From contig JAAXIB010000086.1 in NCBI GenBank assembly GCA_012270585.1, positions 1 to 33,804 on the forward strand: a stretch of DNA of 33,804 nt, written 5' to 3'. Source of the DNA: Nitrospirales bacterium. GTDB taxonomy: Bacteria > Nitrospirota > Nitrospiria > Nitrospirales > UBA8639. The notes beneath the pieces are model-generated. The model made no database searches. It was not told where the DNA came from and saw only the letters and a list, made by a program, of their open reading frames with translations. Every line of letters starts with the position of its first letter. The stretch's first letter is position 1. Shown piece by piece: positions 1 to 33,804 of the stretch. Made by a program: the position numbers and the translations under genes.

Positions 1-388
1 CGATTACTAATGTCGAGAATGACAGACAGGGACAAAAGACAAAGGCAAATACAAATACAAGACCCCGGATTCTCGATCTCTCTTTCTGTCATTCCTGCGA
101 AAGCAGGAATCCAGGGGCGCTTTCTTGACAAGGCGAAGGCAAAGCAAAACCCCTGGATTCTCGATTTAGATCCTCGATTTGGATCCTCGATTACAAATGT
201 CGAGGACAGGCGTCGAGGACAAGCGTCGGGAATGACAGATAAAACGGAGGAAAAAGCAAAGACGCTGGAGCCTCGATTTAGATCCCCGATCTGGTCGGGG
301 ATGGCAGAGGGGCAGGCGAGGAAGAGAAGGAAGTCCTGCGGCATTTATCGATGAATGAGCGAACACAAACCGTTCAACGGTTGGAACA
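1..388. repeat. Repeat-filled spacer with palindromic elements
   Basis: No gene is supported here. The stretch is built from two repeat families. One copy of the 'PAKAGIQ-type' palindrome lies at 88-116, with the perfect inverted repeat ATTCCTGC-GAAA-GCAGGAAT at 91-110. The second family is seen as CCTCGA-9 nt-TCGAGG at 185-205, followed by degenerate copies ending in GGGAATGACAG near 230-236. Related fragments sit at the very start (1-25) and near 270-305. Both families recur at 2895-3262, 3999-4200 and 33070-33100. The open frames crossing this stretch translate the repeats and are not genes. Confidence 0.8.
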
Positions 389-2185
389 ATGACTAAGAAG
401 AAAACGCAAGACCCGGTTCGGCCTTCGAAGCAGACGACGCTTCAACGAATTTTGACCACGACGGTCAATGGCCTGGGCATGGATGCGACCGTGGCCATCC
501 TGAACCAACCCAAAGGGCCGTTGGTGCCTCAGGTGCTCAAAGGGTTTTCCTCCCGCGAGGTTCGCGCCGTGCTCCGGACCCTTTCAGGAGGAGACGGCCT
601 GGGCAACGGTCTTCTCCTGAGTGCCGGGCAGGGAGAGGAGAATGGGGCCCTCCGGCTTCGCATGGTGACGCCCGGTTCGAAGAATCTGTTGGTGATGCTC
701 CTCCGGGACGGGAAAGTGGTCTATGGGGTGCTGGTCGTGGGGAAACAGGAGGGTCGGCAGTTTACCAAGCGTGAAAAAACCACGGTCGGCTCGGCCGCTC
801 ACCGTATCACCGAGCAATTGCGGGAAGCGAAGCTGTTCGATCATTCCGTGCTCCTGACTCGTCCCTGGGTCCTGCCGGAGCCGGCGGACGAGGAACCCGA
901 GCCGGAGGCTGTTGAAGCGACCACGCGAACCTATACCTCGCCCCGGGTCCAGGAACGAGTCGCCGAGCGCTTGACCGAGACGCAGTCTCTGTTGCCGTTC
1001 GATCGGGGCTGGGTCACGTTGTATGATCCGTTGGCCGCATCCCTGGAAGTCCTGGGCTGTGTAGCCGGGCATAAGAAAGAACTGCTGCCGGGACAACGGT
1101 TGTCGTTGAACGAATCCGCTTCGGGTTGGTCGGTGCGGCATCGCAAGCCCCGTGTCGATCAGAACCTGGCCTCCACGCAAGGGCGCTTTCATGATTACAA
1201 ACAGTTGTACCGCGATCGGTTCCGGTGCACGCTCGTGGTGCCCTTTTTCGTCAGGGGGCGCGTGGCCGGTACGCTCACCCTGGCGTCCAAGACGGCCGCC
1301 CAATATGAATCCGCGGAGGCCGAGTCCGGCAAGCTCGAACCGGTCACCACGCAATTGGCCCGGCTTTTTGACGAACCGTCCCTGAATCTCCTGTCTTCCC
1401 CGGAAGCGGCTGCCCCGCCTGCGACAGAGTCGGCGGTCTCCGGCATATCGGAGCCGGTGATCCGGCGACAGGAACGGCAATCGGCCTTGAATGAAGTCAG
1501 CTCCTTCCTCGCCACCGAGATTCGTGAGCCCATGGGCTATATTCGGGCTCAATTGGAGGAAGTGACGGGTGACGGCACCCTCGATTTCGAATCCCAGACG
1601 TCCATCGAGGTGGCCATGCGGGACCTGATGCGGATGGAAAGCCTGCTCAACGATATTCTGGATTTTGCCAAGCCCCTTGCCTTGGACCGGCGTCCTTGCC
1701 ACGTGACCGCCTTGATCGAAGATGCTCTTGCGTTGGTGGCCACGGATCTGAAAGTCAACCGGATCGAGGTCACGAAGGAGTTTCCCGCGCGTCTGGGACA
1801 AGTGCGCTGGGATAAGGAAAAGATCCAGCATGCTTTCCTAAGTATTTTTACGAATGCCCTGGAGGCGATGTCGCCGGGCGGGCATTTGCGGCTTTCCGTG
1901 TCCCCGAAACGCGGGCGCCGGCCTGAAATGGTCATCCGCATCCACAACGACGGCGCCCCGATTCCCGAAGAATTGGGCGAGAAAATTTTTGAACCCTATT
2001 TTACGACGAAACGGTCGGGGACCGGCTTGGGCTTGGCGATGGTGAAAAAAATCGTGGACGAACACGACGGGCACATCGCCATCGACAGTCGCCCGGAGGA
2101 AGGGACGCTGGTCACCATCACCTTGCCGGCCATGCGCCCCAGGCGTCCCTACCGGGGAAGAGGGCGGCCACCGAGGCGGGGATAA
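389..2185 (+). CDS. GAF-domain sensor histidine-kinase-like protein with Thr at the phosphoacceptor position
   Basis: The 598-residue protein has no membrane segment and is probably cytoplasmic. A GAF-like sensor domain covers about residues 190-335. A dimerisation region follows at about 365-440 and a HATPase_c domain at about 470-585. The ATP-binding boxes are intact: N box with N489 (TNALEAM), G1 box N520-D-G, F box FEPYFTTK and G2 box GTGLGL at 544-549. In the H box, the usual HE(I/L)RxP is read as A-T-E-I-R-E-P, so Thr376 stands where the phosphorylated His is expected. The ATPase half therefore looks functional, while autophosphorylation on the usual residue looks impossible. The C terminus is a short Arg/Pro/Gly-rich basic tail. 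No response regulator is adjacent. The ATG at 389 is the first start in frame; its ribosome site is weak. Confidence 0.85.
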   Translation: MTKKKTQDPVRPSKQTTLQRILTTTVNGLGMDATVAILNQPKGPLVPQVLKGFSSREVRAVLRTLSGGDGLGNGLLLSAGQGEENGALRLRMVTPGSKNLLVMLLRDGKVVYGVLVVGKQEGRQFTKREKTTVGSAAHRITEQLREAKLFDHSVLLTRPWVLPEPADEEPEPEAVEATTRTYTSPRVQERVAERLTETQSLLPFDRGWVTLYDPLAASLEVLGCVAGHKKELLPGQRLSLNESASGWSVRHRKPRVDQNLASTQGRFHDYKQLYRDRFRCTLVVPFFVRGRVAGTLTLASKTAAQYESAEAESGKLEPVTTQLARLFDEPSLNLLSSPEAAAPPATESAVSGISEPVIRRQERQSALNEVSSFLATEIREPMGYIRAQLEEVTGDGTLDFESQTSIEVAMRDLMRMESLLNDILDFAKPLALDRRPCHVTALIEDALALVATDLKVNRIEVTKEFPARLGQVRWDKEKIQHAFLSIFTNALEAMSPGGHLRLSVSPKRGRRPEMVIRIHNDGAPIPEELGEKIFEPYFTTKRSGTGLGLAMVKKIVDEHDGHIAIDSRPEEGTLVTITLPAMRPRRPYRGRGRPPRRG

Positions 2186-2263
2186 CGACCGGTGACGCGC
2201 AACGGGCCAAGCCTCCATGCCGGATCCGGCTTCTCGGGGGGGCTGCGATTCTGATACTCGTGC

Positions 2264-2293
2264 TTGACACCTGCGGGTGAAAATGAATAAGAT
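2264..2293 (+). promoter_or_regulatory. Sigma70-type promoter for the small secreted protein
   Basis: A perfect TTGACA lies at 2264-2269 and TAAGAT (4 of 6 matches to TATAAT) at 2288-2293, with an 18-base spacer. Transcription would leave a leader of about 80 bases before the ATG at 2379. Confidence 0.5.
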
Positions 2294-2378
2294 TTACCCT
2301 CTTTGTCCATGTAAACGGTTCAATCGGAAATTCATGTCTTTATCGTCCATAACCTGTCTTAACAAAAGGAGCGAAATT

Positions 2379-2735
2379 ATGAAGAGTATTCGCCTTCTTC
2401 TTATTGCGGTCGCGGGTACTGCCCTGATGGCTTCGGTGGCGTTTGCAAATCCGGGCATGCTGCCTTCACATGCCGGCTATCCTATGACCGAGACGGAATC
2501 GCCGGTTGATGGGACGCGGACAAGCCATGATGCCGGGCAAGCGAATGCCGTTGGTGCCAAAGCATCGATGGCGGCGTCTTCCACCGCCGATGCCTCTTCC
2601 ATGGAAACCGCGAGCGATCCCAACCGTGAGCGGATTAAAACCTCTCAAGGCGCCGGGCGTTTGCCGGAAGTTGAAGGGGCCTTGAACAAGGTGGATATCA
2701 ACCCGGGTGGAGCCACGTCGACCGTCATTAAGTAA
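2379..2735 (+). CDS. Small secreted protein of unknown function
   Basis: The 118-residue protein begins with a clear signal peptide: Lys/Arg near the N terminus, a hydrophobic stretch and an AFA-N cleavage site near residue 22. The mature part is rich in Ala, Ser, Gly and Thr, lacks cysteine and aromatic clusters, and looks mostly disordered. No family was recognised. The ATG at 2379 is chosen because an AAAGGAG ribosome site lies just upstream and the signal peptide begins there; the frame stays open upstream to 2277. It has its own promoter (2264-2293) and a strong terminator (2760-2794), so it is probably a single-gene transcript. Function cannot be inferred beyond export to the periplasm or outside the cell. 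Confidence 0.75.
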   Translation: MKSIRLLLIAVAGTALMASVAFANPGMLPSHAGYPMTETESPVDGTRTSHDAGQANAVGAKASMAASSTADASSMETASDPNRERIKTSQGAGRLPEVEGALNKVDINPGGATSTVIK

Positions 2736-2759
2736 TCGACGCTTTTTTGCATGGATGGA

Positions 2760-2794
2760 GGGAGGCTATCGCTTCGATAGCCTCCCTTTTTTTT
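2760..2794 (+). terminator. Rho-independent terminator
   Basis: A 12-base-pair stem with a 3-base loop (GGGAGGCTATCG, CTT, CGATAGCCTCCC) is followed at once by eight T residues at 2787-2794. It sits 24 bases after the secreted-protein stop codon. Confidence 0.92.
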
Positions 2795-3267
2795 GGGGGG
2801 CCTTTTGCCGAAACAAAAGGACCTCGCCAGGAATCTGCTTTTGACTTTCTGTCATCCCTGTATGTGTTCAGCAATTCGTTGACAGATAAAGCCTCCCGAT
2901 TGCTTTTTCTGTCATCCTTGCCCCCTTGCTGTCATTCCCGCGAAAGCGGGAATCCAGGGTCGTTGTTTTTTGTCTTTGCCTTTTCTGTCATCCTTGCGAA
3001 CGCGAGGATCCAGGGTCTTTCTCCTGCAAAGCGGAGGACAAGCAAAGACTCTGGATTCTTTATAGATTGTCTGGATCCCCGATCGAGTCGGGGACAAGCG
3101 TCGGGAATGACAGAAGGAGGCTTTTTCTGTCATCCTTGCGAACGCGAGGATCCAGGGTCTTTCTCCTCGCAACCGCAGAAAAAACAACGACACTGGATCC
3201 TCGATTACAAACGTCAAGGACAGGCTTCGATCGGGAATCCAGGGGTTACGCCTTCGGCTAACCCGAC
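2795..3267. repeat. Cluster of palindromic repeats
   Basis: This gene-free stretch is mostly repeats. Direct-oriented copies of the family beginning GTCATYCYTGCGAA lie at 2931-2959 (perfect arms ATTCCCGC-GAAA-GCGGGAAT), 2987-3015 and 3129-3157. Inverse-oriented remnants (CTGGATTCTT, GGGAATGACAG) lie near 3050-3115. A copy of the CTCGATTACAAA family is near 3197-3222. A different hairpin, GGGTTACGCC-TTC-GGCTAACCC, at 3244-3263 runs into the glutaredoxin stop codon. Its flank GTAGGTCGGGTTAGC (minus strand) is repeated at 11692-11706. The overlapping open frames are translated repeats. Confidence 0.85.
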
Positions 3268-3594
3268 CTACTCCGGCTGAAAGGCTTTTTCCAGGACCGG
3301 TTTCAGTTCCCCCTTCGACTGCATGGGACCGAGGACGTCGGTGTCGCCGTAGAATTGGCCGTTGATGAACACCTTGGGCAGGGTCGGCCAGTTGGTCATT
3401 TGCGTGAGGACTTCGCGTTTTTCCGGATTTTCCAACACGTTGATGATTTCGTAGGGGTATCCGAATTGATCGAAAAACTCCATCGTTTCGACGGTAAAGC
3501 CGCATTGGGGCGCGGTCTTGGTCCCTTTCCCATAAATGAGGATTTTATGTTCTTGCAATTCCCGTTGAATCTCTTCTTCGATGGGATGTGCCAT
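3268..3594 (-). CDS. grxD: Grx4-type monothiol glutaredoxin, CGFT variant
   Basis: The 108-residue protein matches the single-domain monothiol glutaredoxins that hold and transfer [2Fe-2S] clusters with glutathione and BolA partners. The KGTK motif is at 23-26, the active-site cysteine is C31 and the cis-proline segment is WPTLPK. The usual CGFS signature is C-G-F-T here, a conservative Ser-to-Thr change. The C-terminal GGxD-like motif reads YGDTDVL. It lies 14 bases behind bolA on the same strand. An AGGAGG ribosome site overlaps the bolA stop codon (TAGGAGG), so the two are probably cotranscribed and translationally linked. The likely role is iron-sulfur cluster delivery or iron sensing in the cytoplasm. 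Confidence 0.93.
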   Translation of the reverse strand: MAHPIEEEIQRELQEHKILIYGKGTKTAPQCGFTVETMEFFDQFGYPYEIINVLENPEKREVLTQMTNWPTLPKVFINGQFYGDTDVLGPMQSKGELKPVLEKAFQPE

Positions 3595-3608
3595 ACCGTG
3601 TGTCCCTC

Positions 3609-3848
3609 CTATGAGCCATCCGTTGTTTCAGCCGTCAGTTCAAGCGCATGGATGCGGCCGTCTTTCAGCGGCTCGTCCAGGGCTTGATAAATGAGACGGT
3701 GGCGATCTAATACATTTTTCCCTTTGAACAGATCCGACACCACCCGGACGTTCAAGTGATCCATGGTGCCCGTGCGGTCCGTGACGCTGACTTGGGCATC
3801 GGTCAAGACCTGCCGAACGTATTCCGTGATGGTTTGCGGGGTAATCAT
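3609..3848 (-). CDS. bolA: BolA-family protein
   Basis: The 79-residue protein carries the BolA core: a conserved F-x-G-K segment (LFKGKN), the RHR-type motif DRHRLIYQAL and the C-terminal IHALEL segment with its cluster-ligand histidine. BolA proteins form [2Fe-2S]-bridged heterodimers with monothiol glutaredoxins, and such a glutaredoxin is the next gene. The ATG at 3848 (MITPQ) is preferred. The frame extends to a GTG at 3875, but those nine extra residues do not resemble the family, and AGGGAA lies 11 bases before the ATG. The stop codon TAG forms part of the next gene's ribosome site. Confidence 0.9.
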   Translation of the reverse strand: MITPQTITEYVRQVLTDAQVSVTDRTGTMDHLNVRVVSDLFKGKNVLDRHRLIYQALDEPLKDGRIHALELTAETTDGS

Positions 3849-4224
3849 GATGTGGCGGCTTCCCTGTCGAGGCACGTTTCAGCCGAAACCCATGATACTC
3901 AAGCCCTCGCGGTTCCGCAATAACACCGGCTTTCCCAATCTGTTGTAGGCGCGCCGTTTCATGGCGCTGTGTTTTTTCTTTTGCCTTTATCTTTGTTTGT
4001 CATCCCCGACCACGATCGGGGATCCAGGGCTTTTGTTTTTCCTTCGTCCGTGAGGAGCAAGACCCTGGATTCCCGCTTTCGCGGGAATGACAGCAAGGGG
4101 GCAAGGAGGACAGATAAAACAATCGGGAGACTTTGTCTGTCAACGCATGAGTGAACATTTATAATCCCCGACCTTGATCGGGGACGAATCCAGCGTCCCT
4201 CGTCAATCTGGCCGGTCCCCTTCT
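3849..4224. repeat. Spacer with a facing pair of palindromic repeats
   Basis: No gene is seen between bolA and the esterase. 3999-4029 is a forward copy of the GTCATCC...GATCCAGGG family, with stem CATCCCCGA/ATCGGGGAT-like arms. 4063-4091 is an inverted copy, with arms ATTCCCGC-TTTC-GCGGGAAT. Together they make a facing pair of the kind seen in REP/BIME arrays. A further partial copy with arms CCCCGA/TCGGGG lies near 4164-4183. The first 110 bases hold the upstream region of bolA; no convincing promoter was found in it. Confidence 0.75.
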
Positions 4225-4953
4225 TCATCTTGCCCCGCAGGCGCTCGTCACAAACAGGCCGAGTTGTTCCATCACCGAGAGGGGAAGTTCATGTCCTCCC
4301 CGAAATTCCGACCAGGTCACGGCCAGCCCGTGCCGGATCAGGGTGTCCTTGAGTTGCATCGCCGTGTCGTGAGGGAGTAAGGGGTCGTCCGTGCCATGGC
4401 TCTGAAACACGGGGAGCCCCTTGCGAGTGGGCCATCGTGCTTCCCATTCGGGTCTCGCAATGATGCTTCCCGACAGGATGATGAGTCCGGCAAATGCGCG
4501 GGGACTTCGCAGGACCGTATCGCAGGCCAACATCGCGCCTTGAGAGAACCCGCCGAGGAAGACGCGATTTCGGGAAAGGCCTTCATACCGGTCGAGGTCG
4601 TCCAGCATGGCGAACACGCGCTCGTGGGCTGCCGCCAGCCCGTCGGGCACCGCGTCGATGTCACGCTCGCGCCCCTGAGCCACGTGCAGCGCGATCAGGT
4701 CCGTGTCGAGCATCCACCACGCCCGTCCATCGGGCAGGCCTTGATCCAGCTTCAGGGGAGCGACGGGGAACATGAAACGCACGTCGTCCGGGACCCGCAG
4801 CGTTCGCCACAACGAAACCAGGTCGTCCCCGGGTGCTCCGAAGCCGTGCAGGAGAATGACCACGGGCCCGTTCCCGCCGCCTTCGCGGTCCGGTCCGCCT
4901 GCGATGTGGACGTCGAGCCCCCCGTACGTTTGCATGCGCATCGGTATCGACAT
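4225..4953 (-). CDS. Carboxylesterase/phospholipase-like alpha/beta hydrolase
   Basis: The 242-residue protein is an alpha/beta hydrolase of the carboxylesterase/acyl-protein-thioesterase group. The oxyanion loop is LLHGFGA (residues 35-40). The nucleophile is S137 in GFSQG, the acid D190 in GTDDPLLP and the base H221 in GGHELP, so the triad is complete. It should hydrolyse short-chain acyl esters in the cytoplasm; the natural substrate cannot be read from the sequence. No signal peptide is seen. It begins 11 bases after the 57-residue zinc-ribbon gene on the same strand, so the two are probably cotranscribed. Alternative starts at Met5 and Met7 are possible. Confidence 0.88.
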   Translation of the reverse strand: MSIPMRMQTYGGLDVHIAGGPDREGGGNGPVVILLHGFGAPGDDLVSLWRTLRVPDDVRFMFPVAPLKLDQGLPDGRAWWMLDTDLIALHVAQGRERDIDAVPDGLAAAHERVFAMLDDLDRYEGLSRNRVFLGGFSQGAMLACDTVLRSPRAFAGLIILSGSIIARPEWEARWPTRKGLPVFQSHGTDDPLLPHDTAMQLKDTLIRHGLAVTWSEFRGGHELPLSVMEQLGLFVTSACGAR

Positions 4954-4964
4954 CCGGCCGAGCG

Positions 4965-5138
4965 TTAATGGCCCATCTTGGGCGCGCCGGCATTAGCGCC
5001 TTCGGTCACGAGCGGGATGCGCAGCACTTGTTGGCAGTGGTTACAGGAGACCCGGAGGGTATCCTTGTTTGAACGGTCGATGTCCTGTTCCTTGATCCAG
5101 AACAGTTTTTCACATTTCGGACATTTTCTCACGAGCAT
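4965..5138 (-). CDS. Small zinc-ribbon protein (57 aa)
   Basis: This short gene is easily missed. It encodes 57 residues beginning MLVRKCPKCEKLFWIKEQ and ending in a Gly/Ala-rich tail. Two CxxC knuckles, CPKC (residues 6-9) and CNHC (32-35), are spaced like a single zinc ribbon. The start at 5138 has AGGAAAG 11 bases upstream. The only downstream neighbour on the strand is the esterase, 11 bases away. Zinc ribbons of this size usually bind nucleic acid or a protein partner; the specific role is unknown. The open frame on the plus strand at 4978-5208 is its antisense shadow. Confidence 0.75.
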   Translation of the reverse strand: MLVRKCPKCEKLFWIKEQDIDRSNKDTLRVSCNHCQQVLRIPLVTEGANAGAPKMGH

Positions 5139-5252
5139 GGGTATGGTGGCTTTCCTGGTTGTCGGGACGAACGCCTGCCTCGACGGGTGTCCGGCCGCCT
5201 GCTGGTAATTGCAAACGATTTAGTGTAATACAAATGGGCTGCCGTTCTCTAC

Positions 5253-5675
5253 ATGATCACCTATGCCGACCATAAGAATTTTGACCCTGCCCTCCTGGTG
5301 CCCCTGTTCGAGCAATCGCTCTGGGCTCAGGGGAGGACCGTGGCCGAGACGACCCACATGGTCCGGCAGACCGATCTGTTCATCACGGCGTGGGACGGCG
5401 GCCGGCTCATCGGGTGTGGACGGGTTCTGACCGATTACGTGTATCGCGCCTCCATCTGGGACGTCATCGTCGATGCGGCGTACCAGGGACAGGAGGTGGG
5501 TACGGCCATCATGCATCGGATCCTGAACCATCCGGCTCTTCAACGCGTCGAGCTGTTCTGGCTCTGCACTCGCGACAAGCAAACATTTTATGAAACGCTC
5601 GGCTTCAGTGCCAAGGAACAGACCGGCATGGTGTGGGATCGACGGACACAATCCCTGCGTCGCGACGGAGTTTGA
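5253..5675 (+). CDS. GNAT-family N-acetyltransferase
   Basis: The 140-residue protein has the GNAT fold signature. Motif A at about residues 70-88 reads VIVDAAYQGQEVGTAIM, with the Q-G-Q-E-V-G acetyl-CoA pyrophosphate loop. Motif B, with FYETLGF (about 112-118), is typical of the C-terminal half. It should transfer an acetyl group from acetyl-CoA to an amine; the substrate is not predictable. The ATG at 5253 fits the family's length. It is not clearly in an operon: the ZIP transporter downstream is convergent, with stop codons 16 bases apart. Confidence 0.88.
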   Translation: MITYADHKNFDPALLVPLFEQSLWAQGRTVAETTHMVRQTDLFITAWDGGRLIGCGRVLTDYVYRASIWDVIVDAAYQGQEVGTAIMHRILNHPALQRVELFWLCTRDKQTFYETLGFSAKEQTGMVWDRRTQSLRRDGV

Positions 5676-5691
5676 TGAGACCGCCGGGCCG

Positions 5692-6531
5692 CTACCCGCC
5701 GAACTCATGACCGGAGAAGGGTGCGATAGAGCGAAGCAGGTATGCGAGGGCGATTCCCGCGAAGAAGGCCAGCGTGAGCTTGGCGCGGTCATGGCTGTGG
5801 AAATGCACTTCCGGGAGCAGGTCGCTCAGGGCAATACACAGTAACGCGCCGGCTGCAAACGCCAGCGCGGCTCCGACCACGTATTCCTCCCACTGCCCGA
5901 GCAGTCCCACGCCCCAAAACGTCAAAAACGCCGCCGCCGGGCAGATCAGGGAAAACAGGACATTGACCATGACCCGCCGGTGCTCACTGAAGCCTGCGGC
6001 CCGCATCGTACCGGTAATGGAGAGGGCATCAAGAGGTTTATGGAGGACAATGGCCAAAAACACGCCAAGACTGAGACTCATGACACCGGCTTCGGCCCTG
6101 ATGCTGGTCCCCAACGTCACCCCTTCCGTCACCGTGTGCAGCCCCAGGCCGGCGGTGAGCCCGGCCCAACTCATCGGATTCACCGCGACGTACCCATGCG
6201 CGTCATGGTCGTGCGTGCCGTCATCCACGTGACTGAAGTCATGCTGGTGAAAGGAGAAGACCCGCAACAGCACCACCATCAGAACGGTGCCCACCAGCAT
6301 CCACCACACCGCTGTTTCAGCGGGATGCTCGTCGGGAATCTCCGTCATGCCGTGCGGCAGGAGATAATACAGGGCGACGCAGAGAATCACACCCGCCACA
6401 AAACTCGTCACCATCTGGGTGCGGGTGTGCGTCAACCGGAAGACGGACGGCAGCCATCCCCCGAACAGGGACACGGCGATGATGGCGACGGAGTATTCCG
6501 TCAGCAGCAGCAGGGAATCAGCTTGATCCAT
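5692..6531 (-). CDS. ZIP-family divalent metal transporter
   Basis: The 279-residue inner-membrane protein has about eight hydrophobic segments. The metal-binding helices are visible as GLHTVTEG (H132, E136) and HKPLDAL (H164, D168), the ZIP hallmark on helices 4 and 5. A His/Asp-rich cytoplasmic loop with FHQHDFSH and HDHDAHG lies at 95-112, as expected for zinc handling. A second short His cluster (HFHSHD) is at 243-248. It probably imports or balances Zn2+ and perhaps other divalent metals. No regulator or Zur-like site was recognised nearby. It is transcribed divergently from anmK across a 280-base spacer in which no other gene was found. Confidence 0.9.
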   Translation of the reverse strand: MDQADSLLLLTEYSVAIIAVSLFGGWLPSVFRLTHTRTQMVTSFVAGVILCVALYYLLPHGMTEIPDEHPAETAVWWMLVGTVLMVVLLRVFSFHQHDFSHVDDGTHDHDAHGYVAVNPMSWAGLTAGLGLHTVTEGVTLGTSIRAEAGVMSLSLGVFLAIVLHKPLDALSITGTMRAAGFSEHRRVMVNVLFSLICPAAAFLTFWGVGLLGQWEEYVVGAALAFAAGALLCIALSDLLPEVHFHSHDRAKLTLAFFAGIALAYLLRSIAPFSGHEFGG

Positions 6532-6811
6532 GACGGCTCACGATCGCGCAACTCGAGGGAATCGTCGGGATTGCCGAGAAGACGTTCCCGGAGATGATCG
6601 GCAAGCGTGTCGGAGTAAGCATCATCAGCCGAAAGTAATACCCGTTCAGCCCCCGCAGGTCAAGAAGGACGCACGGGTCATGGGCCGGCGCTCCGGTCTT
6701 GACGGTATCATTCACCCGCCGAGTGCAGTATGATTTGATGCGCGTGTCGGAATCCGTCCACGATGCAGCCCGGTCGTTGGAAGGAAAGAGCCGGGAGGCC
6801 GGAGAACTTCT

Positions 6812-7972
6812 ATGAAATGCCTTGGATTGATGGCGGGGACCTCGATGGATGGCGTGGATTGCGCCATCGTGGACGTGAGGCCCGGCCGCTCCACCTTGAG
6901 GATTACGCTGCTCGCTCACCGGACGCGCCCGTACCCGCCGGCGCTGCGCGAGCAGATCCTGTCGCTGCTCCGCACCGGCACGGTGGAAGCGGTCTGCCGT
7001 CTGCACGTGGCCGTGGGGGAGGTGTTCGCCCGCGTGGCCAACCGGACCGTCCGGCAGGCGAAGCTGTCGGCCCAGGACATCGCCGTCATCGGCTCTCACG
7101 GACAAACCGTGTGGCACGGCCCTCAGCGGGTGTCGATGCGCGGCGTCGGATCAATCCGGTCTTCGTTGCAGATTGGCGATCCGTCGGTCATTGCCGAGCG
7201 CACGGGGATCACGACCGTCGCCGATTTTCGTGCCCGGGATCTGGCGGTGGGCGGAGAAGGGGCGCCGTTGACGCCGTACGTGCATTATCACGTGTTTCAG
7301 TCCCGCAGGAAGTCGCGGCTGATCGTCAATCTCGGCGGCATTGCGAACGTGACCTGGTTGCCGCGTGGCGGTGGGCTTCAGGACGTGGTCGCGTTTGACG
7401 TGGGTCCCTGTAACCTGCTGCTGGATGGGTTGCTGGCGCACGCCACGCACGGGCAACAGTCGATCGATCGGAACGGGGCCCTGGCCGCTCGCGGACGCGA
7501 GCAGGACGTGCTCGTGCATGAACTCCTGCGACATCCGTTCTTTGCGCGGCAACCCCCGAAATCCACGGGGCGGGAAGAATTCGGTGAACGCTACATCCAA
7601 CACGTCCGGCGGGTCGCCGCACGACACAACCTGTCGTTGGAAGATACGCTGGCGTCGGGTTGTGCCGGTATTGCGCGAACGGTTCGCGAGTCCGGGTCCT
7701 GGGCGGTTGACGAGGTGATCGCTGCCGGCGGCGGCGTGCGGAATCGAGGGCTCCTGGGGGCCCTGAAACGGGAATTCGGGCCGGATCGCGTCATGTCCAT
7801 GGACCAGGCCGGTGTCAATGGCAAGGCGTTGGAAGCCATGGCCTTTGCGGTGTTGGCCTATGAGACCGTCAGGGGCGTGCCGGCCAACCTGCCTTGGGTC
7901 ACCGGCGCGAAGTCGCCCGTCGTGCTGGGTACGGTGACCCCGGGTCGTACTCCATTGGCGTTCAAAACCTAG
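6812..7972 (+). CDS. anmK: Anhydro-N-acetylmuramic acid kinase
   Basis: The 386-residue protein has the standard AnmK length and motifs: GTSMDGVD at 9-16, SHGQTVWH, the phosphate loop NLGGIANVTWL, and AAGGGVRNRGLL toward the C terminus. AnmK uses ATP and water to convert 1,6-anhydro-N-acetylmuramate to MurNAc-6-phosphate in peptidoglycan recycling. The segment usually written FDTGPGN reads FDVGPCN here, a mild deviation. The ATG has GGAG seven bases upstream. The next gene follows after 16 bases and is probably cotranscribed. No other recycling gene (murQ, nagZ) is in the window. Confidence 0.93.
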   Translation: MKCLGLMAGTSMDGVDCAIVDVRPGRSTLRITLLAHRTRPYPPALREQILSLLRTGTVEAVCRLHVAVGEVFARVANRTVRQAKLSAQDIAVIGSHGQTVWHGPQRVSMRGVGSIRSSLQIGDPSVIAERTGITTVADFRARDLAVGGEGAPLTPYVHYHVFQSRRKSRLIVNLGGIANVTWLPRGGGLQDVVAFDVGPCNLLLDGLLAHATHGQQSIDRNGALAARGREQDVLVHELLRHPFFARQPPKSTGREEFGERYIQHVRRVAARHNLSLEDTLASGCAGIARTVRESGSWAVDEVIAAGGGVRNRGLLGALKREFGPDRVMSMDQAGVNGKALEAMAFAVLAYETVRGVPANLPWVTGAKSPVVLGTVTPGRTPLAFKT

Positions 7973-7988
7973 CGCGTACGGAGGAACC

Positions 7989-8594
7989 ATGGATTTTTTC
8001 GATCGCCTTCTTGAGAGACTGCTTGAATGGATCCCGCGTGATTGGCTCCCCCTTGCCTCTCACCCCCCGCTCTCTCAGATGCTCGTGGCAGGGCTGATTG
8101 TTGTGACGGGGTTCGTGATTGTCGTATTGGTACGGCTCCGGAGACGCAAGGGCACGCCTGCTGACGACATGTGGATCAACGGGATCGGAGAGCGGGTCAA
8201 GGCGAAGGCCCAACCACTCATGGACGGCTCGGATGTCTCGATGTTCAACCTTCTGCTCCTGGCCGTTCGCGACCACTTTTTGTTGCTGTCGAAAATTCCC
8301 TTGAGAAGCCTTGTACAACTGCGTGTCGAGGGCGATGCTTTCAAACGTGTGTTGGCTCAGAATCTACGGAACGTAACGGTGGATTTTGTTTTGGTCCATC
8401 CGGGAACCCGGCTGCCCGCCAAAGCCATTTTCATCAGAAAACCGGGAGACGATCCCATGGCTTCGAGTTCGCAGGAACGATTGGTGGAGGCGGTGTTTCA
8501 AAAAGCCGGGCTCGAAGTGGTCCGGCTCGATCAGGAAGCCCGGTACAGCGTGGAGCGATTGACCAATCTATTGGGGCTTGAAGAAGAGGGTTGA
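7989..8594 (+). CDS. Membrane-anchored DUF2726-like protein
   Basis: The 201-residue protein has one transmembrane segment at about residues 30-50, followed by a basic stop-transfer RLRRRK. A cytoplasmic domain of about 130 residues follows and resembles DUF2726, a group related to PD-(D/E)xK nucleases. The VDFVLVHP strand (about residue 135) and the C-terminal QKAGLEVVRLD segment match that family's layout. The strand that should carry the ExD/ExK catalytic pair reads KAIFIRK, so the nuclease site looks degenerate. The protein may bind nucleic acid without cutting it. The start is well supported by GGAGG five bases before the ATG. It lies 16 bases after anmK. Confidence 0.6.
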   Translation: MDFFDRLLERLLEWIPRDWLPLASHPPLSQMLVAGLIVVTGFVIVVLVRLRRRKGTPADDMWINGIGERVKAKAQPLMDGSDVSMFNLLLLAVRDHFLLLSKIPLRSLVQLRVEGDAFKRVLAQNLRNVTVDFVLVHPGTRLPAKAIFIRKPGDDPMASSSQERLVEAVFQKAGLEVVRLDQEARYSVERLTNLLGLEEEG

Positions 8595-8644
8595 GCGAGG
8601 ACACAGCGCCGCCATGCGCCCGATAGTGCAATAAAGCTGAACCT

Positions 8645-9253
8645 CTATTCGGTAATGACCGGCAGCACGGCGCGTAGCGCCTGGTGGGCGAGACGATGTG
8701 CCTCACCGCTCAGCACGGTGGGGTCGCTGAACGGAACGAATCGGGCCAGCTTGAAAAAAGGGCGGTGGGCCAACACGGCCGCTACTTCTGAAGACCGCCC
8801 CGCGGTGAGATCCAGCGTGTAGCCGGAGCCCTGTTTCCACTCCCATAATGAATGGCTCAGGCAGAGGCGGATCTCGCGATCGGCGACGGAGGGAAAGCGG
8901 TTGATGAGGTTTTCCTTGTAACGCCGGAGATGGCCGCCTTCCAGAATCAGGGCAAAAACCATGTGGTGGCCCCACCAGACGAGGGAACGGAAGGAAAATT
9001 TGACGTTTTTGGTAAAAAAGCGTGGGTAATCCAGATATTGATACGGAAAGTCTTCCAGGTGTTCTCCCTTGACGAATTGGCTGGCGTTCGGGTCGAAGGC
9101 GTCCGGGACCAGCAGGTGATGGGCCTTCAGTTCGTGCTGAAAGGATTCATGGATCCGTTCGAGCAGGTGCCGGATTTTTGGGGAGATGTGGGCTTTGGCT
9201 GAAAAGAAGTCGGTGTCGGAAAGCAGGGCGATTTCTTTGGCGGTAAAATTCAT
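8645..9253 (-). CDS. Conserved-looking hypothetical protein
   Basis: The 202-residue protein was not assigned to a family. It appears soluble and is rich in Phe, His and Trp. A charged N-terminal third is followed by the aromatic stretch LVWWGHHMVFALILEGGH. The codon pattern and lack of competing frames support a real gene. It is convergent with the DUF2726-like gene, 50 bases apart. No signal peptide or clear catalytic motif is seen. The start at 9253 has no obvious ribosome site. Confidence 0.65.
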   Translation of the reverse strand: MNFTAKEIALLSDTDFFSAKAHISPKIRHLLERIHESFQHELKAHHLLVPDAFDPNASQFVKGEHLEDFPYQYLDYPRFFTKNVKFSFRSLVWWGHHMVFALILEGGHLRRYKENLINRFPSVADREIRLCLSHSLWEWKQGSGYTLDLTAGRSSEVAAVLAHRPFFKLARFVPFSDPTVLSGEAHRLAHQALRAVLPVITE

Positions 9254-9376
9254 GGGTCACAATAAATCATTACGACGCTCCCTTCAATGCCACACCCATC
9301 GCATCGCCGGCAGCACCCCTGAGGTCGTTGAATGAGGTTCGGCCACGACACTGATTGGAGATGGGGCGCTCCACAG

Positions 9377-9406
9377 TTGGATTTTTCTTTGTGGTCCTGT
9401 TATAAC
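9377..9406 (+). promoter_or_regulatory. Promoter and candidate operator of brnTA
   Basis: An extended -10 element, TGT followed by TATAAC (9401-9406), has a weak -35 TTGGAT at 9377-9382 with an 18-base spacer. The -10 lies inside the perfect 8-base palindrome GTTATAAC (9399-9406). That is a plausible binding site for the autorepressing BrnA or BrnTA complex. Confidence 0.45.
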
Positions 9407-9432
9407 TACAATTTCATAAGAAGAATCGGGCG

Positions 9433-9708
9433 ATGACATTCGAGTGGGACGAGGCTAAAAACCAAGCCAACGTCCGCAAGCACGGGGTCGACTTCGAAAC
9501 CGCCAAACGCATTTTCGAGGGACCCGTCGTGACTGGGATCGACCATCGCAAGGACTATGGCGAAGACCGCTATATTACCATCGGCCGGGTGGCGCGCTCG
9601 GGGCTGATCGTGGTCGCCCATACCAATCGGGAAGGCCGTATTCGCTTGATTTCCGCTCGTCCGGCGTCCCGTAAGGAAAAACGGACCTATCATGAACAGA
9701 TACGATAA
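9433..9708 (+). CDS. brnT: BrnT-family ribonuclease toxin
   Basis: The 91-residue protein matches BrnT throughout. It opens FEWDEAKNQANVRKHGVDF, continues with GEDRYITIGRV, and closes with the conserved RLISARPASRKEKR segment. BrnT toxins have a RelE-like fold and cleave RNA; partner BrnA neutralises them and represses the operon. The order toxin then antitoxin, with a 17-base overlap into brnA, is typical. All core motifs are intact, so the pair is probably functional. Confidence 0.93.
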   Translation: MTFEWDEAKNQANVRKHGVDFETAKRIFEGPVVTGIDHRKDYGEDRYITIGRVARSGLIVVAHTNREGRIRLISARPASRKEKRTYHEQIR

Positions 9709-9952
9709 ACCTCTCACCCCCGCCCAGATCGCGGACACCAAGGACGAGAGTATCGACTTCAGCGATATTCCCGAGTTGGACGATACCTTCTGGCAGCGTG
9801 CGGAACTCGTTGATCCTGATCTCACCGAGGAGATCACTTTGCACGTCAAGCGATCCGTGTTGTCCCATTTCAAAGCGCCGGGCAAGGGCTACCAGACGCG
9901 GATCAATCGTGTGCTGGAAAGCTACGTGCGGGCGCAACGCGAGCACAGATAG
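9692..9952 (+). CDS. brnA: BrnA-family antitoxin
   Basis: The 86-residue protein has the BrnA layout. An acidic, disordered N-terminal half with SDIPELDDTFWQRAEL should wrap the toxin. A C-terminal ribbon-helix-helix DNA-binding part (VKRSVLSHFKAPGKGYQTRIN) follows. It overlaps the end of brnT by 17 bases, so translation is coupled. It should neutralise BrnT and repress the promoter at 9377-9406. Confidence 0.92.
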   Translation: MNRYDKPLTPAQIADTKDESIDFSDIPELDDTFWQRAELVDPDLTEEITLHVKRSVLSHFKAPGKGYQTRINRVLESYVRAQREHR

Positions 9953-10065
9953 CGCGAGCGGGACGGCGAACCACATTTGCCCCATCAAACGTATCGATTT
10001 GACCACTTACGTGGGCATTGCTCGTAGATGGTCCGGGAAACGGCTGCAAGCACGTGAGCGGTGTC

Positions 10066-10839
10066 ATGAAGGTGGCCACGTTTAACGTGAATTCGATCCG
10101 GAAGCGGTTGCCCGTGGTGAAACGGTGGTTGAAAACCCATGCCCCGGACGTGCTGTGTCTCCAGGAAACGAAAGTGCAGGATTCGGAGTTCCCTGCCAAA
10201 GAACTTGCTGCCACGGGTTATCACGTGCGGTTTTGCGGGATGAAAGGGTACAACGGGGTGGCCCTCTTCACCCGGCGTGAGCCCGAGTGGGTCTCGTATG
10301 GGTTGGGCAAGGGCCCCGGTGGAGACGGGCCGCGGTTGCTTCACGCCGTGGTGGACGGCATTCCCATCGTCAACACGTATATCCCGCAGGGCTTCAGGAT
10401 CGACCATCCGAAGTATCAATACAAATTGGATTGGTTCAAGCGGCTGCGCCGGTATTTCACCCGCTACCTGTCTCCCGATGAGCCCGCGATCTGGTGCGGG
10501 GACATGAACGTGGCTCCGGAACCGATTGACGTGCATCACCCGGAAAAACACTTCACCCACGTCTGTTTTCATTACGAGGCCCGGAAAGCCTACCGGCACG
10601 TGGTCGATTGGGGGTTCGAGGACCTGTTCCGGCGTCTCTACCCGGACCGGCAACAGTTCACGTTTTGGGATTACCGGCAACCCGACGCCCTCAAGGCGAA
10701 CAGGGGCTGGCGCGTGGACCACATCCTCGCAACCGGGTCCTTGGCCCGGCGCTGTACGGCCGTCGAAGTCGATATCAAGCCCAGGCAGGGGAAAACCCCG
10801 TCGGACCATACCGTGCTCTGGGCGAAAATTTCCTTGTAA
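10066..10839 (+). CDS. xth: Exodeoxyribonuclease III
   Basis: The 257-residue protein is an ExoIII/AP-endonuclease-family phosphodiesterase. Metal and catalytic residues are all present: N7 (FNVNS), E34 (LQETK), Y105 (NTYIPQG), D146 and N148 (GDMNVAP), and D247-H248 (PSDHTV). It acts in base-excision repair, cutting at abasic sites and degrading 3' ends. The ATG at 10066 (MKVATFN) is chosen because the family starts there. The frame is open upstream to 10018, but those residues have no family counterpart. It follows brnA by 113 bases and probably has its own transcript. Confidence 0.93.
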   Translation: MKVATFNVNSIRKRLPVVKRWLKTHAPDVLCLQETKVQDSEFPAKELAATGYHVRFCGMKGYNGVALFTRREPEWVSYGLGKGPGGDGPRLLHAVVDGIPIVNTYIPQGFRIDHPKYQYKLDWFKRLRRYFTRYLSPDEPAIWCGDMNVAPEPIDVHHPEKHFTHVCFHYEARKAYRHVVDWGFEDLFRRLYPDRQQFTFWDYRQPDALKANRGWRVDHILATGSLARRCTAVEVDIKPRQGKTPSDHTVLWAKISL

Positions 10840-10869
10840 AAGAGGAGAAAGAGGGTTCGTGACGAAGAG

Positions 10870-11457
10870 CTACTTCCGGCTCCGTCGTCGCTTCATGGCT
10901 TGGGGAACGTTCTCGGGCGGAATGAACACCGCGAGGGCCACCACGGTGGTCCATAATCCGGGTTTGCCGATAGCCGACTGGGTGATGTTCTGCGTCCGAA
11001 CGATTTTCCCGCCCATTTTAAAGACCTGCTCCCGTTCCTTCCATGCCACGTCCGGATCAAAATCGATTCCCAACGTCGTGGCCAGCATTTGAGCCGCAAG
11101 ATCTTCCGTGTACTCGCCGGCTTCTTCGTCGGTTTCCCCATACGCGTGATGTTCGGAAAGATAGCCGTAGGTTTTATGCCGGCCTTGGGGGATCGCTACG
11201 CCAATAGAGGCCGAAATCAACCGGTTCCGTTCGTTGGTTTCACTCCTGGCCATGACGCAGTAGGTGATCTCACCGGGATTCAACAGGCTTTCACCCCGCT
11301 TCCGTGGGATAATTTTGCAATTGGGCGGCAGGATGGATGACACGCTGACCAGATTGCAGTAGGCCACCCCGGCACTTCGCAAGGCTTCTTCAAACGAGGC
11401 CAGTTTTTCTCGATGGATGCCGACCCCCCTGGTCAGAAAGATGTGCGTAGGGACCAT
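10870..11457 (-). CDS. pdaD: Pyruvoyl-dependent arginine decarboxylase
   Basis: The 195-residue proenzyme self-cleaves at the Ser-Ser bond in VSVSSILPP (S40/S41) to give beta and alpha chains, the alpha chain starting with a pyruvoyl group. The downstream [10 protein letters not shown] segment carries the conserved catalytic Glu. It decarboxylates arginine to agmatine, the entry to polyamine synthesis, and this enzyme type is best known from archaea and scattered bacteria. The ATG at 11457 is preferred; an in-frame TTG at 11475 would add six residues, and GAAGGAG lies close before the ATG. A deoxyhypusine-synthase-like gene 2.6 kb away may act in the same pathway. Confidence 0.92.
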
Positions 11458-11691
11458 GTCTCCTTCGGTCCTCAAGACGGGACGTGCCGTCGGGCAAGAG
11501 CGGTACTCAAGTGTTGCGATACCGTGCGGATGTTGAAGATGCTCTTCATTGACGTCTTCCGGCTATCCTCTCTTTTTGACAATCCCGTGGAAAGATAAAA
11601 CGAGCGCTATAGTGACAAATGTTTGCAGGAAATCGCAAGACGGGTGGAAATTTAAATGGCTGAATCTTTACAATCCTGCGCAGCACGCTCG

Positions 11692-11721
11692 GTAGGTCGG
11701 GTTAGCGTAGCGTACTCCGAC
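11692..11721. repeat. Imperfect palindrome shared with position 3244
   Basis: The imperfect inverted repeat GTCGG...CCGAC surrounds GTTAGCGTAGCGTAC. Its first 15 bases, GTAGGTCGGGTTAGC, also occur on the minus strand at the end of the glutaredoxin gene (about 3257-3271). It lies between the aldehyde dehydrogenase stop and the long upstream region of pdaD (11476-11744), where no gene is seen. Confidence 0.55.
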
Positions 11722-11744
11722 AGTTATTCTGCAAGAAACACGGG

Positions 11745-13187
11745 TTACCGGGACAGGTGGAAGACCAACAGCTTTTGGTCCGAGAGTTCCTGGACCGCGT
11801 ATTTGACGCCTTCACGTCCCAGCCCGGAATCTTTCATCCCGCCGTACGGCATGTGGTCGGCTCGAAACGTCGGGATTTCATTGGCCAGCACCGTGCCAAC
11901 GTCAAGGGCCTGATAGGCACGGAAAATCGAATCCACGTTGCGGGTAAAAATACCGGCCTGGAGTCCGTAGGGGGAGTCATTCACCATGTCGAAGGCCTGG
12001 TCGAGATGCTGGTACCGGGAGAGGGTGACGACCGGACCAAAGGCTTCTTCGCAGGAAATTTTCATGCGTTGATCCACGTCGGTCAGGATCGCGGGGCGAA
12101 TCAACGCCCGGTCACGGGTCCCGCCCGTTCTGAGCCGGGCACCCTGCTGGACGGCTTCCCGGATCCAGGTCTCCACCCGGATGGCCGAGCGTTCGTCAAT
12201 CAACGGACCGACGACCGTGGAATCGTCGGCGGGGTCTCCGTCCGGCAGGGATTCGACGAGCGGGAGTAACCGGTCGAGAAAGGCGTCATACACGTCGTCG
12301 TGGAGATAAATGCGCTGGACGGAAATGCAGGTCTGTCCGGAATACGAAAATCCACCCGTCACGCACCGTTGGGCAGCCAGGTGAAGGTCGGCATCGGGTT
12401 CGATGATGACCGCGGCATTGCCGCCCAGCTCGAGCAGGACCCGTTTTTTTCCTGCTTTGTCTTTCAGGCTCCAGCCGACGGCGGCGCTGCCAGTAAAACT
12501 CAAGGCTTGAATTCTCGGATCGCGGACCATGGATTCCGCCAGGGCGTTTTCGCACGGCAGGATACTCAAGGTTCCTTCCGGAAGATCGAGTTCCTGAAAG
12601 AGCCGACCCAACCGCAACGCGGTGAGTGGGGTTTGCGGAGCCGGTTTCAACAGAATCGGATTGCCGACCGCGAGGCACGGGGCCACTTTATGCGCGACCA
12701 GATTCAGGGGGAAATTAAACGGCGTAATACACAGGACCGGCCCGACCGGTACGCGTTGCCCAAGGCCTAGGTGGTGTTCCATGCCCGGACTGATGTCCAT
12801 GGGGATGACTTCTCCCGGTATCCGTTTGGCTTCCTCGCAGGCGATCGAAAAGGTTTGAATGGCCCGGTCCACTTCGCGCCGGGCGTCGGTGATGGGTTTG
12901 CCCGCTTCCCGGCAGATGGTGTGCGCAAAGTCTTCCTTTTGTTCTTTCAGCCTGCCTGCCAGGCGGTGGAGTGCCGTGGCGCGGGCATGGGAAGAGGACC
13001 GGGCAAGACTGGAAAAGGCTTTCAGGCTGAGGGCCACGGCTTCCTCGATGTCCGCCGGTTGGGCCAGGCAGACTTCTGCAATCGGGGCGTCCGTAAACGG
13101 GTTGGTTACGGCTTGACGCGTGGGGGTTTCACGCCATTCAGACCCGACGAGGATGGGAGCGATGGTTTCCACGGACACGGGGGACAA
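11745..13187 (-). CDS. NAD(P)-dependent aldehyde dehydrogenase
   Basis: The 480-residue soluble enzyme has the full ALDH layout. N158 (FNFP) stabilises the oxyanion, KPAPQTP binds the cofactor, E253 (LELGGN) is the general base and C287 (GQTCISVQR) is the nucleophile. It oxidises an aldehyde to a carboxylate with NAD(P)+. The sequence is closest in style to the lactaldehyde / non-phosphorylating glyceraldehyde-3-phosphate subgroup, but the substrate cannot be fixed. A link to polyamine breakdown (aminoaldehydes) is possible from its place between pdaD and the deoxyhypusine-synthase-like gene, but this is conjecture. The start used is a TTG at 13187; in-frame GTG codons just inside are alternatives, and no ribosome site is evident. 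Confidence 0.9.
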   Translation of the reverse strand: MSPVSVETIAPILVGSEWRETPTRQAVTNPFTDAPIAEVCLAQPADIEEAVALSLKAFSSLARSSSHARATALHRLAGRLKEQKEDFAHTICREAGKPITDARREVDRAIQTFSIACEEAKRIPGEVIPMDISPGMEHHLGLGQRVPVGPVLCITPFNFPLNLVAHKVAPCLAVGNPILLKPAPQTPLTALRLGRLFQELDLPEGTLSILPCENALAESMVRDPRIQALSFTGSAAVGWSLKDKAGKKRVLLELGGNAAVIIEPDADLHLAAQRCVTGGFSYSGQTCISVQRIYLHDDVYDAFLDRLLPLVESLPDGDPADDSTVVGPLIDERSAIRVETWIREAVQQGARLRTGGTRDRALIRPAILTDVDQRMKISCEEAFGPVVTLSRYQHLDQAFDMVNDSPYGLQAGIFTRNVDSIFRAYQALDVGTVLANEIPTFRADHMPYGGMKDSGLGREGVKYAVQELSDQKLLVFHLSR

Positions 13188-13253
13188 TCAGGCGAAGCAA
13201 GGAGTTCTTAAACGTTCAGTCGCACTCGCATGGTGACAGGAGTCCCGCACCTC

Positions 13254-13958
13254 TTATAAGGGTTCGGAAGAAGCTTGGGGAGAAGAGACCGTTTGGAGCA
13301 GTTTGTCGATCTCTTCCTTGAACACCTCATAAGGAAAGGCGCCGGGGATCGCGACGGCTTCTTGAGGATCATCCGTGGCGTACAAAATAAAATACGGGGT
13401 GCCCCGGATACCCAGTTGGCCGCCCTCTATCCGATCTTTAAAAATGTCCTGGGTATATTGCGACGCCTCAAAACATGAGGCAAATTGCCGGCCATCGAGT
13501 TGCAGCGCTTCAGCCTGCTGCCGGAGTTGTGCCGGCGAAAATTTGTCGCCGCTGGCAAATAGACGGTCGTGCATCGCCCAATACTGTCCCTGTTCGCCTG
13601 CGCATCGGGCAGCCAGGGCGGTATCCACGCTCGGACCGCTGAGGGCTCGCGGGAAATCACGATACACCAGGCGTACCTTGCCGGTGTCGATGTATTCGGA
13701 GAACAGAATCGGCCAGGTTTCCTGAAAAAATTTTTCGCAGAACCCGCACGTAAAATCCGAATATTCCAACAGCGTGAGCGGAGCCTGGGGGTTGCCGCGG
13801 ACCCGGTCATCTTCCTCGGTAAATCCCTGGGTCGCTTGGGCACCGGCCGAAAAGGAGAGCCCGATGCTCAAAACCACAATCGCCAGCCCACCGAAGATTT
13901 TTGAACGCCCGGACGGCACTGGGGAAGGCGTATGCGCCGATGGTGAAGAGGTTGTCAT
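13254..13958 (-). CDS. DsbA-family thioredoxin-like protein, exported
   Basis: The 234-residue protein has an N-terminal membrane segment or uncleaved signal at about residues 21-41, then a DsbA/Thioredoxin_4 domain. The redox pair is C71-G-F-C74 in FTCGFCEKFF and the cis-proline loop is GTPYFIL. Further cysteines in RCAGEQ and SCFEAS could form a structural pair. It should catalyse disulfide exchange in the periplasm, as a membrane-tethered oxidase or reductase. AAGGAG lies six bases before the ATG. It sits 66 bases before the aldehyde dehydrogenase on the same strand. Confidence 0.9.
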   Translation of the reverse strand: MTTSSPSAHTPSPVPSGRSKIFGGLAIVVLSIGLSFSAGAQATQGFTEEDDRVRGNPQAPLTLLEYSDFTCGFCEKFFQETWPILFSEYIDTGKVRLVYRDFPRALSGPSVDTALAARCAGEQGQYWAMHDRLFASGDKFSPAQLRQQAEALQLDGRQFASCFEASQYTQDIFKDRIEGGQLGIRGTPYFILYATDDPQEAVAIPGAFPYEVFKEEIDKLLQTVSSPQASSEPL

Positions 13959-14022
13959 CGTGTCTCCTTTTTCATGAAGTTTCTTACAGTGTGAGTAGCC
14001 GGAACGCTTCTGTCAAGCCAAC

Positions 14023-14062
14023 TCCCTCTCCCCATCGAGGGAGAGGACCGGGGTGAGGGGGC
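14023..14062. repeat. CCCTCTCCC palindromic repeat
   Basis: A hairpin-forming element with arms CTCCCTCTCCC / GAGGGAGAGG and a short loop is followed by the tail ACCGGGGTGAGGGGG. The same design is found at 15511, 17964, 19132 (inverted), 20197 (inverted) and 33041. It lies between the stop of the deoxyhypusine-synthase-like gene and the start of the dsbA-like gene. Confidence 0.8.
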
Positions 14063-14112
14063 TCCTCTTGGATCCCTGCTAACAGTCATGGGGAGTAACG
14101 TGTCGCGTACCG

Positions 14113-15222
14113 TCAGGGCGTACCCGCGTCCGATTGAGAGGAGGAACCTTCGAGTAAGGCCATGAGCAACAGCGGCCAGACCACGGTGGCGTCACTCAAC
14201 ACTTCTGCGAATCGTCCCCCTTGTTCGGGTGGAACGAATTTCCCCCAGGAAATGCCCTCCTGGTAGGTGCAGCCACTGAGCCCTCCCCAATAGTCGGGCT
14301 CCGGGCAAATGCGGACGCCATAGTGGAACCGCGGCGGGGTGATGGTGGTGCCCAACCGCATATTCATGATTTCGATGTACGGCGGAACCTGTTGCGCCCA
14401 ATTGCGGGGCACGCCGCCGCCGATGGTAAAGATGCCCAGTCGCTTTGCGCCCAGGAGGTTGCGGGTATAGCTGTTGAGATCGAGAAACGGATTAAAGGCG
14501 GGACGGTGGTGTTGCAAGCGATCCCAAATCGTCCGGTCATCCTCGGGAGCGGGTTCCCCGCTCGATTGAGCCGGTCCATGCTCTTTCATGGACCAGATGG
14601 ACGTATCGAGGCCCAGTTCGGAATCCGTGAACGCGGGGATGTACACCGGGACCCCTTGCAGGAAGGCACTTTTGAGGATGCCCGGACCGGGAAATTGTTC
14701 GGTCAGCGTCCGCCCCAGTTCCCGATTCAGGATTTCCGAAGAGAGCGGTTCGTCGGGACGGAGCCGGTTCAGGGTGACGGCGGCCACTTCCTCGACGTGG
14801 TTCAGATTCAATTCCATTTCGAGCGTGTCATAGACCCGGTTATATCCCTTTTCAAAGAGTTCGACGTCGTCCATGACCGGCTGGTATTTATAATGCGTTT
14901 GACCGACGGCTTCGCTCATGCCATGGGCCATCAACGCACCGGTCGAGACCATGGCCTGGACCATCCCCCGATCCAGCATGGTACAGATGATTTTTCCCAT
15001 TTTGGCGATGGTCATGGCCCCTGAAAGCGTCATGACCACGAAACAGTCGGGGTCCTCGATCATGGCCTTGAGTACCTCGAAGGCTTCCCCGAGGCGCCGG
15101 CCTCCGAATGCGGTTTTTTTCATCGCGGTCAGTAGATCGGAGAAGGAATGAATGCGTGCGGGATCAAGGGCTTCCAAGGCCTCGAGTCCGTCGTCGGCCC
15201 CGTCATGAAAGGTTCGCGTCAT
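14113..15222 (-). CDS. Deoxyhypusine-synthase-like enzyme
   Basis: The 369-residue protein carries deoxyhypusine synthase motifs in order: TLSGAM with STGALMAHG (residues 66-101), a PAFTDSELGLD segment (196-206), GGGVPRNWAQQ (268-278) and SGCTYQEGISWGKF. In that last motif K328 is the lysine that forms the imine intermediate in the eukaryotic enzyme. Bacteria lack eIF5A, so bacterial homologues are thought to transfer the aminobutyl group to another amine, for example to make a polyamine. Agmatine from PdaD or its product putrescine would be sensible substrates (inference). It is the upstream-most gene of the minus-strand series; the upstream neighbour is tRNA-Glu. Confidence 0.88.
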   Translation of the reverse strand: MTRTFHDGADDGLEALEALDPARIHSFSDLLTAMKKTAFGGRRLGEAFEVLKAMIEDPDCFVVMTLSGAMTIAKMGKIICTMLDRGMVQAMVSTGALMAHGMSEAVGQTHYKYQPVMDDVELFEKGYNRVYDTLEMELNLNHVEEVAAVTLNRLRPDEPLSSEILNRELGRTLTEQFPGPGILKSAFLQGVPVYIPAFTDSELGLDTSIWSMKEHGPAQSSGEPAPEDDRTIWDRLQHHRPAFNPFLDLNSYTRNLLGAKRLGIFTIGGGVPRNWAQQVPPYIEIMNMRLGTTITPPRFHYGVRICPEPDYWGGLSGCTYQEGISWGKFVPPEQGGRFAEVLSDATVVWPLLLMALLEGSSSQSDAGTP

Positions 15223-15358
15223 TGAGCTTTCCGGTGGCGATCTCGCCCGACGCGAGGGTGGGGTGTGGTGAAAAAAGGCGAGACGCGATCAACGGATGTC
15301 TTGGCCATCTCAAAGGATACGAGAACAAGGCGCGTTGTCATGAGGAAATGCCTGGAAT

Positions 15359-15436
15359 TGGTGGTCCCAACGGGATTTGAACCCGTGTCTGCACCTTGAG
15401 AGGGTGCCGTCCTGGGCCAAGCTAGACGATGGGACC
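15359..15436 (-). tRNA. tRNA-Glu (anticodon CTC)
   Basis: On the minus strand the gene begins GGTCCCATCGTCTAGC and folds as a tRNA. The acceptor GGTCCCA pairs with TGGGACC. The anticodon arm GCACC-CTCTCAA-GGTGC puts CTC at positions 34-36, reading GAG. The T arm is ACGGG-TTCAAAT-CCCGT. The discriminator A is followed by an encoded CCA (15361-15359). Confidence 0.95.
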
Positions 15437-15510
15437 AGCCGTTATGCAGTCGTGATCGATCCGTCGAAACGACAGCACTCTACCATTACCCAAACACGCC
15501 GTGCAATTTC

Positions 15511-15552
15511 TCTCCCTCTCCCGCTGGTGGGAGAGGGCTGGGGTGAGGGGGG
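15511..15552. repeat. CCCTCTCCC palindromic repeat
   Basis: The arms CTCCCTCTCCC and GGGAGAGGG enclose a GCTGGT loop, followed by CTGGGGTGAGGGGGG. It belongs to the same family as 14023 and 17964. It sits between tRNA-Glu and the relBE promoter. Confidence 0.8.
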
Positions 15553-15575
15553 CTTGCGACGTATTGAAGAATAGT

Positions 15576-15622
15576 TTGACAGCATGTAGTATATGCATTA
15601 TTTGTCACGCATGTAGTACAAT
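15576..15622 (+). promoter_or_regulatory. Control region of relBE with a direct repeat
   Basis: A perfect TTGACA (-35) is at 15576-15581. No well-placed -10 is obvious: TATTTG at 15599 is weak, while TACAAT at 15617-15622 is good but too far from it. The 10-base direct repeat GCATGTAGTA occurs at 15582-15591 and 15609-15618, 27 bases apart. It is a likely operator for the ribbon-helix-helix antitoxin encoded just downstream. Confidence 0.5.
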
Positions 15623-15658
15623 TAAAGAATACGACCCAGTGGATATGGGAGGTGCAGC

Positions 15659-15871
15659 ATGGCGTCTCTTCGTTTGAATAAGCAACTGGAAAACAGGCTG
15701 GATCATCTGGCACAAACAACCGGGCGAACCAAAACGTTTTATATCCGCCAACTCATCGAAGACCATATCGATGAGTTGGAAGATCGCTACATTGCCGAGT
15801 CCAGACTTGAAAATCCTGCTGATCGCCTGACGAGCAAAAAGATGAGGCAGGAACTTGGGCTGGAAAATTGA
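15659..15871 (+). CDS. relB: RelB-like ribbon-helix-helix antitoxin
   Basis: The 70-residue protein has an N-terminal ribbon-helix-helix (SLRLNKQLENRLDHLA, then TKTFYIRQLIEDHI) and a charged helical tail that should bind the toxin. It resembles the RelB/DinJ-type antitoxins that dimerise on operator DNA and repress their operon. GGGAGG lies just upstream of the ATG. It overlaps the toxin gene by 17 bases. The direct repeat at 15582-15618 is its probable operator. Confidence 0.85.
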   Translation: MASLRLNKQLENRLDHLAQTTGRTKTFYIRQLIEDHIDELEDRYIAESRLENPADRLTSKKMRQELGLEN

Positions 15872-16130
15872 ATATGACCGCCGGGTTCTAAAGGATATGA
15901 AAAAGCTGGACAAAAACGTTCAGCGGCAAATCCTTAATGACTTTGACGAATGTATTGCTCCTTCTCCTAATCCTCGCCGTTTCGGCAAATCTCTTAAATC
16001 CCTTTTCCTCGGTCTATGGTGCTATCGCATAGGCGATTACCGTGCCATTTGCCGGATTGAGGATGAAAAGCTCGTCGTCCTGGTCGTTCGCATCGCACAC
16101 CGGAGCAAAGCGTATAAAAAGCCGGTGTAG
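15855..16130 (+). CDS. relE: RelE/ParE-family toxin
   Basis: The 91-residue basic protein matches the RelE fold: the opening IEYDRRVLKDMKKLDKN helix, the central GLWCYRIGDYRAICRI strands and the C-terminal RIAHRSKAYK. RelE toxins cleave mRNA on the ribosome. The conserved Arg residues of the YRIGDYRAI segment and a C-terminal basic/aromatic cluster are present, so it is probably active. It is translated by overlap with the antitoxin gene. Its stop is eight bases from the convergent rpiA stop. Confidence 0.9.
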   Translation: MGWKIEYDRRVLKDMKKLDKNVQRQILNDFDECIAPSPNPRRFGKSLKSLFLGLWCYRIGDYRAICRIEDEKLVVLVVRIAHRSKAYKKPV

Positions 16131-16138
16131 ATCGCAGA

Positions 16139-16858
16139 TCAGGAGACCGGTCTAGAAGAGCAGTGTTTGATTTGAACGCCGTCGGGCGATCCGATGATTA
16201 ACGTCGAGGTTCGGTTGACAAAGAGGCCGTTCTCCACGACTCCCGGTATGCCGTTGAGACGCGTTTCGAGTTGCACGGGATCTTCGATCGAGTCCACCAG
16301 CAAATCAAGAATGTAATGGCCTCCGTCAGTCTCAAACGCCGTTCCCTGTTTTTCTCTGAGCGTCGGGACGCCGCCCAACGTTTGAAGCTGGCTGGCGCAC
16401 TGCGGCCATCCGAACGGTGTCACTTCCACGGGAACGGGTATGGGGTTGCCCAGCACTGGCACGCATTTCGTGTGATCGACCAGGACGATGAATGTGCGCG
16501 CCGCGGCGGCCACGATTTTTTCCCGCAGTAAGGCCCCCCCGCCCCCTTTAATCAAATGAAAGTGGGGATCGACCTGATCCGCCCCATCCACCGCCACGTC
16601 CAAGGTCCACTCTGCCTGTTCCGGGAGAAGCGGAATCTGCAATTGCCTGGCCAATTCCGCGGTTTCGTGAGATGTGGGCACGCCGTGCACCCGTAGTCCG
16701 GCTTGCACGCGTTTCCCGAGGGCCAGAAGAAAATATTTCACGGTGGAGCCGGTCCCCAGGCCCACGAGCGCCCCGTCCCGGATGAAGTCCATGGCGGCCT
16801 CGCCTGCCGCGCGTTTGCCGGCTTCCTGCGGGTCGGGAGATGGTGGAGAAGGCGTCAT
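16139..16858 (-). CDS. rpiA: Ribose-5-phosphate isomerase A
   Basis: The 239-residue enzyme interconverts ribose-5-phosphate and ribulose-5-phosphate in the pentose phosphate pathway. Recognised motifs are GLGTGSTVKYF, the substrate loop TSHETAELA, AVDGADQVD with the catalytic Asp, and KGGGGALLREKIVA. The ATG at 16858 (MTPSPPSP) is chosen because it lies seven bases after the glk stop. The frame continues upstream to 16906, but that part would overlap glk and has no family match. Cotranscription with glk is likely. Confidence 0.93.
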   Translation of the reverse strand: MTPSPPSPDPQEAGKRAAGEAAMDFIRDGALVGLGTGSTVKYFLLALGKRVQAGLRVHGVPTSHETAELARQLQIPLLPEQAEWTLDVAVDGADQVDPHFHLIKGGGGALLREKIVAAAARTFIVLVDHTKCVPVLGNPIPVPVEVTPFGWPQCASQLQTLGGVPTLREKQGTAFETDGGHYILDLLVDSIEDPVQLETRLNGIPGVVENGLFVNRTSTLIIGSPDGVQIKHCSSRPVS

Positions 16859-16865
16859 GGATGGC

Positions 16866-17927
16866 TTACGAATCCGCGCCCATGCGTGCGGCCACGGATG
16901 CCGCACCGAGCAGGGCGGCTTTATCGTTCATGATGACGTGGACCGGAATGAATGAGAGCAGCCGTTTATACCGCCCTTTGCTGATGAACGCCTGCGAAAA
17001 ACGTTGATCGCGGAGCTTGTCGATAATTTTTGGAGAGATCCCGCCGCCGAGATAGACTCCGCCTCGCGCCAGTGTTTTCAGGGCGCAATTCCCGGCTTCT
17101 CCGGCCAGGACGGAGACGAACACGTCCAACGCCTGCACGCAAATCTCGGGCTTGCCGGCGAGCCCGGCTTCGGCGATCAGCGCAGGCGGGTCTCCGGTGG
17201 GTAGACGTTCGGCAAACCAGGTCGGCTCATTCTTCCTGGTATCCCGGAGAAACTGATAGATGCCGTGCAGGCCGTTTCCGGATAACACCCGTTCGAAACT
17301 GACGTGCAGGAAGCTCGTGCGCAGGTACCGGAGCAGGTCGATCTCGAGATCGGTCGTCGGCGCAAAGCTGGCATGTCCCCCTTCGGACGGCAATGCGTGA
17401 TACCGCTCCCCGTCCCAATACAGCACGGCCTCGCCCAGTCCGGTCCCCGGAGCGATCAGGACTTTCGTGCCGTCTTCCTGCCGTTCCCCGTGCACCACTT
17501 CGGTTTCTTCCGGCTCGAGGACCAGCACGCCGTAGGCCATGGCTTCGACGTCATTGAGTAAGCGCACGCAGGAGGTGTTCAAAGTGTCGGTCAGGGCGTG
17601 ACCGTCGATGGTCCACGGGAGATTCGTGGCGCGGCAGCGGTTGTCCACGATCGGGCCGGCTACACCGAAACAGGCCGCCCGGAGGGGCATGGTCGGTGAA
17701 ATCTGAGGTTTTTCTTCATCAGATTCGGCAGATTCGGTGTCTTCAGCTTTTTCATCGCCCTCGTCGGTGGGAGCAGGGGGCTGTAAGAATTCTTCGAGGA
17801 TTTCCTCGAACGACTCGAAGTCCGCGTTCCAGAATTTCTCCTCCCGAATGGGGGCGACCCGTGTCTCCTGCCAATCAAACAATCCCAGATACGTTTTGGT
17901 TCCGCCGATGTCTCCCGCTACAATCAT
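16866..17927 (-). CDS. glk: Glucokinase with an acidic insertion
   Basis: The 353-residue ROK/glucokinase-type sugar kinase starts GDIGGTKTYLGL (ATP phosphate-binding motif). It continues with FGVAGPIVDN, the substrate segment LPWTIDG, LLNDVEAMAYG with the catalytic Asp, APGTGLGEA and LGGGISPKI. It phosphorylates glucose to glucose-6-phosphate. Residues about 50-77 form a Glu/Asp-rich insert that interrupts the first domain where most glucokinases have a short turn. It is probably a disordered surface loop. The gene is followed after seven bases by rpiA. Confidence 0.92.
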   Translation of the reverse strand: MIVAGDIGGTKTYLGLFDWQETRVAPIREEKFWNADFESFEEILEEFLQPPAPTDEGDEKAEDTESAESDEEKPQISPTMPLRAACFGVAGPIVDNRCRATNLPWTIDGHALTDTLNTSCVRLLNDVEAMAYGVLVLEPEETEVVHGERQEDGTKVLIAPGTGLGEAVLYWDGERYHALPSEGGHASFAPTTDLEIDLLRYLRTSFLHVSFERVLSGNGLHGIYQFLRDTRKNEPTWFAERLPTGDPPALIAEAGLAGKPEICVQALDVFVSVLAGEAGNCALKTLARGGVYLGGGISPKIIDKLRDQRFSQAFISKGRYKRLLSFIPVHVIMNDKAALLGAASVAARMGADS

Positions 17928-17963
17928 GGTGCTCCTTCAGTAAGATCCGATAAAATTTGTGAA

Positions 17964-18000
17964 CCCTCTCCCCTGAAGGGAGAGGGGAGGGTGAGGGGGC
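17964..18000. repeat. CCCTCTCCC palindromic repeat
   Basis: The arms CCCTCTCCCCT and AGGGAGAGGGG face each other across a GA loop, followed by AGGGTGAGGGGG. It lies in the spacer between the MEKHLA gene and glk and belongs to the same family as 14023 and 15511. Confidence 0.8.
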
Positions 18001-18075
18001 ACCAGTCACCATAAAAGAAGCGGATGAACGTTTGCAACGAGCGTTGGCTGACAGGAGGAGATGAGAAAGACCTCT

Positions 18076-18558
18076 TTATTTCTCAGCCAGCGGCGTCCAC
18101 CGTGAAAACGTCGCGGCTTGTCCTTGGGGGATCCCGTGGTCATCCAGGATGTTCCAGACCGTGGCCTGCTTTATGAGAAACCGCCGGCCCATTCGTGAAA
18201 TGCGTATCCCCTGGTAATCGGTAATGAAACCATGCGTGGCCACTTGGTCGAGCATCCGGGCCCGCTCGGCTTGATTCAAGGGTTCTGCGGTTAATCGCGA
18301 CGGGGTCGTGGTAAATTCCTCCCAGGTTCCTTCCCACAAAGCGAGGGCCTGTTGATTGCCGAAATTGAGGATGGGGTCTTCCGTCTTGGCGTGGGAAGCC
18401 ACCACGAAAGGCGAAAAATAGAGCCGTTCGCTTTGCTCCTCAAGCGTGCCCGTCCGGTCGATGAGTTCGCGTTTCAACCAGAACGCATAGCTGTCCAACA
18501 GCCAGCGAATCCAAGTGTGGTCCATGGGAGGCAATGGCTCTGAAAACCCGGCGTTCAT
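18076..18558 (-). CDS. MEKHLA domain protein
   Basis: The 160-residue protein is a stand-alone MEKHLA domain, a PAS-related fold first named from plant HD-ZIP III regulators and also common as single-domain bacterial proteins. Matching segments are LLDSYAFWLKREL, VVASHAKTEDPILNFGNQQAL, PSRLTAEP, GFITDYQGIRIS and QATVWNILDDHGIPQGQAA. No catalytic function is established for the bacterial forms; a small-molecule or redox sensing role is usually guessed. It is followed by glk on the same strand, but a 150-base spacer with a repeat separates them. Confidence 0.85.
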   Translation of the reverse strand: MNAGFSEPLPPMDHTWIRWLLDSYAFWLKRELIDRTGTLEEQSERLYFSPFVVASHAKTEDPILNFGNQQALALWEGTWEEFTTTPSRLTAEPLNQAERARMLDQVATHGFITDYQGIRISRMGRRFLIKQATVWNILDDHGIPQGQAATFSRWTPLAEK

Positions 18559-18591
18559 TCGTTCTGTCCGGACAAAAGCCCCTTGATGCGG

Positions 18592-19128
18592 CTAGCACGA
18601 TAGATTGATGCCGTGGTCGCGGGCAATGGTCAGAATTTGAGAGGTAATTTCCTCCGGTGAGAGGTCGTCGGTCGCAATGATATGATCGGCTGCAGCCTGA
18701 TATTTCGGCGTCCGTTCGGTCAGGACTTCCTGAATTTCCTCGAGAAACGTTTTTCCGGCAGTGAGCGCCGGGCGTTGTGTGTCATCCGAAATCCGCCGGG
18801 TAATCGTCGTCACCGTGGCGGTCAGCCAAAACACCAGGCCATTGGGCTTTAACGCTTCCATGTTGGCCGGGCGCAGGATAATTCCTCCGCCGGTATCGAT
18901 GACCAGGCGATCCTGGTCTTTGAGTGCGAGGCACACCTGCGTTTCGAGATTGCGAAAGTGTTCCCACCCGTGGTTGGTCACAATGTCCGGAATTTTCATT
19001 TGCACCTTTTCGACGATTTGCGCATCCGTGGAAACCGCCTTCCACCCGAGTCGCATCGCGAGGAGTTCCGTCACGGTGCTTTTCCCTGTTCCTCGATAAC
19101 CGATGAGTACCAGATTCACAGCCCTCAT
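18592..19128 (-). CDS. aroK: Shikimate kinase
   Basis: The 178-residue kinase phosphorylates shikimate at the 3-hydroxyl with ATP. It shows the Walker A motif GYRGTGKST (residues 10-18), the shikimate-binding Asp in STDAQIV, the GGG of DTGGGII and the lid segment ISDDTQRPAL. The ATG at 19128 lies directly inside the 3' edge of a palindromic repeat; a GTG three codons later is an alternative start. The open frame continues upstream through the repeat into aroE, which is not coding for this protein. aroE precedes it on the same strand, so the two are probably cotranscribed. Confidence 0.92.
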   Translation of the reverse strand: MRAVNLVLIGYRGTGKSTVTELLAMRLGWKAVSTDAQIVEKVQMKIPDIVTNHGWEHFRNLETQVCLALKDQDRLVIDTGGGIILRPANMEALKPNGLVFWLTATVTTITRRISDDTQRPALTAGKTFLEEIQEVLTERTPKYQAAADHIIATDDLSPEEITSQILTIARDHGINLSC

Positions 19129-19131
19129 CCT

Positions 19132-19205
19132 GGCCCCAACCCTCACCCCGGCCCCCGGATCGAGTCCGGGGCAGGCTCTCTCCCAGGGGGAGAGGGAGTC
19201 GGAGA
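19132..19205. repeat. Palindromic repeat overlapping the aroE 3' end
   Basis: An inverted copy of the CCCTCTCCC family. On the minus strand it reads CTCCCTCTCCC, a loop, GGGAGAGAG, CCTGCCCCGG, CGATCCGGGG and GGGGTGAGGG. The last about 20 codons of aroE and its TGA stop (in GGGGTGAGGG) lie inside it, and the aroK start follows at its edge. The same long form recurs at 33041-33126. Confidence 0.8.
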
Positions 19206-20066
19206 GGAGGATTGTGAGAAGCGGGACTCCAGTACCTGACGCATAACGGGGACCGGTGCGGGTTGGCCCGTCCACAACTCGAATTGAGCGACGGCCTGAT
19301 GCAGGAACATTTCCAATCCACGGATCGTGGGGCATCCGGCCTCCCGCGCCTCCTTCAGCAAGCGCGTGCCCAAGGGGTTGTAGACGATGTCCATGACCGT
19401 CAGGTTGGGATGGAAAAAGCGTTGGGGTACGCAGGTCTGTTCGATGTGGGGATCCATCCCCACGGGGGTGCAGTGGATCATGACCTGCGCCCGGGCCAGG
19501 GCCGGTTCCAGGGTATTCGCGTCGAGTGGGTGGTCTTCAATGGGAAGCGTCGTGCCTTCACGAAGATCGCGGGCCAGGGTTCGGCGTTCCTCTTCTTCGA
19601 TCGCAAGGATCGTGAGCCGGTTGGCGGGGGTCTGAAGCGCGAGCCCGAATGCAATGGCCCGTGCGGCTCCGCCGGATCCGATCATGACCACCTGTTTCCC
19701 GGCGAGTTCGACCCCTCCGTGTCGTAGAGCCAGAAGGGCGCCGGCAGCGTCCGTATTGTACCCGGAAAGGGTCTGATCTTCTTTCACGATGGTATTGACG
19801 GCCCCGATGTGCCGGGCCGAGGGTTCGATCGTATCCAGGTGGGCCATGACCGAGACTTTATGGGGAATCGTGACGCTGAACCCTCTCAGGTTGCCTAACG
19901 CGCGGATTCCGTGAATGGCATGGGGCACGTCTTCAACGGGGAACGCCAGGTAGACGTAATTCAACCCCAAGTGTTGAAACGCGGCGTTGTGAATGGCCGG
20001 AGAAAGCGAATGCTTCACGGGATGGCCGAGGACGCCGCACAATTGCGTGTCGGTATTGATTTCCAT
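19143..20066 (-). CDS. aroE: Shikimate dehydrogenase
   Basis: The 307-residue enzyme reduces 3-dehydroshikimate to shikimate with NADPH. Substrate motifs SLSPAIHNAAF and VTIPHK (catalytic Lys) lie in the N-terminal half. NTDAAGALLAL and the Rossmann loop GSGGAARAIAF follow, and the C-terminal QAVAQFELWTGQPAP helix closes the fold. The ATG at 20066 has AGGAG at the right distance; the frame extends upstream to 20318 through a repeat and is not coding there. The last about 20 residues (after SRFSQSS) are encoded by the repeat at 19132-19205, replacing a normal family ending. Activity should be unaffected because the core is complete. Confidence 0.93.
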   Translation of the reverse strand: MEINTDTQLCGVLGHPVKHSLSPAIHNAAFQHLGLNYVYLAFPVEDVPHAIHGIRALGNLRGFSVTIPHKVSVMAHLDTIEPSARHIGAVNTIVKEDQTLSGYNTDAAGALLALRHGGVELAGKQVVMIGSGGAARAIAFGLALQTPANRLTILAIEEEERRTLARDLREGTTLPIEDHPLDANTLEPALARAQVMIHCTPVGMDPHIEQTCVPQRFFHPNLTVMDIVYNPLGTRLLKEAREAGCPTIRGLEMFLHQAVAQFELWTGQPAPVPVMRQVLESRFSQSSSPTPSPPGREPAPDSIRGPG

Positions 20067-20196
20067 GACGGCTCCTGGGCGTGATTGTCTTTGCAAGGCC
20101 GTGTCACGGCTCGGAATATGCCTCATGCCGCAGGGTGTGTAGTTATCACATAATGACTGTTCCGAACTCAACGGCCTCGAATACCGGGAAGCAAAG

Positions 20197-20236
20197 CCCT
20201 CACCCCAACCCCTCACCCAGTGGGAGAGGGTGAGGC
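20197..20236. repeat. CCCTCTCCC-family repeat, inverted copy
   Basis: CCCTCACCCCAACCCCTCACCCAGTGGGAGAGGGTGAGG-like arms form a shorter, imperfect member of the family. It lies in the 229-base spacer between the fadL-like stop and the aroE start. Confidence 0.7.
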
Positions 20237-20295
20237 ATGGAGTCTGTGCAACAGGCAAGATACCGATGGCCCCAAGGGCGAAACGAGGCAAGAAA

Positions 20296-21693
20296 TCAGA
20301 ATGACCGGGATACGTCAAAATTCACGCGGAGATTCAGTGAGACCACGTGGATGGTGGTGTCCCATACTCCGTAGACCCGAGGATTGACATTGTTAAAAAT
20401 GCCACGCGATTGGTAGAAAATGCCCTGATAGGCCACATCGAATCCTATGGCGGTCACTCCCAGACCATCCTGGCTGGTTCCGCAAGGAATCACGCCAAGA
20501 AAGACCCCGCCGCGCTGACACAGAAATCCAATCCCGGCAGAGTACGAATGAGAATTGGATCCTGGGATAGCAGGGTTAAACGTTCGTTCCGGCACCGGGC
20601 TGTCGGCAAACACATACCCGCCCCGAATGGCCACGTCCCAGGACGGCAACAGGGCCGGCTTGACGAATTTGTATTCGGTCCCGAGCATCACGACGTATGA
20701 ACTTTGCCAGTTTCGTGGATTGGGAAGAACGGCGCCGTTGGACAAGGTCACGTCCAGGTGATCGAATGAGGTCCAATCCGCGTAATCCAGATCGATTTCC
20801 ACCTTCCACTCGCGTCGGGTATCCCGTATGGGCCACACCGCGAGGCCAGCGGTGATGACTTGCGGCAGGTTCAGATCAGCTTTTGCTCCCCATGCAATCC
20901 CTCGATCCTTGTTCAAAAATTGTCCGGTCAGGTTCAACGTCACCCGGCTTCGAAAGACAAACGCGACATTGACCAGAGGTTGCTCTTGCTCATTGCGAAA
21001 AGGCGTAAACAGCAACGCGGCATGATACCCAAGGGCCGTATCCCGGCCGTTCAATTCGATTTCGTCGTCCGGGCCAAACGGGAATCCGGCTTGAGCCAGG
21101 TCCGCGCCGGTTTGCTGCACCTCCACGTGGCCCTCGCCGAATGCGTCGGAGAACGTATACAGATCCAAGCCGGCGCCAAGCGTCAACGAGGGATGTACCC
21201 TGAAAGCCACGGTCGGTGTGATGTCCAGAATCGGGGCAGCCGATCGTGTGAGGACAGGGGCGAGGCTGGACGAACGTGGATATTCGACGAGGTTACCGAA
21301 GGGCGAATAGACCCCCAGCCCCAGCGTCAAAGAGTTGAACGAAGGGGCTCCCAGGTCACCGAGCCTGGCGCTCACGAAGAAACTGCTCGGTGGCGGATTG
21401 GCAAAGGTACTGCCGAAATCACCTCCAATGGCCGGTCCCGAGGATGGCCTGAAATCAATGTCCCCATTCACGAGAAGCGTTCCTGCCGTCAGTTGAAGGC
21501 CCGGCAGATCCGTGATGGCAGCCGGGTTGAAATGCACGGCTGACGGGTCATCGGCCTGGGCGGCGAATGCTCCGCCTTGAGCCGTGGCCGCCGCACTTTG
21601 GTCCAGAATCCTGAAGCCTTCGCCAAAGGCCGGGAGAGAAAACCCCACGACCATGACGAGTGCCAACAGGGCTCCGGATTGAGATGATTTCAT
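20296..21693 (-). CDS. OmpP1/FadL-type outer-membrane transport protein
   Basis: The 465-residue protein has a signal peptide cleaved near residue 24 (LPAFG-EGF). It continues with the FadL-family plug start EGFRILDQSAAATAQGGAFAAQADDPSAVHFNPAA, whose AxDDPSAxxxNPA motif is diagnostic. The rest alternates in the way of a 14-strand barrel and ends in Phe (FDVSRSF), as outer-membrane barrels usually do. FadL proteins let long-chain fatty acids or other hydrophobic compounds cross the outer membrane. The ligand here is unknown. A GAGGAAAG ribosome site precedes the ATG. It is divergent from the VOC-uvrC pair. Confidence 0.9.
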   Translation of the reverse strand: MKSSQSGALLALVMVVGFSLPAFGEGFRILDQSAAATAQGGAFAAQADDPSAVHFNPAAITDLPGLQLTAGTLLVNGDIDFRPSSGPAIGGDFGSTFANPPPSSFFVSARLGDLGAPSFNSLTLGLGVYSPFGNLVEYPRSSSLAPVLTRSAAPILDITPTVAFRVHPSLTLGAGLDLYTFSDAFGEGHVEVQQTGADLAQAGFPFGPDDEIELNGRDTALGYHAALLFTPFRNEQEQPLVNVAFVFRSRVTLNLTGQFLNKDRGIAWGAKADLNLPQVITAGLAVWPIRDTRREWKVEIDLDYADWTSFDHLDVTLSNGAVLPNPRNWQSSYVVMLGTEYKFVKPALLPSWDVAIRGGYVFADSPVPERTFNPAIPGSNSHSYSAGIGFLCQRGGVFLGVIPCGTSQDGLGVTAIGFDVAYQGIFYQSRGIFNNVNPRVYGVWDTTIHVVSLNLRVNFDVSRSF

Positions 21694-21891
21694 GAACGGG
21701 TGCTTTCCTCTGCAGGAATATTTTACTGTACGTCAATGGATCTGCGCGGGCAAGACAAGGCAGGATACAGGAATCGAAAGAAAATGAAAGGGACAAGCTG
21801 TATTGTTGGAAGCCCTGAGGTTCAGTACAATACTTCCGTGGTCGCTGCGCCAATCCTTTTGGTATGAAAAGAGCCCAAAAAGATTTCTGCG

Positions 21892-22290
21892 ATGATCGTC
21901 AAAAAATTACTGCACACACGAATGCGCGTCAGTGACATGGATGCCACCATCGCGTTTTATCGGGACGTGTTGGGGTTGGAAGTCCTGGAACGGAAGGTGT
22001 CGCCGCGCGGTTCACATTTGGCCTTTCTGGCGGTTCCCAATAGCGAGGAACTCATTGAACTGTGCAGTTTCCCGGCGAGCGGGCCCGTCCGCGTGCAGGA
22101 AGATCTGGTCCATCTCGCGTTCGAAGTCGATGACCTTGACCAGGCGATCGATCAGTTGAAGGCCCGGAACGTTCCCATCACGGACGGCCCGACTCGCACG
22201 TCTTCGGGGAGCCGGTTTCTTTTCATCGATGCCCCGGATGGCTATGAAGTGGAGTTGATCGAACGACCGCCGGGGACGTTGACCGCGTAG
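21892..22290 (+). CDS. VOC/glyoxalase-family protein
   Basis: The 132-residue protein is a two-module vicinal-oxygen-chelate domain. Four metal ligands sit where lactoylglutathione lyase has them: H8, E56, H74 and E121. Supporting segments are MRVSDMDATIAFYRDVLGLEVLER and FLFIDAPDGYEVELIE. It could be a glyoxalase I or a related isomerase/dioxygenase; the full ligand set favours a metal enzyme. uvrC starts 12 bases after its stop, so the two probably share a transcript. Confidence 0.88.
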   Translation: MIVKKLLHTRMRVSDMDATIAFYRDVLGLEVLERKVSPRGSHLAFLAVPNSEELIELCSFPASGPVRVQEDLVHLAFEVDDLDQAIDQLKARNVPITDGPTRTSSGSRFLFIDAPDGYEVELIERPPGTLTA

Positions 22291-22302
22291 CAGGCTTCAT
22301 CC

Positions 22303-24000
22303 GTGACCCGCCTCACCACTTCTCTCGAATCGACGCTGGCGCATTTGCCCGATCAGCCCGGCGTGTACCTGCTGAAAGGCAAGGGCGGGGAAATCCTCTA
22401 CATCGGAAAAGCCCTGGTGCTGGCGGACCGGGTGCGCTCGTATTTTCAGAAAGGCAGCGACCCGAGTCCCAAGACGCGCGTGTTGACGTCCCTAATCCAG
22501 GATATTGAAACGATCGTTACGCGATCCGAATTGGAAGCCCTCTTACTCGAAAGCAACCTGGTCAAACGTCATCGCCCCCGGTTCAACGTGGTACTTCGCG
22601 ATGACAAGCATTATCCTTTCCTTCGCCTGCCGGTGAAGGAGCCTTTTCCCCGTCTCTCGATTGTGCGTCGCGTGAAGAACGACGGCGCGTTGTATTTCGG
22701 CCCTTACGTGCCCGCGGGCGCGCTTCGGGAAACCCTGAAGGTCATCAAAAAAGTGTTCCCGCTTGCCACGTGCAAGATCGACATCGACGGGACGGCCGAG
22801 CGCGCCTGTCTGGAATTTGAAATCAAGCGGTGCATGGCGCCCTGTACCGGCAACCAGTCGCAGGCAGACTATCATCGCATCGTCGAACAGGTTCGCTGTT
22901 TTCTGGAGGGGCGGGACAAGGAATTGCTGGACGGGTTGCGCAAGGACATGGAAGCGGCCGCCGACCGGGAGGAATTCGAAGAAGCGGCCCGGCTGCGGGA
23001 TCGCATGGCGAGCATCGCCAGGACGTTGGAAAAACAGCGCGTGGCGCAGATAGGCCCCATGGACCAGGATATTATCGGCCTGGCCAGGATGGGCAAGGCG
23101 GCTGATCTGCAACTGCTGTTTGTGCGCGGCGGATTGTTGATCGGCCGCAAGGACTTCTTCTGGGCTGATACGAAAGAGGCTTCGGATGAGGAGTTGATTC
23201 GATCGGCCATTGAGCAGTTCTACAATAAGGACACCCTGCCCCCCAAGGAACTGTTGGTGTCCGAAGCGCTGTCCGACCGGGAATTGATTCAACGCTGGCT
23301 CAGTCAAAAGAAAGGCCGGCGGGTGCGGATCCTGACGCCCGAGCGCGGGGCGAAACGTCAACTGCTCCAGTTAGCCGAAGAAAATGCCGCCGCGGCCATT
23401 GGCGAGCATTTGCGTAACACGGCGCTGGAACACAGGGAGGCCGAAGACTTGCAGCGACTCCTCGGGTTGTCCAGGACGCCGAGCCGGGTGGAAGGGTTTG
23501 ATATTTCCAATACCATGGGCACCCATTCCGTGGCTTCGATGGTGGTGTGGGAAGACGGGAAAATGAAGAAAGCGGATTACCGGCGGTTTCGGATCAGAAC
23601 GGTCGAGGGGGCGAACGATTTTGCCAGCATGCAGGAAGTCGTCAAGCGCCGGTACGGCGGAACCCTCGGGACCCGGACCAAGACAATGTTGCCGCTTCCC
23701 GATCTCATCCTGATTGACGGGGGAGTGGGGCAATTGGGAGCCGCGGTGGATGCGTTGCGTGGCGCCGGTCTCGGTCACCTCCCCATCGTCGGATTAGCCA
23801 AAGCCAAAGGCGAGAAGGAAGAGCGAATCTACGCCCCCGGACATCGCGCCCCACTCATCCTGTCCCCGACGTCCCACGTCTCCCGCCTGGTCCAGCGCAT
23901 CCGGGACGAAGCGCATCGCTTCGCCATTGCCTACCATCGAAAACTCCGCGGCCAGGCCTTCGTCATGCCGCCATCGAAATTGGGCAAAGCCCGCAAATAA
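22303..24000 (+). CDS. uvrC: UvrC excinuclease subunit lacking the C-terminal HhH domain
   Basis: The 565-residue protein has the GIY-YIG nuclease at the N terminus (GVY at 20-22, YIGKA at 33-37, R43). A Cys-containing UvrB-facing segment follows, then the UVR helix (EEFEEAARLRDRM), then the RNase-H-like second nuclease (GFDISNTMGTHSVASMV, DLILIDGGVGQL). It makes the two incisions of nucleotide-excision repair. Normal UvrC is about 610 residues and ends in a tandem helix-hairpin-helix. Here the sequence runs through DEAHRFAIAYHRKLR and stops 17 residues later, with no HhH and none in other frames just downstream. The start is a GTG at 22303. Confidence 0.93.
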   Translation: MTRLTTSLESTLAHLPDQPGVYLLKGKGGEILYIGKALVLADRVRSYFQKGSDPSPKTRVLTSLIQDIETIVTRSELEALLLESNLVKRHRPRFNVVLRDDKHYPFLRLPVKEPFPRLSIVRRVKNDGALYFGPYVPAGALRETLKVIKKVFPLATCKIDIDGTAERACLEFEIKRCMAPCTGNQSQADYHRIVEQVRCFLEGRDKELLDGLRKDMEAAADREEFEEAARLRDRMASIARTLEKQRVAQIGPMDQDIIGLARMGKAADLQLLFVRGGLLIGRKDFFWADTKEASDEELIRSAIEQFYNKDTLPPKELLVSEALSDRELIQRWLSQKKGRRVRILTPERGAKRQLLQLAEENAAAAIGEHLRNTALEHREAEDLQRLLGLSRTPSRVEGFDISNTMGTHSVASMVVWEDGKMKKADYRRFRIRTVEGANDFASMQEVVKRRYGGTLGTRTKTMLPLPDLILIDGGVGQLGAAVDALRGAGLGHLPIVGLAKAKGEKEERIYAPGHRAPLILSPTSHVSRLVQRIRDEAHRFAIAYHRKLRGQAFVMPPSKLGKARK

Positions 24001-24127
24001 GCGGTCCATTGTCCCCCCCCTCACTGAAAGTGTCACAGCGGGCGTCAGACGAGGCGTTGGGAAATGATTTCCGGCGATTCCGAATTGGTTGATTGCTGAA
24101 TCCTGTCAACGAGGGCATAATGCGTTC

Positions 24128-24364
24128 ATGGCAGTACAAATCACCATCAGGGGTGTGCCCGAGGAAGTTCGCGATGAACTCGCAATGCGCGCGGCACTTC
24201 AACGCCAGTCCATGCAGGAATTCCTCCGTTGCGAACTGGCACGTCTCGCGGCATGGCCCTCCGTTGGCGTGTGGCTACAAGCCGTTCGCAATCGCAAGGC
24301 AGAAACGAAAACACGGATCCCACCGTCCCGCATCCTCCGCGTCCGTGACACGGATCGAAAGTGA
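24128..24364 (+). CDS. FitA/VapB-like ribbon-helix-helix antitoxin
   Basis: The 78-residue protein fits the FitA/VapB antitoxin pattern. An N-terminal ribbon-helix-helix (VQITIRGVPEEVRDELAMRAALQRQSMQEFL) should bind DNA. The C-terminal toxin-wrapping part follows the known design (LARLAAWPSVGVWL, RKAETKTRIPPSRILRVRD). The ATG at 24128 fits the family. A CATAAT box lies only six bases before it, with TTGCTG 17 bases further up, so a leaderless transcript is possible. Its stop overlaps the GTG of the truncated toxin (GTGA). All genes to herA run on the same strand. Confidence 0.85.
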   Translation: MAVQITIRGVPEEVRDELAMRAALQRQSMQEFLRCELARLAAWPSVGVWLQAVRNRKAETKTRIPPSRILRVRDTDRK

Positions 24365-24465
24365 CGACTATCGTGGACGGCTTCGTGCTGGTTACGGCCT
24401 TGGTCGTGTCGGGATGCGAAGGAGCAACTTACGTCACCCAATATTCTCATGCCATCGGTGAATGA
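24361..24465 (+). pseudogene. Truncated PIN-domain (VapC/FitB) toxin
   Basis: A GTG overlapping the antitoxin stop opens a 34-codon frame whose first about 20 residues, VTTIVDGFVLVTALVVSG, match the start of VapC/FitB PIN toxins. These include the first catalytic Asp (D6). The PIN similarity then ends and the frame stops at 24463-24465. The other three acidic residues and about 100 residues of a normal PIN domain are missing. No remainder was found near the other end of the inserted unit. The DUF4338 gene starts 22 bases later, so the truncation point is probably an insertion or deletion boundary. Confidence 0.65.
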
Positions 24466-24487
24466 AAACAAACAGTAAGGCGTATAC

Positions 24488-25666
24488 TTGAATCACGATA
24501 TCAAACTCACAGCGGCAGAGTACCGTCTTCGCAAATGTTTGCTCGGTCTCGTTGAGCAGTTACCCGCCTCACCTCGTACGTTGAGCAAGATGCAAATACG
24601 CGGTCTTCACTCAGGGAAACGGTTGTCCGTCATGGCGACTATGAACGGCTCTTTCGATTGTCATCTCAGGCTTCTGCGTGAACATCTTGCTCATCCTCGG
24701 GAAATTGCTGTTTCCGAGATCAATCCTTCGCTCAGCATCGTCGTAGGGAATACCCAAGACTCCCAGCTCTTCAATGCTGCTTCCCTTCTCTGGTCGGTAC
24801 CGGTGAGCAAGGGGTTCGGACGACGTATACGATACCTTGTCAGGGACAAAAACAATGGCAAACTCATCGGCATCATTGGACTCACGGACCCCGTTTTTAA
24901 CCTCGCGCCACGCGATGCCTGGGTTGGCTGGAATGCCAGTGATCGTGCCGAACGTCTGATTCATGTAATGGATGCCTTTGTACTGGGCGCCTTACCGCCT
25001 TATAGCAAAATTCTTGGCGGCAAACTGGTGGCCCTGTTGGCGACATCCAAAGAAGTGGTCACGAATTTTCACCAAAAATACAGAACCTATGAGGGCATAA
25101 TCAGTAAAAGCAAGAAGGACCCTCGTCTTGTTCTCCTCACAACGTCTTCGGCCCTTGGTCGATCATCGCTCTACAACCGTCTCCGAATTCCGGGGAGTGT
25201 CACATTTCTTACAGATGTTGAAACTGATCGTGTCCCGACGTGGTACACGCAGGGCTATGGACATTTCCATATCCCCGAGGACATGTTTGCAGAACTGCAA
25301 AGGGTCCTCGTTCGACGCAATCATCCTTATGCTAAGGGCAACAGATTTGGTAACGGTCCCAACTGGCGCATACGGGTCATTCGCCAAGCCACCGTGGAAT
25401 TGGGAATTCATACCGAAGTCATTCAACACGGTATTCGTCGCCAAGTGTATGTCATCCCTCTAGCAGACAACACACGTGAGATACTTCTTGGAACGAGAAA
25501 ACGCCCGTCGTATATCACAAAGACAGCCGCAGAAATTGCTGACTACTGGCGTGAAAGATGGGCGATTCCTCGAGCGGAACGACATCCCGCATGGAGGAAC
25601 TGGAACGTAGGCGGAACGATCTCCACCCTCCGCCGTCTTCACGCAATCGCTGAAAGAATAGGGTAG
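24488..25666 (+). CDS. DUF4338 (DruA-family) protein
   Basis: The 392-residue protein matches the DUF4338 family, whose best-known member is DruA of the Druantia type I anti-phage system. Characteristic segments in order are ASLLWSVPVSKGFGRRIRYLVRD (about 97-120), KLIGIIGLTDPVFNLAPRDAWVGWN, YSKILGGKLVALL, LVLLTTSSALGRSSLYNRL (about 216-234) and GYGHFHIPEDMF, with GPNWRIRVIRQA and a C-terminal WRERWAIPRAER. The biochemical role of DUF4338 is not established. No transposase catalytic domain is fused to it. The start used is a TTG at 24488 with TAAGG seven bases upstream. The nurA-like gene follows after seven bases and herA after that, so the three form one transcription unit. Confidence 0.85.
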   Translation: MNHDIKLTAAEYRLRKCLLGLVEQLPASPRTLSKMQIRGLHSGKRLSVMATMNGSFDCHLRLLREHLAHPREIAVSEINPSLSIVVGNTQDSQLFNAASLLWSVPVSKGFGRRIRYLVRDKNNGKLIGIIGLTDPVFNLAPRDAWVGWNASDRAERLIHVMDAFVLGALPPYSKILGGKLVALLATSKEVVTNFHQKYRTYEGIISKSKKDPRLVLLTTSSALGRSSLYNRLRIPGSVTFLTDVETDRVPTWYTQGYGHFHIPEDMFAELQRVLVRRNHPYAKGNRFGNGPNWRIRVIRQATVELGIHTEVIQHGIRRQVYVIPLADNTREILLGTRKRPSYITKTAAEIADYWRERWAIPRAERHPAWRNWNVGGTISTLRRLHAIAERIG

Positions 25667-25673
25667 TGCAAGC

Positions 25674-26837
25674 GTGTCGCTAGCGAATCTCGACAGAGAG
25701 GCACTCCGTAAGAAGGTCATGGAGGCGTATAACGTCGATGATCCTCATCTCCAGCGATTTCGGGGATACGCGCGTCGACTCCGAAACAGCGTGAAACCGC
25801 TTCGTACCTACTCCGTCAACGCAGTCTCATTCGTCTCAGCAGATGGTGGTGACAACCGACTCAGTTTCAATCCAGCGGTTGTCGAACTCATACGTGTCGT
25901 GGATTCACGTGGTAAGGAGTGCGCCCTTGACGCAGTCGCTGGAACTATCGATATCGAAGAATTGGAGGAAAGGGCCAAACTGGAATCAACGCATAATGTC
26001 ACACCCCTCCAACGATTGTCCCAAGACACGGGCAAGACGCTCAAAGAGATGTCCTATCTGATCAGAGGCATTGGGACTCCAGGCAAAAGCACTGGAGCCA
26101 TGCGATGTTACCGGGACATCGTTGAGTGGGCCGTGCTGTACGATCTTGTCGCGAATCCCAGTCTGCAATGGGGAGGTGACACAATTCTGGTTCGAGATGG
26201 TCTGCTTCGAACGAAATCATTCTCACGAGATATGTTCCCTCTCCTGGATCGAAAAATCCACGATGGCATTGCAGCCCACAAGGACAAGAATGTGCAACTG
26301 TCACTTGTAGGTGTCGCCAAGCAAAGCGCCGTGCTCGGGCGCCTCGCCGTTGCTCTGGAGCTTGAGGCCACGTTCCACAAAGACTATCCTTGTTATGTGC
26401 AGGTTGAAGAAGACATTGAAGCCGAGTGCTACAACTTCGACCGCACTTGGCTCCAAACATATGAGACGACCGACGAGGACGACACCGGACGTCGGCTGTA
26501 CCAATCCCTCGGGCGCCTCTATCTCGTGAAATTTGGAGACAGGCCGATGGACCCTGTTTGGCCCGTCGATATAGCCGTATGGCAGGTGGAGCACGCAGAC
26601 CGCATCCTGGGACAATTGACAGTCGATGCGCAGCAGGGCTTTCCCATTCCGGACTATCCCATGTGCATCCAAAGAGCACACGACTTTGCAAAGTTATCCG
26701 GCCTTGAGATTCAGGATCTCCAGGACATGCTTGTTGAGGGGATGTGTGGCAAGCTCACGGCTGAAGAATCTGAGCGCCTGCTTCGCATGAAGTATCTGGG
26801 GCAGACGCTAGCAAATCTGAGATACAAGGAGGCTTGA
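25674..26837 (+). CDS. nurA: NurA-type nuclease
   Basis: The 387-residue protein fits the NurA fold, an RNase-H-like 5' nuclease that works inside the HerA ring during DNA end resection in archaea. The first strand carries the catalytic Asp (FVSADGG, D57). A second acidic strand reads ILVRDGLL (D175), then LVGVAKQSAVL with K216, and FPIPDYPMCIQRAHDFA near the C terminus with H336, like the conserved His segment of archaeal NurA. The start is a GTG seven bases after the DUF4338 stop, with a weak ribosome site. The herA gene begins one base after its stop, and herA's ribosome site lies in its last codons. Codon use is less G+C-rich than in flanking core genes. Confidence 0.85.
   Translation: MSLANLDREALRKKVMEAYNVDDPHLQRFRGYARRLRNSVKPLRTYSVNAVSFVSADGGDNRLSFNPAVVELIRVVDSRGKECALDAVAGTIDIEELEERAKLESTHNVTPLQRLSQDTGKTLKEMSYLIRGIGTPGKSTGAMRCYRDIVEWAVLYDLVANPSLQWGGDTILVRDGLLRTKSFSRDMFPLLDRKIHDGIAAHKDKNVQLSLVGVAKQSAVLGRLAVALELEATFHKDYPCYVQVEEDIEAECYNFDRTWLQTYETTDEDDTGRRLYQSLGRLYLVKFGDRPMDPVWPVDIAVWQVEHADRILGQLTVDAQQGFPIPDYPMCIQRAHDFAKLSGLEIQDLQDMLVEGMCGKLTAEESERLLRMKYLGQTLANLRYKEA
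26826..26832 (+). promoter_or_regulatory. Strong ribosome site that fixes the herA GTG start
   Basis: AAGGAGG lies inside the last codons of nurA, six bases before the GTG at 26839. It supports this GTG as the start of herA and suggests translational coupling of nurA and herA. Confidence 0.8.
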
Positions 26838-26838
26838 A

Positions 26839-28884
26839 GTGCTGTTTGCCAACTCACGAATCGTGGGGACCTTCAAAGGATTCAATGATCGCGGCCTTGA
26901 GTTTGCGGCAGAGATCGTCGCGCCCTATGACGCCGGCATGCTCGACCGTCCTCAGCTCGGTCAGTTCCTCCTCATTGAACTAGCTTCACAGGAAGAAGCA
27001 GCGCTAGGACGCATAACTCGCTTCGTTCCCTCTGGATTATTGGCGACGCCGGAAGGAGAAGACTACGTCAATACAATGCAACGGAGGCAGCAAAACGTCC
27101 CAGAGGACCTGAAGCAGCAGCGGCTGAAGTATCGCGTCCAAGTGAAACTGCTCGGAACGGTTCGTACAAACGATGACGGAATCATCTATGTCCCTTCGCA
27201 ACGCAGGTTGCCGCACCTTGGTGCGCGTGTCGCATTGCCCAGCGACCAAGTTTTGCAGGAACTCTGCAAACTGAGCCGGGGCACCACCGAGTTGGGGGCG
27301 TACGTGTTGGGCGAGTTTGTGTTCTGCGGGGCCGCCCACCAGCAGCGTCAGCCGGAACTAATCTCATTCGATCCCCATCTCCAGGTCACTTTCGATATCA
27401 ACAAACTCGTGTCCAGACGTTCCGTTGTCTTTGCACGGGCAGGCTATGGAAAATCGAATCTCGTCAAGTTCCTGATTGCCGAGTTGTACGAGATGCAGCC
27501 AATGACCGCAAACGATCGCCCAGTCGGTACGCTAATTTTCGATCCCGATGGTGAATATTTTTGGCCCGATCGGGTGAAAGATCGTCCAGGATTGTGCGAC
27601 GTGCCACACTTGAAAGATCAACTCCTCGTATTTACCAACAGGCCAGCTCCAAGTCCATACTATGGCAGTTGGAAGGCCGGTGAAGTGAAACTCGACATCC
27701 GCGACCTCTCTCCACACGATGTGATCAGCATCGCGATTTCTTCCGATCGCCAGACCCAACAGAATGTCCTCAAGCTCAAGAGCGTCTCTCGTGAAAATTG
27801 GCGTAGACTCGTTGATCTGATCTACACCAACGGGTTACAGGCGAGCGATCAGGAAGTCGGCAACTGCCTTGGCTACACCGGTGACCAAATTTCTAAGTCC
27901 GTAGCGGAAATCGCGGCGGCTCGTAGCAACATGTTCGGTGTCGTGCGTACCCTCCATGATCCAGCCAGTCATGTGTTGGCCGGAACACTCAAGGCTCTGG
28001 CCCAAGGAAAGGTCGTCATAATCGATATCAGTCTATTGAGTTCAGGCGCCGGCAACATGCTTGCCGGTCTGTTTCTCCGGCGGATCTTCTCACACAATCA
28101 GGAGCACTTCACAGGCGGACAACCCATTATCCCCGTTGTGGCCATTATAGAGGAAGCGCAAAGCGTTCTTGGTCGAAATCTCGACAACACTAGCCCCTTT
28201 GTCGAATGGGTGAAGGAAGGACGCAAGTACGATCTTGGAGCCATGCTCATCACCCAGCAACCAGGCGCGATGGCACCCGAACTACTTAGCCAAGCGGACA
28301 ATTGGTTTTGTTTCCACTTGCTTTCCGAGGGCGATGCCGGTGTCCTCGGAAAGTACAACTCCCACTATTCATCGGATGTCCTCGCCCACCTTATTGCAGA
28401 ACCTATTCCTGGCAACTGCTATATGTGGAGTGCGCCGCACCAACCTTTCGTGCTTCCCGTTCGACTGAGAGACTTCGGTGAAATTTATGGAGACCAAATA
28501 CGAAAAGAGACAAGTGAACCATCCATCGAAGACACAGGCGCTAAAGAAGTCATCAAAGCGGCGTCAGATGCGATAGCTCACATCAAAGACAAATTGGTGG
28601 AGCAATTGAAGGATAGCAAGACCAAGTACTGGCGTATGCCGAGGAGAACCAGTGAGAAGGAATTGCTTGGGATCAAAGGTGGGCAGTTATACTACCTCAT
28701 CAGAGATAGCAAAAGCCTCGAAGATATCCAGACGGAAGATGAACTGAAACGTCCACTCCTGACATTGTTGCTCGGAGAAGGAGCCCTCCATGTTGTTGAG
28801 CACGATGGTGGGCAGTACTATTGCGCGACCTCCCAGAACTGGGAACTCGCGACAGGAATGAAACCGACGCCCTCAGAACTCTGA
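26839..28884 (+). CDS. herA: HerA-type hexameric DNA translocase ATPase
   Basis: The 681-residue protein has the HerA layout. An N-terminal HAS-barrel-like part (1-175) precedes a FtsK/HerA-type ATPase core. The Walker A motif is AGYGKSN (201-207) with A199 where the first P-loop glycine usually is, and the Walker B motif is VVAIIEEAQ (E438, E439). A polar sensor follows at LITQQPG (471-476), and the HerA-typical ADNWFCFHLLSEGDAGVLGKY segment is at 487-506. A C-terminal extension (about 555-681) is rich in charged helices and may contact a partner. HerA rings pump DNA and activate NurA, whose gene lies one base upstream. HerA-like ATPases also occur in several bacterial defence systems with nuclease or Sir2 partners. 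Confidence 0.9.
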   Translation: MLFANSRIVGTFKGFNDRGLEFAAEIVAPYDAGMLDRPQLGQFLLIELASQEEAALGRITRFVPSGLLATPEGEDYVNTMQRRQQNVPEDLKQQRLKYRVQVKLLGTVRTNDDGIIYVPSQRRLPHLGARVALPSDQVLQELCKLSRGTTELGAYVLGEFVFCGAAHQQRQPELISFDPHLQVTFDINKLVSRRSVVFARAGYGKSNLVKFLIAELYEMQPMTANDRPVGTLIFDPDGEYFWPDRVKDRPGLCDVPHLKDQLLVFTNRPAPSPYYGSWKAGEVKLDIRDLSPHDVISIAISSDRQTQQNVLKLKSVSRENWRRLVDLIYTNGLQASDQEVGNCLGYTGDQISKSVAEIAAARSNMFGVVRTLHDPASHVLAGTLKALAQGKVVIIDISLLSSGAGNMLAGLFLRRIFSHNQEHFTGGQPIIPVVAIIEEAQSVLGRNLDNTSPFVEWVKEGRKYDLGAMLITQQPGAMAPELLSQADNWFCFHLLSEGDAGVLGKYNSHYSSDVLAHLIAEPIPGNCYMWSAPHQPFVLPVRLRDFGEIYGDQIRKETSEPSIEDTGAKEVIKAASDAIAHIKDKLVEQLKDSKTKYWRMPRRTSEKELLGIKGGQLYYLIRDSKSLEDIQTEDELKRPLLTLLLGEGALHVVEHDGGQYYCATSQNWELATGMKPTPSEL

Positions 28885-29011
28885 CACCAAAGAGCAAAAA
28901 AGCACCAGCACGATTCAAAATTCCTCACGAATAGTATCCACATCTTTCTCGCTCATACCGCTACCACGATTTCGGAAACCGAGCACTATTGGAGTGGAGA
29001 AGAGGAGGCGG

Positions 29012-29212
29012 CTAAACCGTCTCGAATTCCAAGGCGGAGAGATTCAGATTGGAGGAGCGTTTCGAAAGATGGAGCATTTCCACGCCCACCACTTCGTTCG
29101 TCTCGTTGTAATCGAGCACCACTCCCGGTGAGACCTCTTCGGACTCGACGATGGCAGAGTCGTCGAGGCGCAGGTAGAGCGCATCGGCTTCCTTATCGAC
29201 GTGCAGTTTCAT
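29012..29212 (-). CDS. DUF2283 protein, probable antitoxin
   Basis: The 66-residue protein matches the DUF2283 pattern: MKLHVDKEADALYLRLDD, SEEVSPGVVLDYNE and VVGVEMLHLSKR. Proteins of this family often follow a small DUF4258 gene, and the pair is usually regarded as toxin-antitoxin-like. Its start overlaps the end of the DUF4258 gene by four bases. The downstream 127 bases to the herA stop hold no recognisable gene or terminator. Confidence 0.85.
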   Translation of the reverse strand: MKLHVDKEADALYLRLDDSAIVESEEVSPGVVLDYNETNEVVGVEMLHLSKRSSNLNLSALEFETV

Positions 29213-29493
29213 AATTTTCCCTTCATATTGCGGTCAAAGAATACGCTCACCACCCGCCAGGGCGCAACACGAGTGTTGACGGCAACGCGTAAGACGCGGT
29301 TGTCCTGTTCTGGAATGCGACGAAAAAAGCGTTCGACTGCAGGGTCGTCCGGGTCGGGCTCGCGCAAACCTGGCTCCGTTACCACCCATTCAACCCACTC
29401 CATCGGTATTGCCCGTTCCGTCATTGCATCAATTGCGTGCTTGGTAAATTCCAGCTTTGCGGATTCGGATGGCATGCCCTCACTCTTCTTCAC
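29209..29493 (-). CDS. DUF4258 protein, probable RelE/BrnT-like toxin
   Basis: The protein of up to 94 residues fits DUF4258, a small group with a RelE/BrnT-like fold. Segments seen are FTKHAIDAMTERAIPMEWVEWVV, RFFRRIPEQDNRVLRVAVN and WRVVSVFFDR. The family is thought to act as RNA-directed toxin, but activity is not well established. An alternative start at Met7 is possible. It overlaps the DUF2283 gene by four bases and lies 67 bases behind the PIN gene on the same strand. Confidence 0.82.
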   Translation of the reverse strand: MKKSEGMPSESAKLEFTKHAIDAMTERAIPMEWVEWVVTEPGLREPDPDDPAVERFFRRIPEQDNRVLRVAVNTRVAPWRVVSVFFDRNMKGKL

Positions 29494-29560
29494 CGATCAG
29501 ATTGTCGCTCCGCAGTCTGTCGAGGATCATCGGCATGCGAAATTTTCTGGCTCTTGCCGT

Positions 29561-29959
29561 CTACAGACGCCGCACGTCGGGCAAAGCGGCCATCTTTCGA
29601 TCTAGCGTCAGCACTTCCAGGCCTGCACGGGAATAGTCATCGGCGATGAGACGGTCGAACAGGCCTGGGCCGCCTGAGGCTGAAAGGGCTTCAATGACGG
29701 CGCGTCCGTTGAGAGGGGTGACCAGGCCGCTGGTCAGCACGTCTCGGAGACCAGTACGGGCGTCGGAGCTGGTGATGCCGTAATGATGCATCAAGGCGGC
29801 GTAGGTTTCACCTATGGCCTGGTTGGACGCGAATATCTCGTACCCCCGTTCCTCCATCAAAGCGACAAGACGGCGCACACAGTATTCGAAGTCGCCTTGC
29901 GGCTCCCGCGCGACTAGCCTGACTAGGACTGAGGTGTCAACTCCGTATTGAAGGGCCAT
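29561..29959 (-). CDS. vapC: PIN-domain (VapC-like) ribonuclease toxin
   Basis: The 132-residue protein is a full-length PIN domain. The first acidic residue is in YGVDTSVLVRL (D8), a Glu is in IGETYAAL, and the last acidic pair is in FDRLIADDYSRAG with LTLDRKMAAL. PIN toxins cut RNA, often tRNA or rRNA. The start MALQYGVDTS at 29959 is chosen by family match; the frame stays open to 30082. It overlaps the AbrB-like gene by 23 bases. In contrast to the fragment at 24361, all core acidic residues are kept. Confidence 0.88.
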   Translation of the reverse strand: MALQYGVDTSVLVRLVAREPQGDFEYCVRRLVALMEERGYEIFASNQAIGETYAALMHHYGITSSDARTGLRDVLTSGLVTPLNGRAVIEALSASGGPGLFDRLIADDYSRAGLEVLTLDRKMAALPDVRRL

Positions 29960-30188
29960 ACCCTTGCTCCCGTTGGTCCCGGAACTTGCGGATGTCGAAC
30001 GGCGGATGTCCGGATGGAATCTTGTCTCTGAGCGTCCCCAATTTCGAATAGTCGATCCGCCGCGGCCGCAGAATGAAGCCATCGGAGCTTTCTTGCAGTT
30101 CGAGTTGGTCTCCTGGGCCTACACCCATTGCATCCAACACCCGCGCCGGGAAGGTGACTTGGCGTTTTGATGTAATCTTGACGATCAT
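29937..30188 (-). CDS. AbrB/MazE-type antitoxin
   Basis: The 83-residue protein begins with a SpoVT/AbrB DNA-binding domain: MIVKITSKRQVTFPARVLDAMGVGPGDQLELQ. A toxin-binding tail follows that includes PPFDIRKFRDQ. It should pair with the PIN protein downstream and repress the promoter at 30208-30236. AAGGAGG lies just before the ATG at 30188; the in-frame extension to 30236 lacks a family match. Confidence 0.9.
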   Translation of the reverse strand: MIVKITSKRQVTFPARVLDAMGVGPGDQLELQESSDGFILRPRRIDYSKLGTLRDKIPSGHPPFDIRKFRDQREQGYGPSIRS

Positions 30189-30207
30189 GGGAATCCTCCT
30201 TACAAAA

Positions 30208-30236
30208 ATCTTATATGAGTAAGGCGACAGAATCAA
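30208..30236 (-). promoter_or_regulatory. Promoter of the AbrB/PIN operon
   Basis: On the minus strand TTGATT (30236-30231) and TAAGAT (30213-30208) are separated by 17 bases. Both match the sigma70 consensus at four of six positions. The site lies about 20 bases before the AbrB ATG. Confidence 0.5.
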
Positions 30237-30327
30237 GCATGGTTCAACTCATCTGGTCGTGCAGAGTCGGTCATTGTACCCGATCGACTCAAGGGGCGAA
30301 CATAAACAGGGCCAAACTGCTCTTATC

Positions 30328-30356
30328 TTGTCGCCTGTCCATCGTTGTGGTACATT
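30328..30356 (+). promoter_or_regulatory. leuS: Candidate leuS promoter
   Basis: TTGTCG (30328-30333) and TACATT (30351-30356) are separated by 17 bases, each four of six to consensus. The site lies 51 bases before the leuS ATG. Confidence 0.4.
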
Positions 30357-30407
30357 TTTTCACCTTAGGCGCGGGGCGAACATCACCCCATCGCGTTCAT
30401 CCGGCCC

Positions 30408-33038
30408 ATGTCCAAATTCTACGATCACCAGGCCATTGAAACGAAATGGCAAGCCTACTGGCGCGAGCACCAGCCTTTTCGTTCTGACATCGACCCCGCC
30501 AAACCCAAGTTTTACGTCCTCGACATGTTCCCGTACCCGTCGGGAGCCGGACTCCACGTGGGCCATCCCAAGGGCTATATAGCGACCGATATCATCGCCC
30601 GCTACAAACGGATGCGGGGCTGGAACGTGCTGCATCCCATGGGATGGGACGCCTTCGGCCTTCCCGCGGAACAATACGCGATTGAAACCGGGACCCATCC
30701 GCGGGAGACCACCAAACGGAATATTGAAAACTTCAAGCGGCAATTCCAGGCCTTGGGCATGGATTACGACTGGTCACGGGAAATCGACACCACGGATCCC
30801 CGGTACGTGCGATGGACGCAATGGATTTTTCGGAAACTCTATGAAAAGGGACTGGCGTATCTGGCGGAAGTCCCGGTGAATTGGTGCCCGGCCCTGGGCA
30901 CCGTGTTGGCCAACGAGGAAGTGATCGACGGCGAGAGCGAGCGCGGCGGGCATCCGGTTGTGCGGGTACCCATGCGGCAGTGGATGCTGCGCATCACGGC
31001 CTATGCCGAGCGGTTGATCGACGACTTGGCGTTGGTGGATTGGCCGGAGTCCATCAAGCGGATGCAGCGGGAGTGGGTCGGCCGTTCGGAAGGCGCCAGA
31101 ATTTTCTTTGAGGTCGCGGGACATACGCCACGATTGATCGAGGTGTTTACCACTCGTCCCGACACCCTGTTCGGGGCCACGTATATGGTGCTGGCGCCGG
31201 AGCATTCGTTGGTGACGACCATCACGACCCCCGAGCAACGTCCGGCGGTGGAAGCCTACGTCGAAGAGGTATCCCGCCGGAGCGAACGGGCGCGCGTGGC
31301 CGAACTGGGTGAGAAGACCGGGGTCTTCACCGGAGCATTTGCCGTGCATCCGGTCACGGGCAAGCCTATTCCGATCTGGATTGCGGATTACGTGTTGGCG
31401 ACCTACGGAACCGGCGCGATCATGGCGGTGCCGGGGCATGACACGCGGGATTATGCCTTTGCGCATCAGTTTCACTTGCCGATTGTCGAAGTTGTCTCCG
31501 GCGGCGATCTTTCAATCGCGGCGTATACCGGCGACGGCACGAACGTGAATTCCGACTTCTTGGACGGATTAGCCACCCCCGAGGCCAAGACCCGCATGTG
31601 CGACTGGCTGGCGCAACACGGCAAGGGTGAGCGGACCGTGAACTATAAACTGCGCGATTGGCTCTTCAGCCGGCAGCGGTATTGGGGAGAGCCGTTTCCC
31701 GTGCTGCACCTTGAAGACGGCACGGCGAAGCTCGTTCCGGAATCGGAGTTGCCGGTGGTGCTTCCCGAGTTGGAGGATTTTCGCCCGAGCGGGGAGTTCG
31801 AAACACCCCTGGCTCGCGTCCGCGATTGGGTGGAAGTGACGGATTCCGAGACCCGGCAAAAGGCCCTGCGTGACACCAATACCATGCCCCAGTGGGCCGG
31901 AAGTTGTTGGTATTACCTTCGCTTTTGTGATCCTCACAATAGCCGGGAGCCGTGGTCCAAGGAAGCCGAACAGTATTGGATGCCGGTCGATTTGTACGTG
32001 GGCGGAGCGGAGCACGCCGTCCTGCATCTGCTCTATGCACGGTTTTGGCATAAGGTGCTGTATGACCTCGGGCTGGTGCATACGCCCGAGCCGTTTCAGA
32101 AATTGCTGAACCCGGGCATGATCCTGGGGTACAGCTATCGCTACTTCGACAATAATCTCTCCGATGATCCTTCCTTCGCGGCGCAAGCGTATCCCGCGTC
32201 GGAGGTGCGTTTTGCTCACGACACCCCGGTTCACAAAAAAACAGGAGAGGAAGTCAAAGCCCGATGGGTGGCTTCACCGGACGTGCGGTGGTCGGAGGAG
32301 GGAACGCCGTTGCATCCGACGTTTGACGGGTTGGTGTTGGAAGAAGTCACGGAGAAAATGTCGAAGAGCCGCGGCAACGTGGTGAATCCGGATGAGATCA
32401 TTGCCGAATACGGGACCGATGCGTTGCGGCTGTATGAAATGTTCATGGGGCCGTTGGACAAAGGCGCGCCCTGGTCACCCGAATCCATCCCGGGCGTGGC
32501 GCGGTTTCTGCAGCGCGCCTATCGTCTTGTGTTGGGTGAACAGGAGCGGGTGCCGGTGGTCGAGGGGAAGGGGACGCTCGACCAGGCCCGGCTCACGGCC
32601 CGGACGGTTCAGGGCGTGACGCAGGACCTCGAGGAGATGAGTTTCAATACGGCCATCTCGAAACTGATGGTCTTTGTGCGGGATATTACCAAAGATGGCC
32701 CCCTTCCTCGTGCGTCGGCCCAAGCCTTTGTCGTATTGCTGTCGCCGTTTGCCCCACACCTGGCGGAAGAATTATGGGAAGAGTTGGGAGGCGTGCCAAG
32801 TCTCGCGCACCAGGCCTGGCCGTCGTTCGATCCCGCCCTGGTGGTGCACGAGGAATTGACGATCCCCCTTCAGATCAACGGCAAGTTGCGCAGCAAGATT
32901 CAGGTGCCGGCCGACGCGAAGAAGGACGAGATTCTCGAACTCGCGCACGCGGACAAAAAATTGGGGGAATGGTTACAGGGGACCACGCCTCGAAAAGTGA
33001 TTTACGTCGAAAAGAAGTTGGTCAATTTCGTGGTTTGA
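30408..33038 (+). CDS. leuS: Leucyl-tRNA synthetase
   Basis: The 876-residue class I synthetase charges tRNA-Leu. The HIGH motif reads HVGH at residues 50-53 and the KMSKS motif is exact at 650-654. Between them lie the zinc-like insert, an editing (CP1) domain with [19 protein letters not shown] and [19 protein letters not shown], and the LeuRS-specific [10 protein letters not shown] and NNLSDDP-type segments. The anticodon-binding and C-terminal domains follow to [16 protein letters not shown]. Length and motifs are those of bacterial LeuRS. The ATG at 30408 matches the family start ([11 protein letters not shown]). A palindromic repeat and then lptE follow. Confidence 0.97.
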
Positions 33039-33040
33039 GT

Positions 33041-33126
33041 TCCCTCTCCCCTTGGGAGAGAGCCTGCCCCGGACCCTGTCCTCGACATTTGTAATCGGGG
33101 ATTGATCCGGGGGTGCAGGGTGAGGG
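33041..33126. repeat. Composite repeat between leuS and lptE
   Basis: The outer part is the CCCTCTCCC family (TCCCTCTCCCCTTGGGAGAG, then CCTGCCCCGGA, later ATCCGGGGG and GGGTGAGGG), as at 19132-19205. A copy of the second family (GTCCTCGACATTTGTAATCG) sits inside at about 33078-33099. It looks like one repeat nested within another. Confidence 0.75.
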
Positions 33127-33148
33127 CAAAAAAAGGGAAATTCACCTG

Positions 33149-33804
33149 ATGAACAGAATCGTCTTGGCTCTGGTTTGCGTCTCGATAGTGCTCGTCGTTT
33201 TTCCGGGATGCGGCTACAGGTTTTCCGTGGAAGGCCCGGGCCCGCGAATCGGGGGCGGGCTTGGTCCTGAGCACGAGGGACCGCAGGTACGATTGGTCAT
33301 TCGAGACCTGCTCAACCGCACGTTCCAGAGCAATTTGGAATTTGCGTATACGAGATACATGCGGGAACAATTTGCCGTCAGCAGCGGGGCGCAAATCGTG
33401 GCGGAAGACGGCCAAACCGATTACGTCATGACGGGCGAGATCGTCTCGGTCACGATCCCGCCACTCACGTTTTCGTCCAGTCAAATGCGAGAACGCCGGG
33501 TGAACGTCGTGGTGCGCGTCACGGTAGCGCATCGAGAGACCGGCGAGAATCTCTGGGCGGAAACCGCCACGGGTACCGGAGAATTTTTTGTGAATCGTGA
33601 GCCCGACGTCGAAGCCCGCCAGGATCAAATTCAGTTTAACCGGGTCCTGCAAGACCGGGCCTTGGAGCAGGCCGGCCAGGATGCCGCGGAAATGTTGGCC
33701 GCAGCCTTCTGGCACGCCAGGGACCAGGGTATCTTTTCAGCTACCGGCGTCCCATCCCCTTCTTCCTCATCCGACAAGAACCCTCTCCCCTGGAGGGTGT
33801 ACAG
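33149..33804 (+). CDS. lptE: LptE-type LPS-assembly lipoprotein, partial
   Basis: A 218-codon frame runs off the window edge, so the C terminus is unknown. The first 20 residues form a lipoprotein signal peptide ending VFPGC, with C21 as the lipid-modified cysteine, followed by the GYRF typical of LptE. The following domain (VRLVIRDLLNRTFQSNLEFAYTRYMREQF, DYVMTGEIVSVTI, VVVRVTVAHRETGENLW) fits the LptE fold. LptE plugs the LptD barrel and is needed to insert LPS in the outer membrane. The order leuS-lptE is also found in E. coli. The last codons (from about 33780) appear to enter another repeat copy. Confidence 0.85.
   Translation, partial: MNRIVLALVCVSIVLVVFPGCGYRFSVEGPGPRIGGGLGPEHEGPQVRLVIRDLLNRTFQSNLEFAYTRYMREQFAVSSGAQIVAEDGQTDYVMTGEIVSVTIPPLTFSSSQMRERRVNVVVRVTVAHRETGENLWAETATGTGEFFVNREPDVEARQDQIQFNRVLQDRALEQAGQDAAEMLAAAFWHARDQGIFSATGVPSPSSSSDKNPLPWRVY
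33780..33804. repeat. Partial CCCTCTCCC-type repeat at the window edge
   Basis: CCCTCTCCCCTGGAGGG begins a further copy of the family, here inside the reading frame of lptE. It is cut by the end of the window. Confidence 0.5.

Follow-up and report, generated by a model that had tools for sequence, protein, structure and literature searches.

A histidine kinase-like protein conserved in the order Nitrospirales lacks the phospho-acceptor histidine and probably signals by partner binding

Introduction

To our knowledge, natural pseudo-histidine kinases that persist throughout an entire lineage are few, and the best understood of these is DivL. RetS is a kinase-like protein that acts through another kinase and holds GacS in check; unlike the protein described here, RetS is a membrane hybrid protein and retains its histidine. 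DivL from Caulobacter (PDB 4q20) has a HisKA-type DHp–CA core with a residue other than histidine at the phosphorylation site across orthologues, namely Tyr and, once, Ala. It is described as having neither kinase nor phosphatase activity, its CA domain as dispensable in vivo, its signal as passed on by binding, and some of its relatives as lacking the DHp–CA core (PMC4211667). In Corynebacterium, a pseudokinase variant of ChrS illustrates that a non-catalytic kinase can still alter signalling (PMC9491836). HisKA kinases carry the motif H-E/D-x-x-T/N, and their phosphatase activity is reported to require the N or T four residues after the histidine: in CrdS, the substitutions N375A, N375D and N375Q abolish phosphatase activity, while H371A affects it only slightly (PMC3510030).

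Here we analysed the first gene of a window from the assembly of a Nitrospirales bacterium (contig JAAXIB010000086.1, the whole stretch of 33,804 nucleotides). Like DivL, its product combines a HisKA-type DHp–CA core with a non-histidine residue at the acceptor site across orthologues. Within our literature searches, no paper on this Nitrospirales protein was found by title or start of abstract.

Results

Gene and domain layout

The open reading frame at 389-2185 on the forward strand encodes a GAF-GAF-DHp-CA protein which ends in a short Arg/Gly-rich tail. The features of the gene are as follows:

389..2185 (+): whole gene, GAF-GAF-DHp-CA pseudo-histidine kinase, 598 aa (ORF, Pfam, matches in genomes of the phylum)
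416..826 (+): first GAF-like domain, residues 10-146 (secondary structure of the AlphaFold2 model; weak GAF_3 match, best stretch residues 91-140)
941..1372 (+): second GAF domain, residues 185-328 (GAF, 44 bits, best stretch 188-310; holds most of the family-wide invariant columns)
1454..1570 (+): DHp helix 1, residues 356-394 (AlphaFold2 model; low entropy)
1514..1516 (+): codon ACC, Thr376 at the phospho-His position, followed by E377, with E380 at the place of the phosphatase N/T (sequence, homologue alignment)
1586..1669 (+): DHp helix 2, residues 400-427 (AlphaFold2 model; low entropy)
1811..2131 (+): CA (HATPase) domain, residues 475-581, N box N489 intact (HATPase_c, 81.6 bits)
1946..1960 (+): G1 box NDGAP, residues 520-524, Asn for the usual Asp (homologue alignment; ThkA, 3a0r, likewise Asn)
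2021..2035 (+): G2 box TGLGL, residues 545-549, intact (sequence, homologue alignment)
2132..2182 (+): Arg/Gly/Pro-rich basic C-terminal tail, residues 582-598 (present in homologues)

Both Pfam and the model place a DHp hairpin and a HATPase domain in this protein. The HisKA profile aligns to residues 368-428 with 26.7 bits, just under the cut-off of 26.9, and is matched at E<=0.01 in 33 of 40 aligned family members; HATPase_c matches all 40 at the same threshold, including those of family f4. No PAS domain was among the seven Pfam families matching at E<=1, the sensory part consisting of GAF domains instead. An AlphaFold2 model built from 40 sequences (single chain, mean pLDDT 77.9, pTM 0.35) shows two GAF-like domains, the DHp hairpin (356-394 and 400-427) and the CA domain, and is to be read for the separate domains rather than for their arrangement or the dimer. 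Its DHp–CA part matches structures including ZraS, HK853, DivL and RetS (6dk8). By sequence, the best matches among solved structures were ThkA (3a0r), ZraS (9jfj) and sporulation kinase B (3d36), with E-values of 4.1e-25, 6.5e-25 and 3.3e-24; in these alignments, the H box of each shows H and N where the protein studied here has T and E.

The residue at the acceptor site

The initial annotation had read Thr376 in place of the phosphorylated histidine, and this is borne out: the H box reads LATEIREPM, with Thr encoded by ACC at 1514-1516. It had also considered that another histidine within the dimerisation helix might align better as the acceptor. The histidines of the protein lie only at residues 138, 152, 228, 251, 268, 438, 481, 499, 519, 559 and 562; none falls within the predicted DHp helices, so there is no better-aligned candidate, and an alternative His acceptor was rejected. 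Since a change from CAY (His) to ACN (Thr) needs at least two base changes, a single wrong base cannot explain Thr376, and we rejected a sequencing error on this ground and because His is absent from all homologues read.

Conservation was assessed in 101 distinct homologues from 133 Nitrospirales loci, after merging of proteins with the same core. A small number are truncated by contig ends, and as the set still includes close relatives, the counts are not independent. Absence of His at position 376 proved universal (0 of 101), while Thr itself is not: Thr occurs in 88 homologues, Gln in 6, Ala in 3, Ser in 2, and Gly and Met in one each. Tyr, the mark of the DivL family, was found in none of the 101. 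The 88 Thr codons are ACG (33), ACC (30), ACA (21) and ACT (4), and the use of all four suggests selection for Thr. The following residue, 377, is acidic throughout (E in 98, D in 3), whereas position 380, four residues after the acceptor site, is E in 91, R in 6, P in 2, D in 1 and Q in 1, and never N or T. The motif H-E/D-x-x-T/N is thus incomplete in the family, which mostly reads T-E-x-x-E.

For comparison with other lineages, 57 relatives were taken from the best 80 of 499 confirmed loci, from records outside Nitrospirales/Nitrospirota (one labelled just "bacterium"). Three of them do not reach the column of position 376; all 54 that do read H-E-x-x-N. Likewise, all nine other HisKA-matching kinases of the window's genome keep His. 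One of these reads HDLQEP, with E at +4, and as it keeps its His, Glu at +4 alone is no mark of a pseudokinase. In f4 genomes, kinase-like proteins at L205 1780-3405 (-) and L211 1255-2898 (-) have the H box AHALKDP, in which His is present and Ala replaces the kinase-type acidic residue, possibly representing another degenerate kinase.

ATP-binding boxes and constraint along the protein

The N, G1, F and G2 boxes had all been annotated as intact. For N (N489), F and G2 this holds in the present protein; G1 reads NDGAP and departs from the usual motif, D-x-G-x-G. Its first position is N in 98 and R in 3 of the 101 homologues. ThkA, an ordinary kinase, also has an Asn-type G1 box in the structure–sequence alignment, so Asn alone is no proof of lost ATP binding. 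N489, K541 and G546 are kept in 98, 98 and 97 of 101 homologues, respectively, and the N, F and G2 boxes are retained outside family f4. In the three f4 members, G1, F and G2 are all missing, yet at least two of these proteins retain the GAF2 signature; in one f4 member, HATPase_c matches with 24 bits to the last part of the profile.

Mean entropy, computed over those 91 homologues that carry T or A at position 376, was lowest in the regions of DHp helix 1 (358-393, 0.52 bits) and helix 2 (403-428, 0.45 bits), making the DHp helices the least variable part by region means. Values rose through the CA domain (471-581, 0.87 bits), GAF2 (1.07) and the DHp–CA linker (1.18) to the first GAF region (1.51-1.81), the tail (1.57) and the two inter-domain linkers (1.99-2.15). 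The most conserved single stretch of 20 residues in these homologues is 534-553 in the F/G2 region, a pattern that favours nucleotide binding in the majority of lineages. The 40-sequence alignment, which includes f2 and f4, has 34 invariant columns, and 20 of them are found in GAF2 between residues 235 and 295. From these sequence patterns, we read the family as one in which sensing is kept everywhere, ATP binding in most lineages and own phosphate chemistry nowhere.

The tail shares a constant character: at least five Arg/Lys residues are present in all 100 homologues that reach that far (one of the 101 is cut off by a contig end), with a median of 8 basic and 0 acidic residues. By eye, no Arg/Gly-rich tail was seen in the last 25 residues of the genome's nine other kinases.

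Distribution and phylogeny

Of 395 sampled Nitrospirota genomes, 141 matched the gene at E<=1e-40, without exception members of the order Nitrospirales. Among the genomes listed, which leave out 234 non-matching ones, those of the same order without a match are G153 (98% complete) and G368. At E<=0.001, which lets other kinases through as well, all 59 relatives match. A search with GAF2 only separated the listed orthologues (6e-25 or better) from the next listed matches (4.5e-11 or weaker), and the close named records are assigned to Nitrospira, Nitrospiraceae, Nitrospirales, Nitrospirae or Nitrospirota.

A tree of 89 DHp–CA sequences, comprising 27 chosen from the 101 homologues, 54 of the 57 outside relatives and eight of the window genome's nine other kinases, placed the family on one side of a branch with support 99/96, recovered in 98% of 200 bootstrap trees; the tree carries a long-branch warning and the family's place among kinases is unsure. 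As the family forms one clade, the simplest account is a single loss of its histidine that predates the diversification of the order.

The gene also persists in small genomes: five that measure 1.7-2.0 Mb and have 9-12 HATPase matches retain it, as do three f4 genomes in which HisKA matches number 2-3. None of the listed matches has an internal stop. In genome G269 (C12:195274-197063) the match falls in two pieces, and genome G409 has two matches (C3 and C32), one at a contig edge.

Genomic neighbourhood

Among 51 neighbourhoods, many of them shortened by contig ends, none contained a second kinase gene and 50 contained no receiver-domain gene; the single exception has receiver-domain genes 6.6 and 7.7 kb away. 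The genes recurring upstream, whose families were assigned from one locus, include functions of isoprenoid and carotenoid synthesis: a polyprenyl synthetase is encoded in 29 of the 51, an NAD-dependent epimerase in 26, and a carotenoid-synthesis protein and a holin-like membrane protein in 24 each. An operon partner was rejected, as 50 of these 51 neighbourhoods show no regulator gene and the recurring upstream genes name no partner; a cognate response regulator may lie elsewhere in the genome. When a partner was sought through retention in small genomes, one kinase, which we take to be NtrY-like, was common to the window's genome, G207 and the three f4 genomes; as a candidate partner it is a lead only.

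The next gene downstream is

2379..2735 (+): small exported-looking protein with the motif ANPxLLxxHxGYP (no Pfam family up to E 1)

This motif was found within 1.2 kb downstream in 35 of the 50 neighbourhoods with enough sequence and in three families of the order. One of the 35 is in f2, and the motif is missing at all three f4 loci and at three f2 loci. The small protein is encoded by a linked gene; any role of it in the pseudokinase system is putative.

A promoter and terminator scan gave counts no higher than in shuffled sequences. A stem-loop of 15 pairs follows the small downstream gene at 2757-2789. By eye, a near-identical palindromic repeat flanks the kinase-like gene (about 88-116 and 2931-2959), with related copies to about 3190, and farther along the window (3268-3875, reverse strand) glutaredoxin and BolA genes are adjacent.

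Discussion

Our comparison indicates, as judged from sequence and by analogy to DivL, that the Nitrospirales protein is probably an ancient orphan among pseudo-histidine kinases, one that performs no phosphate chemistry itself and signals by partner binding. A kinase fold whose acceptor is lost, with the loss kept across orthologues, places it by its sequence in the pseudo-histidine kinase class, and this state most simply appears to have been fixed before the order Nitrospirales diversified. Supporting observations are the lack of a His acceptor and of the phosphatase N/T in the homologues read, the loss of G1, F and G2 in f4, the single clade, the wide retention and the conserved DHp helices. 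Counting against it are the retention of an acidic residue at 377 and of N489, K541 and G546, which a dead enzyme need not keep, and the peak of conservation in the F/G2 region. In the proposed mechanism, the second GAF domain would be the main sensor of a ligand or state, sensing would change the DHp helix bundle of the dimer, and this bundle would bind a partner, either a response regulator or another kinase, instead of moving phosphate. ATP binding by the CA domain, where kept, may serve as a conformational aid and not as fuel, having been lost in family f4. The lack of activity, the dimer, ligand sensing by GAF2 and signalling by binding are all features that we infer.

DivL is the nearest described parallel, and the two proteins match in sequence (E 1.5e-15) as well as in fold. 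They differ in that DivL has Tyr or Ala at the site, PAS sensors and an alphaproteobacterial distribution, whereas members of the present family carry Thr, Gln, Ala, Ser, Gly or Met there, together with two GAF domains. Orthology to DivL is disfavoured, as ordinary kinases match better than DivL does, and the two probably arose separately; DivL is not among the 89 sequences of the tree. The ChrS variant differs in another way, being a lab-evolved frameshift in the CA domain and not a natural, order-wide loss of the acceptor (PMC9491836).

Ranked next after signalling through a binding adaptor, though unlikely, is a half-kinase whose active CA domain phosphorylates the histidine of a partner kinase in a heterodimer, or which restrains a partner as RetS does with GacS. 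The retention of E/D377, N489, K541 and G546 in 97-101 of the 101 homologues, the conserved DHp helices and the RetS kinase region among the structure matches of the model would fit such a role, and native ChrS–HrrS heterodimers have been reported, yet the truncated ChrS pseudokinase itself is described as forming no significant heterodimer (PMC9491836). Moreover, no second kinase gene is present in any of the 51 neighbourhoods, many of them shortened, the G1 Asp is replaced by Asn in 98 of 101 homologues, and f4 kept the gene but lost the ATP site. This last point also weighs against a threonine autokinase with Thr376 as new phosphoacceptor, which we regard as very improbable: Thr in 88 of 101 homologues from all four codons and the kept E377 would agree with it, but Gln (6), Ala (3) and Met (1), none of which can accept phosphate in this manner, also occupy the site, as does Gly (1). 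Equally improbable is a dedicated response-regulator phosphatase. The initial annotation had offered phosphatase action as one option, and CrdS H371A, which lacks the histidine, keeps most phosphatase activity (PMC3510030). The +4 residue required for it, however, is one of E, R, P, D and Q in each of the 101 homologues, and the CrdS substitutions N375A, D and Q abolish the activity (PMC3510030); we therefore disfavour this option. The annotation's other two options, ATP sensing and pairing with another kinase, may still apply: the N, F and G2 boxes are retained outside f4, and in 50 of 51 neighbourhoods no regulator gene is nearby.

A decaying pseudogene or a sequencing error is the least credible explanation. 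The lost catalytic boxes of f4 and the divided match in G269 could be taken as signs of decay, but no listed match contains a stop, four Thr codons are in use and the gene is retained in reduced genomes, so that the order-wide sequence data already speak against it. The basic tail raises one further alternative, which we consider doubtful: the kinase scaffold may have become a non-phosphorylating regulator with the Arg/Gly-rich tail as its output, in which the GAF2 ligand and ATP in the CA domain would set the binding of the tail to nucleic acid or an acidic partner. If true, the protein would be an order-specific regulator outside two-component signalling.

As a probable pseudo-histidine kinase signalling by binding, the Nitrospirales protein would provide a case in another phylum than that of DivL, with a stepwise decay in which the acceptor is gone in all homologues read and the ATP site in one family. 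Such stepwise decay would make it possible to study what a kinase must retain for phosphate-free signalling. The protein is also a probable core regulator of a bacterial group to which the nitrite-oxidising Nitrospira belong.

Follow-up and report, generated by a model that had tools for sequence, protein, structure and literature searches.

Three adjacent genes, druA, a NurA/TdpB-like nuclease gene (nurA), and herA, spanning 4.4 kb, lie within a 33,804-nt stretch of Nitrospirales DNA, hereafter the window (Table 1). A check of the open reading frames (ORFs) recovered all three on the plus strand, in the order and with the gaps of 7 and 1 nt given in the initial annotation, and the herA ribosome site was found inside nurA, as also described there. 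Translation of nurA and herA may be coupled through this internal Shine-Dalgarno sequence. The triplet is flanked by FitA-like, DUF4258, PIN, and MazE-like genes, with uvrC and leuS further out. PADLOC names DruA and HerA and has no model for ORF2, the nurA-like gene.

Table 1. Features of the druA-nurA-herA locus and its surroundings, in window coordinates
Feature	Position	Strand	Remarks
druA (DUF4338/PF14236)	24488..25666	+	392 aa, TTG start; GNAT-like predicted fold
NurA/TdpB-like nuclease gene	25674..26837	+	387 aa, GTG start; candidate catalytic residues D57, E151, D175 (D/E), H336
herA, HerA/TdpA-like translocase ATPase	26839..28884	+	681 aa, GTG start; Walker A ARAGYGKSN, Walker B IIEEAQ
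Shine-Dalgarno AAGGAGG of herA	26826..26832	+	Within the end of nurA, 6 nt upstream of the GTG start
Inserted accessory segment (edges approximate)	24393..29520	.	~5.1 kb; close relatives lack it at this position
uvrC	22303..24000	+	Conserved left anchor of the insertion site; outside the system
PIN toxin/MazE-like antitoxin pair	29561..30236	-	Conserved right anchor of the insertion site; outside the system

The products of ORF1 and ORF3 are recognized by Pfam. The window DruA matches PF14236 over residues 62-335 with 266.6 bits (cut-off 27 bits; E = 3e-79), in agreement with the DUF4338 assignment made initially, although the accession then given for it, PF13020, was wrong. HerA matches the HerA central domain (PF01935) with 96.3 bits (E = 4e-27), and its conserved GYGKSN and EEAQ motifs correspond to the Walker A and B motifs already proposed. 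The best solved match of the HerA profile is TdpA (E = 5e-31), compared with E = 3e-16 for HERA (4d2i).

ORF2 alone matches no Pfam family, and PF09376 (NurA) was absent, also in the search of its own genome. The window NurA family is joined to Pfam NurA via a divergent homologue (L253), which was found by the window-family HMM (E = 2.7e-17) and scores above the PF09376 cut-off (E = 1.7e-7). TdpB is the best solved chain for a five-sequence profile of the family (8wet_G, E = 5.6e-5). It is also the best Foldseek match (E = 1.8e-11) of the AlphaFold2 model of ORF2 (pLDDT 72, pTM 0.76), with Argonaute next as a distant fold match (E = 0.02). Family profile and model are therefore both consistent with the NurA-like assignment of the initial annotation. 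Of the catalytic residues that it listed (D57, D175, and H336), D57 and H336 are invariant across the 14-member NurA family, as is E151; D175 is mostly Asp, with Glu in three members (L023, L025, and L026). Judged by sequence and model, ORF2 is a NurA/TdpB-like nuclease whose activity is predicted. Homologues of TdpA and TdpB lie side by side in the window. The unit of translocase and nuclease proposed initially is supported, and its likeness to TdpAB exceeds that to the HerA-NurA of archaeal repair.

The triplet recurs in distant bacteria. A NurA profile scan of 84,980 species genomes gave 80 loci, 14 of which encode a NurA with 48-96% identity to that of the window. By record title, these include Nitrospira, Latescibacterota, Eisenbacteria, Phycisphaerae, Firmicutes (including Syntrophomonadaceae and Clostridiales), Gammaproteobacteria, Chitinophagaceae, Bacteroidetes, and Acidobacteria. 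In all 13 resolvable loci with NurA identity of at least 48%, druA lies directly upstream or downstream of nurA-herA; the fourteenth (L022) was left out because its contig stops inside herA. No relative of the window NurA was found on plasmids or in a scan of viral contigs. No description of a druA-nurA-herA triplet was found in the literature searched; most subscription journals and preprint servers lay outside this search, and a prior description is possible.

Sampling in the reverse direction gave a similar picture. PF14236 was followed across ~1,400 genomes of six phyla (those other than Nitrospirota assigned by the titles of the centre loci), independently of NurA; DruAs covering ~275 or more of 297 positions were counted as full-length, and the window and NurA-derived loci were excluded. 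Thirteen of the 16 full-length DruAs accompany a NurA-HerA pair, and in this independent sample DruA is partnered with NurA-HerA INDEPENDENTLY of the window NurA family. A second pair family (type B) accounts for ten of these 13; in the other three (L248, L251, and L253), the pair is of the window's type or divergently related to it. Two further DruAs have DruE nearby and represent Druantia (L247 and L249), and one (L252) has neither a NurA-HerA pair nor Druantia. A single gene of another family separates druA and nurA in L124 and L125, and in L125 herA is further apart, with more genes between. BLAST finds no similarity between type B NurA and the window NurA, and it aligns type B HerA with the window HerA only over short segments at the ATPase motifs; DruAs of the two types share 31-41% identity. 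One type B NurA scores above the cut-off for Pfam NurA. Since type B NurA occurs in only 2 of 176 sampled Nitrospirota genomes, its adjacency to DruA is not background. The initial annotation held that a three-gene unit would be doubtful if the genes were rarely adjacent elsewhere, which the 13/13 and 13/16 counts exclude.

The remaining loci of the scan encode NurAs with ~35% identity to that of the window. Most of them have a DNA methyltransferase gene beside or near nurA-herA, and DruA occurs in none. The two groups separate as clades in both the HerA tree and the concatenated NurA+HerA tree.

The segment that carries the triplet is sporadic and horizontally acquired. Its three genes have a GC content of 52.7%, compared with ~60% for uvrC and leuS, and uvrC is present in 13 of 14 congeneric genomes. 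Two relatives (G202 and G387; loci L257 and L260) have an empty site, where the FitA-like gene leads directly to the PIN/MazE pair and the aligned flanks are ~49 and ~135 nt apart, respectively, versus ~5.1 kb in the window. The triplet occupies the same site in G303, and a broken copy is found in G323. The NurA occurs in 6 of 396 Nitrospirota genomes, three of which have the methyltransferase instead. This sporadic occurrence and the empty site in congeners exclude a uniformly core, vertically inherited unit, the other outcome that the initial annotation had considered adverse; linkage and empty sites together bear out a recurrent, horizontally moving three-gene unit.

Individual examples of defence-type genes, picked by eye, lie near several of the related loci. 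A Dsr1-like SIR2 protein is encoded near L014 together with a DNA methyltransferase; GmrSD-like proteins occur near L016 and L023, the latter also with a type IIG restriction-modification enzyme. Cas6 is found near L025 and a HEC-03B-like ATPase near L248. L017 has DruE, a DrmMI-like methylase, and a DpdE/DrmD-like helicase as neighbours, and Tn7-like TnsA, TniB, and TniQ adjoin L245.

DruA has a history distinct from that of its partners. Residues invariant in 32 DruAs, including a GAxPPYxxLLGGKL-type segment (~167-180), are identical in every gene context, which suggests one shared DruA activity whatever the partner. Plasmid-borne DruAs with 41-47% identity to the window DruA are found in loci with DruE. 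In the DruA tree, whose groups were labelled by gene context before construction, Druantia DruAs are nested among type A DruAs. A single clade was rejected for upstream-form type A DruAs (AU p = 0.0055) and for all type A DruAs (p = 0.0058), whereas the NurA-HerA of type A loci form one clade (support 100/100). Thus, DruA has moved between effector cores. Two other scenarios were dropped: derivation of the nurA-herA-druA order within the druA-nurA-herA clade, where the constrained tree was not rejected (p = 0.25), and two origins of type B DruAs, whose single clade is compatible with the data (p = 0.37).

No assigned function of DruA was found in the literature searched. DUF4338 has been termed a GNAT domain (PMC10853773). 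The AlphaFold2 model of the window DruA (pLDDT 79.9, pTM 0.82) matches mostly GNAT acetyltransferases in Foldseek, with probabilities up to 0.97; because the E-values reach only ~0.02, the GNAT fold is called with moderate confidence. Among viral structures, a Mom protein is a weak match (E = 0.038, probability 0.99). The window DruA itself has no match to Mom (PF25680) in the Pfam search. In L219, a DDE transposase adjoins a 316-residue DruA-family protein in which one stretch is recognized both by Pfam DruA (E = 1e-43) and, below the curated cut-off, by Pfam Mom (E = 1e-4). Profile comparison by HHalign gave a probability of 96% for 34 short IS-linked DruAs against 11 Mom proteins over 163 co-linear columns (E = 2e-9, pairwise and without database correction, as for all HHalign E-values), versus 8.7% for reversed Mom and at most 0.2% for shuffled Mom. 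A wider DruA set reached 93% against Mom and no more than 2.7% against eleven other GNAT groups. Between short and full-length DruAs the probability is 99.4%, whereas the full-length profile against Mom gives 0.6%, which is not significant; the DruA-Mom relation is transitive, through the short relatives. One phage DruA relative carries the annotation mom, and DruA relatives are located beside transposases and near phage DNA-replication genes. By profile, the DruA family is detectably related to phage Mu Mom at the superfamily level, through its short members.

Mom-family GNATs are described as acylating adenine in DNA (PMC7824862), and other systems have been proposed to use a GNAT next to HerA for self-marking (PMC12839542). 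The initial annotation had assigned DUF4338 to recognition or regulation. A DNA-modification role fits better and is preferred here, since the evidence points to a Mom-related GNAT enzyme. According to a review (PMC12904381), site-specific methylation allows phages to escape type I Druantia; a Druantia sensitive to modification would be in line with this.

These observations are best explained, with a probability of slightly more than one half (about 0.55), by a compact, mobile, restriction-modification-like defence operon in which DruA marks self and HerA-NurA destroys unmarked DNA. DruA would add an acyl-type mark to bases of host DNA. The HerA ring would pump DNA, and NurA bound to HerA would cut it as it passes. 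Marked host DNA would be spared, and unmarked phage or plasmid DNA would be degraded. The enzymatic activities are predictions, and so are the chemical nature of the mark, its position, and the protection that it would confer. Several findings argue for this reading: DruA is linked to two NurA-HerA families between which BLAST detects no overall similarity, most loci of the sister clade carry a DNA methyltransferase and none carries DruA, DruA has a GNAT-like predicted fold and the same invariant residues whatever its partner, TdpB and TdpA are the closest solved relatives, and the DruA family has a profile match to Mom. The empty site in relatives, the defence genes near several loci, and the exchange of DruA agree with it as well. 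Against it stand the 0.6% obtained for full-length DruAs, the weak structural match to Mom (E = 0.038), and L252, a full-length DruA without adjoining NurA-HerA. Furthermore, the GNAT domain in DndF fusions has been treated as a protein-acting backup effector (PMC10853773).

The main rival of the restriction-modification reading makes DruA an effector that acylates protein or RNA. DruA would then be a GNAT effector or sensor that acylates protein or tRNA in abortive infection; HerA-NurA would detect or break down incoming DNA, and DNA would carry no self-mark. Among the weak Foldseek matches are acetyltransferases that act on proteins or tRNA, as well as a GNAT toxin, and a protein target has been suggested for the GNAT domains fused to DndF (PMC10853773). 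However, the DruA-family profile is like Mom and unlike the other GNATs tried, the sister clade has a DNA methyltransferase instead, and DruA relatives are found beside transposases and near phage DNA-replication genes. An effector role appears unlikely. A type IV-like, modification-dependent system, in which DruA marks invader DNA or replication intermediates and HerA-NurA attacks the marked DNA, is less probable still. It fits the same anatomy, and Mom-family enzymes do modify DNA (PMC7824862), but the host would be at risk from a targeting mark that it encodes itself, and the methyltransferase of the sister clade indirectly suggests protection, not targeting. TdpAB, too, suggests protection rather than targeting.

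A DNA-end-resection operon with DruA as its regulator would follow archaea, in which HerA-NurA resects DNA ends, and Deinococcus, in which it is studied for this role (PMC9960219). Housekeeping repair was rejected as the main explanation and is improbable because the genes are sporadic (6/396 Nitrospirota genomes, three with the methyltransferase instead), inserted where congeners have an empty site, scattered over many phyla, and decayed in one relative. Least probable is an ordinary or degraded Druantia type I: DruA is common to and exchanged with Druantia and the L017 triplet abuts a DruE-like gene, but DruB-DruE are absent from most triplet loci and from the window, where the missing DruE rules out plain Druantia, as the initial annotation had recognized.

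The restriction-modification reading can be extended to DruA at large. With odds somewhat short of even, the DruA of Druantia type I would be a Mom-like DNA acyltransferase, and the triplet would represent a distinct, widespread restriction-modification class in which a base mark other than methyl restrains a translocating HerA-NurA nuclease. If so, HerA-NurA cores would carry DruA, a DNA methyltransferase, or a phosphorothioation enzyme interchangeably as the self-marking module. Should a DruA-dependent DNA adduct exist, acyl-type base marking would join the known self-marks of bacterial immunity, and modification modules would be swappable on one motor-nuclease core. Because most full-length DruAs in the sampled phyla accompany NurA-HerA, the automated label "Druantia anti-phage system protein DruA" would misassign them.

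Under this reading, the triplet would be HerA-nuclease defence with an attached modification enzyme, a kind already known. HerA with Sir2 or DUF4297 effectors and the archaeal HerA-NurA repair complex likewise combine a HerA ring with a nuclease or other partner; to our knowledge, they have other effector families or a repair role and no DruA. Druantia type I (DruABCDE) has DruA in common with the triplet, and the gene has been exchanged between both, but the triplet lacks DruB, DruC, DruD, and the DruE helicase and has NurA-HerA as its effector core. Phage Mu Mom and the predicted momylation systems share the GNAT superfamily and profile-level similarity with the DruA family. However, Mu Mom is a phage enzyme, and the predicted Mom systems of jumbo phages use REase-fold nucleases, not HerA-NurA (PMC7824862). 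The NurA-HerA-methyltransferase loci (L009-L011 and L027-L092) encode homologous NurA (~35%) and HerA (41-44%), but a DNA methyltransferase replaces DruA, and L010 and L011 also have a ParA-like ATPase and an MqsA-like gene. In a phosphorothioation-linked defence system, TdpAB provides restriction and TdpC is the phosphorothioation enzyme. TdpAB(C) (PDB 8wet and 8wfd) provides the nearest solved structures for both HerA and NurA and likewise consists of a nuclease-translocase pair and one further enzyme. The similarity to TdpAB is remote, and the window operon lacks a TdpC-type phosphorothioation enzyme, its third gene being DruA, a Mom-related GNAT that stands where TdpC would. By analogy, the methyltransferase sister clade and Tdp would share the design of the triplet with other marking enzymes.

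The region 3' of uvrC, where the insert carrying the triplet lies in the window, differs from one congener to another and is possibly a hotspot for insertions. Flanking the insert are a DUF4258 gene, a PIN/MazE-like pair, and a FitA-like antitoxin gene that has no toxin gene next to it. Elsewhere in the window, similar peptides recur in ORF translations (e.g., RESGNPGS and PAKAGIQ), suggesting that the contig carries interspersed intergenic repeats.

Features in the window and in loci sampled from other genomes (L-numbers)
Feature	Location
Toxin-antitoxin-like and DUF4258 genes flanking the insert	window 24089-24364, 29209-30236
Similar peptides recurring in ORF translations	window about 10-354, 2747-3280, 33002-33715
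Divergent nurA-herA-druA operon	L253:5673-10469 (G1413)
Decayed triplet	L012:7611-10850 (G323, another Nitrospirota genome)
Short DruA-family proteins	L219:1444-3497; L178; L222; other short PF14236 loci
DruA relatives in cyanophages and pelagiphages	L132:2704-3825; L133:3677-4975
Type B DruA-NurA-HerA operon	L245:6322-15112
NurA-HerA with DNA methyltransferase	L010:6100-12927; L011:11716-18602; most of L027-L092
DruA-NurA-HerA with convergent DruE-like helicase gene	L017:8812-18316; L264:939-14765

The NurA of the divergent operon, which adjoins a RusA gene, bridges the window NurA family and Pfam NurA. In the decayed triplet, druA and nurA are both frame-broken, and other ORFs separate nurA from a herA remnant.

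The short proteins (about 300 aa) are the most Mom-like members of the DruA family, and some of their genes adjoin DDE_Tnp_1 or UPF0236 genes. PF14236 matches reach 11 per genome, a count that includes longer ORFs. Among the phage relatives, one is annotated 'methylcarbamoylase mom', and that in L132 adjoins clamp-loader genes. The type B operon immediately adjoins the Tn7-like transposon genes TniQ, TniB, and TnsA.

The methyltransferase-bearing NurA-HerA loci represent a related, widespread candidate system, of which PADLOC named only parts, not the whole; L010 and L011 additionally contain an MqsA-like gene and encode a ParA-like ATPase of the KGGVGR type. In L017 and L264, 8 nt separate DruA-NurA-HerA from the convergent DruE-like gene. 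After the latter come a DrmMI-like methylase gene and one encoding a DpdE/DrmD-like helicase; the arrangement as a whole possibly constitutes a hybrid system.
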